DNA of 55,136 bases from positions 1 to 55,136 of the forward strand of contig JAFLCO010000003.1 of the NCBI GenBank assembly GCA_017303535.1, written 5' to 3'. Position numbers and translations under genes: made by a program. Below, piece after piece: positions 1-55,136 of the stretch. Below the pieces are notes generated by a model. It ran no database searches and was not told the origin of the DNA. It was given only the letters and a program-made list of their open reading frames with translations. Numbering within the stretch: position 1 is the stretch's first letter; each line of letters begins with the position of its first letter. This DNA is from Planctomycetota bacterium (GTDB lineage: Bacteria; Planctomycetota; Planctomycetia; Pirellulales; PNKZ01).

Positions 1-89
1 GAAAGTTGCCAAGCTACCCGGCCCTGTCGGCTCGTGAGTCTTCGAGCGCCCCGGCTGCCGCAACCTTTTTGTTTGAAGATGGGTGACGT
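1..89 (+). other. region upstream of rpmI; possible 3' end of infC
   Basis: One frame is open from the window edge to a TGA at 35-37 and would end in ...GPVGS. The order infC-rpmI-rplT is conserved in many bacteria, so this could be the tail of infC, but 11 residues are not diagnostic. The rest is a short spacer before rpmI with no obvious promoter. Confidence 0.3.
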
Positions 90-293
90 ATGCCGAAGAT
101 GAAAACGCACAAGGGTACGAAGAAGCGGTTCCGCCTGTCGGCCACGGGCAAGGCGATGCACCGCAGCGCCGGCACGAGCCACTTGGCTAGCCGGATGTCG
201 TCGAAGCGCAAGCGCAAACTCCGCGGCACGTCGGCCACGACGAAGAGCGAATCAAAGCGCGTCGCACGGCTGCTCTGCGGCAATAGCTACTAG
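90..293 (+). CDS. rpmI: 50S ribosomal protein L35
   Basis: A 67-residue, very basic protein that opens MPKMKTHKGTKKRF, the hallmark start of bacterial L35, and has the usual length (about 65). It is a structural component of the large ribosomal subunit. The start is fixed by the family N-terminus; only a weak GGGTGA-like ribosome-binding site lies just upstream. It stands directly before rplT, the conserved order. The spacer to rplT is unusually long (about 210 nt) and carries a dispersed hairpin repeat plus two further stem-loops, so the two genes may not be simply co-transcribed here. Confidence 0.97.
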   Translation: MPKMKTHKGTKKRFRLSATGKAMHRSAGTSHLASRMSSKRKRKLRGTSATTKSESKRVARLLCGNSY

Positions 294-343
294 GAGATAG
301 TCGCCAGGCATCAGTGCCAGGCGCTAGTAAGGAACGGAGTCGA

Positions 344-378
344 TCCGTTCAATAGCCGCAGGTGAATACCCGCGGCAC
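344..378. repeat. dispersed hairpin repeat A, copy 1 (rpmI-rplT spacer)
   Basis: This 35-nt element matches the reverse complement of 42195-42229 with two mismatches by eye. Its core is a 9-bp GCCGCAGGT-type stem with a 4-nt loop. It lies between rpmI and rplT. The bases just before it (about 310-332) also contain a GGCGCTAG motif that resembles repeat E at 22762-22841. Confidence 0.8.
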
Positions 379-384
379 GCGACG

Positions 385-460
385 ACGAGCAAATGTTGCC
401 GTCGTCGCTTATATGCAAGTCGGGCAGGTGAAAACGTCGCCGAGCATTTCGGCGAGGCCT
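385..460 (+). promoter_or_regulatory. two stem-loops in the rplT leader
   Basis: Two small hairpins precede rplT. One has the arms GCGACGAC / GTCGTCGC (about 379-408) and the other TCGCCGA / TCGGCGA with a 5-nt loop (about 437-455). L20 autoregulates its operon through a leader RNA structure in several bacteria. Whether these hairpins are such a site cannot be decided by eye, and no known L20 leader consensus was recognised. Confidence 0.3.
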
Positions 461-502
461 CGAACTTGTGAAGGTCGATTGTTATAGGGAAGGTACGGTT
501 CC

Positions 503-868
503 ATGCGTTCGATGAAAGGTGCGGCACGCACCCAAGCTAAGAAGCGTTTGCGTAAGAAGGTCAAGGGTTTCGTCGGCGGCCGTCGCAAGATGTTCCGCAC
601 GGCCAAGGAAACCCTCATCAAGGCCGGCGTCTATGCGTTCCGCGATCGCAAGACGAAGCGCCGCAACATGCGGTCGCTCTGGATCATCCGTTTGAACGCC
701 GCCTGCCGTCAGCGCGGCATTCGCTACAGCCAGTTCATCGCCGGCCTGGCGAAGGCGCAGATCGAACTCGATCGCAAGACGCTCTCGGAAATGGCGATTC
801 ACGACCCGGCCGCGTTCGACGCCGTCGCCGAACTCGTAAAGGGCGCGCTGGCGAAGGCCAAAGCCTAA
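503..868 (+). CDS. rplT: 50S ribosomal protein L20
   Basis: The 121-residue protein carries the L20 signatures: a basic N-terminal extension with ARTQAKKRLRKKVKGF, then GRRKMFRTAKE, and the RRNMRSLWIIRLNAACRQRG block that binds 23S rRNA. L20 is an early assembly protein of the large subunit and often a translational repressor of its own operon. A ribosome-binding site AGG at 491-493 sits 9 nt before the ATG. It is the last gene before a strong intrinsic terminator at 902-934, so pheS probably starts from its own promoter. Confidence 0.98.
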   Translation: MRSMKGAARTQAKKRLRKKVKGFVGGRRKMFRTAKETLIKAGVYAFRDRKTKRRNMRSLWIIRLNAACRQRGIRYSQFIAGLAKAQIELDRKTLSEMAIHDPAAFDAVAELVKGALAKAKA

Positions 869-901
869 GCCGTACGTCGCTAAAATACGAAACGAACGAC
901 T

Positions 902-934
902 CGAGCCGCGCAACACGCGGCTCGTTGTCTTTTC
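902..934 (+). terminator. intrinsic terminator after rplT
   Basis: A perfect 9-bp GC-rich stem, CGAGCCGCG (902-910) with CGCGGCTCG (916-924), has a CAACA loop and is followed by a T-rich run (TTGTCTTTT). It lies 33 nt after the rplT stop. Confidence 0.75.
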
Positions 935-979
935 CGACCTCGGCCCCGTCTGAAGTCTCTTAGTCTTCGGTCTTTTGCC

Positions 980-2053
980 ATGTCGTTAGACGCCTTCATC
1001 GCCGATCTCGACGCGCTGGTCGCGGATGCGACCTCCAAATTCGCCGCTGCCGCCGACGCTGCGGCCTTGGAGGCGGCTCGCGTCGAGTTTCTCGGCGCAA
1101 AATCCGGCAAGTTGAAAGACGCCCAAAAAGGGCTCGGCGCCGTCGGCAAAGATGACAAGCCCGCCGCCGGCAAGAAGTTCAACGAAGTCAAACAGGCGAT
1201 CGAAGCGGCCTTCGCCGCCGCGCAAGACCGCTCGACTTCCGGCGAAGGCGTCGCAGCGACGGGCCCGGCCTTCGATCCTTCACAGCCCGGCACGCGCCAC
1301 CGGCTTGGGCATTTGCACCCGCTGACGCAGACGATCGAAGAACTGAAAGACATCATGGGTCGGCTCGGCTTCACCGTCGCTCACGGACCGGAAATCGAAG
1401 ACGAGCGGCACAACTTCGAAGCGCTCAACATTCCCAAGGCCCACCCGGCCCGCGACCCGCTGGAGAACTTTTACCTTGCCGTGGCCGGCAAGGTTCATGG
1501 TGCTTCGGTTCAGGGTTCAGGGTTGAATGCAAACCCCGAACCCCGAACCCCGAACCCTGAACTACTCCTCCGCAGCCAAACGAGCACCGTGCAGATTCGC
1601 GTGATGGAGGCTCAGCAGCCGCCCGTGCGGATCATTTCGCTCGGCCGTGTCTATCGGCCCGACGACGCCGACGCCACGCACTATCCGATGTTCCATCAGA
1701 TCGAAGGACTGCTGATCGACAAGCACGTGACGATGGCCGATCTGAAGAGCACGCTGCGGTTGTTCGCCGGCAGCTATTTCGGCGGCGAGGTTCACATTCG
1801 CTTTCGCCCGTCGTTCTTCCCGTTCACCGAGCCGAGCGTCGAAGTCGACATGCAGTGGAACGACCGCTGGATCGAAATGGGGGGCGCGGGCATGGTCGAC
1901 CCGAACGTATTGCGGGCCGTCGGCTACGATCCGGAACAAGTCTCCGGGTTCGCCTTCGGCCTCGGCGTTGAACGAGTCTGCGCCCGCCGCCATCAGGTGA
2001 CGGACATTCGCGAGTTCTATCGGAACGACGTGCGATTTTTGGAACAATTTTAG
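980..2053 (+). CDS. pheS: phenylalanyl-tRNA synthetase alpha subunit
   Basis: The 357-residue catalytic subunit of the alpha2beta2 enzyme that charges tRNA-Phe. An N-terminal helical/coiled-coil arm (about residues 1-90) is followed by the class II core: [25 protein letters not shown] (motif 2 area), [12 protein letters not shown], and a motif 3 [10 protein letters not shown]. The C-terminus ([17 protein letters not shown]) is typical. Between ENFYL and LLLRSQTS, where other PheS proteins have only a few residues, about 25 extra residues are encoded largely by an inverted repeat (1507-1562) that belongs to a dispersed family in this window. The frame stays open, so the enzyme is probably functional. 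The stop codon itself begins the next repeat. Confidence 0.96.
1507..1562. repeat. heptamer hairpin repeat B inside pheS
   Basis: The left arm is a run of GGTTCAG-type heptamers (1507-1524). The right arm is the reverse complement, with CGAACCC-type units (1531-1562). Over the inner 17 nt the arms differ at one position. The same heptamer run appears alone at 41449-41475 upstream of ilvC. Inside pheS the element is read through in frame. Confidence 0.85.
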
Positions 2054-2145
2054 GAGTGGGGAGTGTTGAGTGGGGAGTGGGGAACGATTCGGAACCGGCG
2101 CTAACACCGTTTCATTCCCCACTCCTCACTCCCCACTCCCCACTA
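2051..2145. repeat. hairpin repeat C between pheS and pheT
   Basis: The arms are made of AGTGGGG heptamers: 2054-2084 and, inverted, 2115-2145. They are imperfect but clearly complementary, with a 30-nt spacer. The first arm starts at the pheS stop codon (TAGGAGTGGGG) and the second ends about 7 nt before the pheT ATG. A related arm lies at the 3' end of ilvC (40397-40427). Confidence 0.85.
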
Positions 2146-2152
2146 ATCTCCC

Positions 2153-4186
2153 ATGCTCATCTCCTACGAATGGCTCAAGTCGCTGGTTCCGCTCGGCGTG
2201 AACGTCGAGGAGTTTGCGCTGCGCATGATGATGGCCGGCTTCAATCATGAGAGCACCGCGGCCGTCGGCGACGACTTTTGCGTCGACTTGGAAATCACCA
2301 GTAATCGTCCGGACTGCCTTGGGCATATCGGGCTCGCGCGTGAAGCGGCGGTCGTCTTTGGTTCGCAGTTGAAATTGCCGGCGGCCGCGCCGAAGTCCGG
2401 AGCGGCGAAAGTCGGCGACATTACGAAGCTCCGCGTTGATTGTCCGGAGCTTTGCCCGCGGTATGTGGCCCGCGTGATTCGCGGCGTGAAGGTCGGCCCG
2501 AGCCCTGCGTGGCTCGTGCGGCGTTTGACGACCATCGGCCAGCCGACGGTGAACAACGTCGTCGACATCACGAACTACGTGCTGATGGAGACTGGCCAGC
2601 CGCTGCACGCCTTCGATTTGGCGAAGCTGCACGGTCGGCAGATCGTCGTGCGCGAAGCGAAGCCGGGCGAGAAGTTCGACGCGATCAATCACAAAACCTA
2701 CACGCTCGACGCGGGCATGTGCGTCATCGCCGACGCCGATCGGCCGGTCGCCGTCGGCGGCGTGATGGGAGGCGTCGACTCGGAAGTTTCGCAAGCGACG
2801 ACCGAATTGCTCATCGAAAGCGCCGCGTTCGACCCGCTTTCCATTCGCACCACCTCGCGCAAGCTCGGTCTGCGCAGCGATTCGTCGTACCGCTTTGAAC
2901 GCGGCGTCGATATTGAGAACGCCGACTGGGTTAGCCGACGCTGTTGCGAATTAATTCTAGAAGTCTGCGGCGGTGAGTTGGCCGAAGGAGCGCTCGATGT
3001 TGCGGCGTCGCGATCGCCGCGCGAGGCCGTCACGCTGCGTTCGTCGCAAATCAAACGAATCGTGGGAATCGAAGTTCCAATGCCGGAGGTTCGCCGAATC
3101 CTCGGCTCGCTTGGCTTGAAAGAGAACGCCGTCGCCGACGATCGAATTACCGTCAATCCGCCGTCGTGGCGGCGCGATTTGGAACGCGAGATCGATCTCA
3201 TCGAGGAAGTGGCCCGCATTCACGGCTACGACAAGATTCCGGAAGACGTCGGCGTGCCGATGGCGCGCAGTGCGCGAACGGATGAAGATCGCGTGCTCGC
3301 CAAGGTGCGGCAGGTGCTCACCGCGTGCGGATTCGATGAAGCGCTGACGATCAGCGTCGTCGATGAAGGGCTCTCGCAGTCGTTCAGCCCTTGGACCGAC
3401 GCCGCGCCGTTGGCGCTGCAGATGCCCATTTTGGAGCGGGCCGACAAGTTGCGCCGCAGCCTCGTGCCGAGCTTGCTCAAGGCCCGACGCGAGAATGAAG
3501 CGGTCGGCAATCGGACGATCGAACTGTTCGAAACCGCCAAGGTGTACTTGCCGCAGACCGGCGAGTTGCCGCAGGAAGACCTGATGCTCGGGCTAACGAG
3601 CGGCGGCGGCGACGGAGCGTTCTACCGTGTGAAAGGGGTGTTGGAAGCGCTGCTTGCCGCACTCGCTCCGGCGGCCCGCTTCGAAGTGCGCGACTTGACG
3701 AAGAAGCACGACCTCTTGGCGATCGGCCGGGCCTGTGAACTCGCGCTCGACGGCGAAGTCGTCGGCGTGCTCGGCGAAGTCGGCGCGGCGGCGCTCAAGA
3801 AGTTCGAGTTGCGCGAGCCGGCGATCGTCGCCGAACTGAAACTGGCGGCGCTGCTCAAGGCCGCCGTCTTGGTGCCGCGCTACGCGCCGACTCCTGCCTA
3901 TCCGGCGATGGAGCGGGACATCAACCTCGTGGTCGACGAGAAAGTGCGCTGGAGCGACTTGGCTGCGACCGTCCGAGCTTGCGGCGGCGCGTTGGTGGAG
4001 TCGTTCGACCTAAAGGGGCAGCCGTATCGCGACGAGAAGCGAATCGGCCCCGGCAAGAAAAGCCTAGTCGTCACGCTTACGTTGCGTTCGTCCGAACGGA
4101 CGCTGACCAACACCGAAGCCGACGATTTGCGAACCCGCGTCGTGGAAGAGTGCGCCAAACGCCACGGCGCGACGTTGCGGGCTTAG
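2153..4186 (+). CDS. pheT: phenylalanyl-tRNA synthetase beta subunit, short form
   Basis: The beta subunit that forms the structural and editing half of Phe-tRNA synthetase. Visible landmarks are the N-terminal MLISYEWLKSLVP strand, TSNRPDCLGHIGLARE, the B3/B4 editing region with VVDITNYVLMETGQPLHAFD and ESAAFDPLSIR, the B5 domain, RDLEREIDLIEEVARIHGYDKIP, and a C-terminal FDX-ACB anticodon-binding domain (about residues 580-677). At 677 residues it is about 115 shorter than the E. coli protein. The chain passes from MAGFNHES directly to VDLEITSNRPDC (residues 27-45), so the EMAPII/OB-like tRNA-binding domain that normally sits there is absent. The pheT stop is 6 nt from the convergent transglutaminase gene. 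Confidence 0.95.
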   Translation: MLISYEWLKSLVPLGVNVEEFALRMMMAGFNHESTAAVGDDFCVDLEITSNRPDCLGHIGLAREAAVVFGSQLKLPAAAPKSGAAKVGDITKLRVDCPELCPRYVARVIRGVKVGPSPAWLVRRLTTIGQPTVNNVVDITNYVLMETGQPLHAFDLAKLHGRQIVVREAKPGEKFDAINHKTYTLDAGMCVIADADRPVAVGGVMGGVDSEVSQATTELLIESAAFDPLSIRTTSRKLGLRSDSSYRFERGVDIENADWVSRRCCELILEVCGGELAEGALDVAASRSPREAVTLRSSQIKRIVGIEVPMPEVRRILGSLGLKENAVADDRITVNPPSWRRDLEREIDLIEEVARIHGYDKIPEDVGVPMARSARTDEDRVLAKVRQVLTACGFDEALTISVVDEGLSQSFSPWTDAAPLALQMPILERADKLRRSLVPSLLKARRENEAVGNRTIELFETAKVYLPQTGELPQEDLMLGLTSGGGDGAFYRVKGVLEALLAALAPAARFEVRDLTKKHDLLAIGRACELALDGEVVGVLGEVGAAALKKFELREPAIVAELKLAALLKAAVLVPRYAPTPAYPAMERDINLVVDEKVRWSDLAATVRACGGALVESFDLKGQPYRDEKRIGPGKKSLVVTLTLRSSERTLTNTEADDLRTRVVEECAKRHGATLRA

Positions 4187-4192
4187 CCGCCG

Positions 4193-6544
4193 TTAACCAG
4201 GGGGCTTGGTCTCCGGCTTAGCCACGACGGCCGCTTCCAGCGACTTGAGCGACTCCTCGACTTCGGCAAGTTGCCGGTCGTCGAGCGGTCGCTTGCCGAA
4301 GCGTACGCGGTAGTAGTGGTCGACGATCGTTCGCGGAACGGCCGAAGCGATGCGTGTGTGCGGGAGTTCGGCCAATTCGCCTCCCGCCGCCAAGGCCCAT
4401 TCGCGCGGCGTTTGGTCGCCTGTTCGCACGAGCGACATCTTCGCCAAGAGCCGCTCCATGCGGAGGTAAAATTCTTCCGTCGGCGGCGCCATTCGCCGCG
4501 CCGCTTTCGCTTCCGCAGCCGCCTCACGCGACTCTCGTTTGAAGCCGCGTCGCCAAACGAAGGCCGCGATCACCAGCCCGACGGCCGCCGCGAAGACCAG
4601 CACAAAGGCCAACGACTCGCCGCCGGTCCAAATCATCTTCTGAATGTCGCGTTTTAGCGTAAGCCAAAAGTCCGGATCGCGAAGGTTTTTAATCAGCTCA
4701 CTGAACGACGTCAGCAGCGGGCCGTAGACCGATTCTTTTTGGCGTGTCGAGTCCATGCCGACGACGTAGTTGACCCAGGGAAAGCGTACATAATCCAGCA
4801 CCTGCTGAATTTGGCTCCAGGTCGTGTTGGCGACGGCCGTGCGGGTGATGGAAGCCGGCGCCGTGCCGTCGAGTTGCAGCCAGGCGCCGTTGGCTTCCGC
4901 CAAAGGTATCAATCCGGGCGTGTCGGTGAGGCGATCGAGGGGCACCTTCTCGGGCGGCAAATACACTTCGACCCAGCTGTGAGCGTGCAGTTGTTGAAAC
5001 TCGTAGAAATTGCCGACGACGTTGAACTCGCCGCCGCGGTAGCCGAGCACCACCCGCGCGGGAATGCCGACCGAGCGGAGCATCATCGCCAAAGCCCCGG
5101 CATAGAACTCGCAATGCCCGACGGGCCGATTAACGACGAAGTCTTCGATCGGATCGACGGCGGCGGGACGCTCCGGCGCGTCGAGCGAGTATTCGAAGCG
5201 TCCCGAATCGCGCAAGTAGGCTTCGAGCCGTTTTGCGCGCAGGAGAACGTCGGTTGCCGGAACGTCGGCGACGACTTGCGCGGCGATGCTTTTCAAGCCT
5301 GCCAGGGGATCGCTCCCGTCGGCCCGTTGCGGAGGCATGGCGACGAGTTCCCCCTCGCCGTCGTAGATCGGCGAGAGCAATGGAATCAGCTGCCCTTGTC
5401 GATTGCGTTGAAACGCCGGAGTGACGACTTCGTACTCGAAGCGTTTTGTGCGCAACACGTCTTGGCGGCTGATCTGGCCGAGGCGCGATTGATGGATCAG
5501 CGACTTCTGCGATTCCTCCGGCTGGTCCGTAAACGCCGGATAGCACGAAAACAGCGTCGTGCGCGACAACGGTTCGATCGCAATGCGTTGTACGATCAAC
5601 CCTTGATCGCTGGCCAGCAACGTGACCGAAGGCAGCCCGTTGCGGAAAAATGTGCGAATGCGGCCCCGTTCCCACTTTCCCGTCGAGCTTTCGTAATCCA
5701 TGACGGAAGTGCCGCGCATGTAGATGTCGCCGTCGACATGCACCGGGAGCCGCGTCTTGTAGTCGAAGAAGCGGACCTGCATCACGACTTCAGGATCTTC
5801 GATCGTTTGTCCGCCGCGGCTCAGATCGATTTCCGGCGTGAACCCGACGGTGCGAGGCCCGACGATCGTGCCGGTTTCCCACACCTGTCCGCCGATGCGC
5901 GGAACGACGGCGAACAGAATTCCGGCCAACACCAACGTGCCGAAGCCGAGTCGCACGATGCGGCGCGCGAAATCGCCCCCGGCGTCGGTGAGCGCGGCGT
6001 CAGTCGTCGGCAGCGCGACGAACCCTCGGCCTTGCTGCACTTGAGCGCGGCGCGCCTTGGCCGCATCGACCGTGTTGCGCTGCTGCTCGCGCCAGAGCGA
6101 AAAGTAGCCGAGGAAGAACAGCGCCCAGAAGAGATAGATGGTCATCAAAAAGGCGTAGACCATGCCGGCCTCGAGGGCCGCCGCGACCGCCATTTGCAGA
6201 AAGCTCACCGTGGCCAACAGCCAATAGTTGCGCTGCGACTTCACCTTAAATTGCAGTATGAACTGCAACAAGGCCATGAGCCGAGCCATGATCAGAACCT
6301 GCTCTTCCGAACCTTTCTGGGCGGCGTAGATGAGCGAGCCCGCCAGCGCCGCGAGCGAGAGAACGTTCGAAGTTCCGTGCCCGATCTGCAGCCATTGCTT
6401 CCGGTCGCAAAGAATCAGCGACGAGAACGACACGACGACCGCCAAGGCGGCGATGAGGTAATTGTCTTCGCCGACGCCGAGCGAAATGGTACCGATGCAG
6501 CAAAGTGCCGCGATGCCGACTTGCAAGGAGCGCTCGACGTTCAT
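4193..6544 (-). CDS. membrane transglutaminase-like protein (TgpA/DUF3488 type)
   Basis: This 783-residue protein has a block of hydrophobic helices in its first 220 residues, a long extracytoplasmic part, and a papain-like transglutaminase core. Probable catalytic residues are Cys478 (GHCEFYAGALAMML) and His522 (HSWVEVYLP), with the Asp in WLQLDGTAP. A last membrane helix (about 640-662) leads to a cytosolic tail of about 110 residues. The family is known as TgpA-like and typically travels with DUF58 and MoxR proteins, as here. Its ATG overlaps the TGA of the DUF58 gene (ATGA), which implies translational coupling. The substrate is unknown; periplasmic protein crosslinking or hydrolysis are the possibilities. 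Confidence 0.9.
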   Translation of the reverse strand: MNVERSLQVGIAALCCIGTISLGVGEDNYLIAALAVVVSFSSLILCDRKQWLQIGHGTSNVLSLAALAGSLIYAAQKGSEEQVLIMARLMALLQFILQFKVKSQRNYWLLATVSFLQMAVAAALEAGMVYAFLMTIYLFWALFFLGYFSLWREQQRNTVDAAKARRAQVQQGRGFVALPTTDAALTDAGGDFARRIVRLGFGTLVLAGILFAVVPRIGGQVWETGTIVGPRTVGFTPEIDLSRGGQTIEDPEVVMQVRFFDYKTRLPVHVDGDIYMRGTSVMDYESSTGKWERGRIRTFFRNGLPSVTLLASDQGLIVQRIAIEPLSRTTLFSCYPAFTDQPEESQKSLIHQSRLGQISRQDVLRTKRFEYEVVTPAFQRNRQGQLIPLLSPIYDGEGELVAMPPQRADGSDPLAGLKSIAAQVVADVPATDVLLRAKRLEAYLRDSGRFEYSLDAPERPAAVDPIEDFVVNRPVGHCEFYAGALAMMLRSVGIPARVVLGYRGGEFNVVGNFYEFQQLHAHSWVEVYLPPEKVPLDRLTDTPGLIPLAEANGAWLQLDGTAPASITRTAVANTTWSQIQQVLDYVRFPWVNYVVGMDSTRQKESVYGPLLTSFSELIKNLRDPDFWLTLKRDIQKMIWTGGESLAFVLVFAAAVGLVIAAFVWRRGFKRESREAAAEAKAARRMAPPTEEFYLRMERLLAKMSLVRTGDQTPREWALAAGGELAELPHTRIASAVPRTIVDHYYRVRFGKRPLDDRQLAEVEESLKSLEAAVVAKPETKPPG

Positions 6545-7710
6545 CGCCGCGACTCCTGTTGAAAGAGTTGCGACCAGAGCGCATCGTCGGGGGCGAGGGT
6601 GGCCGCGCGCGTCGACCAGGCGCGAAAGTCTTCACGACCGACGAGTTCCGCAAACCGCTCGGCGTCGTCGAGCGCCGTCTTGCGAGGACCGACGATCAAC
6701 AAATTGGAGCCGGGGCGCAATCGTTCGAAGAGTTTCCCCAGCGTCGCGGGGAGCAGGTCCTTGGCCGCCGGTTCCGCCAAGGCGAGCGACTTCAGGGCTT
6801 CTTCCAAAACCTGCGGCGATGAAGGGGCGTGGATACTTTTGACGCTCCGGCCGACGATTTCGAGCGACAACGGACGGCCCGCTTCCCGACAGACGTCGGT
6901 CACCACCGTGGCCGCGAAACGAATGACGTCTTCCACGCGACGGCGATCCTCAGGCGTCGGCTTTTCCAGCAACCGAAGGTCGACCACCAGCGCCACGGTC
7001 ATTTGCCGCTTGCGCTCGAATTGCCGGACGGTGAGCGCTTGCCGTCGGGCCGTGGTTCGCCAATGAATACGGCTACGCGAGTCGCCGGCGCGCCACTCGC
7101 GCAGTCCGTAGAAATCGCCGTCTTGCATGCCGGTCGTGCGGCGAGGCCCGCCGACGTCGCTATCTTCGGCCTTCCACAACCGCTGCCATCGCGGCGACAG
7201 TCGCCCCGGCCGCGGCAGCACGATCAGCCGCTGCGGGCGATCAATGCGGAGCATCGTGCGCAAGAGCCCGAGCGGATAACGCGTCGAAATCTTGATCGGT
7301 TGAAAATCGTAAAGCCCGCGCTCGTCGAGAACGCCCTCGTAGGAGGCGAGCTTCGGCTGCCGAACCGGGAGATAAGGAAGATAAACTTCCGTGCCGATGA
7401 TTTTCGAGTTCGGCTCACCGCGCGGCTTCAATTCATCGCGCACGGCGACGGAAAAACTGCTGCCGCGGCGCTTGTTGTTGGTCGCCGTCAGTTCGACCCG
7501 AAATCGTTCGCCGGCCGTCACGGTCGGGGGGCACTTGCGGGCGACGTCGACCTTCTTCAATGTCTGCCGCACCAGGCTCCACGATATCAGCAGCGGTCCG
7601 GCCAGCACGCCGTAGAGCAGCATCAGCAGGTTGATCTGCCGAATGATGGCCGCGACGAGAATGATGCCCATCACGGCGAGGTAAAAGAGCCCCTCGCGCG
7701 TGATCGACAT
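6541..7710 (-). CDS. DUF58 domain protein
   Basis: With the start at MSITREGLFYL (7710) it is 389 residues long. Two hydrophobic helices near the N-terminus (about residues 6-45) anchor it. The DUF58 signature, GLREWRAGDSRSRIHWRTTARR followed by VRQFE, lies near residue 200, and a vWA-like fold continues to the C-terminus. DUF58 proteins accompany MoxR ATPases and are thought to be parts of chaperone-like or envelope complexes. An alternative start is MRRIHH at 7728. Upstream extension of the frame to 7923 would overlap moxR and is not coding. It follows moxR by about 50 nt and overlaps the next gene by 4 nt. Confidence 0.9.
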   Translation of the reverse strand: MSITREGLFYLAVMGIILVAAIIRQINLLMLLYGVLAGPLLISWSLVRQTLKKVDVARKCPPTVTAGERFRVELTATNNKRRGSSFSVAVRDELKPRGEPNSKIIGTEVYLPYLPVRQPKLASYEGVLDERGLYDFQPIKISTRYPLGLLRTMLRIDRPQRLIVLPRPGRLSPRWQRLWKAEDSDVGGPRRTTGMQDGDFYGLREWRAGDSRSRIHWRTTARRQALTVRQFERKRQMTVALVVDLRLLEKPTPEDRRRVEDVIRFAATVVTDVCREAGRPLSLEIVGRSVKSIHAPSSPQVLEEALKSLALAEPAAKDLLPATLGKLFERLRPGSNLLIVGPRKTALDDAERFAELVGREDFRAWSTRAATLAPDDALWSQLFQQESRR

Positions 7711-7759
7711 GTGATGAATGCGACGCATACGAACCGTTTCGTCGTTCCGACGCCAAGCG

Positions 7760-8701
7760 TTATTGCGGCACGGCGACTTCGCCCAGCAGTCGTTGCACGA
7801 TGCCCTCCAACCGATCACGGCTGTTGCCGTGTAAGAACCCCTTGGCGATGACGCGGTGCGACAGCACCGGCACGGCCAAGCGTTTGACGTCGTCCGGCAC
7901 GACGAAGTCGCGCCCTTCGACAAACGCCAAACTTTGCGCGGCCCGGTAAAGGGCCAACGCCCCGCGCGTGCTGACGCCGACCTGCAGTTCGTCGCAGCGC
8001 CGCGTGGCCTCGACCAAATCGAGCAGATACTCGTGAATGGAATCGTCGACGGCGATCCCGCGCACCGCGTCCTGCATCTGCACGACTTGGTGCGTATCGA
8101 TCACCGGTCGCAACTCTTCGACGGGCTCGCCGCGCCGATGGCTCGTGAGTACCCGCAGTTCGTCCTCGCGGTCGGGATAGCCAACGCTCGTGCGGAGCAA
8201 AAATCGATCGAGCTGACTTTCCGGCAGCGGATAAGTACCTTCGAACTCAAAAGGATTCTGCGTCGCAATGACGAGGAACGGCTTCGGCAAGGGATAGGTA
8301 TGCCCGTCGGCCGAAACCTGATTGTCGCTCATCGCTTCCAACAGCGCGCTTTGCGTGCGCGGCGTCGTGCGATTGATCTCGTCGGCCAGCACGACATTGG
8401 CGAAAATCGGCCCCTGGCTATAGGCGAATTCGCTCGTCTGCGCGTTAAAGATGCTGCTGCCGACGATATCGCTCGGCAGCAAGTCGGGCGTGAATTGAAT
8501 GCGGGCGAAACGGGCGTCGATGCTTTTCGCGAGCGCCTTGCCGATCAGCGTCTTGCCGACCCCCGGAACGTCTTCGAGCAAAATGTGCTCGCCGGCCAGC
8601 AGGGCCACGGTACACAGCCGGACGACGTCTCGTTTGCCGAGCACGACCCGACTGATGTTCTCTTCCAAAGTCGAGACGATCTGATGCAGTTCGGGCGACA
8701 T
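7760..8701 (-). CDS. MoxR-family AAA+ ATPase
   Basis: The 313-residue protein has a Walker A (EDVPGVGKTLIGKAL), a Walker B (VVLADEINRTTPRTQSALLEAM), the sensor region FLVIATQNPFEFEGTYPLPESQLDRF, and the C-terminal lid, all typical of MoxR. MoxR ATPases help assemble or activate partner proteins with vWA domains; the DUF58 gene immediately downstream is the expected partner. A ribosome-binding site GAGGA (8711-8715) lies 9 nt before the ATG. It is the first gene of a three-gene minus-strand operon that ends in the transglutaminase gene. Confidence 0.93.
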   Translation of the reverse strand: MSPELHQIVSTLEENISRVVLGKRDVVRLCTVALLAGEHILLEDVPGVGKTLIGKALAKSIDARFARIQFTPDLLPSDIVGSSIFNAQTSEFAYSQGPIFANVVLADEINRTTPRTQSALLEAMSDNQVSADGHTYPLPKPFLVIATQNPFEFEGTYPLPESQLDRFLLRTSVGYPDREDELRVLTSHRRGEPVEELRPVIDTHQVVQMQDAVRGIAVDDSIHEYLLDLVEATRRCDELQVGVSTRGALALYRAAQSLAFVEGRDFVVPDDVKRLAVPVLSHRVIAKGFLHGNSRDRLEGIVQRLLGEVAVPQ

Positions 8702-9021
8702 TCTTTCGCTTCCTCAGCTTCCCCGCGACGAACCGACGGCTGACCCATCGCCCGCGGCGACGGCCTCCGAAACCGGTTCAATCGTCAAACTTGCCCCGGC
8801 AATCCGTGTCCCGAACGTTCGCTAGGCGGCGGCCTTTCAGCGACTTCGTTCGCGGTCGGGTTGCCTCGATCCTGGTCGCCCGTATCGTTCAGTTTACCCA
8901 ATTGTCCGACCTCGACAATTGACTTCCGGCGGCGGATTTGTTGCCGCGGCGTCGGCCGTACGTTTACATTAGAGGAGCACTTCGCTCGCACTCGTCGCCC
9001 GTACCTTTCTTTGGGCCGCAC
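8702..9021. other. divergent intergenic region
   Basis: About 320 nt separate the diverging moxR and alpha-toroid genes. The region must hold promoters for both but I see no convincing -35/-10 pair. Frames reading into it from either gene lack a plausible start with a ribosome-binding site. Confidence 0.5.
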
Positions 9022-11109
9022 ATGTCGTCGGTAGCCGGTCGCGATTCGTCGACCGATCGACTCAATCTCGGCGATTCCCACGCTCGGGCCGCGCACGGCG
9101 GCACCGGTGCGCCGTCGAACGTCTGGCTTGACGGCGAAGTGCTGGCGTGCGCCTGCCCCGATTGCGGCGCACCGATGAGCATTCGCATCTGGCTGGCCCT
9201 GGCCGAATGCCGAATGTGCGGCGCGCAGGTTGAGCTTACGGAAGAACAAGAGCGACAAGCGCGGGAATTGTTAGAAAAGCGTGAAGCCGGCGAGCCGCTG
9301 GGCGGAAAGCCGGCCGAAGCGCGACGCGCCGATCAACCTTGGTCGCAACCGGTGCGACCGCCGGTTGCCAAGCCCGAGCTTAAACCGCTCCCGGTACTGC
9401 GCGCTCCCGGCACGTCGCCGAAACCGGCGACGACGCGTCGCCCCGCCGCGCCCGATGCCCCGATTGCGTACAAGCCGCTCATCGCGGAACCGGTTTACGA
9501 GGCACCTTCGCCGCGCACGCCGACTTGGTCGACGGTCGAACATCGCCTCCCTCCGCCACCCGAGCGACCGCGGAAACGGCCGCAGCTCTCGCTCCCCTGG
9601 CTGCACGTGATTGCCTGCTTGGGGAGTCTGCTCGTCAATATGCTGATGATCATCCTGCTGGGGCTGCTCATCTTTCCGCCGCTCGTTCGCCCGAAAGTCG
9701 TCATCATCGAGGCAAGCTTACCGCTGGGAGATTCCGGCGGCCGTAAAGGATCGGAAGTCATCGTCAAGACGGCAACCACCGGGGCAAAGGGGACCGAGCC
9801 GATTTCGCCGGTCGTCACCCCGCCGGCCGCGGGCATTAAGCTGCAGGAACTCAAGCTGCCGCAAGCCGATCTTTCGGCGCTGCGCAAGAGTATCGAAGCG
9901 TCGGCGATGGAGAACTTACCGCTGTCGGCGGTCGCGGGCGCCGGCAGCCCCGTCGCGGGTACGCTGCTCGCCGGCCGTGATCCGCGCGTGCGAACTCGAA
10001 TGCTCAATATCGAAGGGGGGAACGAGCGGAGCGAACTGGCCGTGGCGATGGGCCTCCGCTGGATCGCCAAACATCAGAACCGTGACGGCTCATGGAGCCT
10101 CGATACGTTTCCGCGGACCGACGAATGCCGTGGCCGCTGCACCGATATCGGCGTCCCCTCCGACACGGCTGCGACCGGCATGGCCTTGCTACCTTTCTTA
10201 GGCGCCGGCTTTACGCATCGCGACGAAACCGACTACCGCCAAACGGTCGACGACGGCCTCAAGTGGCTCGTCGCCGAACAAGGCGACGACGGGAGTCTCA
10301 TGGGCCGGCGCGTTTACGGCAACACAGGTATGTATGCCCACGGTCAAGCGACGATGGCACTATGCGAGGCCTATGCCCTGACGCGCGATTCCAAGCTACG
10401 GATCCCGGCTCAAAAAGCAATTGACTTCATCGTCTCCGCTCAGCATTCACGGGGCGGCTGGCGTTATTATCCCGAGCAGCCCGGCGACACGAGCGTCGTC
10501 GGCTGGCAACTCATGGCGCTGCGCAGCGCTCAGATGGCGGGTCTTGACGTGCCTGAGGCCGTGTTTGAAAAGAGCAACCGCTTCCTTGCCAGCGTTCAAG
10601 AGAACGATTCCCAAGCACTTTTCGGCTACATGCCCGGCTCCGGGGCCACGGAGACCATGACGGCCGAAGGACTGCTCTGCCGCCTGTATTCCGGCTGGCG
10701 TACGGACTTCGCCCCGTTGCAACGCGCGGCCGATTGGCTGCTCAAGCATCACCTGCCGACGATGAACGACGCCAACATGTATTACTGGTACTACGCTTCG
10801 CAAACGATGCACCATATCGGCGGCGCGCGGTGGGAGAAGTGGAACAAGACGCTGCAACCGCTCTTGATCGAGATGCAAGACCAAGAAGGACACCAACTCG
10901 GTAGTTGGACGCCGACGGGACATCACGACACGATGGGAGGCCGGCTCTACATGACGGCTCTGGCCGTCTGTACGCTCGAAGTTTACTACCGGCATTTGCC
11001 CATCTATCGCCAAGAGGCGACGAGCGACGGCGGTAAGAGAGTCGCCGCGGAACCTGCGACGGAGTCCGTTAAAGCAATCGGAACTCCGCCCAAGCGACAG
11101 TTGAAGTAG
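9022..11109 (+). CDS. zinc-ribbon, single-pass membrane protein with alpha-toroid (squalene-cyclase-like) domain
   Basis: A 695-residue protein from ATG 9022; the frame is open further upstream but without family-like sequence. Near residue 35 are two Cys pairs (ACPDCGAP and CRMCGAQ) that look like a zinc ribbon. A Pro/Arg-rich linker follows, then one membrane helix (about 193-222, VNMLMIILLGLLIF). After a second linker comes a C-terminal domain with repeats such as GLRWIAKHQNRDGSWSLD, GLKWLVAEQGDDGSL and IDFIVSAQHSRGGWRYYP. These are the helix-plus-GxW units of prenyltransferase/squalene-oxidase toroids. I see no cyclase DDTAD-type motif, so an enzymatic terpene role is doubtful; a structural or binding role is as likely. 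Confidence 0.8.
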   Translation: MSSVAGRDSSTDRLNLGDSHARAAHGGTGAPSNVWLDGEVLACACPDCGAPMSIRIWLALAECRMCGAQVELTEEQERQARELLEKREAGEPLGGKPAEARRADQPWSQPVRPPVAKPELKPLPVLRAPGTSPKPATTRRPAAPDAPIAYKPLIAEPVYEAPSPRTPTWSTVEHRLPPPPERPRKRPQLSLPWLHVIACLGSLLVNMLMIILLGLLIFPPLVRPKVVIIEASLPLGDSGGRKGSEVIVKTATTGAKGTEPISPVVTPPAAGIKLQELKLPQADLSALRKSIEASAMENLPLSAVAGAGSPVAGTLLAGRDPRVRTRMLNIEGGNERSELAVAMGLRWIAKHQNRDGSWSLDTFPRTDECRGRCTDIGVPSDTAATGMALLPFLGAGFTHRDETDYRQTVDDGLKWLVAEQGDDGSLMGRRVYGNTGMYAHGQATMALCEAYALTRDSKLRIPAQKAIDFIVSAQHSRGGWRYYPEQPGDTSVVGWQLMALRSAQMAGLDVPEAVFEKSNRFLASVQENDSQALFGYMPGSGATETMTAEGLLCRLYSGWRTDFAPLQRAADWLLKHHLPTMNDANMYYWYYASQTMHHIGGARWEKWNKTLQPLLIEMQDQEGHQLGSWTPTGHHDTMGGRLYMTALAVCTLEVYYRHLPIYRQEATSDGGKRVAAEPATESVKAIGTPPKRQLK

Positions 11110-11151
11110 TCGCTCGGCGCCCGTTCGTCGCCACTCCGTTCGAGCCGACGA

Positions 11152-11868
11152 TTACCTCGCGTCCGGAAAGGTCGCGGCGAAGAATTTGCGGAACTGCTCG
11201 GCCGTGCGCGGGTCGAGCGCCGCCGGTTTGTCGACGCTTTGCAAGCGTACGAACTTGCACTCGGCGTCGAACAGGATAACGGCGGCCGGCGGCGGCGGTT
11301 CCGAAGGTTTTGGGCCCGTACCGGTTGCGGTCGGCAGCAGGCCGGGGGCCGGCACCAAACCGAGCGTATGCTGCGGATCCGCAAACTCCAGCACGTAGCG
11401 CCAGGTCGGCGGCTGCAACTCGGCGGCCTTCGACTCCCAAAGATAACTGCGATGATAGCCGAGCGCTTCGCGGAGCGACGTGCTTTGGTCGGCCAGTGAA
11501 ATCCCCGGCGCCTTATCGACGGCGACTTCCCGTGCAACGACGTAGCGTGCTCCGTCGACCAAACCTTGCGGCACCACGACGAGCTTCTCGTACCAAGGCA
11601 CCAGCGGCTTTTCCGGCGTCGCCGCAGGCTCCGGCTCGATGACGCGCGCTTGCACGACCGGCCCGCGCGCGATGAGCACCCAAGCGCGGTAACCCCAAAA
11701 CTCGCGCGGGGCGCGCTGAGCGTTGTAATTCCAGAGCCAGCCGAAGCCGGCACCGCCGACGCTGAGAACCAGCACGGCGATCAAGACCCATTTGCCCGAG
11801 ATCATCGTCGGCGGCGGTTGCGGATCGGCTCGGTCGTCCGAGTCGTCGTAATCGGCGGTCGTGTTCAT
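11152..11868 (-). CDS. small membrane-anchored hypothetical protein
   Basis: The start MNTTADYDDSDD at 11868 gives 238 residues. A short acidic, Pro-containing cytosolic head precedes one membrane helix (about 25-45, WVLIAVLVLSVGGAGFGWLW), and the rest would be periplasmic. No family is recognised. Its ATG shares one base with the TGA of the CoA-transferase gene (TGATG), so the two are probably translated in series. The frame is open to 12300, but that part lies inside the CoA-transferase gene and is a shadow. It converges with the alpha-toroid gene, leaving about 42 nt. Confidence 0.75.
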   Translation of the reverse strand: MNTTADYDDSDDRADPQPPPTMISGKWVLIAVLVLSVGGAGFGWLWNYNAQRAPREFWGYRAWVLIARGPVVQARVIEPEPAATPEKPLVPWYEKLVVVPQGLVDGARYVVAREVAVDKAPGISLADQSTSLREALGYHRSYLWESKAAELQPPTWRYVLEFADPQHTLGLVPAPGLLPTATGTGPKPSEPPPPAAVILFDAECKFVRLQSVDKPAALDPRTAEQFRKFFAATFPDAR

Positions 11869-13103
11869 CAGGCGATGACTCCGTCGCGGCGTAGTTCGGT
11901 CAGTCGTTCGGCCCGGTAGCCGATCCAATCGCGCAAGATTTCTTCGGAATGCTCCCCCACCGCCGGCGGCGGCAAAGGTTCGGGCGAAGGTCGCTCCGGC
12001 CAATGGATCGGGCTGCCGACGAAGTGAAACGTTCGCCCGGCCGAGTCGACTGCCTCTTGAATCATGCCGCGCGCGGCGACTTGCGGCGCGGCCACGACTT
12101 CGTCGACGTAGGCGATGCGGGCATGCGGCACATCGGCGGCGGTTAGCAACGTTTCCCAGGCCGCCGTTGTGCGCGCGCGCAAAACTTCGGCGACCAGCGG
12201 CGTTAGCTCCTCTCGATTCGCCACGCGGGCCGGATTCGTGGCAAACCGCGGATCGTCGGCCCAGGCTTGTCGATTGACGGCGGCGCAAAAACGTTGCCAC
12301 TGCCGATCGGCCCCGACTGCCAAGACGATGTGACCGTCGGCCGTGGCGAACGATTCATACGGCACGATCTGCGGATGGGCGTTGCCGTAGCGCAGCGGTC
12401 GCTTGCCGGTGACGAGCGAACTTTGAACGACGTTGACCAACGACGCCAATGTGCAATCGGCCAGCGCAAGATCGAAGGCCCGACCTTCACCGCGAGAGCC
12501 GCGTCCGTGCAATCCCGCCAAAAGGCTAACTGCGGCATAAAGACCGGTGATGACGTCGGTGATGGCGACACCCACTTTCATCGGCGCTCCATCGGACTCG
12601 CCGGTGATCGACATAAGTCCCGCAGCTGCTTGGATCGCCAGGTCATAGCCCGGAATGCCGGCCATTGGCCCGGTGCGGCCAAACCCGGAGATCGCACAAC
12701 TGACCAATCGCGGGTTGAGCGTTTGCAATCGCTCGGGTTCCAATCCGAGGCGAGCCGAAGCGTCGGGCAGGAAGTTCTCGATCATCACGTCGGCTGCCCG
12801 CAGCAGGTCGTCGAGCACCGCGCGAGCGGCCGGTTTCGAGAGATCGAGCGCCAGCGAACGTTTACCCCGATTGCACGAGAGAAAGTAGGCGCTAGGTCCG
12901 CGGCGTTCGCTACCGTCAACTTCCGAAGGCCCGGCCAAAAACGGCGGTCCCCACTCGCGCGTGTCGTCCCCCGTGCCGGGACGCTCGACTTTCACGACGT
13001 CGGCCCCTAGGTCGGCCAAGATCTGCGTGCAGACGGGCCCGGCGAGGATGCGCGACAAGTCGAGCACCTTCACTCCCGTCAGCGGCAACTCGGCACGGCT
13101 CAT
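11868..13103 (-). CDS. class III (CaiB/BaiF family) CoA-transferase
   Basis: 411 residues from MSRAELPLTG. The N-terminal block GVKVLDLSRILAGPVCTQIL and LGADVVKVERPG is diagnostic for family III CoA-transferases. The region FLSCNRGKRSLALDL and the GYDLAIQAAAGLM block, which holds the catalytic Asp of the family, are present, as is VGVAITDVITGLYAA. The enzyme moves CoA between organic acids; the substrate cannot be told. Its ATG overlaps the TGA that ends the continued reading frame of the upstream pseudouridine synthase (ATGA at 13103-13100). This supports an ancestral coupled operon RluA - CoA-transferase - membrane protein. Confidence 0.92.
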   Translation of the reverse strand: MSRAELPLTGVKVLDLSRILAGPVCTQILADLGADVVKVERPGTGDDTREWGPPFLAGPSEVDGSERRGPSAYFLSCNRGKRSLALDLSKPAARAVLDDLLRAADVMIENFLPDASARLGLEPERLQTLNPRLVSCAISGFGRTGPMAGIPGYDLAIQAAAGLMSITGESDGAPMKVGVAITDVITGLYAAVSLLAGLHGRGSRGEGRAFDLALADCTLASLVNVVQSSLVTGKRPLRYGNAHPQIVPYESFATADGHIVLAVGADRQWQRFCAAVNRQAWADDPRFATNPARVANREELTPLVAEVLRARTTAAWETLLTAADVPHARIAYVDEVVAAPQVAARGMIQEAVDSAGRTFHFVGSPIHWPERPSPEPLPPPAVGEHSEEILRDWIGYRAERLTELRRDGVIA

Positions 13104-13177
13104 GGCCCGGCCTTTTCTTTGCGCAGCCTCGCGATGAACTTTTGCAGATCGGCGGGCGGGGGCATTTCGAACTTCAT
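13100..13177 (-). pseudogene. conserved 25-residue tail of the RluA-family gene, cut off by TAG
   Basis: In the same frame as the upstream synthase, directly after its TAG, lies a 25-codon stretch starting MKFEMPPPADL and ending RKEKAGP. It resembles the C-terminal tail of RluA/RluD proteins. It begins with ATG, so independent translation is formally possible, but as a separate 25-residue protein it would make little sense. Its TGA overlaps the ATG of the CoA-transferase gene. Confidence 0.65.
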
Positions 13178-14140
13178 CTATTCGCCAGTGAACGGATGCT
13201 CGAAGCCGAGTTCCGCCGCATGGAGCGCCAAGCGCGGCGCACCGCTGCGGTCGGGCAGCGGCTCCTTGAACATACGCTGCCGATAAACCTTCTCGCCGCA
13301 GAGCGGATGGCCAATCTCCGCCAGATGGATGCGGATCTGATGCGTGCGACCGGTTTCTAGTCGGCATTCGACCACCGTGTAGCCGGCCAGTTGCTCGATC
13401 GGCCTAACATGCGTAACGGCCGATTTGCCCGCGGCCGGATCATCGGTGATGCCGCGGCGTCCGTCGCCTCGGTCACGAATCAGCCGGAGCGAAATCGTTT
13501 GCTCGGCGACCGTTCCTTCAACGACTGCCAGATAACGGCGGTACGTCGAGTGGGCTCGAAACTGCAACCCCAGGTGACGTTCGGCAGGCACCGTGCGTGC
13601 GAAAACCATGAGCCCGCTGGTCTCGCGGTCGAGCCGATGAACCGGCCGGACGGGATGCGTGCGCGACGGTGCACGCTGGTCACCGTCGCGAAGTTTCTTC
13701 CACGGCTTGTCGGCCTTTGTGGGGCGGCGATCGCCTTGGGCGCGCTTGGCCAATATGCGCGGCAGCAGGTCTTCTAAGGTCGGCTGAATGTTCTTCCGGC
13801 TTTCCTTCCAGTTGCGCTCTTCTTCGTGGCGGACCGAAGTCACTCCGGCCGGCTTCTCGACGACGACCAGCCAGTCGTCCTCGTAGCGAATGCGAACGTC
13901 TTCCTCGCGAGCCTGCGGCGCCGTCGGGTGCTCAAGCAGCTTGATGACTTCGCCTTCCTTGAGGCGGCGCCCTTCATCGCAGGAAACGTTGCCGTGAATC
14001 AGCACGTGCCGATTGCGAACGTAGCGCTGCACTTGCGACCACGGCACGCCGGGAAGTCGGCCGCGCAGCACGGCGGCCAACGTTTTGCCGACCTCGGCTT
14101 CGACGACATGAAAGACTTGCGAATCGGGCTTTTTCGGCAC
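13178..14140 (-). CDS. RluA-family pseudouridine synthase with in-frame TAG before its C-terminal tail
   Basis: A 320-residue protein as read. An S4-like RNA-binding region (about residues 15-65) precedes the synthase core. The catalytic motif HRLDRETSG holds Asp171. Later family motifs RTHQIRIHLAEIGHPLCGE and LHAAELGFEHPFTGE follow. The family usually continues after HPxTGE with a short FExPxPxDL...LR tail. Here TAG (13180-13178) comes exactly after TGE, and the same frame continues MKFEMPPPADLQKFI...RLRKEKAGP to a TGA at 13102-13100, an excellent match to the missing tail. So the gene may be truncated by a recent nonsense mutation, read through, or affected by a base-call error. The target uridine is unknown. 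Confidence 0.92.
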   Translation of the reverse strand: MPKKPDSQVFHVVEAEVGKTLAAVLRGRLPGVPWSQVQRYVRNRHVLIHGNVSCDEGRRLKEGEVIKLLEHPTAPQAREEDVRIRYEDDWLVVVEKPAGVTSVRHEEERNWKESRKNIQPTLEDLLPRILAKRAQGDRRPTKADKPWKKLRDGDQRAPSRTHPVRPVHRLDRETSGLMVFARTVPAERHLGLQFRAHSTYRRYLAVVEGTVAEQTISLRLIRDRGDGRRGITDDPAAGKSAVTHVRPIEQLAGYTVVECRLETGRTHQIRIHLAEIGHPLCGEKVYRQRMFKEPLPDRSGAPRLALHAAELGFEHPFTGE

Positions 14141-14251
14141 GGCGACGGCTCGGGCAAACGGCGGCTAGCGACACAACCTTCAGAGTACGACCGCCGCGAC
14201 GATGCGCCTAGCCGCTCGGTTCGCCGGCGGGCCCGCCTGGCGTCGATTAAC

Positions 14252-16066
14252 ATGGTGAATATGTCGCATGAACTTGAACATCTGGAGCTTCTGGCGGAGA
14301 TCGACGCCCTGGTGCGCGCGCTACGCGAGTGGTGCGACCGGCCCGGCGGTTGGCCCGCCGCGCAGACTTGCCGAACCTTGATCGAGCGATTGCTCGATCG
14401 AACCGCGACATTACGAGTGCGGATCGAAGCGCCGCTGGTTGTGGCGACGCTCGGAGGGACCGGCGTCGGCAAGAGCACGCTCGTGAATGCTTTAGTCGGC
14501 GACGAAGTGAGCGTGGCCGGGCGACAACGGCCGACGACGAAGCTGCCGACGTTCATCAGCCGACCGGGCCTCACGCCGGAGACCTTCGGCATCGACCCCC
14601 GCAGCGTACGCACGGTCGAGCGCGATTTGCCGCTGTTGCGTGAGATGGTTCTCGTCGATTGTCCCGATCCCGACACGACCGAGGACCCGACGGCCGATGA
14701 AACCAATCTGGCCCGGCTCCGCGGGCTGCTGCCCCATTGCGACGTGCTGCTCGTGTTTTCGACCCAGCAAAAGTACCGCAGCGCCCGAGTGACGACGGAG
14801 TTGGCGGCCGCGGCCTCCGGCGCTCGACTCGTGTTCGTGCAAACCCACGCTGATCAAGACGACGACCTGCGCGAAGATTGGCGGCGCGTGCTCGCCGACG
14901 ACTTTGCGACCGGCGAGATGTTCTTCGTCGACGGGCCTGCGGCCTTGACCGATGCGAAGGCCGGCATTGCTCCGCGCGGCGACTTCGGCCGACTCGTCGA
15001 TTTTCTCACGCGGCAACTCGCAGGGAGCGCCGCGGCGCGGATTCGTCGCGCCAACTTCTTGGACCTCGTCGATGAAACCTTGCGAGCCTGCCAGGCGCGG
15101 CTGACGACGGCGGTTGCGGCCCTCGATCCGCTCGAAGCCGCCATCACCGAGCAACGCACCAAACTCGCGGCCCTGTTGGTCGAGCGCGTCGGCTGCGAAC
15201 TCTCCGTCAACCGCCGACTGTGGGAAGATCGCTTGGTCGACGCCGTCACTGATCGCTGGGGGTTCAGTCCGTTCTCTTGTTTACTCCGCGCCTACCAAGC
15301 GATGGGCTCGCTCCTCTCCGGCTACGGCCTTTCGCGCGTCCGTACGCCGGCGCAACTCGCGCTCTGGGGAATGTTCGAGACCTCGCGACGGTGGAAGCAG
15401 TTCCGCGATCAGCGGTCGGCCGAAGGGGCTTCGGAGCGAGCGGCCCTCGAAGCGTGGTCGGAGAACGACCTGCGAACGGCGGCGATCATCGTCGACGGCT
15501 ACGCCGGCGACGCTCAACTGCCGCGAACGGCGACCAAGTTCAATGCCGTGGCCGAACAGGCCGACGCGGCTTCACGCGAATTCGTGGCGAGGGCCGCCGT
15601 CGACCTGCAAAACGGCGTGCAGCGACTGGCCAAAGATCGGGCCGGGCGGTTCATTCGCTTATGGTACGAATTGCTGCTGGTCGTCGTCGTCGGCGCGCTC
15701 GTCTATCGATTCCTCAAGAATTTCCTGTACGACTCCTGGCTCGTCGCCGAACTCGATCTGGCGCCGGCGCAAGCCTTGTACGGCTTCGAATTCTTCATCG
15801 CCGCCGGAGTCGTACTGCTCGGCTGGTGCGGACTGTTGCTCTGGTCGTTTACGTCGCGATTGAAGCGCGGCATCGGCGCCGAGATTCTCGCCTTTCAAAA
15901 TCGACAACAAGGACCGGCGGCCGTCGCGGCCCTGTTCGCACCGACGGAGGCCGATTGTCGTCAGGCCCGACGGCTGGTCGACGATCTGGCGGGCATCGAA
16001 CGCCGAGTATCAGAACTTCGCCGGCGAATCACGACGCCGGACGCGCCGCTAGGACATAAGAAGTGA
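14252..16066 (+). CDS. dynamin-like membrane GTPase (putative)
   Basis: 604 residues from MVNMSHELEH (14252); MSHEL at 14261 is an alternative. The G domain has a P-loop GGTGVGKST (Lys74), a Thr-rich switch I (RPTTKLPT), a G3-like VLVDCPDPDTTEDP, and THAD as a weak G4. A long helical middle part follows, then two membrane helices about 470-490 and 513-537 (LLLVVVVGALVYRFL and FFIAAGVVLLGWCGLLLW) and a short helical tail. This order (GTPase, helices, paired C-terminal membrane segments) recalls bacterial dynamin-like or YcjX/ribosome-type membrane GTPases, but no subfamily can be named. Frame upstream to 13826 is antisense to the pseudouridine synthase and is not coding. Confidence 0.8.
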   Translation: MVNMSHELEHLELLAEIDALVRALREWCDRPGGWPAAQTCRTLIERLLDRTATLRVRIEAPLVVATLGGTGVGKSTLVNALVGDEVSVAGRQRPTTKLPTFISRPGLTPETFGIDPRSVRTVERDLPLLREMVLVDCPDPDTTEDPTADETNLARLRGLLPHCDVLLVFSTQQKYRSARVTTELAAAASGARLVFVQTHADQDDDLREDWRRVLADDFATGEMFFVDGPAALTDAKAGIAPRGDFGRLVDFLTRQLAGSAAARIRRANFLDLVDETLRACQARLTTAVAALDPLEAAITEQRTKLAALLVERVGCELSVNRRLWEDRLVDAVTDRWGFSPFSCLLRAYQAMGSLLSGYGLSRVRTPAQLALWGMFETSRRWKQFRDQRSAEGASERAALEAWSENDLRTAAIIVDGYAGDAQLPRTATKFNAVAEQADAASREFVARAAVDLQNGVQRLAKDRAGRFIRLWYELLLVVVVGALVYRFLKNFLYDSWLVAELDLAPAQALYGFEFFIAAGVVLLGWCGLLLWSFTSRLKRGIGAEILAFQNRQQGPAAVAALFAPTEADCRQARRLVDDLAGIERRVSELRRRITTPDAPLGHKK

Positions 16067-16076
16067 ACGCCGGACG

Positions 16077-17495
16077 TCAGCCGTCGAGCAACTTCGTCAT
16101 ACCGCCGACGATCCGCTCTTCGGCCGTTTCATCAACCCAGCAGTAGCCATGCTCTTCCCGGAACCCTTCGGCGACGGCTTGCTTCGTGGGAATGTAACCG
16201 GGCGCGCATTCGCCGAAGCCGACGGAAAGGGTGAACGCCTCCGGTCGCGACCGTTGCACCGCGAGTTGAAAGCCGACGAAGCTCTCGGCCGGAAACAGCG
16301 CAACGTCGGCAGATCCGATGCGCAGACTTTGCAACAGCACATGGTGCCCGACGCTGCGGCCGTCGCGCTCGTTGAACTTCCACGAACTCAGCCCCAGCGC
16401 GGCATCGACCCGACCGCCGAAGGCCGCTTTCTCGTCGGCAACCCGTTTTTGCAAAGCGTCGGGCTGCAGCGACGGCGTATTCCAAAACGGCAGGACAATC
16501 TCCGCTGCCCGGGCTTCGAGCCGATCGACGGCGAATCGCTCGATCGATTGATCGCTGCGGACCATGGCGTCGTGCAGCGCGTCGGTGAGCTTAGCTCGCA
16601 CGTCGCGGCCGCCATCGTTGAACTTGCCGGCCGTCACGTCGCCGGAGCAGCCGGTGGCGTAAACCTTTAGCTGGTCTCCGGTTGCGCGCTGCCGTCGGGC
16701 TCGGGCCAGGGCCACAAAGTCCCCGGAAATGACGCCGCGGCCATAGGGGCTCATCGGGTGAACGGCATAACTGTGAAGCGTCGCCAGCGGCCGGTCACCG
16801 TCGAAGAGCGTGAGCGACTTGAGTTGCGGGTCGATCTCTCCTTCCGGTTGGGCGCGAAGTTTCGGATCGGCGCAGGCGCTGTAACGGCCGAAGTAGGGAG
16901 TGCCGTCGGGCTTTAATACCCGTCGATTCGACGCGATGCCGTCGACCCGCGCTTGGCCGAGGCCGACGTGAGTCAGCGGCCGTGCGGTCGGGAGCGCTCG
17001 GCGGACCGCTTCGGCCGTACGCTCACGGGCCAATCGATCGAACCACGGATCGCAAAAGGCTCGGCGGCTCCCTGCCGCCTCGAGAATTCGCTGGGCACCG
17101 ACGTCGACATACGGGGCGTCATGCTGGTGAACGCAACTTAGGACGACGCGATCAACGGTCGTTTCCGCCGCCTCGGCCAAGACTTCGCGCCAGGCGAGAT
17201 AGGTTTCGTTACGCAGTTCGCACCAGTCGAGGCAGGCGAAGACCATCGGCCGATCGCCGCCGAGCAGTACGAACCCGAGCGCGGAAAGCGGATCGTCGAT
17301 GCCGGTCGCGGGCCGCCAACCGCCGCCGATCGTCGGATGCCCGAGCGGCGGAGTAACGTCGACTTGAAAGACGGCGCAGCGAAGCGACGGCGCACGAGAC
17401 CGCCCTAGTGCCGAGGTCGTAAATCCGCCGGCCGCGCCGAGGGCAAGCGACTGAAGAACATGGCGACGAGTCACGACGGAACGCGTGCGCGGCAT
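16077..17495 (-). CDS. secreted neutral/alkaline ceramidase-like protein
   Basis: A 472-residue protein with a twin-arginine-like signal (TRRHVLQSLALGAAGGF). The body resembles the neutral ceramidase-like family found in many planctomycetes: AVFQVDVTPPLGHP near the N-terminus, SCVHQHDAPYVD, HSYAVHPMSPYG, and ATGCSGDVTAGKFNDGG. In true ceramidases such His and Gly-rich motifs hold the catalytic zinc. The C-terminal part (GFQLAVQRSRPEAFTLSVGF) fits the same family. It could hydrolyse amide bonds of lipids or another substrate. It converges with the GTPase gene (10 nt apart). Confidence 0.75.
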   Translation of the reverse strand: MPRTRSVVTRRHVLQSLALGAAGGFTTSALGRSRAPSLRCAVFQVDVTPPLGHPTIGGGWRPATGIDDPLSALGFVLLGGDRPMVFACLDWCELRNETYLAWREVLAEAAETTVDRVVLSCVHQHDAPYVDVGAQRILEAAGSRRAFCDPWFDRLARERTAEAVRRALPTARPLTHVGLGQARVDGIASNRRVLKPDGTPYFGRYSACADPKLRAQPEGEIDPQLKSLTLFDGDRPLATLHSYAVHPMSPYGRGVISGDFVALARARRQRATGDQLKVYATGCSGDVTAGKFNDGGRDVRAKLTDALHDAMVRSDQSIERFAVDRLEARAAEIVLPFWNTPSLQPDALQKRVADEKAAFGGRVDAALGLSSWKFNERDGRSVGHHVLLQSLRIGSADVALFPAESFVGFQLAVQRSRPEAFTLSVGFGECAPGYIPTKQAVAEGFREEHGYCWVDETAEERIVGGMTKLLDG

Positions 17496-17675
17496 GACGA
17501 GGTCCTCGAACTAGGGCGGGAACTCCGATGAGCAAGCGAGGCGAGAGCGCCATCATGTCATGGTCGCGAGCGCAGGAAAACAAAATCTTCGCGGCGGCGG
17601 TGCGCAACGGCAGCGAAGAAGCCGTGAGCAAGTGGGAGCCGCGGTGAAGACTCTTCGATGAACTTCCGCGAGCGC

Positions 17676-17715
17676 AAAAAAATAGGACCGTTCGACGCGG
17701 GGCGTCGAACGGTCC
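17676..17715 (-). terminator. strong intrinsic terminator, minus strand
   Basis: A perfect 14-bp stem (17685-17698 with 17702-17715, 3-nt loop) is followed on the minus strand by TA and seven T residues. There is no T-run on the plus-strand side, so it acts on minus-strand transcripts, most likely the Lys-rich mini gene upstream. Confidence 0.9.
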
Positions 17716-17909
17716 TGTCTCGTTGTTGCCGGATTTTTCCGTCCGGGGAAGCAGTGCCGAAGGTTGGGGCGAAAAAGGCCTGAAACAGGCATTATTTCAC
17801 CGCGCCACAGGCTGCTATTAGCGTCGATTCGTCGTGGGACCGAAGTCACACGTTATATACGGCATTGGCCGGATATCGTTCTCGACCGAGCTACCCGACG
17901 GAGAAGAAG

Positions 17910-17975
17910 TTACTTCTTCTTCTTCTTGGCAGCCTTCTTAGCAGGCTTGGCAGCAGCTTTCTTCTTCTTGGCCAC
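17910..17975 (-). CDS. 21-residue Lys/Ala-rich peptide
   Basis: A GTG-started ORF of 21 residues, 12 Lys, 7 Ala and 1 Pro, beginning MAKKKK and ending in five Lys. A perfect GGAGG (17987-17983) stands 7 nt before the GTG, stronger than at most genes in this window. A clean intrinsic terminator follows about 195 nt downstream and an extended -10 lies about 155 nt upstream. Composition resembles the Lys/Ala tails of histone H1-like bacterial proteins, so nucleic-acid binding is plausible, but no family can be assigned at this length. Confidence 0.6.
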   Translation of the reverse strand: MAKKKKAAAKPAKKAAKKKKK

Positions 17976-18129
17976 GCTTCGTCCTCCGAATTAAAACTCG
18001 GTGAGATCCCTCTACCGATCGTCGTGGAACTTTTGGTCGCGTTGAAGGTGACGCACAAGGCGTAACGATCGCGGCTCTCGCAGCTCGGCGACGGAGTCGA
18101 GCGATTCCCACCCTTGACAAGAAACGGAC

Positions 18130-18138
18130 ATCCTATCA
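18130..18138 (-). promoter_or_regulatory. possible extended -10 element for the Lys-rich mini gene
   Basis: Minus-strand TGATAGGAT (TGn extended -10 plus TAGGAT). A poor -35 (TTAAAC) lies 19 nt upstream. The position is right for a leader of about 150 nt before the GTG at 17975. Weak evidence. Confidence 0.25.
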
Positions 18139-18440
18139 CAAGGCCCGACGTACGGTTTAAGCGCTTGATCGATCGATCGCCGTACGCAAGGTCTACTTGT
18201 CGAGAGTATGAACCTCGTTGGTAACTTTACGCATTCACCAAATTTCTGCAACAGTATTTTTCATAATTCCTTGACTTCGACAAAGAATTTTTCTACGCGC
18301 TCCAACTCGCGCGCGTCATGAGTCAGTCCACGACGCGCTCGCGCGCGATGAGAAACGTTGTGATGAGCAATGTGTGCGCGCGACGATCAATAACGCATCG
18401 CGCGCGTCTCTCGGCGACGTTTCACTTCGCCTACCGCGCC

Positions 18441-19253
18441 TCAATACAACGAGACGCGCGTCCCATCGGCGTAAGTGACGCATGGTTGCCGACGTCTCTG
18501 CATCACGCCTAACACGCTGCGCTCTTCGGGCATCCAGAATTGCGCACGTAGCGAGTTCCAAATTGAGACGCGCGGCCTTAGCGACGCATTCGTCACTGGT
18601 TCTTCGCCGGTCGTCGGCGGCGATGCAAGGCCGCCAAGGAACAGCGGCCAGACGGTCGACCAATGCCGCAACCGGAAGTGAATCGGATCGAAGCCGTACC
18701 AGGCGGCGTCGGGAGGAATCCAAGTCGCCGAGTATCGCTCGGCCAGCCGCCTGACGCCGTCGTCGACCGCGATACTGCGGGCCGTGACGTCTGCCAAAGT
18801 ATCGCGATTTCTCGGGAAAAGCACGCTTCGCAGCACCAAGAATCGTCGCGGCCCAAGCTTCGGGAGATTGGCCGTCGGCAGGCCGGTGAGCACGATCTTA
18901 GCGTCGTACTTTTGTAGACGGCGGAGACTCTCTTCGACCCACTCGAGGATCGTCGGCACCGGTACGCCGTACATGACGTCGTTGCCGACGTCGGTCACGA
19001 GTGCCGAGGTCGGTAGCCGCGGACCTTGCTCCAAGTGGCGCCAGAGGCCCGACTCAAGAATACTGATGAGCCCTCGACCGGCGACGCGGGAATAGATGCC
19101 GTACGACCGGCCGTTACCGAGCGCGCCGACCACGTCCAGCGGCGTTAAGTCTTGTCGACGGAGCACCGAGAGAGCCGTGTGGAGACCGCGCGTGAGGTTG
19201 CTCGCGCCTAACAGAACGATGCGTCGCTGTGGCTCAGGCAAAGTCATCGCCAT
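18441..19253 (-). CDS. SGNH-hydrolase-like protein
   Basis: A 270-residue protein. The pattern GASNLTRG near the N-terminus (Ser18-Asn19), TDVGND in the middle and DPIHF near residue 210 matches the Ser, Asn/Gly and Asp-x-x-His blocks of SGNH hydrolases. It would be a cytosolic esterase or thioesterase-like enzyme, as no signal peptide is visible. It lies 10 nt downstream of the M50 protease gene and may be the last gene of the lpxB-M50-SGNH run. An alternative start is the third codon. Confidence 0.7.
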   Translation of the reverse strand: MAMTLPEPQRRIVLLGASNLTRGLHTALSVLRRQDLTPLDVVGALGNGRSYGIYSRVAGRGLISILESGLWRHLEQGPRLPTSALVTDVGNDVMYGVPVPTILEWVEESLRRLQKYDAKIVLTGLPTANLPKLGPRRFLVLRSVLFPRNRDTLADVTARSIAVDDGVRRLAERYSATWIPPDAAWYGFDPIHFRLRHWSTVWPLFLGGLASPPTTGEEPVTNASLRPRVSIWNSLRAQFWMPEERSVLGVMQRRRQPCVTYADGTRVSLY

Positions 19254-19263
19254 TTTACCCGGC

Positions 19264-20016
19264 TTACCAGCGTCGACCGCCGCTATAGGCCTGCAGCGCC
19301 TGGAAGTTCATGTACGCCAAGTAACCAAAGAGGAAGACGATCAAGAAGTCGCCGGACGCTCGAAAGAGATAGAGCCCGACGACGATCGCCGTGATCAGCG
19401 AGAGCATGATCGCCTGCTTCTCGCCGTCGCGCTTGCTGTAGCGATTAAAGAAGTATTGCGACATACGACCGCCGTCGAGCGGAATGATCGGCAGCAGATT
19501 GAGCAGGCCCCAGTAGATGCTAAGGTAGATGAAGATGTTGAGAAACAGATGGAGGAAAGGAAACTCCCAGAGTTCGATTCTGGCGTGTAGTCCCAAGATT
19601 CCGCCGAAACCGACGTTGCCCAAGCCGCCGCTCAATTTCACGGCGACGACGATGAGCAATGCCGCTGCGATCTCCAGTGCAGGGCCGGCGAAAGCCACAA
19701 AGGCCGAACCGGCTGGGGAAAGTCGCCGGCCGGTGCCGTAAATGCCTCGCATGCCATCTGGAATCGCCAAGCCGCCGAAGGCGTGCAGCACGATGTGCGA
19801 CGAGATTCCGTAGCGCTTGAAGGCCCAAACGTGCCCGAACTCATGAATGAGGATCGAGAGAAACATCGCCGCGACGGCGATCAGGGCGACCTTCGGCTCC
19901 TTCGCGCCGGAGATGAAGATGCCGAAGAGCCAGAAGAGCGGGTGGACGCGCACGTCGACGCCGAAGAGCTGAAAGCGAAGATCGTACGGCGTACGGTCGG
20001 GTTCTTGCAGAATCAT
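19264..20016 (-). CDS. site-2-protease-like M50 metallopeptidase
   Basis: The 250-residue membrane protein has the HEFGH zinc motif (His58, Glu59, His62) in the first hydrophobic core and the second motif NLLPIIPLDGGR with the third zinc ligand Asp. Several membrane helices surround these motifs. It resembles compact M50 proteases without PDZ domains, which cleave within membranes or process anchored regulators; the substrate is unknown. It sits between lpxB and the SGNH gene on the same strand, with 78 nt to lpxB. Confidence 0.85.
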   Translation of the reverse strand: MILQEPDRTPYDLRFQLFGVDVRVHPLFWLFGIFISGAKEPKVALIAVAAMFLSILIHEFGHVWAFKRYGISSHIVLHAFGGLAIPDGMRGIYGTGRRLSPAGSAFVAFAGPALEIAAALLIVVAVKLSGGLGNVGFGGILGLHARIELWEFPFLHLFLNIFIYLSIYWGLLNLLPIIPLDGGRMSQYFFNRYSKRDGEKQAIMLSLITAIVVGLYLFRASGDFLIVFLFGYLAYMNFQALQAYSGGRRW

Positions 20017-20094
20017 GGGCCGGATTTCGGGCGACGGAATCGGAACGTCCGTACCGTCGCAGCGCGATCCGCTACGAATCGGGCCGACGGTCGG

Positions 20095-21348
20095 TTATGC
20101 CGCCATCTTACTCGGCCCAGCCACGGCGGGAAGGTAATGCGGCTGCGGGGGAGCGGCGACCGGTCGCGCATCCAGCACTTCGAGAATCTTCTCGGCTCCG
20201 CGCGCCGAGGCGCCGCCCGCGGCCACCGACGATCGCAAACGGGTTAAACGATCGAGCCGCTCTTGATAAGCGGCCGGGTCGGTGAGCCAGTGGACCAGGT
20301 AATCGGCCATCTCGGCCGAACGATCGGTTCGTGAAAGGAATTCGGGAAACACGATCCGCGGGTCGTGGGAAGCCGACACCGTTTTCTCTTCCTGACGATC
20401 GCGCTGGAGCCGGCCGCTTTCCAGTAAATTTACCAGCGTGATGTACGGCACTTGCCGCATGACGCGTTGGAACCAATCGGTAAAGAGCTTTACGCGGTAT
20501 CCGATCACGGTCGGCTTGCGGTGATAGAGAAGTTCCAGCGACACACTGCCGGAACAGGCTAGGCAACAATGGGCCGCGCGGATCAGCTCGGGCGTCCGAC
20601 GCAGGTGAACTTCCACGTCGAGCCCCCGCTCGGCGATGAGCCACCGCGCAAACTCCGCCTGATGCGGTTTGAAGGCGGCCACGGCGAAGCGGGCATTGGG
20701 AACGCGGCGGCGCACCGCTTCGGCCGCATTGAGGAAGGTCGGTAGGTTTTGCAGGACTTCCTGAGTGCGTGACCCGGGAAGAATCGTCACCAGCGGGCGC
20801 GGGTCGGCGGCCAGTTGCGCCGAGAACGCTTCGTCGAACGTCTGAGTGTGCATTTCGTCGAAGTACGGATGGCCGACAAACTCGGCCCGGCAGCCGCGGT
20901 CGCGGAACCAAGCCTCTTCAAAAGGCAAGCTGCAAAGCACATAGTCGACGAAGCGCCGCATTTTTTTGACGCGATAGGTGGCCCAGGCCCAAATCTGCGG
21001 CGGGGTGTAATAGAAGACGGGAATGCCGTGAACTTTGGCGCGATGGGCGATCCACCAATTGAAGCCCGGGTAATCGATCAACACGACGGCATCCGGCCGG
21101 TGGTGGCGAAAGTAGCGATCGGCCTGCGAAGCCAGCAGCAGAAACTTGTGCAAGTTCACCAGCACGCGGACGATGCCCATCACGGCCAGGGCCGTCAGGT
21201 CGGTATGCAGCCGGCAGCCGACTTCGGCCATCTTCGGACCGCCGTAGCCCACGCACTCGACGTCCGGCCGGCGCTCTCGCAGCGCGCGAATGAGGTTGGC
21301 GCCGTGCAGGTCGCCGCTCGGTTCGCCGACTGAGAAGAAGATACGCAT
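20095..21348 (-). CDS. lpxB: lipid-A-disaccharide synthase
   Basis: 417 residues from MRIFFSVGEPSGD (21348). Family landmarks are GEPSGDLHGANLI, VECVGYGGPKM, DAVVLIDYPGFNWWIA, PVFYYTPPQIWAWA, YVLCSLPFEEAWF, FVGHPYFDE and LPGSRTQEVLQNLPTFL. The enzyme (GT19) joins UDP-2,3-diacylglucosamine and lipid X to make lipid A disaccharide at the inner membrane. The C-terminal 25 residues (Pro/Ala-rich) look like an added tail. The presence of lpxB with an LptF/LptG gene points to lipopolysaccharide synthesis. Confidence 0.95.
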   Translation of the reverse strand: MRIFFSVGEPSGDLHGANLIRALRERRPDVECVGYGGPKMAEVGCRLHTDLTALAVMGIVRVLVNLHKFLLLASQADRYFRHHRPDAVVLIDYPGFNWWIAHRAKVHGIPVFYYTPPQIWAWATYRVKKMRRFVDYVLCSLPFEEAWFRDRGCRAEFVGHPYFDEMHTQTFDEAFSAQLAADPRPLVTILPGSRTQEVLQNLPTFLNAAEAVRRRVPNARFAVAAFKPHQAEFARWLIAERGLDVEVHLRRTPELIRAAHCCLACSGSVSLELLYHRKPTVIGYRVKLFTDWFQRVMRQVPYITLVNLLESGRLQRDRQEEKTVSASHDPRIVFPEFLSRTDRSAEMADYLVHWLTDPAAYQERLDRLTRLRSSVAAGGASARGAEKILEVLDARPVAAPPQPHYLPAVAGPSKMAA

Positions 21349-21377
21349 GGAATGACTGAGACGGCCATGAAGCAAAT

Positions 21378-21456
21378 ACTAGCCCCGAAGCGCAAGCGAG
21401 GGGGCACGGCAATGCGGCCAATCTACATGCCCCCTCGCTTGCGCTTCGGGGCTAGT
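21378..21456. repeat. repeat D: perfect 29-nt inverted pair
   Basis: Arms 21378-21406 and 21428-21456 are exact reverse complements (29 of 29), separated by 21 nt, between divergent lpxB and the LptF/G permease. The core reads GCCCCGAAGCGCAAGCGAGG. A third exact copy of one arm lies at 45726-45754. Confidence 0.95.
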
Positions 21457-21572
21457 GCGTGGAATTGAAGTCGCGTGAATTGCCGCGTCGGGATTATGGC
21501 AAAGCGGGGGAAATGCGAGAAGACCGACTGACCTTGACCATGCCGGCACTAGCGTAGAGACTGTCCGCCCCT

Positions 21573-22760
21573 ATGCGCCTTATCAGCCGCTACATCCTGC
21601 TGGAACTGCTCAAGGTCTTCGGCATTTCGCTGGCGATCATGACGCTGATGTTCATCCTCATCGGGCTCGTGCGCGAAGCGAACGAGCAGGGGTTGGAAGC
21701 CGCGCAGGTCGTACAGATCATCCCGTTCATTCTGCCCGACGCCTTGCGCTATACCGTGCCGGCGACCATTCTGCTCTCCGCCTGCATGGTGTACGGACGA
21801 ATGTCGAGTTCGAACGAGATCACGGCTTTGAAGTCGCTCGGTATCAGCCCGATGGCGGCATTGTGGCCGATCATGATCCTGTCGTTCGTGCTTAGCGTGG
21901 CGACGGTTTTGCTGAACGACTTAGCCGTGAGTTGGGGCAGGGCGGGCGTTCGTCGCGTGGTGCTCGAGTCCGTGGAAGAAATTGTCTACGGGATGTTGCG
22001 CACGCAGCGTACCTATTCATCGAACTCGTTTTCGATCGTCGTCAAACGGGTTGAAGGGCGCAAGCTCATTGGTCCGACGATCACGCTGCAGGGGAAAGGG
22101 AAACGAGGCTCGGTGACGATGAGTTCCGAAGAAGCGGAACTCCGCAGCGACGTCGATGAGGGCACGCTCACGATCGTCTGCCGCAACGGCGAACTCGAGG
22201 TCGAAGGCCAGGCCCGCGTGTTCTTTCACAACGACGTGCTGGAACGGACGATCCCGCTGGATCAAGGCCGCAACGCGGTCGAGGAATCGCACCCGTCGTA
22301 CATGGCAATGAACGTTATTCCGTTGGCCATCGGAAAACTTCGGAAAGAGATCGAAGGGGAATACGACCGGATGGCCGCGAAGGCCGCGCTGGGAATGATG
22401 ACGGGCAACTTCGCGGAACTGGCTTCCGGCGAATGGCCGATCATCGACTATGAGATCAGCGAGGCGGAGAAGAAGATCTGCCGTCTGGAGACGGAACCCC
22501 ACCGGCGATTTTCCAACGGCTTCAGTTGCTTCTGCTTTGCGATGGTCGGAGCGCCGCTGGCGATACGGCTACGCAACGCCGACTTCCTCACAAGCTTTTG
22601 TCTCGCATTCTTCCCGATCTTGCTCGTATACTACCCGCTCTTGGCGTTCGGGGTGGACTTCGCCAAGTCGGGATCGCTCCCGCCATTCACCGTGTGGGCC
22701 GGCAATCTCATCTTGCTGATGGCCGGCGGCTGGATTCTGCGGAAGGTGATTCGGTACTAA
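21573..22760 (+). CDS. LptF/LptG-family lipopolysaccharide export permease
   Basis: A 395-residue protein with the LptF/LptG layout: N-terminal helices (MRLISRYILLELLKVFGISLAIM, then LRYTVPATILLSACMVYGRMSSSNEITALKSLGISPM), a central periplasmic beta-jellyroll (about 120-310), and C-terminal helices ending at residue 395. These permeases form the LptB2FG ABC transporter that extracts LPS from the inner membrane. Only one permease is present here; the partner and LptB are elsewhere. The AL/KSLGIS coupling helix is clear. It starts next to repeat D and its stop is followed at once by repeat E. Confidence 0.9.
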   Translation: MRLISRYILLELLKVFGISLAIMTLMFILIGLVREANEQGLEAAQVVQIIPFILPDALRYTVPATILLSACMVYGRMSSSNEITALKSLGISPMAALWPIMILSFVLSVATVLLNDLAVSWGRAGVRRVVLESVEEIVYGMLRTQRTYSSNSFSIVVKRVEGRKLIGPTITLQGKGKRGSVTMSSEEAELRSDVDEGTLTIVCRNGELEVEGQARVFFHNDVLERTIPLDQGRNAVEESHPSYMAMNVIPLAIGKLRKEIEGEYDRMAAKAALGMMTGNFAELASGEWPIIDYEISEAEKKICRLETEPHRRFSNGFSCFCFAMVGAPLAIRLRNADFLTSFCLAFFPILLVYYPLLAFGVDFAKSGSLPPFTVWAGNLILLMAGGWILRKVIRY

Positions 22761-22761
22761 G

Positions 22762-22841
22762 AGGCGCTAGCTGCCGGGCGCTAGGCGCTAGAGAAGCGCA
22801 AAACTTCTTCACTAGCGCCTAGCGCCCGGCAGCTAGCGCCT
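22762..22841. repeat. repeat E: perfect 30-nt inverted pair filling a convergent gap
   Basis: Arms 22762-22791 and 22812-22841 are exact reverse complements with a 20-nt spacer. It fills nearly all of the space between the stop codon of the LptF/G permease (22758-22760) and that of the dipeptidase (22848-22846). Confidence 0.95.
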
Positions 22842-22845
22842 GCTA

Positions 22846-23913
22846 CTACTTCCAGGCGCGAAGTAAAAAGTCGATCCAGTTGCCGTGCATGATGCGCGGG
22901 ATGTCGTTCTTCGCGTAGCCGCGCTTCGCTAGCATGTCGGGCAGACGGTTAAGATCGGCGATCGTGTCGATGTCGCCGGGGCTTTGTTCCAGGCCGTAGC
23001 CGCCGTCGAGGTCGGTGCCGATGCCGATGTTATTCGCGTTGCCCGCCAATTGGCAAATGTGGTCCCAGTGGTCGAGCAGGTGTTCGAGCTTTACCCCCGA
23101 CGTTTCCGGCGTGGTGGTTCCGCGAATCCAGCCGGGCACCATCATCCAAGCATCGAGGGCACCGCCGATCACGGCACCGCGCGCGATCAGCGCTTTGATT
23201 TGGTCGTCGTCGAACTGGCGTTGATCGGGCACGAGCTTGCGGCAGTTGGAGTGGCTCGCCCAGATCGGACCTTGGAATAGTTCGAGCACTTCCCAAAACG
23301 CTTCGTCGCTCAAATGCGTAGCGTCGAGAATCATCCCGAGCCGATCCATTTCCTTTACGAGTTCGCGGCCGATCGCCGTCAGCGGCCCGGGCAGATGCGT
23401 ACCCGGCGAGTAACGACCGGCACCGTAATGCGCAGGCCCGATGGCTCGCAATCCTTGGGCGTAGGCTTGCTCCAAGTGCTTCGGAGTGCGAATGGAATCG
23501 GCTCCCTCGAGGCTGAGGATGTAGCCGATCGGGGCATCGGGCGGCGGATTGCCCGACCAAAGTTCGACATGCCGCTTTAAGCCCGCCGCGTCGACGATCT
23601 GCACCATCTCGCCGGCCTCTTCCATGGCCCGATACCAAGCGAGCTGCCCTTGGGTTTGAGCCCAAGCAATTTCCGGGCTGTGCCAACCCGGTAGCGGATT
23701 GCCGGGGCCGACATAGCGACCGATCTGCGTCGCCACGCAAAGGCCGATCTTTCCGCGGCGCATATCCGGCAAGGCCACGGTTCCGCGGGCACGGTCGATC
23801 TTATCGGTGCGGCCCGCTTCGCGACGTCGGATGTCGGCCACGGATTGCGTGATGTCGCGATTCCATTCCAGAGCGTTCATGCTCAGGTCGAGGTGAGCGT
23901 CGAAGATCAACAT
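22846..23913 (-). CDS. membrane dipeptidase (M19, renal dipeptidase family)
   Basis: A 355-residue metallopeptidase-like protein. Zinc-ligand motifs are DAHLDL at the start, the SLEGADSI glutamate, ATHLSDEAF, and WASHSNCRKLVPDQRQF; GIGTDLDGGYG near the end is also characteristic. M19 enzymes hydrolyse dipeptides and related amides. No signal peptide is visible, so it is probably cytosolic. The next gene upstream, a methyltransferase, ends 14 nt before its start, so the two are probably one operon. Confidence 0.9.
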   Translation of the reverse strand: MLIFDAHLDLSMNALEWNRDITQSVADIRRREAGRTDKIDRARGTVALPDMRRGKIGLCVATQIGRYVGPGNPLPGWHSPEIAWAQTQGQLAWYRAMEEAGEMVQIVDAAGLKRHVELWSGNPPPDAPIGYILSLEGADSIRTPKHLEQAYAQGLRAIGPAHYGAGRYSPGTHLPGPLTAIGRELVKEMDRLGMILDATHLSDEAFWEVLELFQGPIWASHSNCRKLVPDQRQFDDDQIKALIARGAVIGGALDAWMMVPGWIRGTTTPETSGVKLEHLLDHWDHICQLAGNANNIGIGTDLDGGYGLEQSPGDIDTIADLNRLPDMLAKRGYAKNDIPRIMHGNWIDFLLRAWK

Positions 23914-23927
23914 GGCGAGCTTTGCGC

Positions 23928-25172
23928 TTAGGTGGTGGGAGGTTGCAGGCGGCGGGCGAAGAGAGCCGTCACCCTATCGCCGCGTCGGGCCAAGATCAAG
24001 GTAAGCGGACCTTCATTATGACCGCCGTCGCACTCCTCGCGCAACTCGCGGCTGAGCCGCGCGACGTCGATATCGACGCCACGCTTTTTGATTTCCACGT
24101 CGCTGAATTTGAGTTCTCGCAGTCGGGCCCTGACTTTGCGGATGTCAAACGGCATTTGATCAAATACTTCGAACGTGGCGAGCAGCCCATTGTGCAGTTC
24201 TTGATCGCTTGTCAGATACGCACACCCGGGAGCCAGCGGTTGCAAATCGTATGTGGTCGCCAGCGTGCCGACGAGATGCGCGGCCAACACGGAAGCGTCG
24301 GGTTCGTAAACGAAGCGAAGAACCTCTGGGCTCGGCGACGGCAAGTCGTCGGGCGAACGAACTTCGTCGGCCGCGCCTTCCAAGGTGAGCGACTTGATCG
24401 TGTACTTCCACGAATGCAGCGCCGTGGCGCGACGTAAGCCATGACGCATGGATAAGTTGCCGAACCAGCCGCAGAGTTGCTTGGCTTCGCCGTCGTAGCT
24501 GATCCACTCCCACTCGGCCCGCGCTCGCCACACTTCGGGAGGATCGGAGCCGGGGGCGAGTTTGATCGCGGCGTCGGGATTGGCGGCCAGTAGAGCTTCG
24601 ATCGTTTCAAGACTTGGCTCGTGCAGTTCCACGTTGGTCGTACGGCGTCCCTGTGGTCGACGATCTGGATCGATGTGCCACGCACCGACTTCGGCGACCT
24701 GCTCGACGCCGGCCCGTGCCGCCACGGCCCGACCATGAAACGGCTCCCCGCTTGCGGCCATTTCTCGGCAATTGGCTTCGGCGAAGATCGCCGTCGGTTC
24801 ATCGGCGTCGTAACCGACGACGTCGCTGCGGCGGCCCAGGGCCAAGAGGTCGCCGCCGATTCCGCAGCAGACGTCGGCCAAACGTTCGTGTTTGCCAAAG
24901 CGGCCGGCTTTATAGGTCGCCGTTTCAAAATCGGTCGCTTGCTGCAAGCCGCGCTCGGTGAAGAGCATCCGATTGGCAAACGGGAATTTCTTCTGGGCCT
25001 TGCGGCGAAGCCCCACTTGCTCGGCCACGAGTGCGGCCCGCGGGGCGGTGAGCGTCTTGCGCAACTTCGTCGCCAGCGCAAGCGGGTTGGTGTCGCCGAC
25101 GGCCGCTTCCATCAGGCGGGCCGCCTCGTCGCCCGTCAGCCAGCGGTAATCTGCAACATCGGCGACGATCAT
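23928..25172 (-). CDS. class I SAM-dependent methyltransferase with THUMP-like C-terminus
   Basis: A 414-residue protein. A helical N-terminal region with AALVAEQVGLRRKAQKKF is followed by motif I (LADVCCGIGGDLLALG), motif II VVGYDADEP, and a later AWHIDPDRRPQGRR. The C-terminal third (residues about 330-414) with ELKFSDVEIKKRGVDID has the THUMP-like form found in putative RNA or nucleotide methyltransferases. The substrate is unknown; RNA is my inference from the domain layout. Upstream of the dipeptidase gene on the same strand. Confidence 0.8.
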   Translation of the reverse strand: MIVADVADYRWLTGDEAARLMEAAVGDTNPLALATKLRKTLTAPRAALVAEQVGLRRKAQKKFPFANRMLFTERGLQQATDFETATYKAGRFGKHERLADVCCGIGGDLLALGRRSDVVGYDADEPTAIFAEANCREMAASGEPFHGRAVAARAGVEQVAEVGAWHIDPDRRPQGRRTTNVELHEPSLETIEALLAANPDAAIKLAPGSDPPEVWRARAEWEWISYDGEAKQLCGWFGNLSMRHGLRRATALHSWKYTIKSLTLEGAADEVRSPDDLPSPSPEVLRFVYEPDASVLAAHLVGTLATTYDLQPLAPGCAYLTSDQELHNGLLATFEVFDQMPFDIRKVRARLRELKFSDVEIKKRGVDIDVARLSRELREECDGGHNEGPLTLILARRGDRVTALFARRLQPPTT

Positions 25173-25399
25173 GCGCTTGGTCTCGGTGACGGTTGTACGC
25201 GATGCATTCGTTGTACCGAATCGAACGGCCGTGCGTAACGTGCCGGTGCGGTGACTTGCACCCGGCGCGTCGGACGCATCGCGACCGTAGCTCGGAGGGT
25301 GCCGATAAGAAGAAGCGAGGAATCAGGCGGGCCGCGCGGCTCGCTTGTCGCATGAGCCGGATGGATCCGGTCGAACCTCTTCGATTGTCATCGACCGCC
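25173..25399. other. divergent spacer
   Basis: This spacer separates the diverging methyltransferase gene and a secreted hypothetical. The frame of the latter extends upstream to 25193, but the codons before 25400 are Arg/Cys-rich and unlike a protein start. Confidence 0.4.
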
Positions 25400-26104
25400 A
25401 TGCCTCGCACATCCTCGTTCGTCATGATGATGTTGGCAGGGGCGCTGTTGCCCTACGTCATCTCGAATCAGTCGGTCTTGCGCGACGCCGTCACGTCGCC
25501 CTTCAAGTCGGACGCGGCCGAGCAACCGAAACCGGTTCCCTCGGGCACGGCGCCGGCCGCCGCAGCGGCGAGCTTTGCCGTCAACGGCGGCCAGCCGCAG
25601 GCCGCACAGAGCGGCGCCGGCAAATCGGCCGTACCCGCCACGATGGTTTCGCAGAGCCGTTCGACCCCGGCCGAACCGTTTGTGCCGTTGGAGCAAGCGC
25701 TCCGGTGGGAGATCACGCCGGCTTGGATCCTCGCGCAGTGGCCGCGCGTAACGACGCACCTCGCCGAACTGGAGATGCAGGGCTACCGCGTGACGCTCGT
25801 CACCGGCACGGCGCAAACCGACTTGGCCGGCTCTCTGACGTACTACTTCGACCCGACGCAGCGACTGAAGAAGATCATTTTCCACGGCACGACGGGCGAC
25901 GCCAAACGGCTTGTGCAGTTCGCGCTCGGCCATCATCGCTTCGAGCGGCGACTGACAAATGACCCGAGCGTGTATCTCTATCAGGTCGAGTACGACGGAC
26001 AGGCCTTGAGCGAGCTGCGGATCAAGACGGCGTCGATTGTTCGTTCATCCAGCGCCTATTCGCGCTTCGAAGTCGCTCTGACGATGAACCGCCCGGAAGA
26101 ATGA
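25400..26104 (+). CDS. secreted or membrane-anchored hypothetical protein
   Basis: 234 residues from MPRTSSFVMMMLAGALLP, which looks like a signal peptide or anchor (residues 7-20). An Ala/Pro/Gln-rich linker (about 40-95) precedes a compact domain of about 140 residues (LRWEITPAWILAQWPRVTTHLAELEMQGYRV... to the end). It contains DLAGSLTYYFDPTQRL and RRLTNDPSVYLYQVEYDGQAL. Similar proteins occur in planctomycetes; I cannot name a family with confidence. The start could also be 25352 or 25361. It converges with the cyclase gene, 4 nt apart. Confidence 0.65.
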   Translation: MPRTSSFVMMMLAGALLPYVISNQSVLRDAVTSPFKSDAAEQPKPVPSGTAPAAAAASFAVNGGQPQAAQSGAGKSAVPATMVSQSRSTPAEPFVPLEQALRWEITPAWILAQWPRVTTHLAELEMQGYRVTLVTGTAQTDLAGSLTYYFDPTQRLKKIIFHGTTGDAKRLVQFALGHHRFERRLTNDPSVYLYQVEYDGQALSELRIKTASIVRSSSAYSRFEVALTMNRPEE

Positions 26105-26108
26105 ACCG

Positions 26109-27032
26109 TCACTCACCGCCCGGCGGTTCGTGCTCGTAATCTTTCCACTTCATCGGCCGGCGGAACGGTTCGATGCGGAGGACGACTTCGCCGTTTTGGA
26201 AGATGCGGACGGTGCCGCTGGATTCGCTCACGGCCACGGCCACCGCCTTCGTCGCTCGGCTGATGGCCGCGGCGGCCCAGTGTCGTGCGCCGAGGCCTTT
26301 CGACAACGTGATGTCGGCCGCCGAAGCATCGACGTATTGAGCCGCCGCTTCAACGGTGCCGTCGCCGGCGACGATGATCGCGCCGTCCATTTGCGCAATC
26401 TCTTTGATCCCTTCCCGCACGCGCGAACTTTTGAGATTTCGCTCTTTGCGGCTGTAGCCCTTCACGGGATCAAAGCCCGTCGAATGGCACATCTTCCGCA
26501 CGCGTACGGAGTCGCCGACGATGAAGAACGTACCGACCGGCTTCCCTTCGCGACCTTCTCGGCCGATCTCCAGGGCCAAGTTGACCACGGTCTGCAGCGT
26601 ATCGAGCGGCACACGCGTGCCGAGTTGCTGCAGGTCGCGCACCGTGAGCCGGCCGAGGTGGTCGTCGAGATCGATGACGCTCATTGAGTCGAGCGACCCG
26701 GCTTCGAAACCGCTGTAAAGTGCGGCCACGCGCGAGCCCGGCTTGAGTTTCTCTTCGCTGATGGCCTTGAGCAGGGCTTGCGAGATCTTGTCGTAAACCG
26801 GCACTTCGGTCATTTCGACCAACACACCGGCAAGCCCTTCGGCGACGGCGTCGGCCACGGCTTGCGGCGACTCGGAGGCGACGATGATTTTCTCGTCGTC
26901 GGCCGCCTTCTTAATATCCGGCAGTGCCGCATGGTCCTCCAGCAGCAACAACACGGCCTCGGCGTCGACCGACTTCGCCAGTCGGACGACTCCGCCTAAC
27001 ATCGTCAGAAATTCGACGTCGGAACGTGCCAT
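26109..27032 (-). CDS. DacZ-like diadenylate cyclase (c-di-AMP), catalytic motif altered
   Basis: 307 residues. The C-terminal third is a DAC (DisA_N) domain: MDGAIIVAGDGTVEAAAQYVD carries the DGA motif (Asp216), and GLGARHWAAAAISRATKAVAVAVSESSG corresponds to the GTRHRAA block. The N-terminal half is an alpha/beta domain (VDAEAVLLLLEDHAALPDIK, IVASESPQAVADAVAEG) of the pyruvate-kinase-like type. This order, DAC at the C-terminus, is that of archaeal DacZ, not of DisA or CdaA. The RHR triad reads R250-H251-W252, so activity is uncertain. Its 3' end is 4 nt from the convergent hypothetical gene. Confidence 0.8.
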   Translation of the reverse strand: MARSDVEFLTMLGGVVRLAKSVDAEAVLLLLEDHAALPDIKKAADDEKIIVASESPQAVADAVAEGLAGVLVEMTEVPVYDKISQALLKAISEEKLKPGSRVAALYSGFEAGSLDSMSVIDLDDHLGRLTVRDLQQLGTRVPLDTLQTVVNLALEIGREGREGKPVGTFFIVGDSVRVRKMCHSTGFDPVKGYSRKERNLKSSRVREGIKEIAQMDGAIIVAGDGTVEAAAQYVDASAADITLSKGLGARHWAAAAISRATKAVAVAVSESSGTVRIFQNGEVVLRIEPFRRPMKWKDYEHEPPGGE

Positions 27033-27247
27033 CGGCGGTTCGGCTCCCAGGGTCGGGGAGCATCCGGTGCTTCACTACGAGAGGGGGCTGCGCCCGAGCG
27101 AATGCCGAGCGCCGAGAAGCCGCCCGAATCGTAAGAACATTCGCCGCCGCGGACAACCCGTAGATCGTCTGCGGCAGCGTAAATTTTTCCAATTGAAGAT
27201 CAACCGCTCGGGCGCCCTCAATAGGCCAAGTTCTCGAGGTCGGCGAC

Positions 27248-29278
27248 CTATCGGGCCGCGGGGGCCGCTGCGGCGGCAGGCTTACGCGAGAGCAGCCCGT
27301 CGAACGAGCGAACTTCGCCGCCGAAGACCCGTTCGTTGTAGATCTGCAGGGCATGCAGACCGTGGCCGAGGTGCCCCACCTCCCACTGCGTGTAGTGCTC
27401 GTTCAGCAGGATGTCGCTGATGTATTTCACGGCCTTTACCACGCGCGGGTCGCGAAGCTGTTCATCGCTGAGCGAAAACGCGAGCCACTCGAGGACGTGG
27501 CCGGTAGTCTGCATTCGGCGGTCGATGTCGTTGCGGGCCTCGCGGCGTACGAACCAGGCGGTGCTGAACGACCCGTCCGGATTTTGCAGGCTGAACGTGT
27601 ACTTGTGGTACTGATCGATGTATTTCTTGGCTTCCAGGTAGATTCCGTCGATCGGCTCGCCGCGCTGTTCGCGTTTGCGAACGGCATAGCTCAGGCCCAT
27701 CAGGCGGTGCGTACCGCCGCAAGCCGCGCCGCGAACCGGTTGCACGATCTCTTCACGAACCAGCCGATCGAGCGACCAACGCTGACCTTGGAAGTTGGTC
27801 CAAGTGGCGTCGCTCGGCAGATAGTGCATGAGGCTGATCAGCTTGAACGTCAGCTCCGTGCCGGCCTCACAGTCCTTCATTTCGGCCTTGATCAGGTCTT
27901 GCAGCGTGAACTTCTCGCCGCCGACATACAGCGGGTAATCGCGCTGCAGGTACGATTGCGCGAGGATCGCCAGAAACTGGCCCGGGTGGCCTTGCACGCC
28001 CGGGCCGCGAAGTGCGTAAAGTTCGCCGTTGCGGATCGTCAGAATCGGCTGGTTGCGGCAGACTCCGCTATAGCAGAGGTGACCGATGGCCGTCGTCGTT
28101 TCGCGGCCGCCGTTGGTGAGCAGCTTCGTATCGACGCCGTAGGCGACGATCGCGTGCATCACTTCCCAAGGGCTGTGCTGCTGCGTGTTGAGGGTCCAGT
28201 TCTTGTAATAGACCGCTAGCGCCGTTTGCACGCGGCGTTTGAGTAGCTCCAGTTCCGGCGTCAGCGGCTTCTGTTCTTTCGACTCGAACATCGCCTTCGT
28301 CTTGTCGTCGGCCGGAGTGCGGCCGATCGTCATCCGCTGCTCGTGATCAGGCTCGCCCGGCTCACGGTCATTGCTGAGCGGCGGTAAGCGGCCCGGTTGC
28401 GAAGGATCAGCCGTGCGAACAGGGACGGCGTCCGTCGCCCGACCGACCACGGCAGGCTTCGTCGTCGTCGGATTGACGACGGTCGCAGGGAGCGGCGAAG
28501 TCGATGTCGTCGACTTCGTTGTGGTCGGCGACGCTGCCTCGGCCTCGGCCTTCGCCGCAGTCGTCGCTTGAGGGGCGACGATCGGCGTGGCGACCGGCGC
28601 AGGCTTCGGTTCCGGCTTCTCTGACGATGGTTTATCCGCCGTTTGCGAAGCGACGACCCCCGCCGAACCGGCCGCGGCCGACAGCGTCGGCTCCGTCGAT
28701 GACGACGGCGACGGCGATCCTCGAAGCGGCGATTTTAGTTCCGTCGGGGCCTGCGAAGTAGAAGTTAGTCCTTCAGGCCGCAAGGCGTTGTGATAAACGC
28801 GGCGCGAGCTGGCGTCCGTGGTCGTCGTGCCCGGCGCAGTGTTGCGCGGTTCGACCACGCGCTCTGTTGCGAGCGCTGCGGAGGGAGCGGCTACGGTCGG
28901 TTTCTCCGTCGTCGTCGGCGCGGCCGCCGGCGAAATCACCAGCGGCTGCGCGCCCGTCGTCGTTGTCTGCGGACGCGGCGGCGCCAAAGTCGGTACTCCG
29001 CTCACCGGCAGTGAAGGCCCGGCTTGAGCGGGTGTGTATTTCGTCGCCGGCGAAGAGGCAGTCGCCGCGGTCGACGACGGCAGTAATCGCGAAGCCGTCT
29101 CCGCAATCGGCTCTTCCGCCACGACTTGCGTGTTTACGCCGTCGGCGTCGGTCGACGAAAGACCGGTCAGCCTCGCTCGGGCCCGCGCCAAATCGCCGGC
29201 TTGGCTTATCAAAGCATCCCAACCACAGGCCGCGACCGCAAACCAGAGCAACAGCGAACGGAACTGACTGATCTTCAT
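27248..29278 (-). CDS. large lipoprotein-like hypothetical with Thr/Ser/Pro/Ala-rich linker
   Basis: 676 residues. The N-terminal MKISQFRSLLLWFAVAAC ends in VAAC, which fits a lipobox, so it may be a lipoprotein. Residues about 30-330 are a low-complexity Thr/Ser/Pro/Ala linker. From about 345 to the end a globular helical domain follows with YKNWTLNTQQHSPWEVMHAIVAYGVDTKLL, CSGVCRNQP and the Cys/Tyr-rich strip RGAACGGTHRLMGLSYAVRKREQRGEP. It belongs to a planctomycete family of unknown function; the helix pattern is compatible with an alpha-toroid. Not operonic with the DacZ gene by spacing (about 215 nt). Confidence 0.7.
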   Translation of the reverse strand: MKISQFRSLLLWFAVAACGWDALISQAGDLARARARLTGLSSTDADGVNTQVVAEEPIAETASRLLPSSTAATASSPATKYTPAQAGPSLPVSGVPTLAPPRPQTTTTGAQPLVISPAAAPTTTEKPTVAAPSAALATERVVEPRNTAPGTTTTDASSRRVYHNALRPEGLTSTSQAPTELKSPLRGSPSPSSSTEPTLSAAAGSAGVVASQTADKPSSEKPEPKPAPVATPIVAPQATTAAKAEAEAASPTTTKSTTSTSPLPATVVNPTTTKPAVVGRATDAVPVRTADPSQPGRLPPLSNDREPGEPDHEQRMTIGRTPADDKTKAMFESKEQKPLTPELELLKRRVQTALAVYYKNWTLNTQQHSPWEVMHAIVAYGVDTKLLTNGGRETTTAIGHLCYSGVCRNQPILTIRNGELYALRGPGVQGHPGQFLAILAQSYLQRDYPLYVGGEKFTLQDLIKAEMKDCEAGTELTFKLISLMHYLPSDATWTNFQGQRWSLDRLVREEIVQPVRGAACGGTHRLMGLSYAVRKREQRGEPIDGIYLEAKKYIDQYHKYTFSLQNPDGSFSTAWFVRREARNDIDRRMQTTGHVLEWLAFSLSDEQLRDPRVVKAVKYISDILLNEHYTQWEVGHLGHGLHALQIYNERVFGGEVRSFDGLLSRKPAAAAAPAAR

Positions 29279-29661
29279 GACCCTGCCTTTGAATTCTCAG
29301 GAGCGTCGCCGGTGGGAAATTGGGTCGACGTCGGCGGTTCGCTGCGGCGTGGCTTCAAAGGAAGAAGCCGCCTCTAAGCGATTGCCGGCATCGTCGTCGG
29401 ACCGAAGAGACGTGTGCCGGGCGGGTTGAGATGCGCCATCCGCCTGAGGCGAGGTCGCGCCGCACATGCCGAACTTCGGTAGGAAGCTTATCGGCCGTCG
29501 CGGGCGGAATTCCGTGCAGAGAAGGAATAAGCCGCAGCGCCGAGCTATATCGCCCAGCTTGTGGAGTGCCGGCACTGCAGATTGGCCAATCTTGCCAAGA
29601 AGCAAGGACCGCAGCGCAAGAATTAGTAATGTCGCGTGCCGCCGACACGCGCAACCGGCGA
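29279..29661. other. 383-nt intergenic region
   Basis: No ORF with a plausible start or family sequence is seen here. The minus-strand promoter of the large lipoprotein-like gene probably lies at its left edge, but no clear -35/-10 was found. Confidence 0.4.
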
Positions 29662-30390
29662 CTAGAACGCCTTAAGTTTCATACGGTCCATCATCGAGAT
29701 CTCCGTCGGCGTCCCGCCTCCGCGGGTGTAATCACGCCAAGCGACCACATTGTCGCCGAAGTCTTTCCCCGTAATCTCGCGCAGCGACTGGATCGCCCGA
29801 TACTGTAAGGCCGGGTCTTGGTCGTCGAGCGCGACGGCCAAAGCCTTCACGGCTTCGTCGCCGCCGATTTGCCCCAAGGCCTTCCCTGCCGCCAGCCGAA
29901 CATCGACGCTGACGTCCTTCCTGAGCGCTTCGCTCAATTGCGGCACCGCCAGCGGCCCTCCGTGAACGCCCCATGCTTGGCAGGCCGTCACGCGAACCTC
30001 GCGATCCGAATCACCCATCGCCGCCTTCAACGTTTCCGCAGCTACGGGAGAACCGCACCGCGCAACAACGCGCAACATTTCCAAACGCACGAGCGGATCC
30101 GACTCATTGCGATACGCTTCCGCCAATTCCGAGGCCTTCGCGTTCTGCTCCTCGGGCGTCATCGACGGAACTTTCTCCATCGTGGCCCGCAGGTCTTCAA
30201 TTTCCTCGGCAGGAGTCCGTTTCAAGTACCGGTCGTCGGTTTCACGCTTTTCCCAGAACGTGATCGACTCGACCCACTGCGGCCGGGCACGAGTCGTCGA
30301 GCAGCCGGACGAGAGACAAGTCGCGCCTACGACGATAAAGAACAGCCCGCAACCGCGCCCGGAGGCAACGATTCGTGTAATCATCGGCAT
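29662..30390 (-). CDS. HEAT-repeat lipoprotein-like protein
   Basis: 242 residues from MPMITRIVAS (30390). A hydrophobic signal ends in CLSSGC, a weak lipobox, so it may be anchored. After a linker with EEIEDLRATMEKVPSMTPEEQ come HEAT-like repeats: DPLVRLEMLRVVARCGSPVAAETLKAAMGDSDREVRVTACQAWGVHGG, PLAVPQLSEALRKDVSVDVRLAAGKALGQIGGDEAV, and DPALQYRAIQSLREITG. HEAT repeats bind proteins; no enzyme is implied. The frame runs upstream to 30699 but that part is Pro/Arg-rich and not credible. Confidence 0.75.
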   Translation of the reverse strand: MPMITRIVASGRGCGLFFIVVGATCLSSGCSTTRARPQWVESITFWEKRETDDRYLKRTPAEEIEDLRATMEKVPSMTPEEQNAKASELAEAYRNESDPLVRLEMLRVVARCGSPVAAETLKAAMGDSDREVRVTACQAWGVHGGPLAVPQLSEALRKDVSVDVRLAAGKALGQIGGDEAVKALAVALDDQDPALQYRAIQSLREITGKDFGDNVVAWRDYTRGGGTPTEISMMDRMKLKAF

Positions 30391-30752
30391 GATGGCAAAC
30401 CGGAAGATGTGACCGCCGCCGATCGTCGAAGGCCCGAGACGGCTCGGGTTTTCGCGGATCGTGCGAGGGAGGAAAAGACGTGGGGGCGGGACTATAGCAA
30501 CCGCCGCCGGTCGCGAAAAGGGAAATCGGCCCGCAGGCCGATGTTCGACGGTATTCGTACAAGTCGCGTCAGGCCCGTCATTGCTGCCGGTGCCGGCGGT
30601 CGATGGTACATTGGAAAGAGAATCTCGGTCGAACTGCCGACTTCCGGCGCTGCACGGTCGGCGAATCTTTGTATGCTTCCGCCCCGCGCAATCGCTCACC
30701 CCGCCAAGCGCAGCGGGATCGCTCGCCGTTGCAGCCTTAAGGAATGCGCCCC
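30391..30752. other. 362-nt divergent promoter region
   Basis: It separates the HEAT-repeat gene (minus) and the DUF1570 gene (plus). The pieces of inverted sequence CCGCCGCCGG...CCGGTGCCGG and GGCCCGCAGGCCGAT are minor. The plus-strand ribosome-binding site AAGGA lies at 30739-30743. Confidence 0.4.
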
Positions 30753-31877
30753 GTGATCCGTTTGCCGCTCGCCGCCATCTTGACGATCGTCTGTCTCTGC
30801 CCGGCCAACGGCGCCGCGATGGACCACATCGTCATGCGGCGCGACAACGTCGAGCAGCAGCTCGACGGCCGCATCGTCGTCAAGGCCGACGACGGCGGAC
30901 TACTCGTTGAAACTCGCGACGGAGTCCTCTGGGCCGTCACGCCGCAAGAACAAGTCGACGTGAAGTCCGACGACGAGCCGTTCAGCTATTACAACGCGAC
31001 GGAACTGGCCGACGTCTTGCTCAAGGAACTTCCCGCAGGCTTCGAAACGCTCCAAACGAAGCACTATCTCATCTGCCACAACACTTCGCGCGCCTACGCC
31101 CAATGGTGCGGCAGCCTCTTCGAACGCCTGTATCTCGGCTTCGGCAACTACTGGAGCAACCGCGGCTTCAAGCCGACCGATCCGCCGGGCCTGCTCGTCG
31201 CGTTCGTCTTCGCCGATCGTGTCACCTATTCACGCTACGCCCAGCGCGACCTGGGAGACGCCGTCAATTCGATCATCGGCTACTACAGCCTGAAGACGAA
31301 TCGGATGACGCTCTTCGACCTGACCGGCACCGCGGGCACCACGCAAACGCGCGGTGACGCCCGCCAGATCACGCAAACCCTTTCACGCCCCGAAGCCTTC
31401 GGCACGGTCGCCACGATCGTGCATGAGGCGACGCACCAGATCGTCTTCAATTGCGGCATGCATCAGCGCTATGCGGCCATTCCGAAATGGCTCAGCGAAG
31501 GGCTTGCCGTCTACTTCGAGTCGCCCGATCTCGATGCTTCCAAAGGGTGGCGCACCATCGGCAAGGTCAACGCACCGCGATTGGCGACCTTTCGTGCTTA
31601 CCTGGCGAAACGGCCCGCCGATTCGCTCGAACAGTTACTCACGGACGACGAGCGGCTCCGCTCGCTCGAGGGCTATGCCGAATCTTGGGCCCTCAACTAC
31701 TTCCTGATCAACGCCAAGCCGAAGCAGTTTCAGGACTACATGCAGAAGATGTCGGCCAAGCAACCGCTGGTCACCGACTCACCAGAAGAACGGCTCGCCG
31801 AATTCCGCGCTGCCTTCGGCGACGACCTTTCGGCGCTCGACAAAGAATTCGTACGCTTTATGAGCCGCGTGAAGTAG
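30753..31877 (+). CDS. DUF1570 protein, secreted metalloprotease-like
   Basis: 374 residues if started at GTG 30753, which has AAGGA exactly 9 nt upstream. An ATG at 30744 touches that AAGGA with no spacing, so GTG is preferred. An N-terminal signal peptide (about residues 1-21, ending CPANGAA) precedes the body. A zinc-protease-like motif HEATH (His224, Glu225, His228) with downstream WLSEGLAVYFESPDL is typical of DUF1570 and gluzincin folds. The protein would act in the periplasm or outside. Substrate unknown. Confidence 0.8.
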   Translation: MIRLPLAAILTIVCLCPANGAAMDHIVMRRDNVEQQLDGRIVVKADDGGLLVETRDGVLWAVTPQEQVDVKSDDEPFSYYNATELADVLLKELPAGFETLQTKHYLICHNTSRAYAQWCGSLFERLYLGFGNYWSNRGFKPTDPPGLLVAFVFADRVTYSRYAQRDLGDAVNSIIGYYSLKTNRMTLFDLTGTAGTTQTRGDARQITQTLSRPEAFGTVATIVHEATHQIVFNCGMHQRYAAIPKWLSEGLAVYFESPDLDASKGWRTIGKVNAPRLATFRAYLAKRPADSLEQLLTDDERLRSLEGYAESWALNYFLINAKPKQFQDYMQKMSAKQPLVTDSPEERLAEFRAAFGDDLSALDKEFVRFMSRVK

Positions 31878-31900
31878 CACGCCATCTACTTGGTCGTCGT

Positions 31901-31956
31901 GTGCCACTGGTGGCTTGTCCACCAGTGCCCTCATCTAGCAATCGTACCAGTGGCAC
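31901..31956. repeat. hairpin repeat F, copy 1
   Basis: GTGCCACTGGTGGCTTGTCC followed by ACCAGTGCC (31901-31929), then a shorter inverted arm 31946-31956. It sits between convergent DUF1570 and dnaA stops. A fuller version lies at 53115-53189. Confidence 0.85.
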
Positions 31957-31964
31957 GCTTGGGC

Positions 31965-33500
31965 TTATGCGTTGAGCGCCTTCTCCACACGCCGCAGCGC
32001 TTCTTCAAACCGGCAATCGCCCGTCGGCGTCGGCAGCGCCTCGCCGCGGCTCATCCAGACGTCGACCTTCTTCTGCGCCGAGATCACCGTGCTGTGGCTC
32101 CGGCCGCCGAAGTAGCGACCGATCTCGCTCAGTGCGGCCCGCGTGTACTTCCGGGCCAACCACATGGCGAGCATGCGCGGATGGCTGACTTCCTTCCCCT
32201 TGCGCGTCGACTGCAGCGACTCTTGCTCTAACCCGAAGACGTCGCGCACTGCCTTATCGATATCGGCCAACCGCACGGCCTTCTGCTGGTGTTGCAACAG
32301 ATCCGCCAGCGTCTGCTCGGCCAAGGGCAAATCGATCGGCTTCTCATAAGCCCGACTCGCCGCAAGCAGCCGCTTCAGCGCCCCCGACAACTCCCGAGCA
32401 TGCGACGTAAACCGCCCGGCGACGAACTCCCGTACCTCGTGCGGCAATTCCAAGCCGAGCCGTGTGGCGATGCGGCCAGTAATGCCGACCCGCGTTTGCA
32501 TGTCGGGCACATCGAGGCCGACGACCAATCCGCCAAGCAGCCGGTTTCGGAGTTCCGGTCCTAGAAAACCGAGTTCGGCCGGCGACCGATCGGCCGTAAA
32601 CACGATCTGCTTGCCGTCGCGTTGCAGGGCGTCGAGCGTATGCACAAGTTCGACGAGCGTCGCCTTCTTACCCGCGAGGAACTGCAAATCGTCGATCGCC
32701 AGCACGTGCAGGCTACGGAACTTACGGCGGAAATTCGGCAGGCCGCCGCCGTTGAGCGCTTCCAAAAACGACGTCGTGAACTGCTCGGCGGAAAGCAGGG
32801 CCGTTTCAATCTCCGGGTGAGCCCGTCGGGCCGCATCGACGATCGCTTCGAGCAAATGCGTTTTGCCGACTCCCGTCGGGCCGTGCAACACCAGCGGCGA
32901 GATGCCGCCCAGTCGTTCGGTGCAGCCCAAAGCCGAGGCGTATGCCAACCGGTTCGAAGCCCCGACGACGAATTCATCGAAGCGGCCGAGCCGGCGCGGC
33001 ATCGTCGGTTTGCGAGGGGCAATCATTTTGGTGGTTACTGCGCCGTCGGCCGTCGAGCCTTCGGCAAGCAACGCCTTTTCCAAACCCAGGAACGCATTAG
33101 CAATCGACGTCGTCGTGACGCCCGGGCCCGCGGGAACTTTGGCGACGACGACCGTCGATGATTGCGCGGCGCCACGAGCGACGCGATTCGCATTCGTATC
33201 GGCAGCGACTTCCGCGCGTCGCGTTTGGACTTGCGCCGCCGCGGCATCGACTTCGAAACCGACCGAAACATTCGCACCGACCGCTTCCCGCGCAGCTTCT
33301 TCAATTTGCCCGCGGAAGTTGTTGCGCAGCCACTCTTGCAGAAACGTACTCGACACGGCGACCGTCACGCGCTCCGCGGCAATGCGAAACTGGACGGACG
33401 ACGCAAACCAGAAATCGTATCGATCCGCGCCTACGCGATCGGCCAATGCCCGACGCAAAGCCGTCACGATCTCCCTATCGTCCAACTTTACGTCCTGCAT
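31965..33500 (-). CDS. dnaA: chromosomal replication initiator DnaA
   Basis: 511 residues from MQDVKLDDREIVTALRRAL (33500). The N-terminal domain I with WFASSVQFRI is followed by a linker. The AAA+ core has Walker A GPTGVGKTH (Lys213), Walker B LHVLAIDDLQFLAGKK and RSPAELGFLGPELRNRLLGGL. The C-terminal domain IV has the DnaA signature around RYFGGRSHSTVISAQKKV. It initiates replication by opening oriC. The longer frame to 33644 adds a Met/Arg/Ala-rich stretch that I reject. No dnaN or recF is next to it. The ribosome-binding site is weak (GAGAGA). Confidence 0.95.
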   Translation of the reverse strand: MQDVKLDDREIVTALRRALADRVGADRYDFWFASSVQFRIAAERVTVAVSSTFLQEWLRNNFRGQIEEAAREAVGANVSVGFEVDAAAAQVQTRRAEVAADTNANRVARGAAQSSTVVVAKVPAGPGVTTTSIANAFLGLEKALLAEGSTADGAVTTKMIAPRKPTMPRRLGRFDEFVVGASNRLAYASALGCTERLGGISPLVLHGPTGVGKTHLLEAIVDAARRAHPEIETALLSAEQFTTSFLEALNGGGLPNFRRKFRSLHVLAIDDLQFLAGKKATLVELVHTLDALQRDGKQIVFTADRSPAELGFLGPELRNRLLGGLVVGLDVPDMQTRVGITGRIATRLGLELPHEVREFVAGRFTSHARELSGALKRLLAASRAYEKPIDLPLAEQTLADLLQHQQKAVRLADIDKAVRDVFGLEQESLQSTRKGKEVSHPRMLAMWLARKYTRAALSEIGRYFGGRSHSTVISAQKKVDVWMSRGEALPTPTGDCRFEEALRRVEKALNA

Positions 33501-34159
33501 TTTTCTCTCTCGCGCCTCATGCTGCGTACCGATTGCGGAATCGACCGCGCCACGAAACCCGTCGACAAGCCGAGCCATTCTTTGCATCGCACTTGCCGCG
33601 AAGTTCCGCACGCCGCGATCGTTGCGAGCTTCCGCGCGCAACATCGCCGTCGTGATCCGCGAACTGACTGCTTCCCCGTAACCTCTTAAGTCGAACTGCG
33701 GCGGTCGTCATATCGTTCAGCGGGAAGAGTCGACGTGAGGCGTGCGACACGTTCCGGCGGTAGGCAGACGACAAGCTATCGAGCGGTTCGAACTTCGAGT
33801 CGGCGTCGGACTTGAGAAGACGCGAAATCGCAGCAATCTGCGACCGCCTGCGCCTCTTCTCCTCGTCACGGCCGAGCCCCTCTGGTTGTCACCCAAGGCT
33901 CGGATTGTACGCCCGCCGGCAGTGCTGTCAAAGCGCCGGAACGAGCCGCAAATTCGTTCCGGAAACGGCACGAAAAATTGCTCGCGGAATTGCCGTCATT
34001 CATCGGTACGACGCGCAAAATCCGCACGCAAAAATTTTTATTGCGGAGAGATTCGAAACGTGGAAAACGTGTCGGCGGCCAACTCGCGATGAAGATCAAA
34101 AAACTTCGCACGCGGCGTAACTGACGGACGGTGCGCGATTTGTCGTCGCGCGAAGTTTT
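33501..34159. other. 659-nt region upstream of dnaA, possible regulatory region
   Basis: Long spacer between dnaA and the GNAT gene, both minus. It has an AT-richer stretch (about 33960-34105, with AAAATTTTTATTG), a 9-bp hairpin at 33937-33963, and the GNAT terminator. I see no consensus DnaA box (best near-match is a 7 of 9 at about 34060 on the minus strand), so an oriC here is not supported. Confidence 0.4.
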
Positions 34160-34160
34160 T
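34098..34160 (-). terminator. probable terminator after the GNAT gene
   Basis: Minus-strand AAAACTTCGC-type arm (34160-34150, starting at the TGA of the GNAT gene) pairs with GCGAAGTTTTTT (34109-34098), an 11-bp stem with a long loop (about 40 nt) that contains smaller complementarities. It ends in a run of six T. Confidence 0.55.
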
Positions 34161-35095
34161 CAGCGCGGGCTTTCCAGTTTTTTGACGAACGCCGAACGTC
34201 GCTCCCATTCGCGAAATCCGGCCGCTTCGTAATGCGCCGCCGCAGGAAGATTTCGCGCATCAACGGCCAGCACCACGCGCTCGCGATGCAAGTCGGCGGC
34301 AATCCGTAAAGTTTCGCCGATTAGCTCGCGCCCAAACTTTCTGCCGCGCGCCTGAGGGAGAACCGCCATGTACACAAGTTCAACTTGATTTTGCGTCGGG
34401 TGATCCGCCAACAACAAACACCCGACGTCAACGGAATTGTGCTGCACACGGTACCAATGATGCGTTCCTTCCGTGCCGACCTCCGCATACTCGGCAAGCA
34501 CTTCGTCGATGGGTCGCAAACCATTAAGCGTCGGGCAGTCGAGCGTCGCTTCGTACGACTTCTCCACGATGGCGGCGAACCGCTCGCGCTGGGCCGATTC
34601 ATAGCGATGAAAATGCAGCGACGTCGGTTGCTGCGCCGCGGTGTTGCCGACAACGTCGGCCGCCAAGTAGCGCAGGTCGGCGGCATGGAGAAACCCCGCC
34701 GAGCGCAAGGCCTGCGCGTCGGGGTCGTCGACGTCCGGCAGCAAACTCTGCGCAAACGATACGCCGCGCTTCGGCAAATCCGCCAACAGCCCGACGAGTA
34801 GCGGATCCGGTCCCTCAGGCCGACGCCCCGGCAACCATTGCGGGGGCCAAATCTGCGCTACGCTTCCGCCGGAAAGCTGAGCCCACGTTGCGCCGACCAT
34901 CATCTTGCCGCTGCCGGCAAACCAGAGCGTTTCCAGCATTTCGGGAAGCCGTCGGGCCTCGGCAATCGTCGCCAGCCGCAAGGCGTCGGCCGATTCGTCG
35001 GGCAGGCGGCAAAACACGAGCGTCAGCGCCGCTCGGGCAAATCGCTCATCCAGGGCCGCGCTGAATCGCGTAATTTGCAGGTCGTCGGTCGTCAT
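34160..35095 (-). CDS. GNAT-family N-acetyltransferase
   Basis: 311 residues. The second half is a GNAT fold with VELVYMAVLPQARGRKFGRELIGETLRIA, where QARGRKFG holds the acetyl-CoA pyrophosphate-binding loop, followed by VLAVDARNLPAAAHYEAAGF, the usual terminal beta-strand motif. The first half (residues 1-150) is probably a degenerate second GNAT domain. The substrate is not known. It lies upstream of dnaA on the same strand but is separated by a terminator. Head-to-head with the two-PDZ gene. Confidence 0.85.
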   Translation of the reverse strand: MTTDDLQITRFSAALDERFARAALTLVFCRLPDESADALRLATIAEARRLPEMLETLWFAGSGKMMVGATWAQLSGGSVAQIWPPQWLPGRRPEGPDPLLVGLLADLPKRGVSFAQSLLPDVDDPDAQALRSAGFLHAADLRYLAADVVGNTAAQQPTSLHFHRYESAQRERFAAIVEKSYEATLDCPTLNGLRPIDEVLAEYAEVGTEGTHHWYRVQHNSVDVGCLLLADHPTQNQVELVYMAVLPQARGRKFGRELIGETLRIAADLHRERVVLAVDARNLPAAAHYEAAGFREWERRSAFVKKLESPR

Positions 35096-35218
35096 GCTGC
35101 CGCTTCAAGCTCCAACGTTTATTTCCTCGCAACCCCGCGGCAGCTTATAATCGGCCCCGACGCCTCGCTCGGCAAGACTCGGGAACACCCCGACGCGCGG
35201 CGGCCCGGAGTTACCGAT

Positions 35219-36631
35219 ATGACCGCACGTCGCACCGCACAAACCATCTGGCTGCTCGCGCTGCTCGCCGCATTCGCCCCGGCGACGGCGTTGGGCCAAG
35301 CCGCCTTGCAACGCTTAGAGCGTCAACTCGCGCAACCCGGAGTTCGCCCCGCCGCGCAAGCCACCCCCTCGGCCGTTGATCCGGCTCAGCCCGAACCGCC
35401 GAAAGCGGGCGACCTTCCGCCGGCCCCCGGCGCGGAGCCCGGCTACCTGGGAATCATCGCCGTCGATCACGATACCCAAGGTCGCGGCGTGCGTCTGGTA
35501 GACGTTTTGGCCGGCGGTCCCGCGGCGCTCGGCGGACTCAAAATCGGCGACCTGATCACGAGCATTGATGGTACGGCGATCGCCGACCGCGCCGCGATGG
35601 CCGAGGTGATGAAAGATCGCGTGGCCGGCGAGCAAGTGACGTTCGTCGTGCTGCGCGACGGCGAAGTCGCGCGACTCGACGTCATGCTCTCAAAGCGTCC
35701 GCCGCCCGAAGAGCGCCGCTTCGCCAACTTCGGCACCATCGGCGTCGACACGACGGCCATCGGCGGGGCGCCGTTACCCGGTTCCTCCACTAACTCACCG
35801 ACCATCCCACAGCCGCCGCAACCACAAATGCCGTCGATGCCCGCGCCATCGGCTTCCGGCGCGGCACCGCTTCCCGCACCGCAAGTCGCCTCGGTTTCGC
35901 CGGCTCCGGTGAAGGTGCCGGAGAACTCGCTCCCGACGCCGAAGGTTACCGCGACACAACCTCAAGCGAGCGACTTGCCCGCACCCGTCGTGGTGCCGCA
36001 ACCGAACATCGATGTTGGCCCGCTTGCCCCCAGCGGGCCTGTCGCTCCGAATGGTCCGGTCGCAACGGCCGCGCGGACCGGCTTGCTCGGCATTCGCACG
36101 GCCCGCGTCACGCCCGAGTTGCAACTCGCGCTGAATCTGCCCGAGCCGCGCGGAGCGCTCGTCGTGGAAGTTCGCCCCGGTTCACCGGCCAACGTCGTCG
36201 GCATCCCGGTCGAAGCTGTAATCGTCGCCGTCGATGCCGAGCGCGTGAACAGTCCCGACGACTTACTCGCCGTGGTCCGCGAGCGAGGCCCCGGCGCTGA
36301 AGTACGATTGAGCTACTACCGCTACGGCCAACTCTACGAACGCCGCGTGAAGCTCGAAGCGCCGGTCGAAGTTGCGCCGCCGATCGAAGGACCCTTGATG
36401 GTCGCTCCGTCAACCGTTGCGCCGAATACTGTCGCGCCGAATACTGTCGCGCCGAATACTGTCGCGCCGAATACTGTCGCGCCGACGGTCGCCCCGCCGC
36501 AGGAACCTGCGACGCCGAGCGCCGCAGCGGAAGCTGAACTCCGTCGCGAGGTCGCCGAACTCGAGCGCCGCTTGGCCGACCTCAAGCGGCAGCTCGATGC
36601 GAAGCCCGCCCCGGCGGACAAGAAGAACTAG
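35219..36631 (+). CDS. secreted protein with two PDZ domains and a coiled-coil tail
   Basis: 470 residues from ATG 35219, with GGAG 8 nt upstream; the frame to 34838 overlaps the GNAT gene and is a shadow. The signal peptide ends near ATALGQA. The first PDZ (about 73-165) has GYLGI and GGPAALGGLKIGDLITSIDG; the second (about 283-370) has LLGIRTARVTPELQ and PRGALVVEVRPGSPANVVG. Between them lies a Pro/Ala linker. After the second PDZ a 15-bp minisatellite encodes APNTV units, then a C-terminal coiled coil (LRREVAELERRLADLKRQLD). No protease domain is present, so it is likely a PDZ scaffold or regulator of a periplasmic protease. Confidence 0.85.
   Translation: MTARRTAQTIWLLALLAAFAPATALGQAALQRLERQLAQPGVRPAAQATPSAVDPAQPEPPKAGDLPPAPGAEPGYLGIIAVDHDTQGRGVRLVDVLAGGPAALGGLKIGDLITSIDGTAIADRAAMAEVMKDRVAGEQVTFVVLRDGEVARLDVMLSKRPPPEERRFANFGTIGVDTTAIGGAPLPGSSTNSPTIPQPPQPQMPSMPAPSASGAAPLPAPQVASVSPAPVKVPENSLPTPKVTATQPQASDLPAPVVVPQPNIDVGPLAPSGPVAPNGPVATAARTGLLGIRTARVTPELQLALNLPEPRGALVVEVRPGSPANVVGIPVEAVIVAVDAERVNSPDDLLAVVRERGPGAEVRLSYYRYGQLYERRVKLEAPVEVAPPIEGPLMVAPSTVAPNTVAPNTVAPNTVAPNTVAPTVAPPQEPATPSAAAEAELRREVAELERRLADLKRQLDAKPAPADKKN
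36421..36480 (+). repeat. 15-bp minisatellite, 4 exact copies
   Basis: The unit GCCGAATACTGTCGC occurs four times in tandem (36421, 36436, 36451, 36466) with degenerate partial units on both sides. It encodes repeated APNTV within the PDZ protein. Confidence 0.95.
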
Positions 36632-36635
36632 CCGC

Positions 36636-36836
36636 ATGGACCCGCACGGCCTGAAGCTCTGGCTATTGTTCCTCGCGACCTGGGTCACGTTTTGGGCCAC
36701 GGCCGGCGCGATCGTCTGCCACAAAGTCCGCGGCAAGGGGAAGCAGGGAGCCCTGGCCGGCGGCGTGCTCGCCATCATCGGCATCATGCTGGTCCTGCTC
36801 AGCGAAGACCCGCCGAGCGAGACGAAATCGCCGTAG
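36636..36836 (+). CDS. small two-helix membrane protein
   Basis: 66 residues from MDPHGLKLW, starting 4 nt after the stop of the PDZ protein, so probably translated with it. Two hydrophobic helices (LWLLFLATWVTFWATAGAIV and ALAGGVLAIIGIMLVLL) are joined by a basic loop with GKGKQG, and a short tail follows. No family recognised. It may be a membrane partner of the PDZ protein. The frame in the annotation to 36417 overlaps the minisatellite and is not credible. Confidence 0.7.
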   Translation: MDPHGLKLWLLFLATWVTFWATAGAIVCHKVRGKGKQGALAGGVLAIIGIMLVLLSEDPPSETKSP

Positions 36837-36870
36837 TTGCCGATTTGCTTTCGAGAGTTTTTGTCGACGA

Positions 36871-38880
36871 TCAGCGTTTCGCCAGCGCCGCGATGATCGC
36901 GTCGACGTCGTACACGCAGCCGCCCCAAGTTCCGCCCCCTTGAGCCTGCAGGGCCGCCCAGAGGCGCGTGTCGTCGGGCAGGTCGTCGTCCGGTTTTAAG
37001 TCGCCGCGACTGGGGCGTTCGCTCAAGATCATCGCGCCGACTTCCGCAGTGAATCGACGTTCGACGCCCACCGGATCGCGCTCGCCGACGAAGTCGACCG
37101 CGCCGACGAGTTTGTTGCGATCCACGATGATTTGAATAACGTCGCCGTCGCGCAGTTTGCCGAGCGGACCGCCGGCCAAAGCTTCCGGCCCGACATGCCC
37201 GATGCAGGCCCCCGTGCTGACGCCGGAAAAACGGGCATCGGTCACCACGGCGACTTCGCGCCCGAACGATAGGTGCTTAAGCGCCGAAGTGATCTGATAA
37301 ATCTCCTCCATGCCCGAGCCCATTGGCCCGCGCCCGCACAGGACGAGCACGTCGCCGGGACGAATCGGCTCGATCGTCGTCGCCCCTTTGGCCCCGACTC
37401 CCTTAATCGCCGCCACGGCGTCTTTCTCACGCGTGAACACGCGCGCCGGCCCGGTCTTGCGATAAACGCCGTCAGCATCGACCACGCGGGCATCAATGGC
37501 CGTGCTCTTGATGACCGAGCCTTCCGGCGCCAGGTTGCCGCGCGGAAAGCAGACGGTGCTGGTGAGCCCGCGCTCGCGTGCCCGGGCCGGATTCATAATG
37601 ACGTCGTCGGGATCAACGCCGTCTCGAGCGCGGAGCAACTCGCGCAACCGAGCGCGGCGTTCCGATTTCTCCCACCACGCGAGCACGTCGCCCAGCGGAA
37701 TGCCGGCGGCCGTGAGGACGTCGAGATCGAGCAAACCGAGCGTTCGTAGATGGAGCATGATTTCCGGAACGCCACCGGCGAGAAATACGCGGACCGTCGG
37801 ATGGCCCACCGGGCCGTTGGGCAGGGCATCGACCAAACGGGGTGTCTTGCGGTTGACGTCGTTCCAATCGTCGACCGTCGGGCGCCGCAAACCGGCGGCA
37901 AACGCCACGGCCGGCACGTGCAACAGCAGGTTTGTACTGCCGCCGCAGGCCGCGTGGACGGTCATCGCATTGCGCACCGCGGCGTCGGTCAGAATGTCGC
38001 TCAGCTTCATGCCGCGACGCGTTTGCTCAAACAGCGCTCGCGCGCTGCGCCGGGCCGCGTCGAGCCAGATCGGCTGCCCGCTGGGTGCGAGCGCCGAATG
38101 CGGTAGCGCCAATCCGAGCGCTTCCGCGACGACTTGGCTCGTCGCCGCCGTTCCCAAGAATTGGCAACCGCCGCCAGGCGACGCGCACGCGCGACATCCC
38201 AGGGCCGCGGCGTCTTCGAGCGAGATCTCTCCGTGAGCGTAGCGGGCGCCGATCGATTGGATCTTGCCGGCGTCTTCCCCTTCGGTCGGCGGCAACGTTA
38301 CGCCGCCGGGCACCAGCACGCACGGCAGCGAATTCGCGCCGGCCAGGGCCATCATCATGGCGGGCAGGCCTTTGTCGCAGGTCGCGACACCGAGCACGCC
38401 CCGGCGCGTCGGCAGGCTGCGGATGAGCCGGCGCAGCACCGTGGCCGCGTCGTTGCGATACGGCAGGCTGTCGAACATGCCGGTCGTCCCTTGCGAACGC
38501 CCGTCGCAAGGATCGCTCACGAAGGCCGCGAACGGCACGCCGCCGGCTTGTTTCAACTCGCGGGCCGCTGCCTGCACCAAGAGCCCGACTTCCCAGTGCC
38601 CCGTGTGGTACCCGAGCGCGATCGGCGTGCCGTCTTCCGCGCGGACGCCCCCTTGCGTGCTGAGCAACACGAATTGCGGTCCGAGCATTTCTTGCGGCGG
38701 CCAACCCATGCCTGCGTTTTGCGTGAGGCCGAACAAGTCGCCGCTCGGCGCGTCGCGTAGCATCTCCGGCGTCAGCGGCAGCGATCCTTGCGGACCGGCG
38801 GCGCTCGTGGTGACGTCGAACAAGTCGACGCCGGCGGTTGCGGGAGTTTCGAGAATGTCGGAGGTGGTGAATTGAGGCAT
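36871..38880 (-). CDS. IlvD/Edd-superfamily dehydratase, YjhG/YagF (xylonate dehydratase) type
   Basis: 669 residues. The N-terminal domain has [39 protein letters not shown], and [25 protein letters not shown], where Cys residues fit the iron-sulfur ligands of the family. The C-terminal beta-barrel has [12 protein letters not shown] and [28 protein letters not shown], a classic superfamily signature. Length and order resemble the YjhG-type sugar acid dehydratases better than IlvD (about 560-615). In the context of ilvN and ilvC it could do the dihydroxy-acid step, but I favour sugar acid substrates. It is the last gene of the minus-strand run. Repeat G precedes it. Confidence 0.88.
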
Positions 38881-38902
38881 GGCGGCGATGGAGGATCTTT
38901 GT

Positions 38903-38955
38903 GCGGGCGTAGCCGCAAGCGTTATGCGCGGCCCGACGCTTGCGGTTACGCCCGC
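38903..38955. repeat. hairpin repeat G
   Basis: GCGGGCGTAGCCGCAAGCGT (38903-38922) and its inverted copy (38936-38955) match 19 of 20. Located just upstream of the dehydratase start. Confidence 0.85.
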
Positions 38956-39000
38956 CCTTCGAAAGAAATCGCCGCGCAGATAGTTTACCAGACGCGGAAC

Positions 39001-39882
39001 TTAAGCGTCGCTCGTCGCCGCCGCCCCGTAAAACGCCTGGGCCGGCAACGACGTCCGCGTCTTCACAAGCTCGACGATCGCGTCTACCTCGGCGTCTGCA
39101 AGCGGCGCGACGAACGACTCGGCCGGTCTGCGGGCCACGGTGTAAATCTGCACGAGCTTGAGTTTGCCGCCGGCCGCGGTGATTTCGTTGAGCCGGTCGC
39201 AAAAGGCGTCGAGTTCGGCGGCCGACGGCGGTTCGCCGGCCACGCGCATGAACAAGGCCTGAATCACGAGCGGCCGCAGTCGCGCGGCGGCCGTGATGTT
39301 GTCGACGATCTGCTGGAACGGGATCGACGTCCGATCGACGAGCTTGAAGTATTCGGCCGTGCCGGCTTCGAGCTTGGCCCAAACTTCGCCATTGTTGGCG
39401 TCGAGAATCGCGAGCCCGCGCTCGACGGTGGGCCGATGAAACATACTCGCGTTGGTGATCAGTACGAGTTTCACGTCGTCGAGCCCATGCTTCCGCTTCA
39501 ACTCCGCACAGGCCGCGATGATTTCGTCGAAATTGCGGTAGGTCGTCGGTTCGCCGTCGCCCGAGAAGGCGATGTCGTTCAAACGCCGCAAGTGCGGCGG
39601 CGTAGCGGCGAACTTGCCGTGAGCGAAGAGTTCGCCGGAAGCAACCAGCGCGAGCATGTGGTCCAACTCGTCGAGCAGTTGCCGCATATCGACGAACTTC
39701 GTTTCAGCGGCCGAAACGCGATCGACTTGGCAGTAGATGCAATCGAAATTGCAGACCTTGTCGGGATTGAGATTCACCCCGATAGAAACCCCGCCGCTGC
39801 GGCGGCTGACGACCGGATAGACGAAGCGGTTCGTCTCAAACGAGCGAGGATGCGAAGTAAAGAGCGGCAAGGCGTCGGACAT
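39001..39882 (-). CDS. radical SAM protein
   Basis: 293 residues from MSDALPLFTSHP (39882). The CxxxCxxC cluster motif is C44-N-F-D-C48-I-Y-C51 in LNPDKVCNFDCIYCQVDR, and the GDGEPTTYRNF segment resembles the glycine-rich SAM-binding part of small radical SAM enzymes. The C-terminal helix bundle is ordinary. Reaction unknown. The longer start at 39939 would draw its first 13 residues from the dispersed repeat H and is rejected. Same strand as the ilv genes but spaced about 120 nt from both neighbours. Confidence 0.85.
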   Translation of the reverse strand: MSDALPLFTSHPRSFETNRFVYPVVSRRSGGVSIGVNLNPDKVCNFDCIYCQVDRVSAAETKFVDMRQLLDELDHMLALVASGELFAHGKFAATPPHLRRLNDIAFSGDGEPTTYRNFDEIIAACAELKRKHGLDDVKLVLITNASMFHRPTVERGLAILDANNGEVWAKLEAGTAEYFKLVDRTSIPFQQIVDNITAAARLRPLVIQALFMRVAGEPPSAAELDAFCDRLNEITAAGGKLKLVQIYTVARRPAESFVAPLADAEVDAIVELVKTRTSLPAQAFYGAAATSDA

Positions 39883-39903
39883 GATCGCCTCCCGCATCTC
39901 TTT

Positions 39904-40006
39904 ACCACAGAGACACAGAGGCACTGAGAAAACATTCAAAGTCGGCGAGCAAAGCCGCTAATCGCTTCACTCAATTTCTTCTCTGCGTCTCTGTGCCTCT
40001 GTGGTT
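39904..40006. repeat. hairpin repeat H, copy 1
   Basis: The arms 39904-39930 (ACCACAGAGACACAGAGGCA...) and 39976-40006 (...CTGTGCCTCTGTGGTT) are imperfect inverted copies with a 46-nt spacer. The right arm lies beside the stop of the next gene (40014). A second copy is at 43173-43268. Confidence 0.85.
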
Positions 40007-40013
40007 CAAGTAA

Positions 40014-40316
40014 CTAGAGCTTGCGCAGCCGCGAGAACTCGTCCATCGTGACCGTGGTCAGCGAGCCGTCGGGCAGCCGCAGCACAATCAGGTCGCAAAA
40101 GGCTTTGTCGTCGAGATTGCGGCGGAAATGCAAACCTTGCCGGCGGCGTTCGAAGCGTTCGACCGTGCCGACCGTGGTCGTATTCCAAACCTTCAGACCG
40201 ACTTTGATCTCGTGCGTGACCTCGACCCGATCGCCCGGCTTAAGGCTATTCACCTCGTCGCGCGTGGTGACATCGGTGCGTTCCGTAACGGTGGCTTCGG
40301 TCGCGTGGTTGAGCAT
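40014..40316 (-). CDS. small conserved-looking hypothetical protein
   Basis: 100 residues, MLNHATEATVTERTD. A two-strand pattern follows: NSLKPGDRVEVTHEIKVGLKVWNTTTVGTVERFERR (a KOW-like beta-hairpin spacing) and DLIVLRLPDGSLTTVTMDEFSRLRKL. It could be a small beta-barrel. No family is recognised. The start is uncertain; a start a few codons downstream is possible. It lies between the ilvC and radical SAM genes on the same strand. Confidence 0.6.
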   Translation of the reverse strand: MLNHATEATVTERTDVTTRDEVNSLKPGDRVEVTHEIKVGLKVWNTTTVGTVERFERRRQGLHFRRNLDDKAFCDLIVLRLPDGSLTTVTMDEFSRLRKL

Positions 40317-40396
40317 ATCCGTATTGTTTCCACTCGCACGAAGAAATCAAACTGTCAGCCGAAACGCCGCTTGGCGACGGGAAATGGGGAGCCTTC

Positions 40397-40427
40397 ATTC
40401 CCCACTCCCCACTCCACATTCCCCACT
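40397..40427. repeat. repeat C arm at the ilvC stop codon
   Basis: The stretch 40397-40427 is a run of CCCCACT heptamers that matches the right arm of the pheS-pheT hairpin (2115-2145). On the minus strand it begins about 4 nt after the ilvC TAA (40433-40431). Confidence 0.8.
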
Positions 40428-40430
40428 CGC

Positions 40431-41435
40431 TTAAACTTCCTTCGCCTTGATCCAGCTCATCAGCCGACGAAGTTGCTTGCCGACGACTTCGATCGGGTGG
40501 TTCCGTTCGCGGCGACGCGTGGCCTTGAACGCCGGGGCGTTGGCCTTATTTTCCAACAGCCAATCGCGGGCGAACTGGCCGCTTTGGATTTCGTGAAGGA
40601 TCTTCTTCATTTCCTTCTTCGTCTCTTCCGTCACGATCCGCGGGCCGCGCGTGTAGTCGCCGTATTCGGCCGTGTTCGAGACGCTGTAACGCATGTAGTT
40701 CAAGCCGCCCTGGTAGAACAGGTCGACGATCAACTTCAGCTCGTGCATGCACTCGAAGTAGGCCATTTCCGGTTGGTAGCCGGCTTCGACGAGCGTCTCG
40801 TACCCGGCCTTCACCAGCGCGCTGACGCCGCCACAAAGCACGACTTGCTCGCCGAAGAGGTCCGTTTCGGTTTCTTCCGCGAACGTCGTTTCGATCACGC
40901 CACCGCGGGTGCCGCCGATGCCCTTGGCGTAGGCCAACCCGATGCGGCGGGTTTCTTCACTCGCGCCGGCGCTCAAGGCGATGAGGCACGGCACGCCGCC
41001 CCCCTTCTCGAATTCGCTCCGCACCAAGTGGCCGGGGCCTTTCGGGGCGACGAGCAAAGCGTCATGCCCGGCCGGCGGCTCGACCTGGCCGAAGTGGATG
41101 TTGAAGCCGTGCGAACACATCAGAATCGCGCCCTTTTTCAGGTTCGGGCGGATGTCGTTGCGATAGACGTCTCCTTGCACTTCGTCCGGCAGGAGAATGT
41201 TGACGACGTCGGCGACCTTCGTCGCTTCCGCGGCCGACATCGGCTTAAAGCCGTGGCTCACAGCGAGGTCGTAGTTCGGGCTGCCCGGGCGTTGGCCGAT
41301 GACGACGTTCAAGCCGGAATCTTTAAGGTTCTGGGCTTGAGCATGCCCTTGGGAACCGTAGCCGATGATGGCGATGGTCTTTCCCTTAAGGGCGGCGAGA
41401 TCGGCGTCTTTGTCGTAAAAAATCGTGGCGGGCAT
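40431..41435 (-). CDS. ilvC: ketol-acid reductoisomerase
   Basis: A 334-residue class I enzyme. The NADPH-binding loop [17 protein letters not shown] is clear; [26 protein letters not shown] (active-site region), [23 protein letters not shown] and the all-helical C-terminal domain ([51 protein letters not shown]) are all present. It isomerises and reduces acetolactate-type intermediates in the valine/isoleucine/leucine pathway. It follows ilvN on the same strand; ilvB is not in the window. A hairpin-repeat arm (repeat B) lies immediately upstream and repeat C immediately downstream. Confidence 0.97.
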
Positions 41436-41448
41436 GAAAGTGTTCGCG

Positions 41449-41475
41449 GTTCAGGGTTCAGGGTTCAGGGTTCGC
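41449..41475. repeat. repeat B heptamer arm upstream of ilvC
   Basis: A run of GGTTCAG heptamers, as in the left arm of the pheS repeat (1507-1524), here without an inverted partner nearby. It lies 14 nt upstream of the ilvC ATG. Confidence 0.8.
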
Positions 41476-41531
41476 TCTATCTATTTAGCCGCGGAGCTCG
41501 CCTCCGCGCTTGTCTGTTTTCTTACGCCGGA

Positions 41532-42032
41532 CTACGCATTCACTTCCGCCGGCTTCGCACATCGCACCATCGCGATGCGTCCGCTGCGGACGAGTTCCTT
41601 GATGCCGTACGGCCGCATCAATTCGATGAACGCGTCGATCTTTCGTTCCTGGCCGGAGATTTCGACGATCACTTCCGCGCCGCCGATGTCGACGATCCGG
41701 CCGCGGAAAATGTCGGTTAGTTCCTTCACGGCTGAGCGTTGCGTGCCGGGCTCCGCGGCGACCTTGATGAGCATCAGATCGCGCTCGACGTAGTCGCGCG
41801 AGCTGATGTCGTCGACGCGGACGACCGTGACGATCTTGGCGAGTTGCTTCCGGACCTGCTCGAGAATCGCGTCGTCGCCGACGATCACGAACGTCATCCG
41901 GGAAAACTCGGGGTTTTCCGTCGCCCCGACCGCCAGGCTGTCGATGTTGTAGCCCCGCGACGCCAGCATGCCCGAGATGTGCGCAAGCACGCCGGGTTGA
42001 TTCTGGACCAGGGCCGACAACACGTGACGCAT
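41532..42032 (-). CDS. ilvN: acetolactate synthase small subunit
   Basis: 166 residues from MRHVLSALVQNQPGVLAHISGMLASRGYNIDSLAVG (42032), an unmistakable ACT-domain start of IlvN/IlvH, with GGAG 6 nt before the ATG. A second ACT-like half follows (DLMLIKVAAEPGTQRSAVKELTDIFRGRIVDIG...). It regulates acetolactate synthase with valine feedback. The catalytic subunit gene ilvB is absent from this window. The longer frame to 42134 has no similarity to the family. ilvC follows about 96 nt downstream. Confidence 0.95.
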   Translation of the reverse strand: MRHVLSALVQNQPGVLAHISGMLASRGYNIDSLAVGATENPEFSRMTFVIVGDDAILEQVRKQLAKIVTVVRVDDISSRDYVERDLMLIKVAAEPGTQRSAVKELTDIFRGRIVDIGGAEVIVEISGQERKIDAFIELMRPYGIKELVRSGRIAMVRCAKPAEVNA

Positions 42033-42194
42033 GACGATCTCCGAAAAAATGGAAACTACTAGGATAGTCGCGACGCGGAGAGTCGACAAGGCGGGCCCGC
42101 CGGAGGTTCGCGCGGCGAAAACAGGGCAAAACACGCGACTTTTGCCGCTTCTGCAGCCGCGGGTGCATACCCTCGGGTTGTGCGCCGGCGCGGG

Positions 42195-42229
42195 GTGCCG
42201 CAGGTATCCACCTGCGGCTATTGAACGGA
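42195..42229. repeat. dispersed hairpin repeat A, copy 2
   Basis: It matches the reverse complement of 344-378 with two mismatches. The copy includes the last three sense codons and the TAG (42220-42218) of the aminotransferase gene, so the repeat contributes the protein end. Confidence 0.85.
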
Positions 42230-43162
42230 CATGTTAAGTCGCGCGGCGTACGACTTCGCCTGGGCCGCGAAGTCGAGCCCCACCCGCTGGGTCAGAGCGT
42301 CGCGCAACCGCCGCGTCGTCGGCCCGATGAGGCCATCGCCGAGCGGTTGCTTCTCCAACGTTCGGGCATGCAGCACGCCGATGCTTGTCGAGGTGACGAA
42401 CACCTCGTCGCACCGCAGCGCGTCGCCGAGCGTGATGTCCGTCTCGCGAGCCGGCAGATTCATCTCGGCGGCCAGTTCGAGAATCGTCCGCCGCGTAACG
42501 CCCGACAGGATGTTGCGCGTGGTCGGCGTCAGCAGCTCGCCGTCGCGCACGAAGAACACGTTGCCCGTGGTCCCTTCGGTCACATAGCCGTCTGGATCGA
42601 GCAGCAGGGCCGTCGAGCCGGCAAGCTTCGCTTCGGCTTCGAGGTTCGCGAGTTGGTAGTGAACCCGACTTCGGCACTTGATGCCGGCGCTCAAGAGCTC
42701 ATGCGGCAGCGAACGCTGATCGGGCACGATCAAGTCAACGCCGGTCTCATACGCCGGCGCGAGCCGCGCCATCTTTTCGGCCAGCGGATAACAGGCGACG
42801 ATCACGGTCGGCCGCAGTTCATCGGCCGCGAAGTGCGAACGGAAGCCGGCCGCCGGTCCGCGCGAGACTTCATGGAGGATCGTCCATTCGACGTCATCGG
42901 CTTCCGTCGGCTGATTGCGGCCGAGCACTTCGCCGGTGATCTCCTCAAGCTGCGCTTGCGAGAGGCCCGGGTCGATCCGCAGCGCCGCCATGCTGTTCCA
43001 GAGCCGATCCAAATGATCGCGCAACCGAAACGGCCGGCCGTGATAGGTGCGCGTCACTTCAAAGGCCATGTCGCCGACCTGCAGCGCGCTGTCGAAGATC
43101 GACACCCGCGCGTCGCGCTCGGGGATCAATCGGCCGTTGAAGTAGCAAACACGCTCAGGCAT
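42218..43162 (-). CDS. class IV aminotransferase (branched-chain or D-amino acid type)
   Basis: 314 residues. The PLP lysine is Lys162 in GIKCRSRVHYQLA. The class IV pattern continues through EAEAKLAGSTALLLDPDGYVTEGTTGNVFFV, with the phosphate-binding residues further on (LSGVTRRTILELA, VFVTSTSIGV). Such enzymes include IlvE and Dat; which one is not clear, but the location upstream of ilvN and ilvC favours the branched-chain amino-acid transaminase. The last codons are part of repeat A. On the other side repeat H precedes it. Confidence 0.88.
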   Translation of the reverse strand: MPERVCYFNGRLIPERDARVSIFDSALQVGDMAFEVTRTYHGRPFRLRDHLDRLWNSMAALRIDPGLSQAQLEEITGEVLGRNQPTEADDVEWTILHEVSRGPAAGFRSHFAADELRPTVIVACYPLAEKMARLAPAYETGVDLIVPDQRSLPHELLSAGIKCRSRVHYQLANLEAEAKLAGSTALLLDPDGYVTEGTTGNVFFVRDGELLTPTTRNILSGVTRRTILELAAEMNLPARETDITLGDALRCDEVFVTSTSIGVLHARTLEKQPLGDGLIGPTTRRLRDALTQRVGLDFAAQAKSYAARLNMSVQ

Positions 43163-43172
43163 ACGTCAATTT

Positions 43173-43268
43173 CACCACAAAGACACAGAGGCACGGAGAA
43201 GAGAAGAATGGTTGCAATCTACTTCTCTTTTTGTCCCTCTTCCTCTGTGTCTCTGTGCCTCTGTGGTT
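43173..43268. repeat. hairpin repeat H, copy 2
   Basis: Left arm 43173-43205 (CACCACAAAGACACAGAGGC...) and right arm 43221-43268 (...CTGTGTCTCTGTGCCTCTGT...). Related to 39904-40006. It lies upstream of the aminotransferase start. Confidence 0.85.
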
Positions 43269-43275
43269 GATCCGA

Positions 43276-43315
43276 CCCCTCACCCCCGGCCCCTCTCCCG
43301 CAAGGGGCGAGGGGA
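43276..43315. repeat. repeat I, copy 1 (CCCTCACCC/CCCTCTCCC type)
   Basis: CCCCTCACCCCCGGCCCCTC-type hairpin, a kind of palindrome known from many bacterial genomes. A second copy is at 45557-45605. It is next to the coiled-coil gene stop. Confidence 0.75.
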
Positions 43316-43329
43316 GCCAAACCAGGAAA

Positions 43330-45009
43330 TTATTCCGCGCCACTGATTTGGTTGATGTGTTCCTTGATCTCTTCCAACTGCTTCACGACGACGTTGACTT
43401 GCCGCTCCAGATCGGTGCGGGCAATGCGGCAACGTTCTTTGATCTTGTCGCTGTTGTCGGAGATGCTTTCCGCGAATTTCGTGATGGTCGCGAAATCCTC
43501 GTAGCGCTTTTGAATCGCGAGAATGGCTTTATCGACCGTCGTGAAGTCCACCTGTTGCGCTTCCCGTTCGGCTTGAGCCCGGCTGCAGAGTGCGCGAGCC
43601 ACGGTGAGTCCTAAGCGGAGGAACAAATCCGTGGCACCGTCTTCCGCATCCCAGATCACGAACACATCGTCGCCGAAGCGCGTGATCGGCTCCATGCCCG
43701 TCGGCGCGGTCTTTTTCGAATAGACAAACAGTCCGATCTGCGCGCCGCGGTTCTTGCGGCCTTCTTCGATTTCGGCCCGTGCTTGCCGCAGGTCGAAGCC
43801 TTGCACTTCCTTGGCTTCGATGCAAATCTTCGCGCCGGCCGCGGCGTGCTCAGGCCCAAGCTCGACGAGGCAGTCCCCCTTCTTGCAATTTTTGATCAGG
43901 CCCGTGCTGTTGCCGGTGAACTCGACCAAGTCGTTCGAGAGCCGGCATTGATCTTGGAGGTAGGTGAACAAGGCCTGTTCGAACACGAGCCCGTGCCGCG
44001 TGGTTTGTTGCTCGGCTTGCTTCTTCGCGGTGATCGTGGCGATGGCCACCTTCACTTCTTCCTGAAACTCGCGATTGGTTTTGGTCTGCGCTTCGAGAAT
44101 CGTCGTCATCTCGCGGCGCAGGCGGGCCAGAGCCGAGTTATCGTTGTCGAGCGTGAGGTTGTCGTGAATCGCCGCGTCGGTGCTCTTGAGCATCTTCGTC
44201 AGTCGCGAGAGGGCCGACTGTTCGTTATCGAGCGAGAACTCGTTGGAGATCGTCTGCTGGGCCGCGGTCACGTTTTTCACCAGCCGACTCAAGGCCGAAT
44301 CTTCCGCGTCGAGCGAAAACTCTTTGACCACGGCGTCGATGCGGCCTTGCAGGTTCTCGGTGAGCTTGCCGTTGTGCGTGGTCAACTCGTGCACGAGTCG
44401 GGCCAGCGCGCCGTCGCGATTGTTCAAGGAAAATTCCTTGAGCACGGCTTCGCGTTGCACTTCGAGCTGCTTGCCGAACGTTTCCCGCAGCGCGCCGAGC
44501 AAGCCTTCCGCTTCGTGAGGGCTCAAGCGCTTCATGAGCGGGCTTTCGGTGCCGAAATGCGTGCTCAGCGTTTTGGCGAGCTGCGAATCTTCGACGCCGA
44601 TCTGCCGACGCAGCACCTGCTCGAGTTCGCCGTCGCGCTTGATGAGGTTCTCGACGCGCTCCTGGAACCGGCCGTCTTTCGGATTGAAATACTCGTGCAA
44701 CGTCCCGGAAAGCTTCGTGTGCAAGCCGCCGGCATGTTCGCGAAGCTGGCTTTGCAGCAGTTCCAACATCCGCTGGCATTCGTTCCGCACGGCCTGCGTA
44801 TCGATCTGCCCTCGGGCCTGACCCAAAGCGAGCACGCCGATCCGCAGCGCACGCCGGGCAAACGCGTCACGTTCCGGGCCTTCGGCATGTTGCAGCAAGG
44901 CCGCGATCGACTCCGGATCGTCGACCGAGAACTCCAGAAAGAGTTCCGTCGGGTGGTGGCGCTCCTCGCGCGTGTAGGCGGCGGTTTCGAGGGGGAGAAT
45001 GTCGGACAC
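43330..45009 (-). CDS. coiled-coil protein with PD-(D/E)XK nuclease-like C-terminus (RmuC-like layout)
   Basis: 559 residues. From about 20 to 340 the protein is charged and helical. Within it, a motif of the type EFSLDxxxSALxRL recurs four times with spacings of 38, 27 and 27 residues; 38 equals 27 plus 11, a hendecad coiled-coil pattern. Residues about 370-470 hold a nuclease-like core: GDCLVEL (Asp379) followed by ICIEAKE (Glu398, Lys400) and later GLFVYSKK. This is the D...ExK arrangement of restriction-type folds. A last helical stretch ends the protein. The layout recalls RmuC, a coiled-coil protein with the same fold. The function in planctomycetes is unknown. Confidence 0.65.
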   Translation of the reverse strand: MSDILPLETAAYTREERHHPTELFLEFSVDDPESIAALLQHAEGPERDAFARRALRIGVLALGQARGQIDTQAVRNECQRMLELLQSQLREHAGGLHTKLSGTLHEYFNPKDGRFQERVENLIKRDGELEQVLRRQIGVEDSQLAKTLSTHFGTESPLMKRLSPHEAEGLLGALRETFGKQLEVQREAVLKEFSLNNRDGALARLVHELTTHNGKLTENLQGRIDAVVKEFSLDAEDSALSRLVKNVTAAQQTISNEFSLDNEQSALSRLTKMLKSTDAAIHDNLTLDNDNSALARLRREMTTILEAQTKTNREFQEEVKVAIATITAKKQAEQQTTRHGLVFEQALFTYLQDQCRLSNDLVEFTGNSTGLIKNCKKGDCLVELGPEHAAAGAKICIEAKEVQGFDLRQARAEIEEGRKNRGAQIGLFVYSKKTAPTGMEPITRFGDDVFVIWDAEDGATDLFLRLGLTVARALCSRAQAEREAQQVDFTTVDKAILAIQKRYEDFATITKFAESISDNSDKIKERCRIARTDLERQVNVVVKQLEEIKEHINQISGAE

Positions 45010-45366
45010 GGCGGCTTCCTTTCACGACGATTTGCCCGCGGGAGTGAACGCGTGTTCAATATGGCGAAGTTTGAGGTTGGATTCAAGCGTTAAGTACGAC
45101 GACGCGGATTTCGCGAGTCAAGCGCGAGGCGAGCGGGGGCCGTAAGGCCCCCGTTACGTTTGCTCCGCTTGCTCGCATGGATATTTGTTCTGCTGCGAAG
45201 ACTGCTGCGCTCGTTGCTCGGGCGACGCAACAGCCGGCTCACGCCGGCCGCTCGCCTTGAACTTGCAATGATTTTCCGATCATAAATCGCCTTCTGCAGG
45301 GAACGCCCTCCGCGGCGTTCCGCCGGCTCTAATCGCAACAGATTTGCAATTGCGTTGAAATTGCAA

Positions 45367-45448
45367 GTGCGTACATCCGACCCCGAGATGTACGCACCCT
45401 TAGTTCTAAGTGATTCCGTGCGTACAAAACGATCGTCGATGTACGCAC
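45367..45448. repeat. repeat J: two palindromes sharing GTGCGTAC/GTACGCAC
   Basis: First palindrome: GTGCGTACATC (45367-45377) with GATGTACGCAC (45387-45397), 11-bp arms. Second: GTGCGTAC (45418-45425) with GTACGCAC (45441-45448). The two are 20-odd nt apart. Confidence 0.8.
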
Positions 45449-45556
45449 CCCCGCCGTTTTGTGCGCAGTAACGGTAGCGCTGTTGTAATTGCAATTCGAT
45501 TGCCGATAAGCCGCGTTGCCGAACAGAAATCGCTATTGCGGAATCGGCGTGCAACC

Positions 45557-45605
45557 AGCCCCTCTCCCACCGGGAGAGGGTGCCCGAAGGGCGGGTGAGG
45601 GTGAC
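45557..45605. repeat. repeat I, copy 2
   Basis: CCCCTCTCCCACCGGGAGAG-type hairpin with a GGGCGGGTGAGGGTGAC tail. Related to 43276-43315. Confidence 0.75.
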
Positions 45606-45725
45606 GTCGCCTAAAGGTTGGCGATGGAGATTCATGGGAGTTACCTTAGCCGCCGGTTCTTCAAAACGGGGCATTGCGGGCGGGTTCGTCATCGGATCCG
45701 TTTTTGAGAAAGCGGCGGTCAAAAA

Positions 45726-45754
45726 TGCCCCCTCGCTTGCGCTTCGGGGCTAGT
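45726..45754. repeat. repeat D, solitary arm
   Basis: Identical over 29 nt to the arm 21428-21456. Confidence 0.95.
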
Positions 45755-45908
45755 GTGTGGTGGTGGTGAACTGCGGCGATTCGGCGTCGTTTGCCCCCGG
45801 TTTGAAGAACCGGGGGCTAAGGTCGACGCCAAGCGCGCGCAGCGGCGCATCACGTAATATCCCAAATCGGGGCAACCGATTCCAATAACTTTTTGGCCGG
45901 CCGCGAAG

Positions 45909-46061
45909 AATGTAACAGGCACACTCCGTGTGCCGTCGGTCGCAACTTAACATCGCCGTTTGGATGCGTCACGCGACTCTCAAAAGAGAGCAAATCCTGC
46001 GTAGTTCACGGCGGCGGCGTTGTCCCACGTACAACGGCACACGGAGTGTGCCTGTTACATT
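45909..46061. repeat. repeat K: perfect 28-nt inverted pair
   Basis: Arms 45909-45936 and 46034-46061 are exact reverse complements (28 of 28) with a 97-nt interval. They centre on the palindrome GGCACACTCCGTGTGCC and its complement. Confidence 0.95.
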
Positions 46062-46417
46062 GTCGGCCAAAAACGCCCTTGATTCGAGCGCGCAAATCGG
46101 CGTGGCCAAAAACCGCCTTGACTTCCGGCCGAAAGATTCTCGGAAATCAGCGGCGACCAAACCGCGCGGTGGTTTCACAACAAAGCCCAGGGTCGCCTAG
46201 TGTTCAAAGAAGCAGCGCACCCCGGGTTAACGACAACAGTTTGCGTCAGTCCGGAACGCCGAAGGTGTTCCACAATCGCCGAGCGGACGCTTGTGCAACC
46301 CTTTCAGGGTAGCGTCCATCATCACGCGGGCCCGGCCGTCCAGGGTGCGCGGAATACCGCGACCCTTCGCTCTGCTGTGAAACGCCTTCGGCGTTGCAGA
46401 AGACCCAGTTCACCCGG

Positions 46418-46439
46418 AAAAGGTTCCTGACACCTTTTA
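46418..46439. repeat. repeat L: AAAAGGTTCCTGACACCTTTT palindrome-like element
   Basis: AAAAGGT and ACCTTTT flank a 7-nt centre. Such elements recur in some planctomycete genomes according to my recollection, but only one copy lies in this window. Confidence 0.5.
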
Positions 46440-46536
46440 CTCACCAGCGTAACGGCCCTTCGCAGTACCGTCCCGTTTGAGCCGCAGAACTATGCGCTGA
46501 TGACCGGTAGGGTTCGTCGCCCAATATCATCAAACT

Positions 46537-47454
46537 TCACTTTGGGTCGGTACGGGCCGCTTGTTCTTCTTTCCAGCGGCGAAACCTTTTCGGATCTAGG
46601 ATCGCAAGCCGCTTTTCCGCGGCTGAGAAGTCGGCGCCTTTTTTGCGGAGCAAGTCAAGAACTTGTTCCGACCAGCGCTTTGCCTCAGGATGTTTGAATT
46701 CGTGCGAAATAACGGTGTATACGATGTTATCGCCGTTTTCGTTCACCGGATCGAGATCTGCGCCGGCGGAAAGTATTAAGTATGCCACTTCGAGTTCATA
46801 CTGTGCGACCGCACGCATGGCCGGCGTATTGCCAATACGGCTGCGATGATTAAGATTTGCACCTCCTGCAATCAAAAGTTCCGTATTCCGTCGAGTCGCC
46901 TCTCCCTTTGCCATCCAGATGACGCCATCAAAGGGGACTTTCTTATCAGCGCTGAACTCGACATTCGGGTCGGCTTTGAAGTCCAGCAGAAGTTTCAAAT
47001 AATCGGAGTCGTCGCTGATTCGCGATGCCAAGAAAATCAACGGCTTACCGTTGATGACGCGAACATTCGGGTTTGCGCCTAACTCAAGCAGTTTTGCGAA
47101 CGCAGCTTTCTTGCGTCGCAGGAAAGCCCAGCTCAGCGGGGTGACCTGATCCTTGCCTTCGGCATCGATATCAATGCCGGTTGCGACCAACCTTGTGATT
47201 TCTTGAACGTTGTCGTGCTCGACGGCGGTCGCCAACGATAGGCTTCCCGGCTCTTGGAATATGTCGGCGGGCCGCCAAGTGCGATACTCGGGCCCGTGAT
47301 CAAAGTCGCTGATATACAACTTGCCGTCGGACGGCAACGGTCGCGAACAGCCGACCAGAAAAGCTACGGCGACGATGGCGCTCGAAACGACGGGTGAGAA
47401 GATCGCAGTCATCCGAAGCCCGTCCTGCGTTGGAATTCTCATGGTCGCTCGCAT
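46537..47454 (-). CDS. ankyrin-repeat lipoprotein
   Basis: 305 residues from 47454; MTAIFSPVV at 47412 with AGGA about 10 nt upstream is an attractive alternative start. The signal ends in FLVGC, a lipobox, so it is probably a lipoprotein. Ankyrin-type repeats run through residues about 70-265: PLSWAFLRRKKAAFAKLLELGANPNV, LIFLASRISDDSDYLKLLLDFKADPNV, TRRNTELLIAGGANLNH, AVAQYELEVAYLILSAGADLDPVNENG. Base composition is more AT-rich than in neighbouring genes, suggesting a separate origin. It is 25 nt downstream of the stop of the giant protein gene. Confidence 0.8.
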   Translation of the reverse strand: MRATMRIPTQDGLRMTAIFSPVVSSAIVAVAFLVGCSRPLPSDGKLYISDFDHGPEYRTWRPADIFQEPGSLSLATAVEHDNVQEITRLVATGIDIDAEGKDQVTPLSWAFLRRKKAAFAKLLELGANPNVRVINGKPLIFLASRISDDSDYLKLLLDFKADPNVEFSADKKVPFDGVIWMAKGEATRRNTELLIAGGANLNHRSRIGNTPAMRAVAQYELEVAYLILSAGADLDPVNENGDNIVYTVISHEFKHPEAKRWSEQVLDLLRKKGADFSAAEKRLAILDPKRFRRWKEEQAARTDPK

Positions 47455-47479
47455 TTCCGTCGCGGAGCGGCGGGGTACT

Positions 47480-50400
47480 TTACGCTTCCCAGTTGCGCAT
47501 TTGGTTCAGCGCTTCTTCCCAGCTCAGCGTCACGTGCGGGATGCGTTCGTGAAGGCTCGGCGGGATGGCCGAGCGGCGGTCGGTTTGGGCTTGGACGCGG
47601 CGGGCTTCGTCTTCTAGGGCGATGAGCCAGGCCGGCACGTCGAGGCCGGAGCCGCAGGGGTTGTCGGTGAACTCGCGGAGTTCTTGTTCGAGGAGTGAAA
47701 ACGCCGTGCGGTCGCCGTCGGTTTGCAGTTCCACGACGGCCGGGCGTATCAAGGCTCGCAAGCGATCGACGGCGAGCGGCCGCACGAAGCGCTCGCCCAA
47801 GCGATCGGCGATCGTCGGCAGGCGCACGCCGTATTTGCGGTTCAGTTCGCGGAGCTGGGCCAGGTTCCAATCGGCCGCTTCGCAGGTACGGTCGGTCACG
47901 GCGCGGCGCCAAAGTTCCGCGGTCGCCGTCTTTTGGCGGCGCACCAGCACCTCGTGCACCATCATCACCGGGCGGAGGTTCCAAGCGAACCGCTCGTAGC
48001 CGAGCCGCAGCCGCAGGAAGTCGAGCAGGATATAGAGCAGGTCGCCCTGGTCGCTCTGCGTCGTCGTGCTGTTGTAGTCTTTGAACTCGGCGTAGTTTTC
48101 GATGAGCGTCTCGATGACGATCGTCAGCAAGTCGACCGCTTCCGTGCGCGGGATGTCGCGATCGAGCGATTCGAGCAGCGCCGGGCGCGGCTCGGCGTCG
48201 TCGTTTTCCTCCAGCGTGCGCAAGTAAGTGTCGACGCGCTGATGCAGCACCGCGCGAAGGTTGCCGAGGTTCAGAAACTTCGGCGTGAAAAGATCGCGGC
48301 CGTATTTCTTGACGAACTCGACCAGAGCTTCCCAGCGCCGCTTCTCGCCGGCTTTTTCGAGCGACGACAACCGCAGGCTCCGGCTATGCGTGTTCCAGCG
48401 CTTGAGCCAAGCCTCGGTGAGCGATTGCAGCCCTTCGAAGAGTTCGGCCGAATGTTCGACGTCTTCGCCGTAGCTGGGGTGCGGGCTGTCGTGCTCGACG
48501 GCGTCGATCAGGGCGTGCACCGAGGCCTCGAAGCCCATCTGGAAGAGGCGATCGAATTCCGTCACCGCCCCTTCGCCGACGGGCCGATGCCGCTCCATGA
48601 GCTGCACGACGGAGATCAGCCGAAAGCCCTCGGAGAGCAGACCGGCGCGAGGCATCGATTGCAGCAGGTTCACGGCCGCCGATTGCACGCTTTGGGCTTC
48701 GACGATCTCGCGCGGCCGCCCGGCTTTGGAGAGCGGGACGTAGAGAATCGGCTGCTCTAAGAGGGCGTTGCGGAGGCGCGGCATGGCCTCGACCACGCTG
48801 TCGCGGTCGCCGTGCTTCAGGCCGCGGACCACGTCGACGAAGCGGGCCGACCAGTCGACGAGTTCGCACCCGGGCGGGATCGCGTCGAGCGTGGCGAGCA
48901 GAAATCGCCCGGCTTCGATCATTTCGACCGCCGTGACGATCACGCGCGCTTCGAGGTCTTCCTTGATCTGGCGGCGGCGGTCGTACTCGACCAGCGAGGC
49001 GTGCGTGCTCGTCGGCGTCGGCAGGCGGTGGGCGTGCAGTTGGTCGAGCAACGCGAGCAAGCCCCGGCGATTGGCCTCGGCCTGCGCGTACCAGGCTTGC
49101 AGCCGATCGGCGTCGAATTGCAGCATGACGGCCGTGGTCGACATCGACGAAGCGCCGATCGCCACGGTCTTCCAGAGGCGAGCGGCCGTTTCGATCAGCG
49201 CGAGTCGCGTAATGAGCCGTTGCGCTTCGAGTTCGATTTCGTAATCGCCGACACCGTCGTCGTCGCCCGAGACGGTGTTCCCTTCGTTGCCGTCGCGGGT
49301 GCTGTCGCGATAGGTCACGTCTTCGTAGGCCGCGTCGAAGAGTTCGCCTTCGTCGTCGTCTTCTTCTTCCTCGGAGTCGGCCGATTCGAGTTCGTCGCCC
49401 AGCGTCGGGCCTTTGCGCGGGCGGCGGCCTTCGGGACTGAGCTCGAAGCGCGGGACCGACCAATTCTCGTCGGCGTTGGCTTCGAGATAGTCGAAGAACT
49501 TGGCGACCAAGTCGCGGCGGGCCTCGGGCTTTGCGAGGCTCGGCACCGGCACTTCGCCGAGCATTTCGTGCAGCCAGCGGGTCGCCAGCGCGTGAAAAGA
49601 AAAATCCCCTTCGACCAGCGGCAGTTCGCCGAAGCGGCCGAGCCATTGCATCAGCAGGCCCATCGCCGCCACGTAGTTGCGCTTGTCGAGCAGCGTCTCG
49701 ACGACCAAGGCGTAGGTCTTCGGGCTCGTGAAATGGTCGACGTGTTTGCGCCAGAATTGGATGTCGCCCGACGACTCGCCGCCGCGATGCCAGGCGCCGA
49801 GCGCTTCGGCGACTTGCTCGGCCGATTGCACGGCGTCGTGACCGCTGACCGGGTCGACTCCGGAAACCGTCGTCGAAGCGAACTGGTCCCACCAGCGGGC
49901 CAGCGAACCGAGCAGATTCTGCAGCCGCGATTGGAGGTCAGTCTCGCCGGCCGCCGCCGCTTCGCCGACGAGCCGGACCAAGAGCGAGAGCAGGCGCTTC
50001 ACAAGGTGCACGAGCACGTCGACGCGATGATCGCGGACCGTGTTTTCCAGCGCGGGGAACAGGCTGAACTGACCCTGAAAGCCGAGGATGTTCCAAGGAT
50101 CGACGAGGGCCCCGCATTCGATGGCCCGATGCAGCAGGGCGACGGCCTCGGGCACTTCGGCGGCGCCGCGTGCGAGCTGGCCTTGGTCGACGAACTGATG
50201 AATGGTCGTGATCAGGCCGTTGATTTCGCAGAGCATGCGGGCCGAGGCGACAGGGACGATCTGCGCCTGGCGTCGGCCGGCGTCGGCATAGCCCATCTTG
50301 GCGAAGAGCTGTGCGAGGTGCACGTGCTGCAGCTGGATGGCGCGGAGCCGGGCGAGCCGATGGTTGAGGTGCTGCCGTGCGCCGCCGAACGGTTGTCGCA

Positions 50401-51484
50401 AGGTCTCGGCCTCGGCGCGGAGGCGGTCGCCGTGAGGGCCTGCGACTTTGGCGAGCAGGCGTTTGTAGAACTCTTCGCGGCAGCGGACGATGCGCGGCAG
50501 CAGCGTGCTGAGCGTCACGCCGGAGTCGTGGGCGTCGGGCCCGTTGCCGCTGACGGCCGAGGCCATGAGCATGGTGCCGGCCAGCACGGCGCCGGCTTCG
50601 AAGAGCGCTTCGTCGGGCGGCAGGTCGGGTTGATCTTGCGTGCGCTGCCAGACGGCGTTGAGCGTAACTTCTTGCAAGACGAAGCGTCGATAGCGGCCGC
50701 GCTGATCGATACGCTGCGGGTCCCACTGGCCGAAGTGATAGTTGGGCCGCTTGTTGACGGGGTGGTCGAAGTCGTAGGCCCGGGGATCAACGGCCAGTTC
50801 TTCTAAGAGGGCCGGATCGAAGTAGGCCTGCAGCAAGACGTCTTGATCGGTCTCGCGCAAAATCTTGAGCGCTTGCTCGAGCAGTGAGCGGTAGCGATCG
50901 TGCGCGAAGCCGGCACCGTCGAGATAGAGCGGCAGCGGCCCGACCCACTCGTGTTCGTACGGTTCGAGCCTGCGCTGGTTTTGCAGCACGGCGGTCGGGC
51001 GGTGGCCGAGGAAGTCGTTGAGCTTATCGAGCGCCTGTTCGACGAGCTCCGCCCCTGCCAAGCCGGCCACATGCAGGCGGAGCACGGTTTGCAGAACCCG
51101 GGCGACGGGGTACGGCCGGAAGAGGTCTTCATCGGATTGATGAAAGAGCAGGTCGCGATGGAATTCGCGATAGGCGGGAATGACTTGGTCGAAGGCCGCC
51201 GCCATCACGGCCGTGGCTTGCTCAAGTTCGCGGAACGACGGTACCTCGGCCTGCAGCCGGCCGGCTTCTTCGCGGAGCCAATCCGCGAAGCGGCGCCAGC
51301 GAGGCGTGAGGGCGTCGACCGTGCGCGAAGGGGGCACCGCCGCTTCGGCCACGACCATCCGGCGGAAGGCTTCGTTCACGGCCCGATAGAATTTGGCGTC
51401 GGGGGGGCCTTCGGAAAAGTTGAGATAGCCGACGATCTCCTGGCTGAGCGAGCGCTCCGGCGGCGTCACGTTCGCTACATCCAT
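47480..51484 (-). CDS. 1,334-residue protein of unknown function
   Basis: From MDVANVTPPERSL (51484); the extra 21 codons to 51547 have no support. No signal peptide or membrane helix is visible. The protein is largely alpha-helical with long stretches of ADLxx/LLxx patterns; a strongly acidic loop near residues 695-745 (EEEEDDDEGE and further Asp/Glu) divides it in two. I recognise no domain. A size above 1,300 residues without membrane segments or repeats fits planctomycete lineage-specific proteins. The 664-residue frame on the other strand at 48812-50806 is a shadow of its codon usage. Confidence 0.8.
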   Translation of the reverse strand: MDVANVTPPERSLSQEIVGYLNFSEGPPDAKFYRAVNEAFRRMVVAEAAVPPSRTVDALTPRWRRFADWLREEAGRLQAEVPSFRELEQATAVMAAAFDQVIPAYREFHRDLLFHQSDEDLFRPYPVARVLQTVLRLHVAGLAGAELVEQALDKLNDFLGHRPTAVLQNQRRLEPYEHEWVGPLPLYLDGAGFAHDRYRSLLEQALKILRETDQDVLLQAYFDPALLEELAVDPRAYDFDHPVNKRPNYHFGQWDPQRIDQRGRYRRFVLQEVTLNAVWQRTQDQPDLPPDEALFEAGAVLAGTMLMASAVSGNGPDAHDSGVTLSTLLPRIVRCREEFYKRLLAKVAGPHGDRLRAEAETLRQPFGGARQHLNHRLARLRAIQLQHVHLAQLFAKMGYADAGRRQAQIVPVASARMLCEINGLITTIHQFVDQGQLARGAAEVPEAVALLHRAIECGALVDPWNILGFQGQFSLFPALENTVRDHRVDVLVHLVKRLLSLLVRLVGEAAAAGETDLQSRLQNLLGSLARWWDQFASTTVSGVDPVSGHDAVQSAEQVAEALGAWHRGGESSGDIQFWRKHVDHFTSPKTYALVVETLLDKRNYVAAMGLLMQWLGRFGELPLVEGDFSFHALATRWLHEMLGEVPVPSLAKPEARRDLVAKFFDYLEANADENWSVPRFELSPEGRRPRKGPTLGDELESADSEEEEDDDEGELFDAAYEDVTYRDSTRDGNEGNTVSGDDDGVGDYEIELEAQRLITRLALIETAARLWKTVAIGASSMSTTAVMLQFDADRLQAWYAQAEANRRGLLALLDQLHAHRLPTPTSTHASLVEYDRRRQIKEDLEARVIVTAVEMIEAGRFLLATLDAIPPGCELVDWSARFVDVVRGLKHGDRDSVVEAMPRLRNALLEQPILYVPLSKAGRPREIVEAQSVQSAAVNLLQSMPRAGLLSEGFRLISVVQLMERHRPVGEGAVTEFDRLFQMGFEASVHALIDAVEHDSPHPSYGEDVEHSAELFEGLQSLTEAWLKRWNTHSRSLRLSSLEKAGEKRRWEALVEFVKKYGRDLFTPKFLNLGNLRAVLHQRVDTYLRTLEENDDAEPRPALLESLDRDIPRTEAVDLLTIVIETLIENYAEFKDYNSTTTQSDQGDLLYILLDFLRLRLGYERFAWNLRPVMMVHEVLVRRQKTATAELWRRAVTDRTCEAADWNLAQLRELNRKYGVRLPTIADRLGERFVRPLAVDRLRALIRPAVVELQTDGDRTAFSLLEQELREFTDNPCGSGLDVPAWLIALEDEARRVQAQTDRRSAIPPSLHERIPHVTLSWEEALNQMRNWEA

Positions 51485-51819
51485 GATGGTTGCCGACTGC
51501 CGGGCGGGGAGAAATCGATCGGGGGGCCCTATTTTGCGTCTTCCCACGCCGTGGGAGTGATTATCATAGAATTCCCGCCCCAGGTCCGCTATTGCCCCCC
51601 GACTTTCCGGGGGCGAGCGAACTTTTGCAGCCGCTGCGGCCGGCAGGCCTTCGGTTTGCGACGCATAGTTGCGGTGGGTGCGGACTTGCGCAGGATGCGC
51701 CCCGGCGGCGAACCGAACCTCGCTCGCCGCTCGTCTGTTAGCCTCGCTTGCGTTCGGCGGCTTCGCTCACGTCTCGCAGTTTTTCTCACGTCCTGAATAC
51801 GACTCTAGGATCGGCGCCC
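51485..51819. other. divergent spacer between the giant protein and the PQQ-like gene
   Basis: 335 nt with no repeat or credible ORF. Promoters for both genes should be here. AGGA at 51807-51810 is the plus-strand ribosome-binding site. Confidence 0.4.
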
Positions 51820-53091
51820 ATGTCGACGGGAATGCTTCGCTTCGTCACGGCCGTGTTGCCCTTGGCGGCTTGCTTCGGTTTTGCGAGCCCTTGCTCGGCG
51901 CAGCTTGGCGCGGATTTGGTGTCGAACACCGTCGCCCGGCAGCTCGGCTTGGAGCGGATGTGGTCGACGCAGCTCCGGGTCGATCCGACGCGCGGGCGGG
52001 TGAAGTACGTCACGATTCATCGCGGCTTGCTCGTCGCGCAGACCGATCGCGGCACGGTGCAGGCCGTCGACGCCGAGACCGGGCGCACGTATTGGGTGGC
52101 CGAGATCGGTCGCGCCAACGCGCTCGTGCAGCAGCCGGCCGTGAACGATAAGTACGTCGCGGCCATCAACGGCGGCGATTTGTTTTTGCTCGATCGCTCG
52201 ACCGGCGCCGTGCGCTGGCAGCAACGCCTCGGCAACTCGCCTGCCACGGGACCGGCCTTGAGCGCCGATCGCGTGTTTGTGCCGCTCGACGGCGGCCACG
52301 TCGAAAGCTACAAGCTCGAACGCGAGCGGATTCTCGACAACGTGCCCGACCGCTTCAGCGGCACCGGCGGCGCGACGCAGCCCCCGCTGGCCGTGGCGAA
52401 TCGCGTGCTGTGGACCTCGACCAACGGCTACGTCTACTCGCGCGAGCAAACGAAGGAACTGATTCAGTTTCGCTTCCGCATGAACGACGAAGGGGCCGGC
52501 ACGCCGGCTTACCTCACGCCGTTTGTTTACGCCGCGTCGCGGGCCGGCGTCGTATATTGCCTCAACGAAGTGACGGGCCTCGACGTGTGGCATCTCGCCG
52601 TCGGGCAATCGATTTCGCAGCCGCTGGTCGCTCTGGAAGGGATGCTCTTCGCCATCACCGAGACGGGCGACATGGTGCGCATTGATCCGCTGGCCGGCCG
52701 GCAGCTGTGGTACATCGGCGGCATTGCGAACTTTCTCTCGGCCTCGGCCAAGCGGCTCTACGTCACCGATCTTTCCGGACGTTTGACCGTGCTCGATACG
52801 GCCAGCGGCGCGCGGCTCGGATCGTTGGAAATCCCGGGCCTCACTGAATTCACGATTCGCAACACGTCGAGCGATCGGATTTATCTGGCCACCTCGACCG
52901 GCATGGTGCAGTGCCTCCGCGAGATCACACAGCCGAAGCCGATCGAACACGTGCCGGGCTTCGCGATCGCCCCGAAGCCGAAAGAAGGCGCGGCACCGGC
53001 AGCTCCCGCCGACGGCAGCGCGCCGGCCGATGGCTCAACCCCCGCAGCCGATCCCGCAGCCCCCGCGGCGGCCAATCCGTTCGGCAGCTAG
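51820..53091 (+). CDS. secreted PQQ-like beta-propeller protein
   Basis: 423 residues from ATG 51820, with AGGA 9 nt upstream. A signal peptide (about 1-26, ending ASPCSAQ) is followed by a propeller: repeats with GRGTVQAVDAETGRTYWVAEIG, GDLFLLDRSTGAVRWQQRLG, VVYCLNEVTGLDVWHLAVGQS, TGDMVRIDPLAGRQLWYIGG, and LTVLDTASGARLGSLEI fit the tryptophan-docking/PQQ-like blades (W near the end of each). The last 40 residues are an Ala/Pro/Asp-rich tail. It is probably an extracytoplasmic scaffold or BamB-like protein, not a PQQ enzyme. Confidence 0.85.
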   Translation: MSTGMLRFVTAVLPLAACFGFASPCSAQLGADLVSNTVARQLGLERMWSTQLRVDPTRGRVKYVTIHRGLLVAQTDRGTVQAVDAETGRTYWVAEIGRANALVQQPAVNDKYVAAINGGDLFLLDRSTGAVRWQQRLGNSPATGPALSADRVFVPLDGGHVESYKLERERILDNVPDRFSGTGGATQPPLAVANRVLWTSTNGYVYSREQTKELIQFRFRMNDEGAGTPAYLTPFVYAASRAGVVYCLNEVTGLDVWHLAVGQSISQPLVALEGMLFAITETGDMVRIDPLAGRQLWYIGGIANFLSASAKRLYVTDLSGRLTVLDTASGARLGSLEIPGLTEFTIRNTSSDRIYLATSTGMVQCLREITQPKPIEHVPGFAIAPKPKEGAAPAAPADGSAPADGSTPAADPAAPAAANPFGS

Positions 53092-53114
53092 TTAGCCGTC
53101 GCATTGTCCCTTGG

Positions 53115-53189
53115 GTGCCACTGGTGGCTTGTCCACCAGTGCCTGCGACGACGTCGATAATGCACTGGTGGGCAAGCCACCAGTGGCAC
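53115..53189. repeat. hairpin repeat F, copy 2
   Basis: Arms 53115-53142 and 53162-53189 match 27 of 28. It lies in the convergent gap between the PQQ-like and YCII genes. Related to 31901-31956. Confidence 0.95.
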
Positions 53190-53212
53190 CCGGCTCTCTT
53201 AACTCTTCGCTC

Positions 53213-53551
53213 CTAGCTCTCCGGATCGTACCCAAACTCGCGCAACTCCTGCGAGCAGCGACAAGCCGCGGCGATCCGCGCGGCCCACCGCACGGCGTCC
53301 TCGCGCGACGGCAACTCCAGCACGCAGAACCCGCCGTCGAAGTCCTTAGTCTGCGGGTACGTCTCGTTCGTCACCGTGCCGTCGGCGGCGACCAACTGCG
53401 GCCCGACGGCCGCATTGATCCCCCCACCAAACACATAAACCCCGGCCTCCTTCGCGGCGCGAATCACCACTCGCGCCGCCTCGCCGACGGCTCCCAAGTC
53501 TTCCTCGGCGACGTTCATCGCGGAGGCGGGGAAGGAGATGAGGTATTTCAT
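53213..53551 (-). CDS. YCII-related (DGPF-type) protein
   Basis: 112 residues from MKYLISFPASAMNVAEE (53551). The sequence follows the YCII/DGPF shape: a first strand MKYLISF, a middle GGGINAAVGPQLVAADGTVTNETYPQTKDFDGGFCVLELPSREDAVRWAARI with the GGF...LE pattern, then RELEREFG-like tail. Such proteins are small dimeric barrels of uncertain role. The extra five codons to 53566 are possible but less typical. Confidence 0.8.
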   Translation of the reverse strand: MKYLISFPASAMNVAEEDLGAVGEAARVVIRAAKEAGVYVFGGGINAAVGPQLVAADGTVTNETYPQTKDFDGGFCVLELPSREDAVRWAARIAAACRCSQELREFGYDPES

Positions 53552-53654
53552 AGGGGCTTTGTACACGACGAATGAGATTGGTAGGTCACTGCGAGGACTA
53601 ACAATGTACTAAAGGTCCCCAGCGTCTGACGCTGTTCCCCTAATCTTGAACCCG

Positions 53655-54335
53655 CTAACCGACATGATAGCTCTCCGGAATCCATTGAATTGAAGTGTTA
53701 CCGTCGGAATAGCGGGCATAGCAGCCGAGTTCTTCAGATAACACCTGCGCCGGGTTGTTTGTCACGCGAACAATAAACTCGCCGAAGTCACTTGCGAAAT
53801 GTGACTCATACCACCCGTCGTGATCGGCGTAGAAGATTTTTCCCGCGTTAGGTCCTTCTACCGGCATGACGAAATAGTTGCCGCTCTGTGGGGCTGTCGC
53901 GAAAGCGACGCCGGTGCGTATGTAATCTGGATCGCTTTCATCGTCGAGGTGCTCGAAAAATTGACGCATGACTTCTCCCGCTTCGTCCCACTGTGAGATC
54001 GGCAGAGCTTCGACTCCGGCGGTAGCTGAGAGCAAATCCTTGTACAAAACAAAGCCGTCGTGCGCGGCGTAGATCTCTTCGAACTTTGATGCATGCGCAC
54101 CGAGCACCGACCTAAGGATCGCCAAGTCCTGTGTTGACGCAGGGGCATTTAGCACGTGGCACAAACGCGCAATGAAGCTTTTCTGGGTCGCTGCCGACCG
54201 CCCACCATTGGTGCAAACAAAGGATGGATTCGCTTGTTTTGCAAAGGCAATAAGATGTTGAAGCGGCGAAGCCATGAAATCCCAAAATGTCGAGGATATC
54301 GCTAGATGGTTGCGGTCTGTCGTCTGCAGACTCAA
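53655..54335 (-). CDS. SUKH (SMI1/KNR4)-like protein
   Basis: 226 residues; MASPLQHLIAFAKQ at 54275 is an alternative start. In the middle, FEEIYAAHDGFVLYKDLLSA, and further on QSGNYFVMPVEGPNAGKIFYADHDGWYESHFASDFGEFIVRV, match the WxxxHDGW and LPxxxG-like features of SUKH domains. SUKH proteins are often immunity proteins to secreted toxins, but many have other roles. No toxin gene is seen next to it. Base composition is lower in GC than the core of the window. Confidence 0.65.
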   Translation of the reverse strand: MSLQTTDRNHLAISSTFWDFMASPLQHLIAFAKQANPSFVCTNGGRSAATQKSFIARLCHVLNAPASTQDLAILRSVLGAHASKFEEIYAAHDGFVLYKDLLSATAGVEALPISQWDEAGEVMRQFFEHLDDESDPDYIRTGVAFATAPQSGNYFVMPVEGPNAGKIFYADHDGWYESHFASDFGEFIVRVTNNPAQVLSEELGCYARYSDGNTSIQWIPESYHVG

Positions 54336-54695
54336 GTTTGTTGATGAGATATGAACGCGAGATTACCGCAATCCGCATGCTATCCGCTGCAGGATCGGCT
54401 TTCACTAACCGCGTCTTAGCCCCGGGCGAGTCGCCCGGGGCAGCGTGGATTGAGCATGAGCGTCGATGATCGTTTGACGCTGCCCCCCGGCATACGCGGC
54501 TGCGCCGCTATCGAAGGGGGCTAAGTCATAATATTGAACGCCGTCTTATAAACGGGAACTTTGCGCTACGTTGCGGGATGAGTTCTCCGGATCATACGTA
54601 AGATCGCAAAGTTCCATGTGTGGTGACTGACGGCTAGCATAACACCGCAGTCACGCCGGTCCTCGGACGTTTTAAATAAGCACTGCGGGCAAACG
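54336..54695. other. intergenic region with a hairpin repeat
   Basis: 360 nt between the SUKH-like and DUF3800 genes, which diverge. Repeat M covers 54415-54525; the rest shows no ORF. Confidence 0.45.
54415..54525. repeat. hairpin repeat M
   Basis: The left arm (54415-54446) has a nested CCCCGGGCGAGTCGCCCGGG palindrome; the right arm (54477-54525) begins ACGCTGCCCCCCGG and ends GGGGGCTAAG. Their ends are inverted copies, and a related CAGCGTCTGACGCTG piece is seen at about 53620-53634. Confidence 0.75.
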
Positions 54696-55136
54696 ATGTC
54701 GACGCCTTCCGTTATTCAAGCGCCTCAAAAACCCGGTTTTGGAGACTACATCGTTTACGTCGATGAGAGCGGCGACCATAGTCTTGGCGCAGAGGACTCG
54801 ACATATCCAATGTTTGTTCTAGCTTTCTGCATTTTTGAGAAAACTAAGTACGTTGAATCTGCTGTACCGCTGATGCAGAAGCTGAAGTTCAAGTGGTTCG
54901 GCCACGACATGGTCGTATTGCACGAAAGAGAGATCCGAAAATCATTGCCACCATTCCAGTTTCTGATGAACTCGCAACAGCGTGAGCAATTCTTGGGCGA
55001 CATATCAGGACTCATCGCGGCCTTGGATTTCACAGTAATTGCGGTTGCTATTCGCAAAGAGCAGCTAAAACGGAGATACGCAGACCGCTGCCAGAATCCT
55101 TACAACATTGCATTAAAATACGGGCTAGAGCGAGTC
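54696..55136 (+). CDS. DUF3800 protein, cut by the window end
   Basis: An ATG at 54696 opens a frame that stays open to the window edge, giving 147 residues. The N-terminal YIVYVDESGDHSLG is the DUF3800 hallmark. HDMVVLHEREIRKSLPPF, then REQFLGDISGLIAALDFTVIAVAIRKEQL, agree with the family. DUF3800 is thought to have an RNase H-like fold and is often found in defence or mobile regions. The rest of the gene lies outside the window. Base composition is AT-richer than the core. Confidence 0.85.
   Translation, partial: MSTPSVIQAPQKPGFGDYIVYVDESGDHSLGAEDSTYPMFVLAFCIFEKTKYVESAVPLMQKLKFKWFGHDMVVLHEREIRKSLPPFQFLMNSQQREQFLGDISGLIAALDFTVIAVAIRKEQLKRRYADRCQNPYNIALKYGLERV

Follow-up and report, generated by a model that had tools for sequence, protein, structure and literature searches.

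The DNA analysed here, referred to below as the window, is a 55,136-nucleotide stretch from a planctomycete of the order Pirellulales. Its minus strand carries a mini gene for a 21-residue Lys/Ala peptide that, judged from the sequence, is very probably a real gene (Table 1). The minus strand at this site reads TTCGGAGGACGAAGCGTGGCCAAGAAGAAG...AAGTAACTTC; GTG at 17975 serves as start codon, preceded by TTCGGAGGACGAAGC, and a TAA stop ends at 17910. With the start taken as Met, the product is VAKKKKAAAKPAKKAAKKKKK, composed of 12 Lys, 7 Ala and 1 Pro. Codons 1-11 are GTG GCC AAG AAG AAG AAA GCT GCT GCC AAG CCT, and codons 12 to stop are GCT AAG AAG GCT GCC AAG AAG AAG AAG AAG TAA. Among all ORFs of 15-120 residues in the window, this is the only one with at least 30% Lys. 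Lys accounts for 2.4% of residues across seven neighbouring genes, and at that frequency the binomial probability of at least 12 Lys in 20 residues is about 4e-15. Four of the seven Ala codons are GCT, against 8% in the window genes and 16% in a ribosomal-protein stretch that included a few doubtful ORFs; as a sign of high expression this bias is only suggestive, given so few codons. Its shortness, GTG start and low complexity make the mini gene easy to overlook, and ordinary gene finders likely miss it. A sequence-only reading of this DNA had described a complete mini gene with a GTG start, GGAGG at 7 nt, 12 Lys and 7 Ala, all of which the sequence bears out. Its span of 17676-17990 correctly takes in the ribosome-binding site to the terminator and omits the promoter-like block and a leader of about 240 nt.

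Table 1. Positions of the features of the mini-gene unit within the window.
Feature	Position	Strand	Basis
Promoter-like block, TTGCAG-N16-TAAAGT	18224..18251	minus	Genus and family alignment; most homologues of the order
Putative leader (5' untranslated region), ~240 nt	17976..18217	minus	Lies between promoter-like block and ORF; predicted ends
Leader block, GCCTTGTGATAGGATGTCCGTTTCTTGTCAAGGGTGGGAATCGCTCGACTCCG	18091..18144	minus	Nearly identical in five genomes from genus and family; recognisable in part throughout the order
Leader helix, 5' strand, GGTGGGA	18106..18112	minus	Pairs with 18006-18000; leader-swap test
Leader helix, 3' strand, TCTCACC	18000..18006	minus	Pairs with 18112-18106; leader-swap test
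Ribosome-binding site GGAGG, 7 nt 5' of start	17983..17987	minus	Sequence; GGAGGAC kept in nearly all homologues
21-codon ORF plus stop, (M)AKKKKAAAKPAKKAAKKKKK	17910..17975	minus	Sequence and homologues
3' element ACAACGAGACAG (order consensus ACRACGAGAAAG)	17715..17726	minus	Exact core ACGAGAAAG carried by 57 of 80 non-redundant homologues
Intrinsic terminator, 14-bp stem 17716-17684, then A and seven T	17677..17716	minus	Terminator scan; stem kept, with both-side changes in relatives

Positions 17660-18150 were searched at the DNA level against 57 genomes of the order, which named relatives identify as Pirellulales. Within the genus and family the matches were strong; in many families of the order they were clear and centred on the ribosome-binding site and the ORF. 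In 44 of the 57 genomes a Lys/Ala ORF behind the same ribosome-binding site could be read, cut by a contig end in one case and masked part-way in another; the figure counts ORFs read and does not imply absence elsewhere. The shared pattern is GGAGGAC, GTG (rarely ATG), AKKK and then Lys/Ala repeats, over 20-97 residues. A pattern scan across named genomes yielded 77 stretches, about 70 of them planctomycete, with the labels Pirellulales, Pirellulaceae, Mariniblastus, Botrimarina, Thermoguttaceae and similarly labelled MAGs. Five non-planctomycete matches were set aside as unrelated long ORFs. When the pattern search was widened to 397 genomes of the class, the gene turned up in one family belonging to another order as well, at 27-104 residues; two further matches at this level (L184, L194) were likewise unrelated long ORFs. 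The two closest congeners carry an identical 66-nt ORF, in an aligned region about 80% identical overall. In two other relatives (G001 and G006) the ORF differs only synonymously apart from a change of start from GTG to ATG, and G001 adds one in-frame Ala codon. The 101 homologues compiled begin with (V/M)AKKK and continue as Lys/Ala repeats to between 20 and about 100 residues (19-100 in the raw lengths, the 19 being a contig end). They average 58% Lys and 26.5% Ala, are almost devoid of acidic or aromatic residues, and between them use every Ala codon (four) and both codons for Lys; since codons 1-5 are fixed in the pattern scan, third-position variation there is partly built in. The ORF is not a product of chance. 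A lack of conservation of the Lys-rich ORF and its ribosome-binding site in relatives had been named beforehand as what would count against the gene; the comparison was run and conservation was found instead. It is highly probable that the mini gene is both real and translated.

The genomic neighbourhood is conserved on one side. Upstream, the order is lpxB, an M50 metalloprotease, an SGNH hydrolase and then the mini gene; among 20 loci, M50 is found at 12, SGNH at 11 and lpxB at 8. These and the other neighbour names are presumed identities, given on visual inspection of the sequences in the light of general knowledge. The downstream side shows no such conservation: at 7 of the 20 loci it holds a convergent Mrp-type ATPase gene, and the window's own downstream gene occurs at only one other. 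A search for tRNA or tmRNA found neither in the window.

The boxes of the promoter-like block, TTGCAG at 18251-18246 and TAAAGT at 18229-18224, correspond in relatives to AAAnnnnnTTGCA-N16/17-TACAAcTA. A strict sigma-70 scan did not detect the block. It lies about 275 nt from the ORF in the window and about 200-290 nt in homologues. Transcription would be expected to start near 18217, giving a transcript from there to 17677; the earlier proposal of a start near 18125 gives way to the promoter-like block at 18251-18224.

The leader thus delimited contains a helix just before the ribosome-binding site, supported by covariation. A GGYGRG-type stretch recurs across families and can pair with a CUCRCC-type stretch shortly 5' of the ribosome-binding site. 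Both strands change together, from GGTGGGA/TCTCACC in the window to GGTAGGA/TCTTGCC, GTCAGTG/CACTGAC, TGGTGAGG/CCTTACCG and ATGGTGAG/CTCACCAT elsewhere. When each genome's own leader was compared with those of other genomes, the summed z was 4.5 over 95 non-redundant leaders, in a control that is conservative where motifs are shared and draws on non-independent genomes; the window leader taken singly was not significant. The leaders are too variable for RNAalifold, which found no useful consensus in an alignment of 29 of them, and support for the helix therefore comes from the leader-swap test. At gathering score, Rfam has no match in the window, and below threshold only chance-like ones.

Just 5' of the ribosome-binding site, 30 of 102 leaders have hairpins with GGA in the loop, where 9.5 would be expected. 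The ANGGA sites are most frequent at -40 to -31, with a z of 5.6 against 5.0 for a control motif. The gene csrA was found in all 54 genomes searched, with 8 matches in this genome. Control of the leader by CsrA is suggested by these sites and is treated as a lead only, because the control motif is enriched about as much as ANGGA. As a separate observation, CsrA-family matches number 2-14 per genome in the 54 genomes (8 here), far above the one or two usual elsewhere.

At the 3' end, the terminator scan upheld the perfect 14-bp terminator with seven T that the sequence-only reading had reported; the stem reaches 15 bp if the loop-closing C-G is counted. Immediately 5' of the hairpin lies a near-invariant ACAACGAGAAAG element (e.g. 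L037, L047, L049), and the element together with the start of the hairpin usually occurs once per genome. Pairing between this element and the leader is slightly in excess (summed z 3.6; reversed control, 0.1), at inconsistent positions. The stretch from stop to terminator ranges from about 30 to 190 nt among relatives, and only its end is kept. The 3' segment at 17716-17909 had been proposed as a regulatory RNA. That idea is not supported by the relatives, in which the part from stop codon to 3' element shrinks to a few tens of nucleotides; the conserved part is only the last ~50 nt, namely the 3' element and the terminator. The conserved and apparently structured RNA is rather the 5' leader, from about 18217 to 17976.

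Two minor features touch on this end of the unit. Homologues of one family (f15; L185-L192, 30-103 residues) lack ACGAGAAAG and carry a different terminator, often keeping the promoter-like block; the 3' element can therefore be lost. Within the 3' segment of the window, a weaker terminator-like hairpin lies at 17790-17772 on the minus strand (GCCTGTTTCAGGC then CTTTTT), with counterparts in G002 and G003 and none in G001 or G006. Some transcripts might end there.

What kind of protein this is can be approached through known Lys-rich families. HC2 (PF07382, gathering score 40 bits) does not match the 21-mer or two other short members, and the best long member reaches 15.2 bits (E 0.024). With hist_H1_lk_Burk (NF038053, cut-off 80 bits) the short members again have no match, and the best long member scores 19.3 bits (E 0.0011). 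As the long members fall below these cut-offs, the peptide is not filed as a member of either family; low-complexity sequence would stay below family cut-offs in any case. No curated Pfam or NCBIfam family, ribosomal proteins included, matches the short peptide. The homologues have the general traits of histone H1-like proteins, being Lys/Ala-rich with almost no acidic residues; disorder is assumed here. HC2 (PF07382, NF038052) and hist_H1_lk_Burk likewise consist of Lys/Ala repeats without acidic or aromatic residues, whereas the mini-gene family reaches down to 20 residues and has its own fixed locus, leader and 3' element. In mycobacteria, HU is known with a Lys/Ala-rich C-terminal tail. 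The AKK-type composition is shared, but the mini-gene peptide has no HU fold; a Lys-rich tail is absent from the HU gene found in this genome. Protamine-like polycations are similarly small and extremely positively charged. The peptide differs from protamines in using Lys instead of Arg, in having no Cys and in being bacterial, and no relation is claimed. The KPAA C-terminal domain of AlgP/PhaF in Pseudomonas likewise consists of disordered Lys/Ala repeats and is tied to DNA and polyphosphate granules (PMC9239181). In AlgP this Lys-rich repeat tail has been likened to histone H1; polyphosphate granules depend on it for their spacing, and peptides derived from it bind DNA (PMC9239181). AlgP/PhaF, however, carry a Pro-rich (KPAA) tail on a helical N-terminal domain, whereas in the mini-gene family the whole protein is of AKKK type, down to 20 residues. 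By its sequence, the window's peptide represents a histone-H1-tail-like polycation family in its minimal form. A literature search found no description of such a family in planctomycetes; as subscription journals lay mostly outside the search, no priority is claimed.

From the ORF, its conservation, the locus, the promoter-like block, the covarying leader helix and the terminator, all legible in the DNA, we infer how the mini gene would be transcribed, translated and controlled, and how its product would bind and condense its partners. A vegetative-type promoter would yield an mRNA of about 540 nt, whose leader would fold just 5' of the strong ribosome-binding site and so make translation controllable. 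The peptide would remain in the cytoplasm and bind polyanions, most likely nucleoid DNA (alternatively RNA or polyphosphate), and would thereby help to condense or neutralise them. The family may represent a stand-alone counterpart of histone H1-like Lys-rich tails, kept in planctomycetes of at least two orders. Taken whole, a single-gene unit for a nucleoid or polyanion binder, with a vegetative-type promoter and leader-controlled translation, is the reading that we favour with some reserve. If the gene is real and translated, an H1-tail-like role is rather likely, and by analogy the peptide probably works like H1-like Lys-rich tails and the AlgP repeat tail. The earlier suggestion that it binds nucleic acid is plausible from composition, which makes polyanion binding the most likely role and cannot separate DNA from RNA or polyphosphate as the partner. 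A stand-alone nucleoid polycation is our best guess, with RNA or polyphosphate possible as the main partner. With some 12 positive side chains, the peptide may bind weakly at physiological salt.

A different partner is proposed if the peptide is an RNA- or ribosome-associated polycation, such as a tiny ribosomal-protein-like or hibernation peptide, and not a DNA binder. The smallest ribosomal proteins resemble it in size and charge, and its strong ribosome-binding site and order-wide conservation would suit such a function. No ribosomal-protein family in Pfam or NCBIfam matches it, however, even with small ones such as THX considered, and a five-fold length range of repetitive sequence is unlike a ribosomal protein filling a defined site. 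This alternative is improbable, if the strongest of its kind.

Slightly less probable is that the unit is mainly a regulatory RNA, in which leader, 3' element and terminator act, for example via CsrA, and the ORF is secondary. The swap-tested helix, the ANGGA peak and GGA-loop hairpins, csrA in all 54 genomes and the near-invariant 3' element can all be read in this way. Yet conservation is best in the ORF, as judged from the protein, and in-frame growth takes it to about 100 residues; no homologue has given up the ribosome-binding site, the control motif is as enriched as ANGGA, no Rfam family corresponds, and one family has members without the 3' element.

The existence of longer members in other families of the order could also mean that the 21-codon ORF is what decay has left of a longer H1-like gene. 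This is very unlikely: five genomes share the 21-22-residue form with little or no change and retain promoter, ribosome-binding site and terminator, and forms of 20-25 residues recur in several families. Least credible of all is a leader peptide whose Lys codons sense charged tRNA-Lys and attenuate a downstream gene; a short Lys-rich ORF followed by hairpins and a terminator has that outline, but attenuation was rejected because downstream neighbours are not conserved (and are convergent at the loci noted above), members reach about 100 residues, and the conserved neighbours lie upstream.

In the best-studied planctomycete the nucleoid is unusually condensed, and published genome searches reported HU and no histone homologues (PMC3440768). 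An order-wide tiny Lys/Ala protein would be a direct candidate for planctomycete nucleoid condensation, its natural series of 20 to about 100 residues would offer a ready test of how much polycation is needed, and in the leader there may be a translational switch of a new kind. A bolder version, which we consider doubtful, would make the separately encoded, protamine-sized AKKK polycation of 20-100 residues a core component of the planctomycete nucleoid, and the conserved leader and ACGAGAAAG 3' element of its dedicated mRNA a new post-transcriptional switch, possibly read by one of several CsrA paralogues.

Some genomes carry another Lys-rich mini gene at a separate site. G022 has two such genes (L070 and L080; 30 and 71 residues), and in G007 a pattern match to a second mini gene lies at G007:C3:208404.
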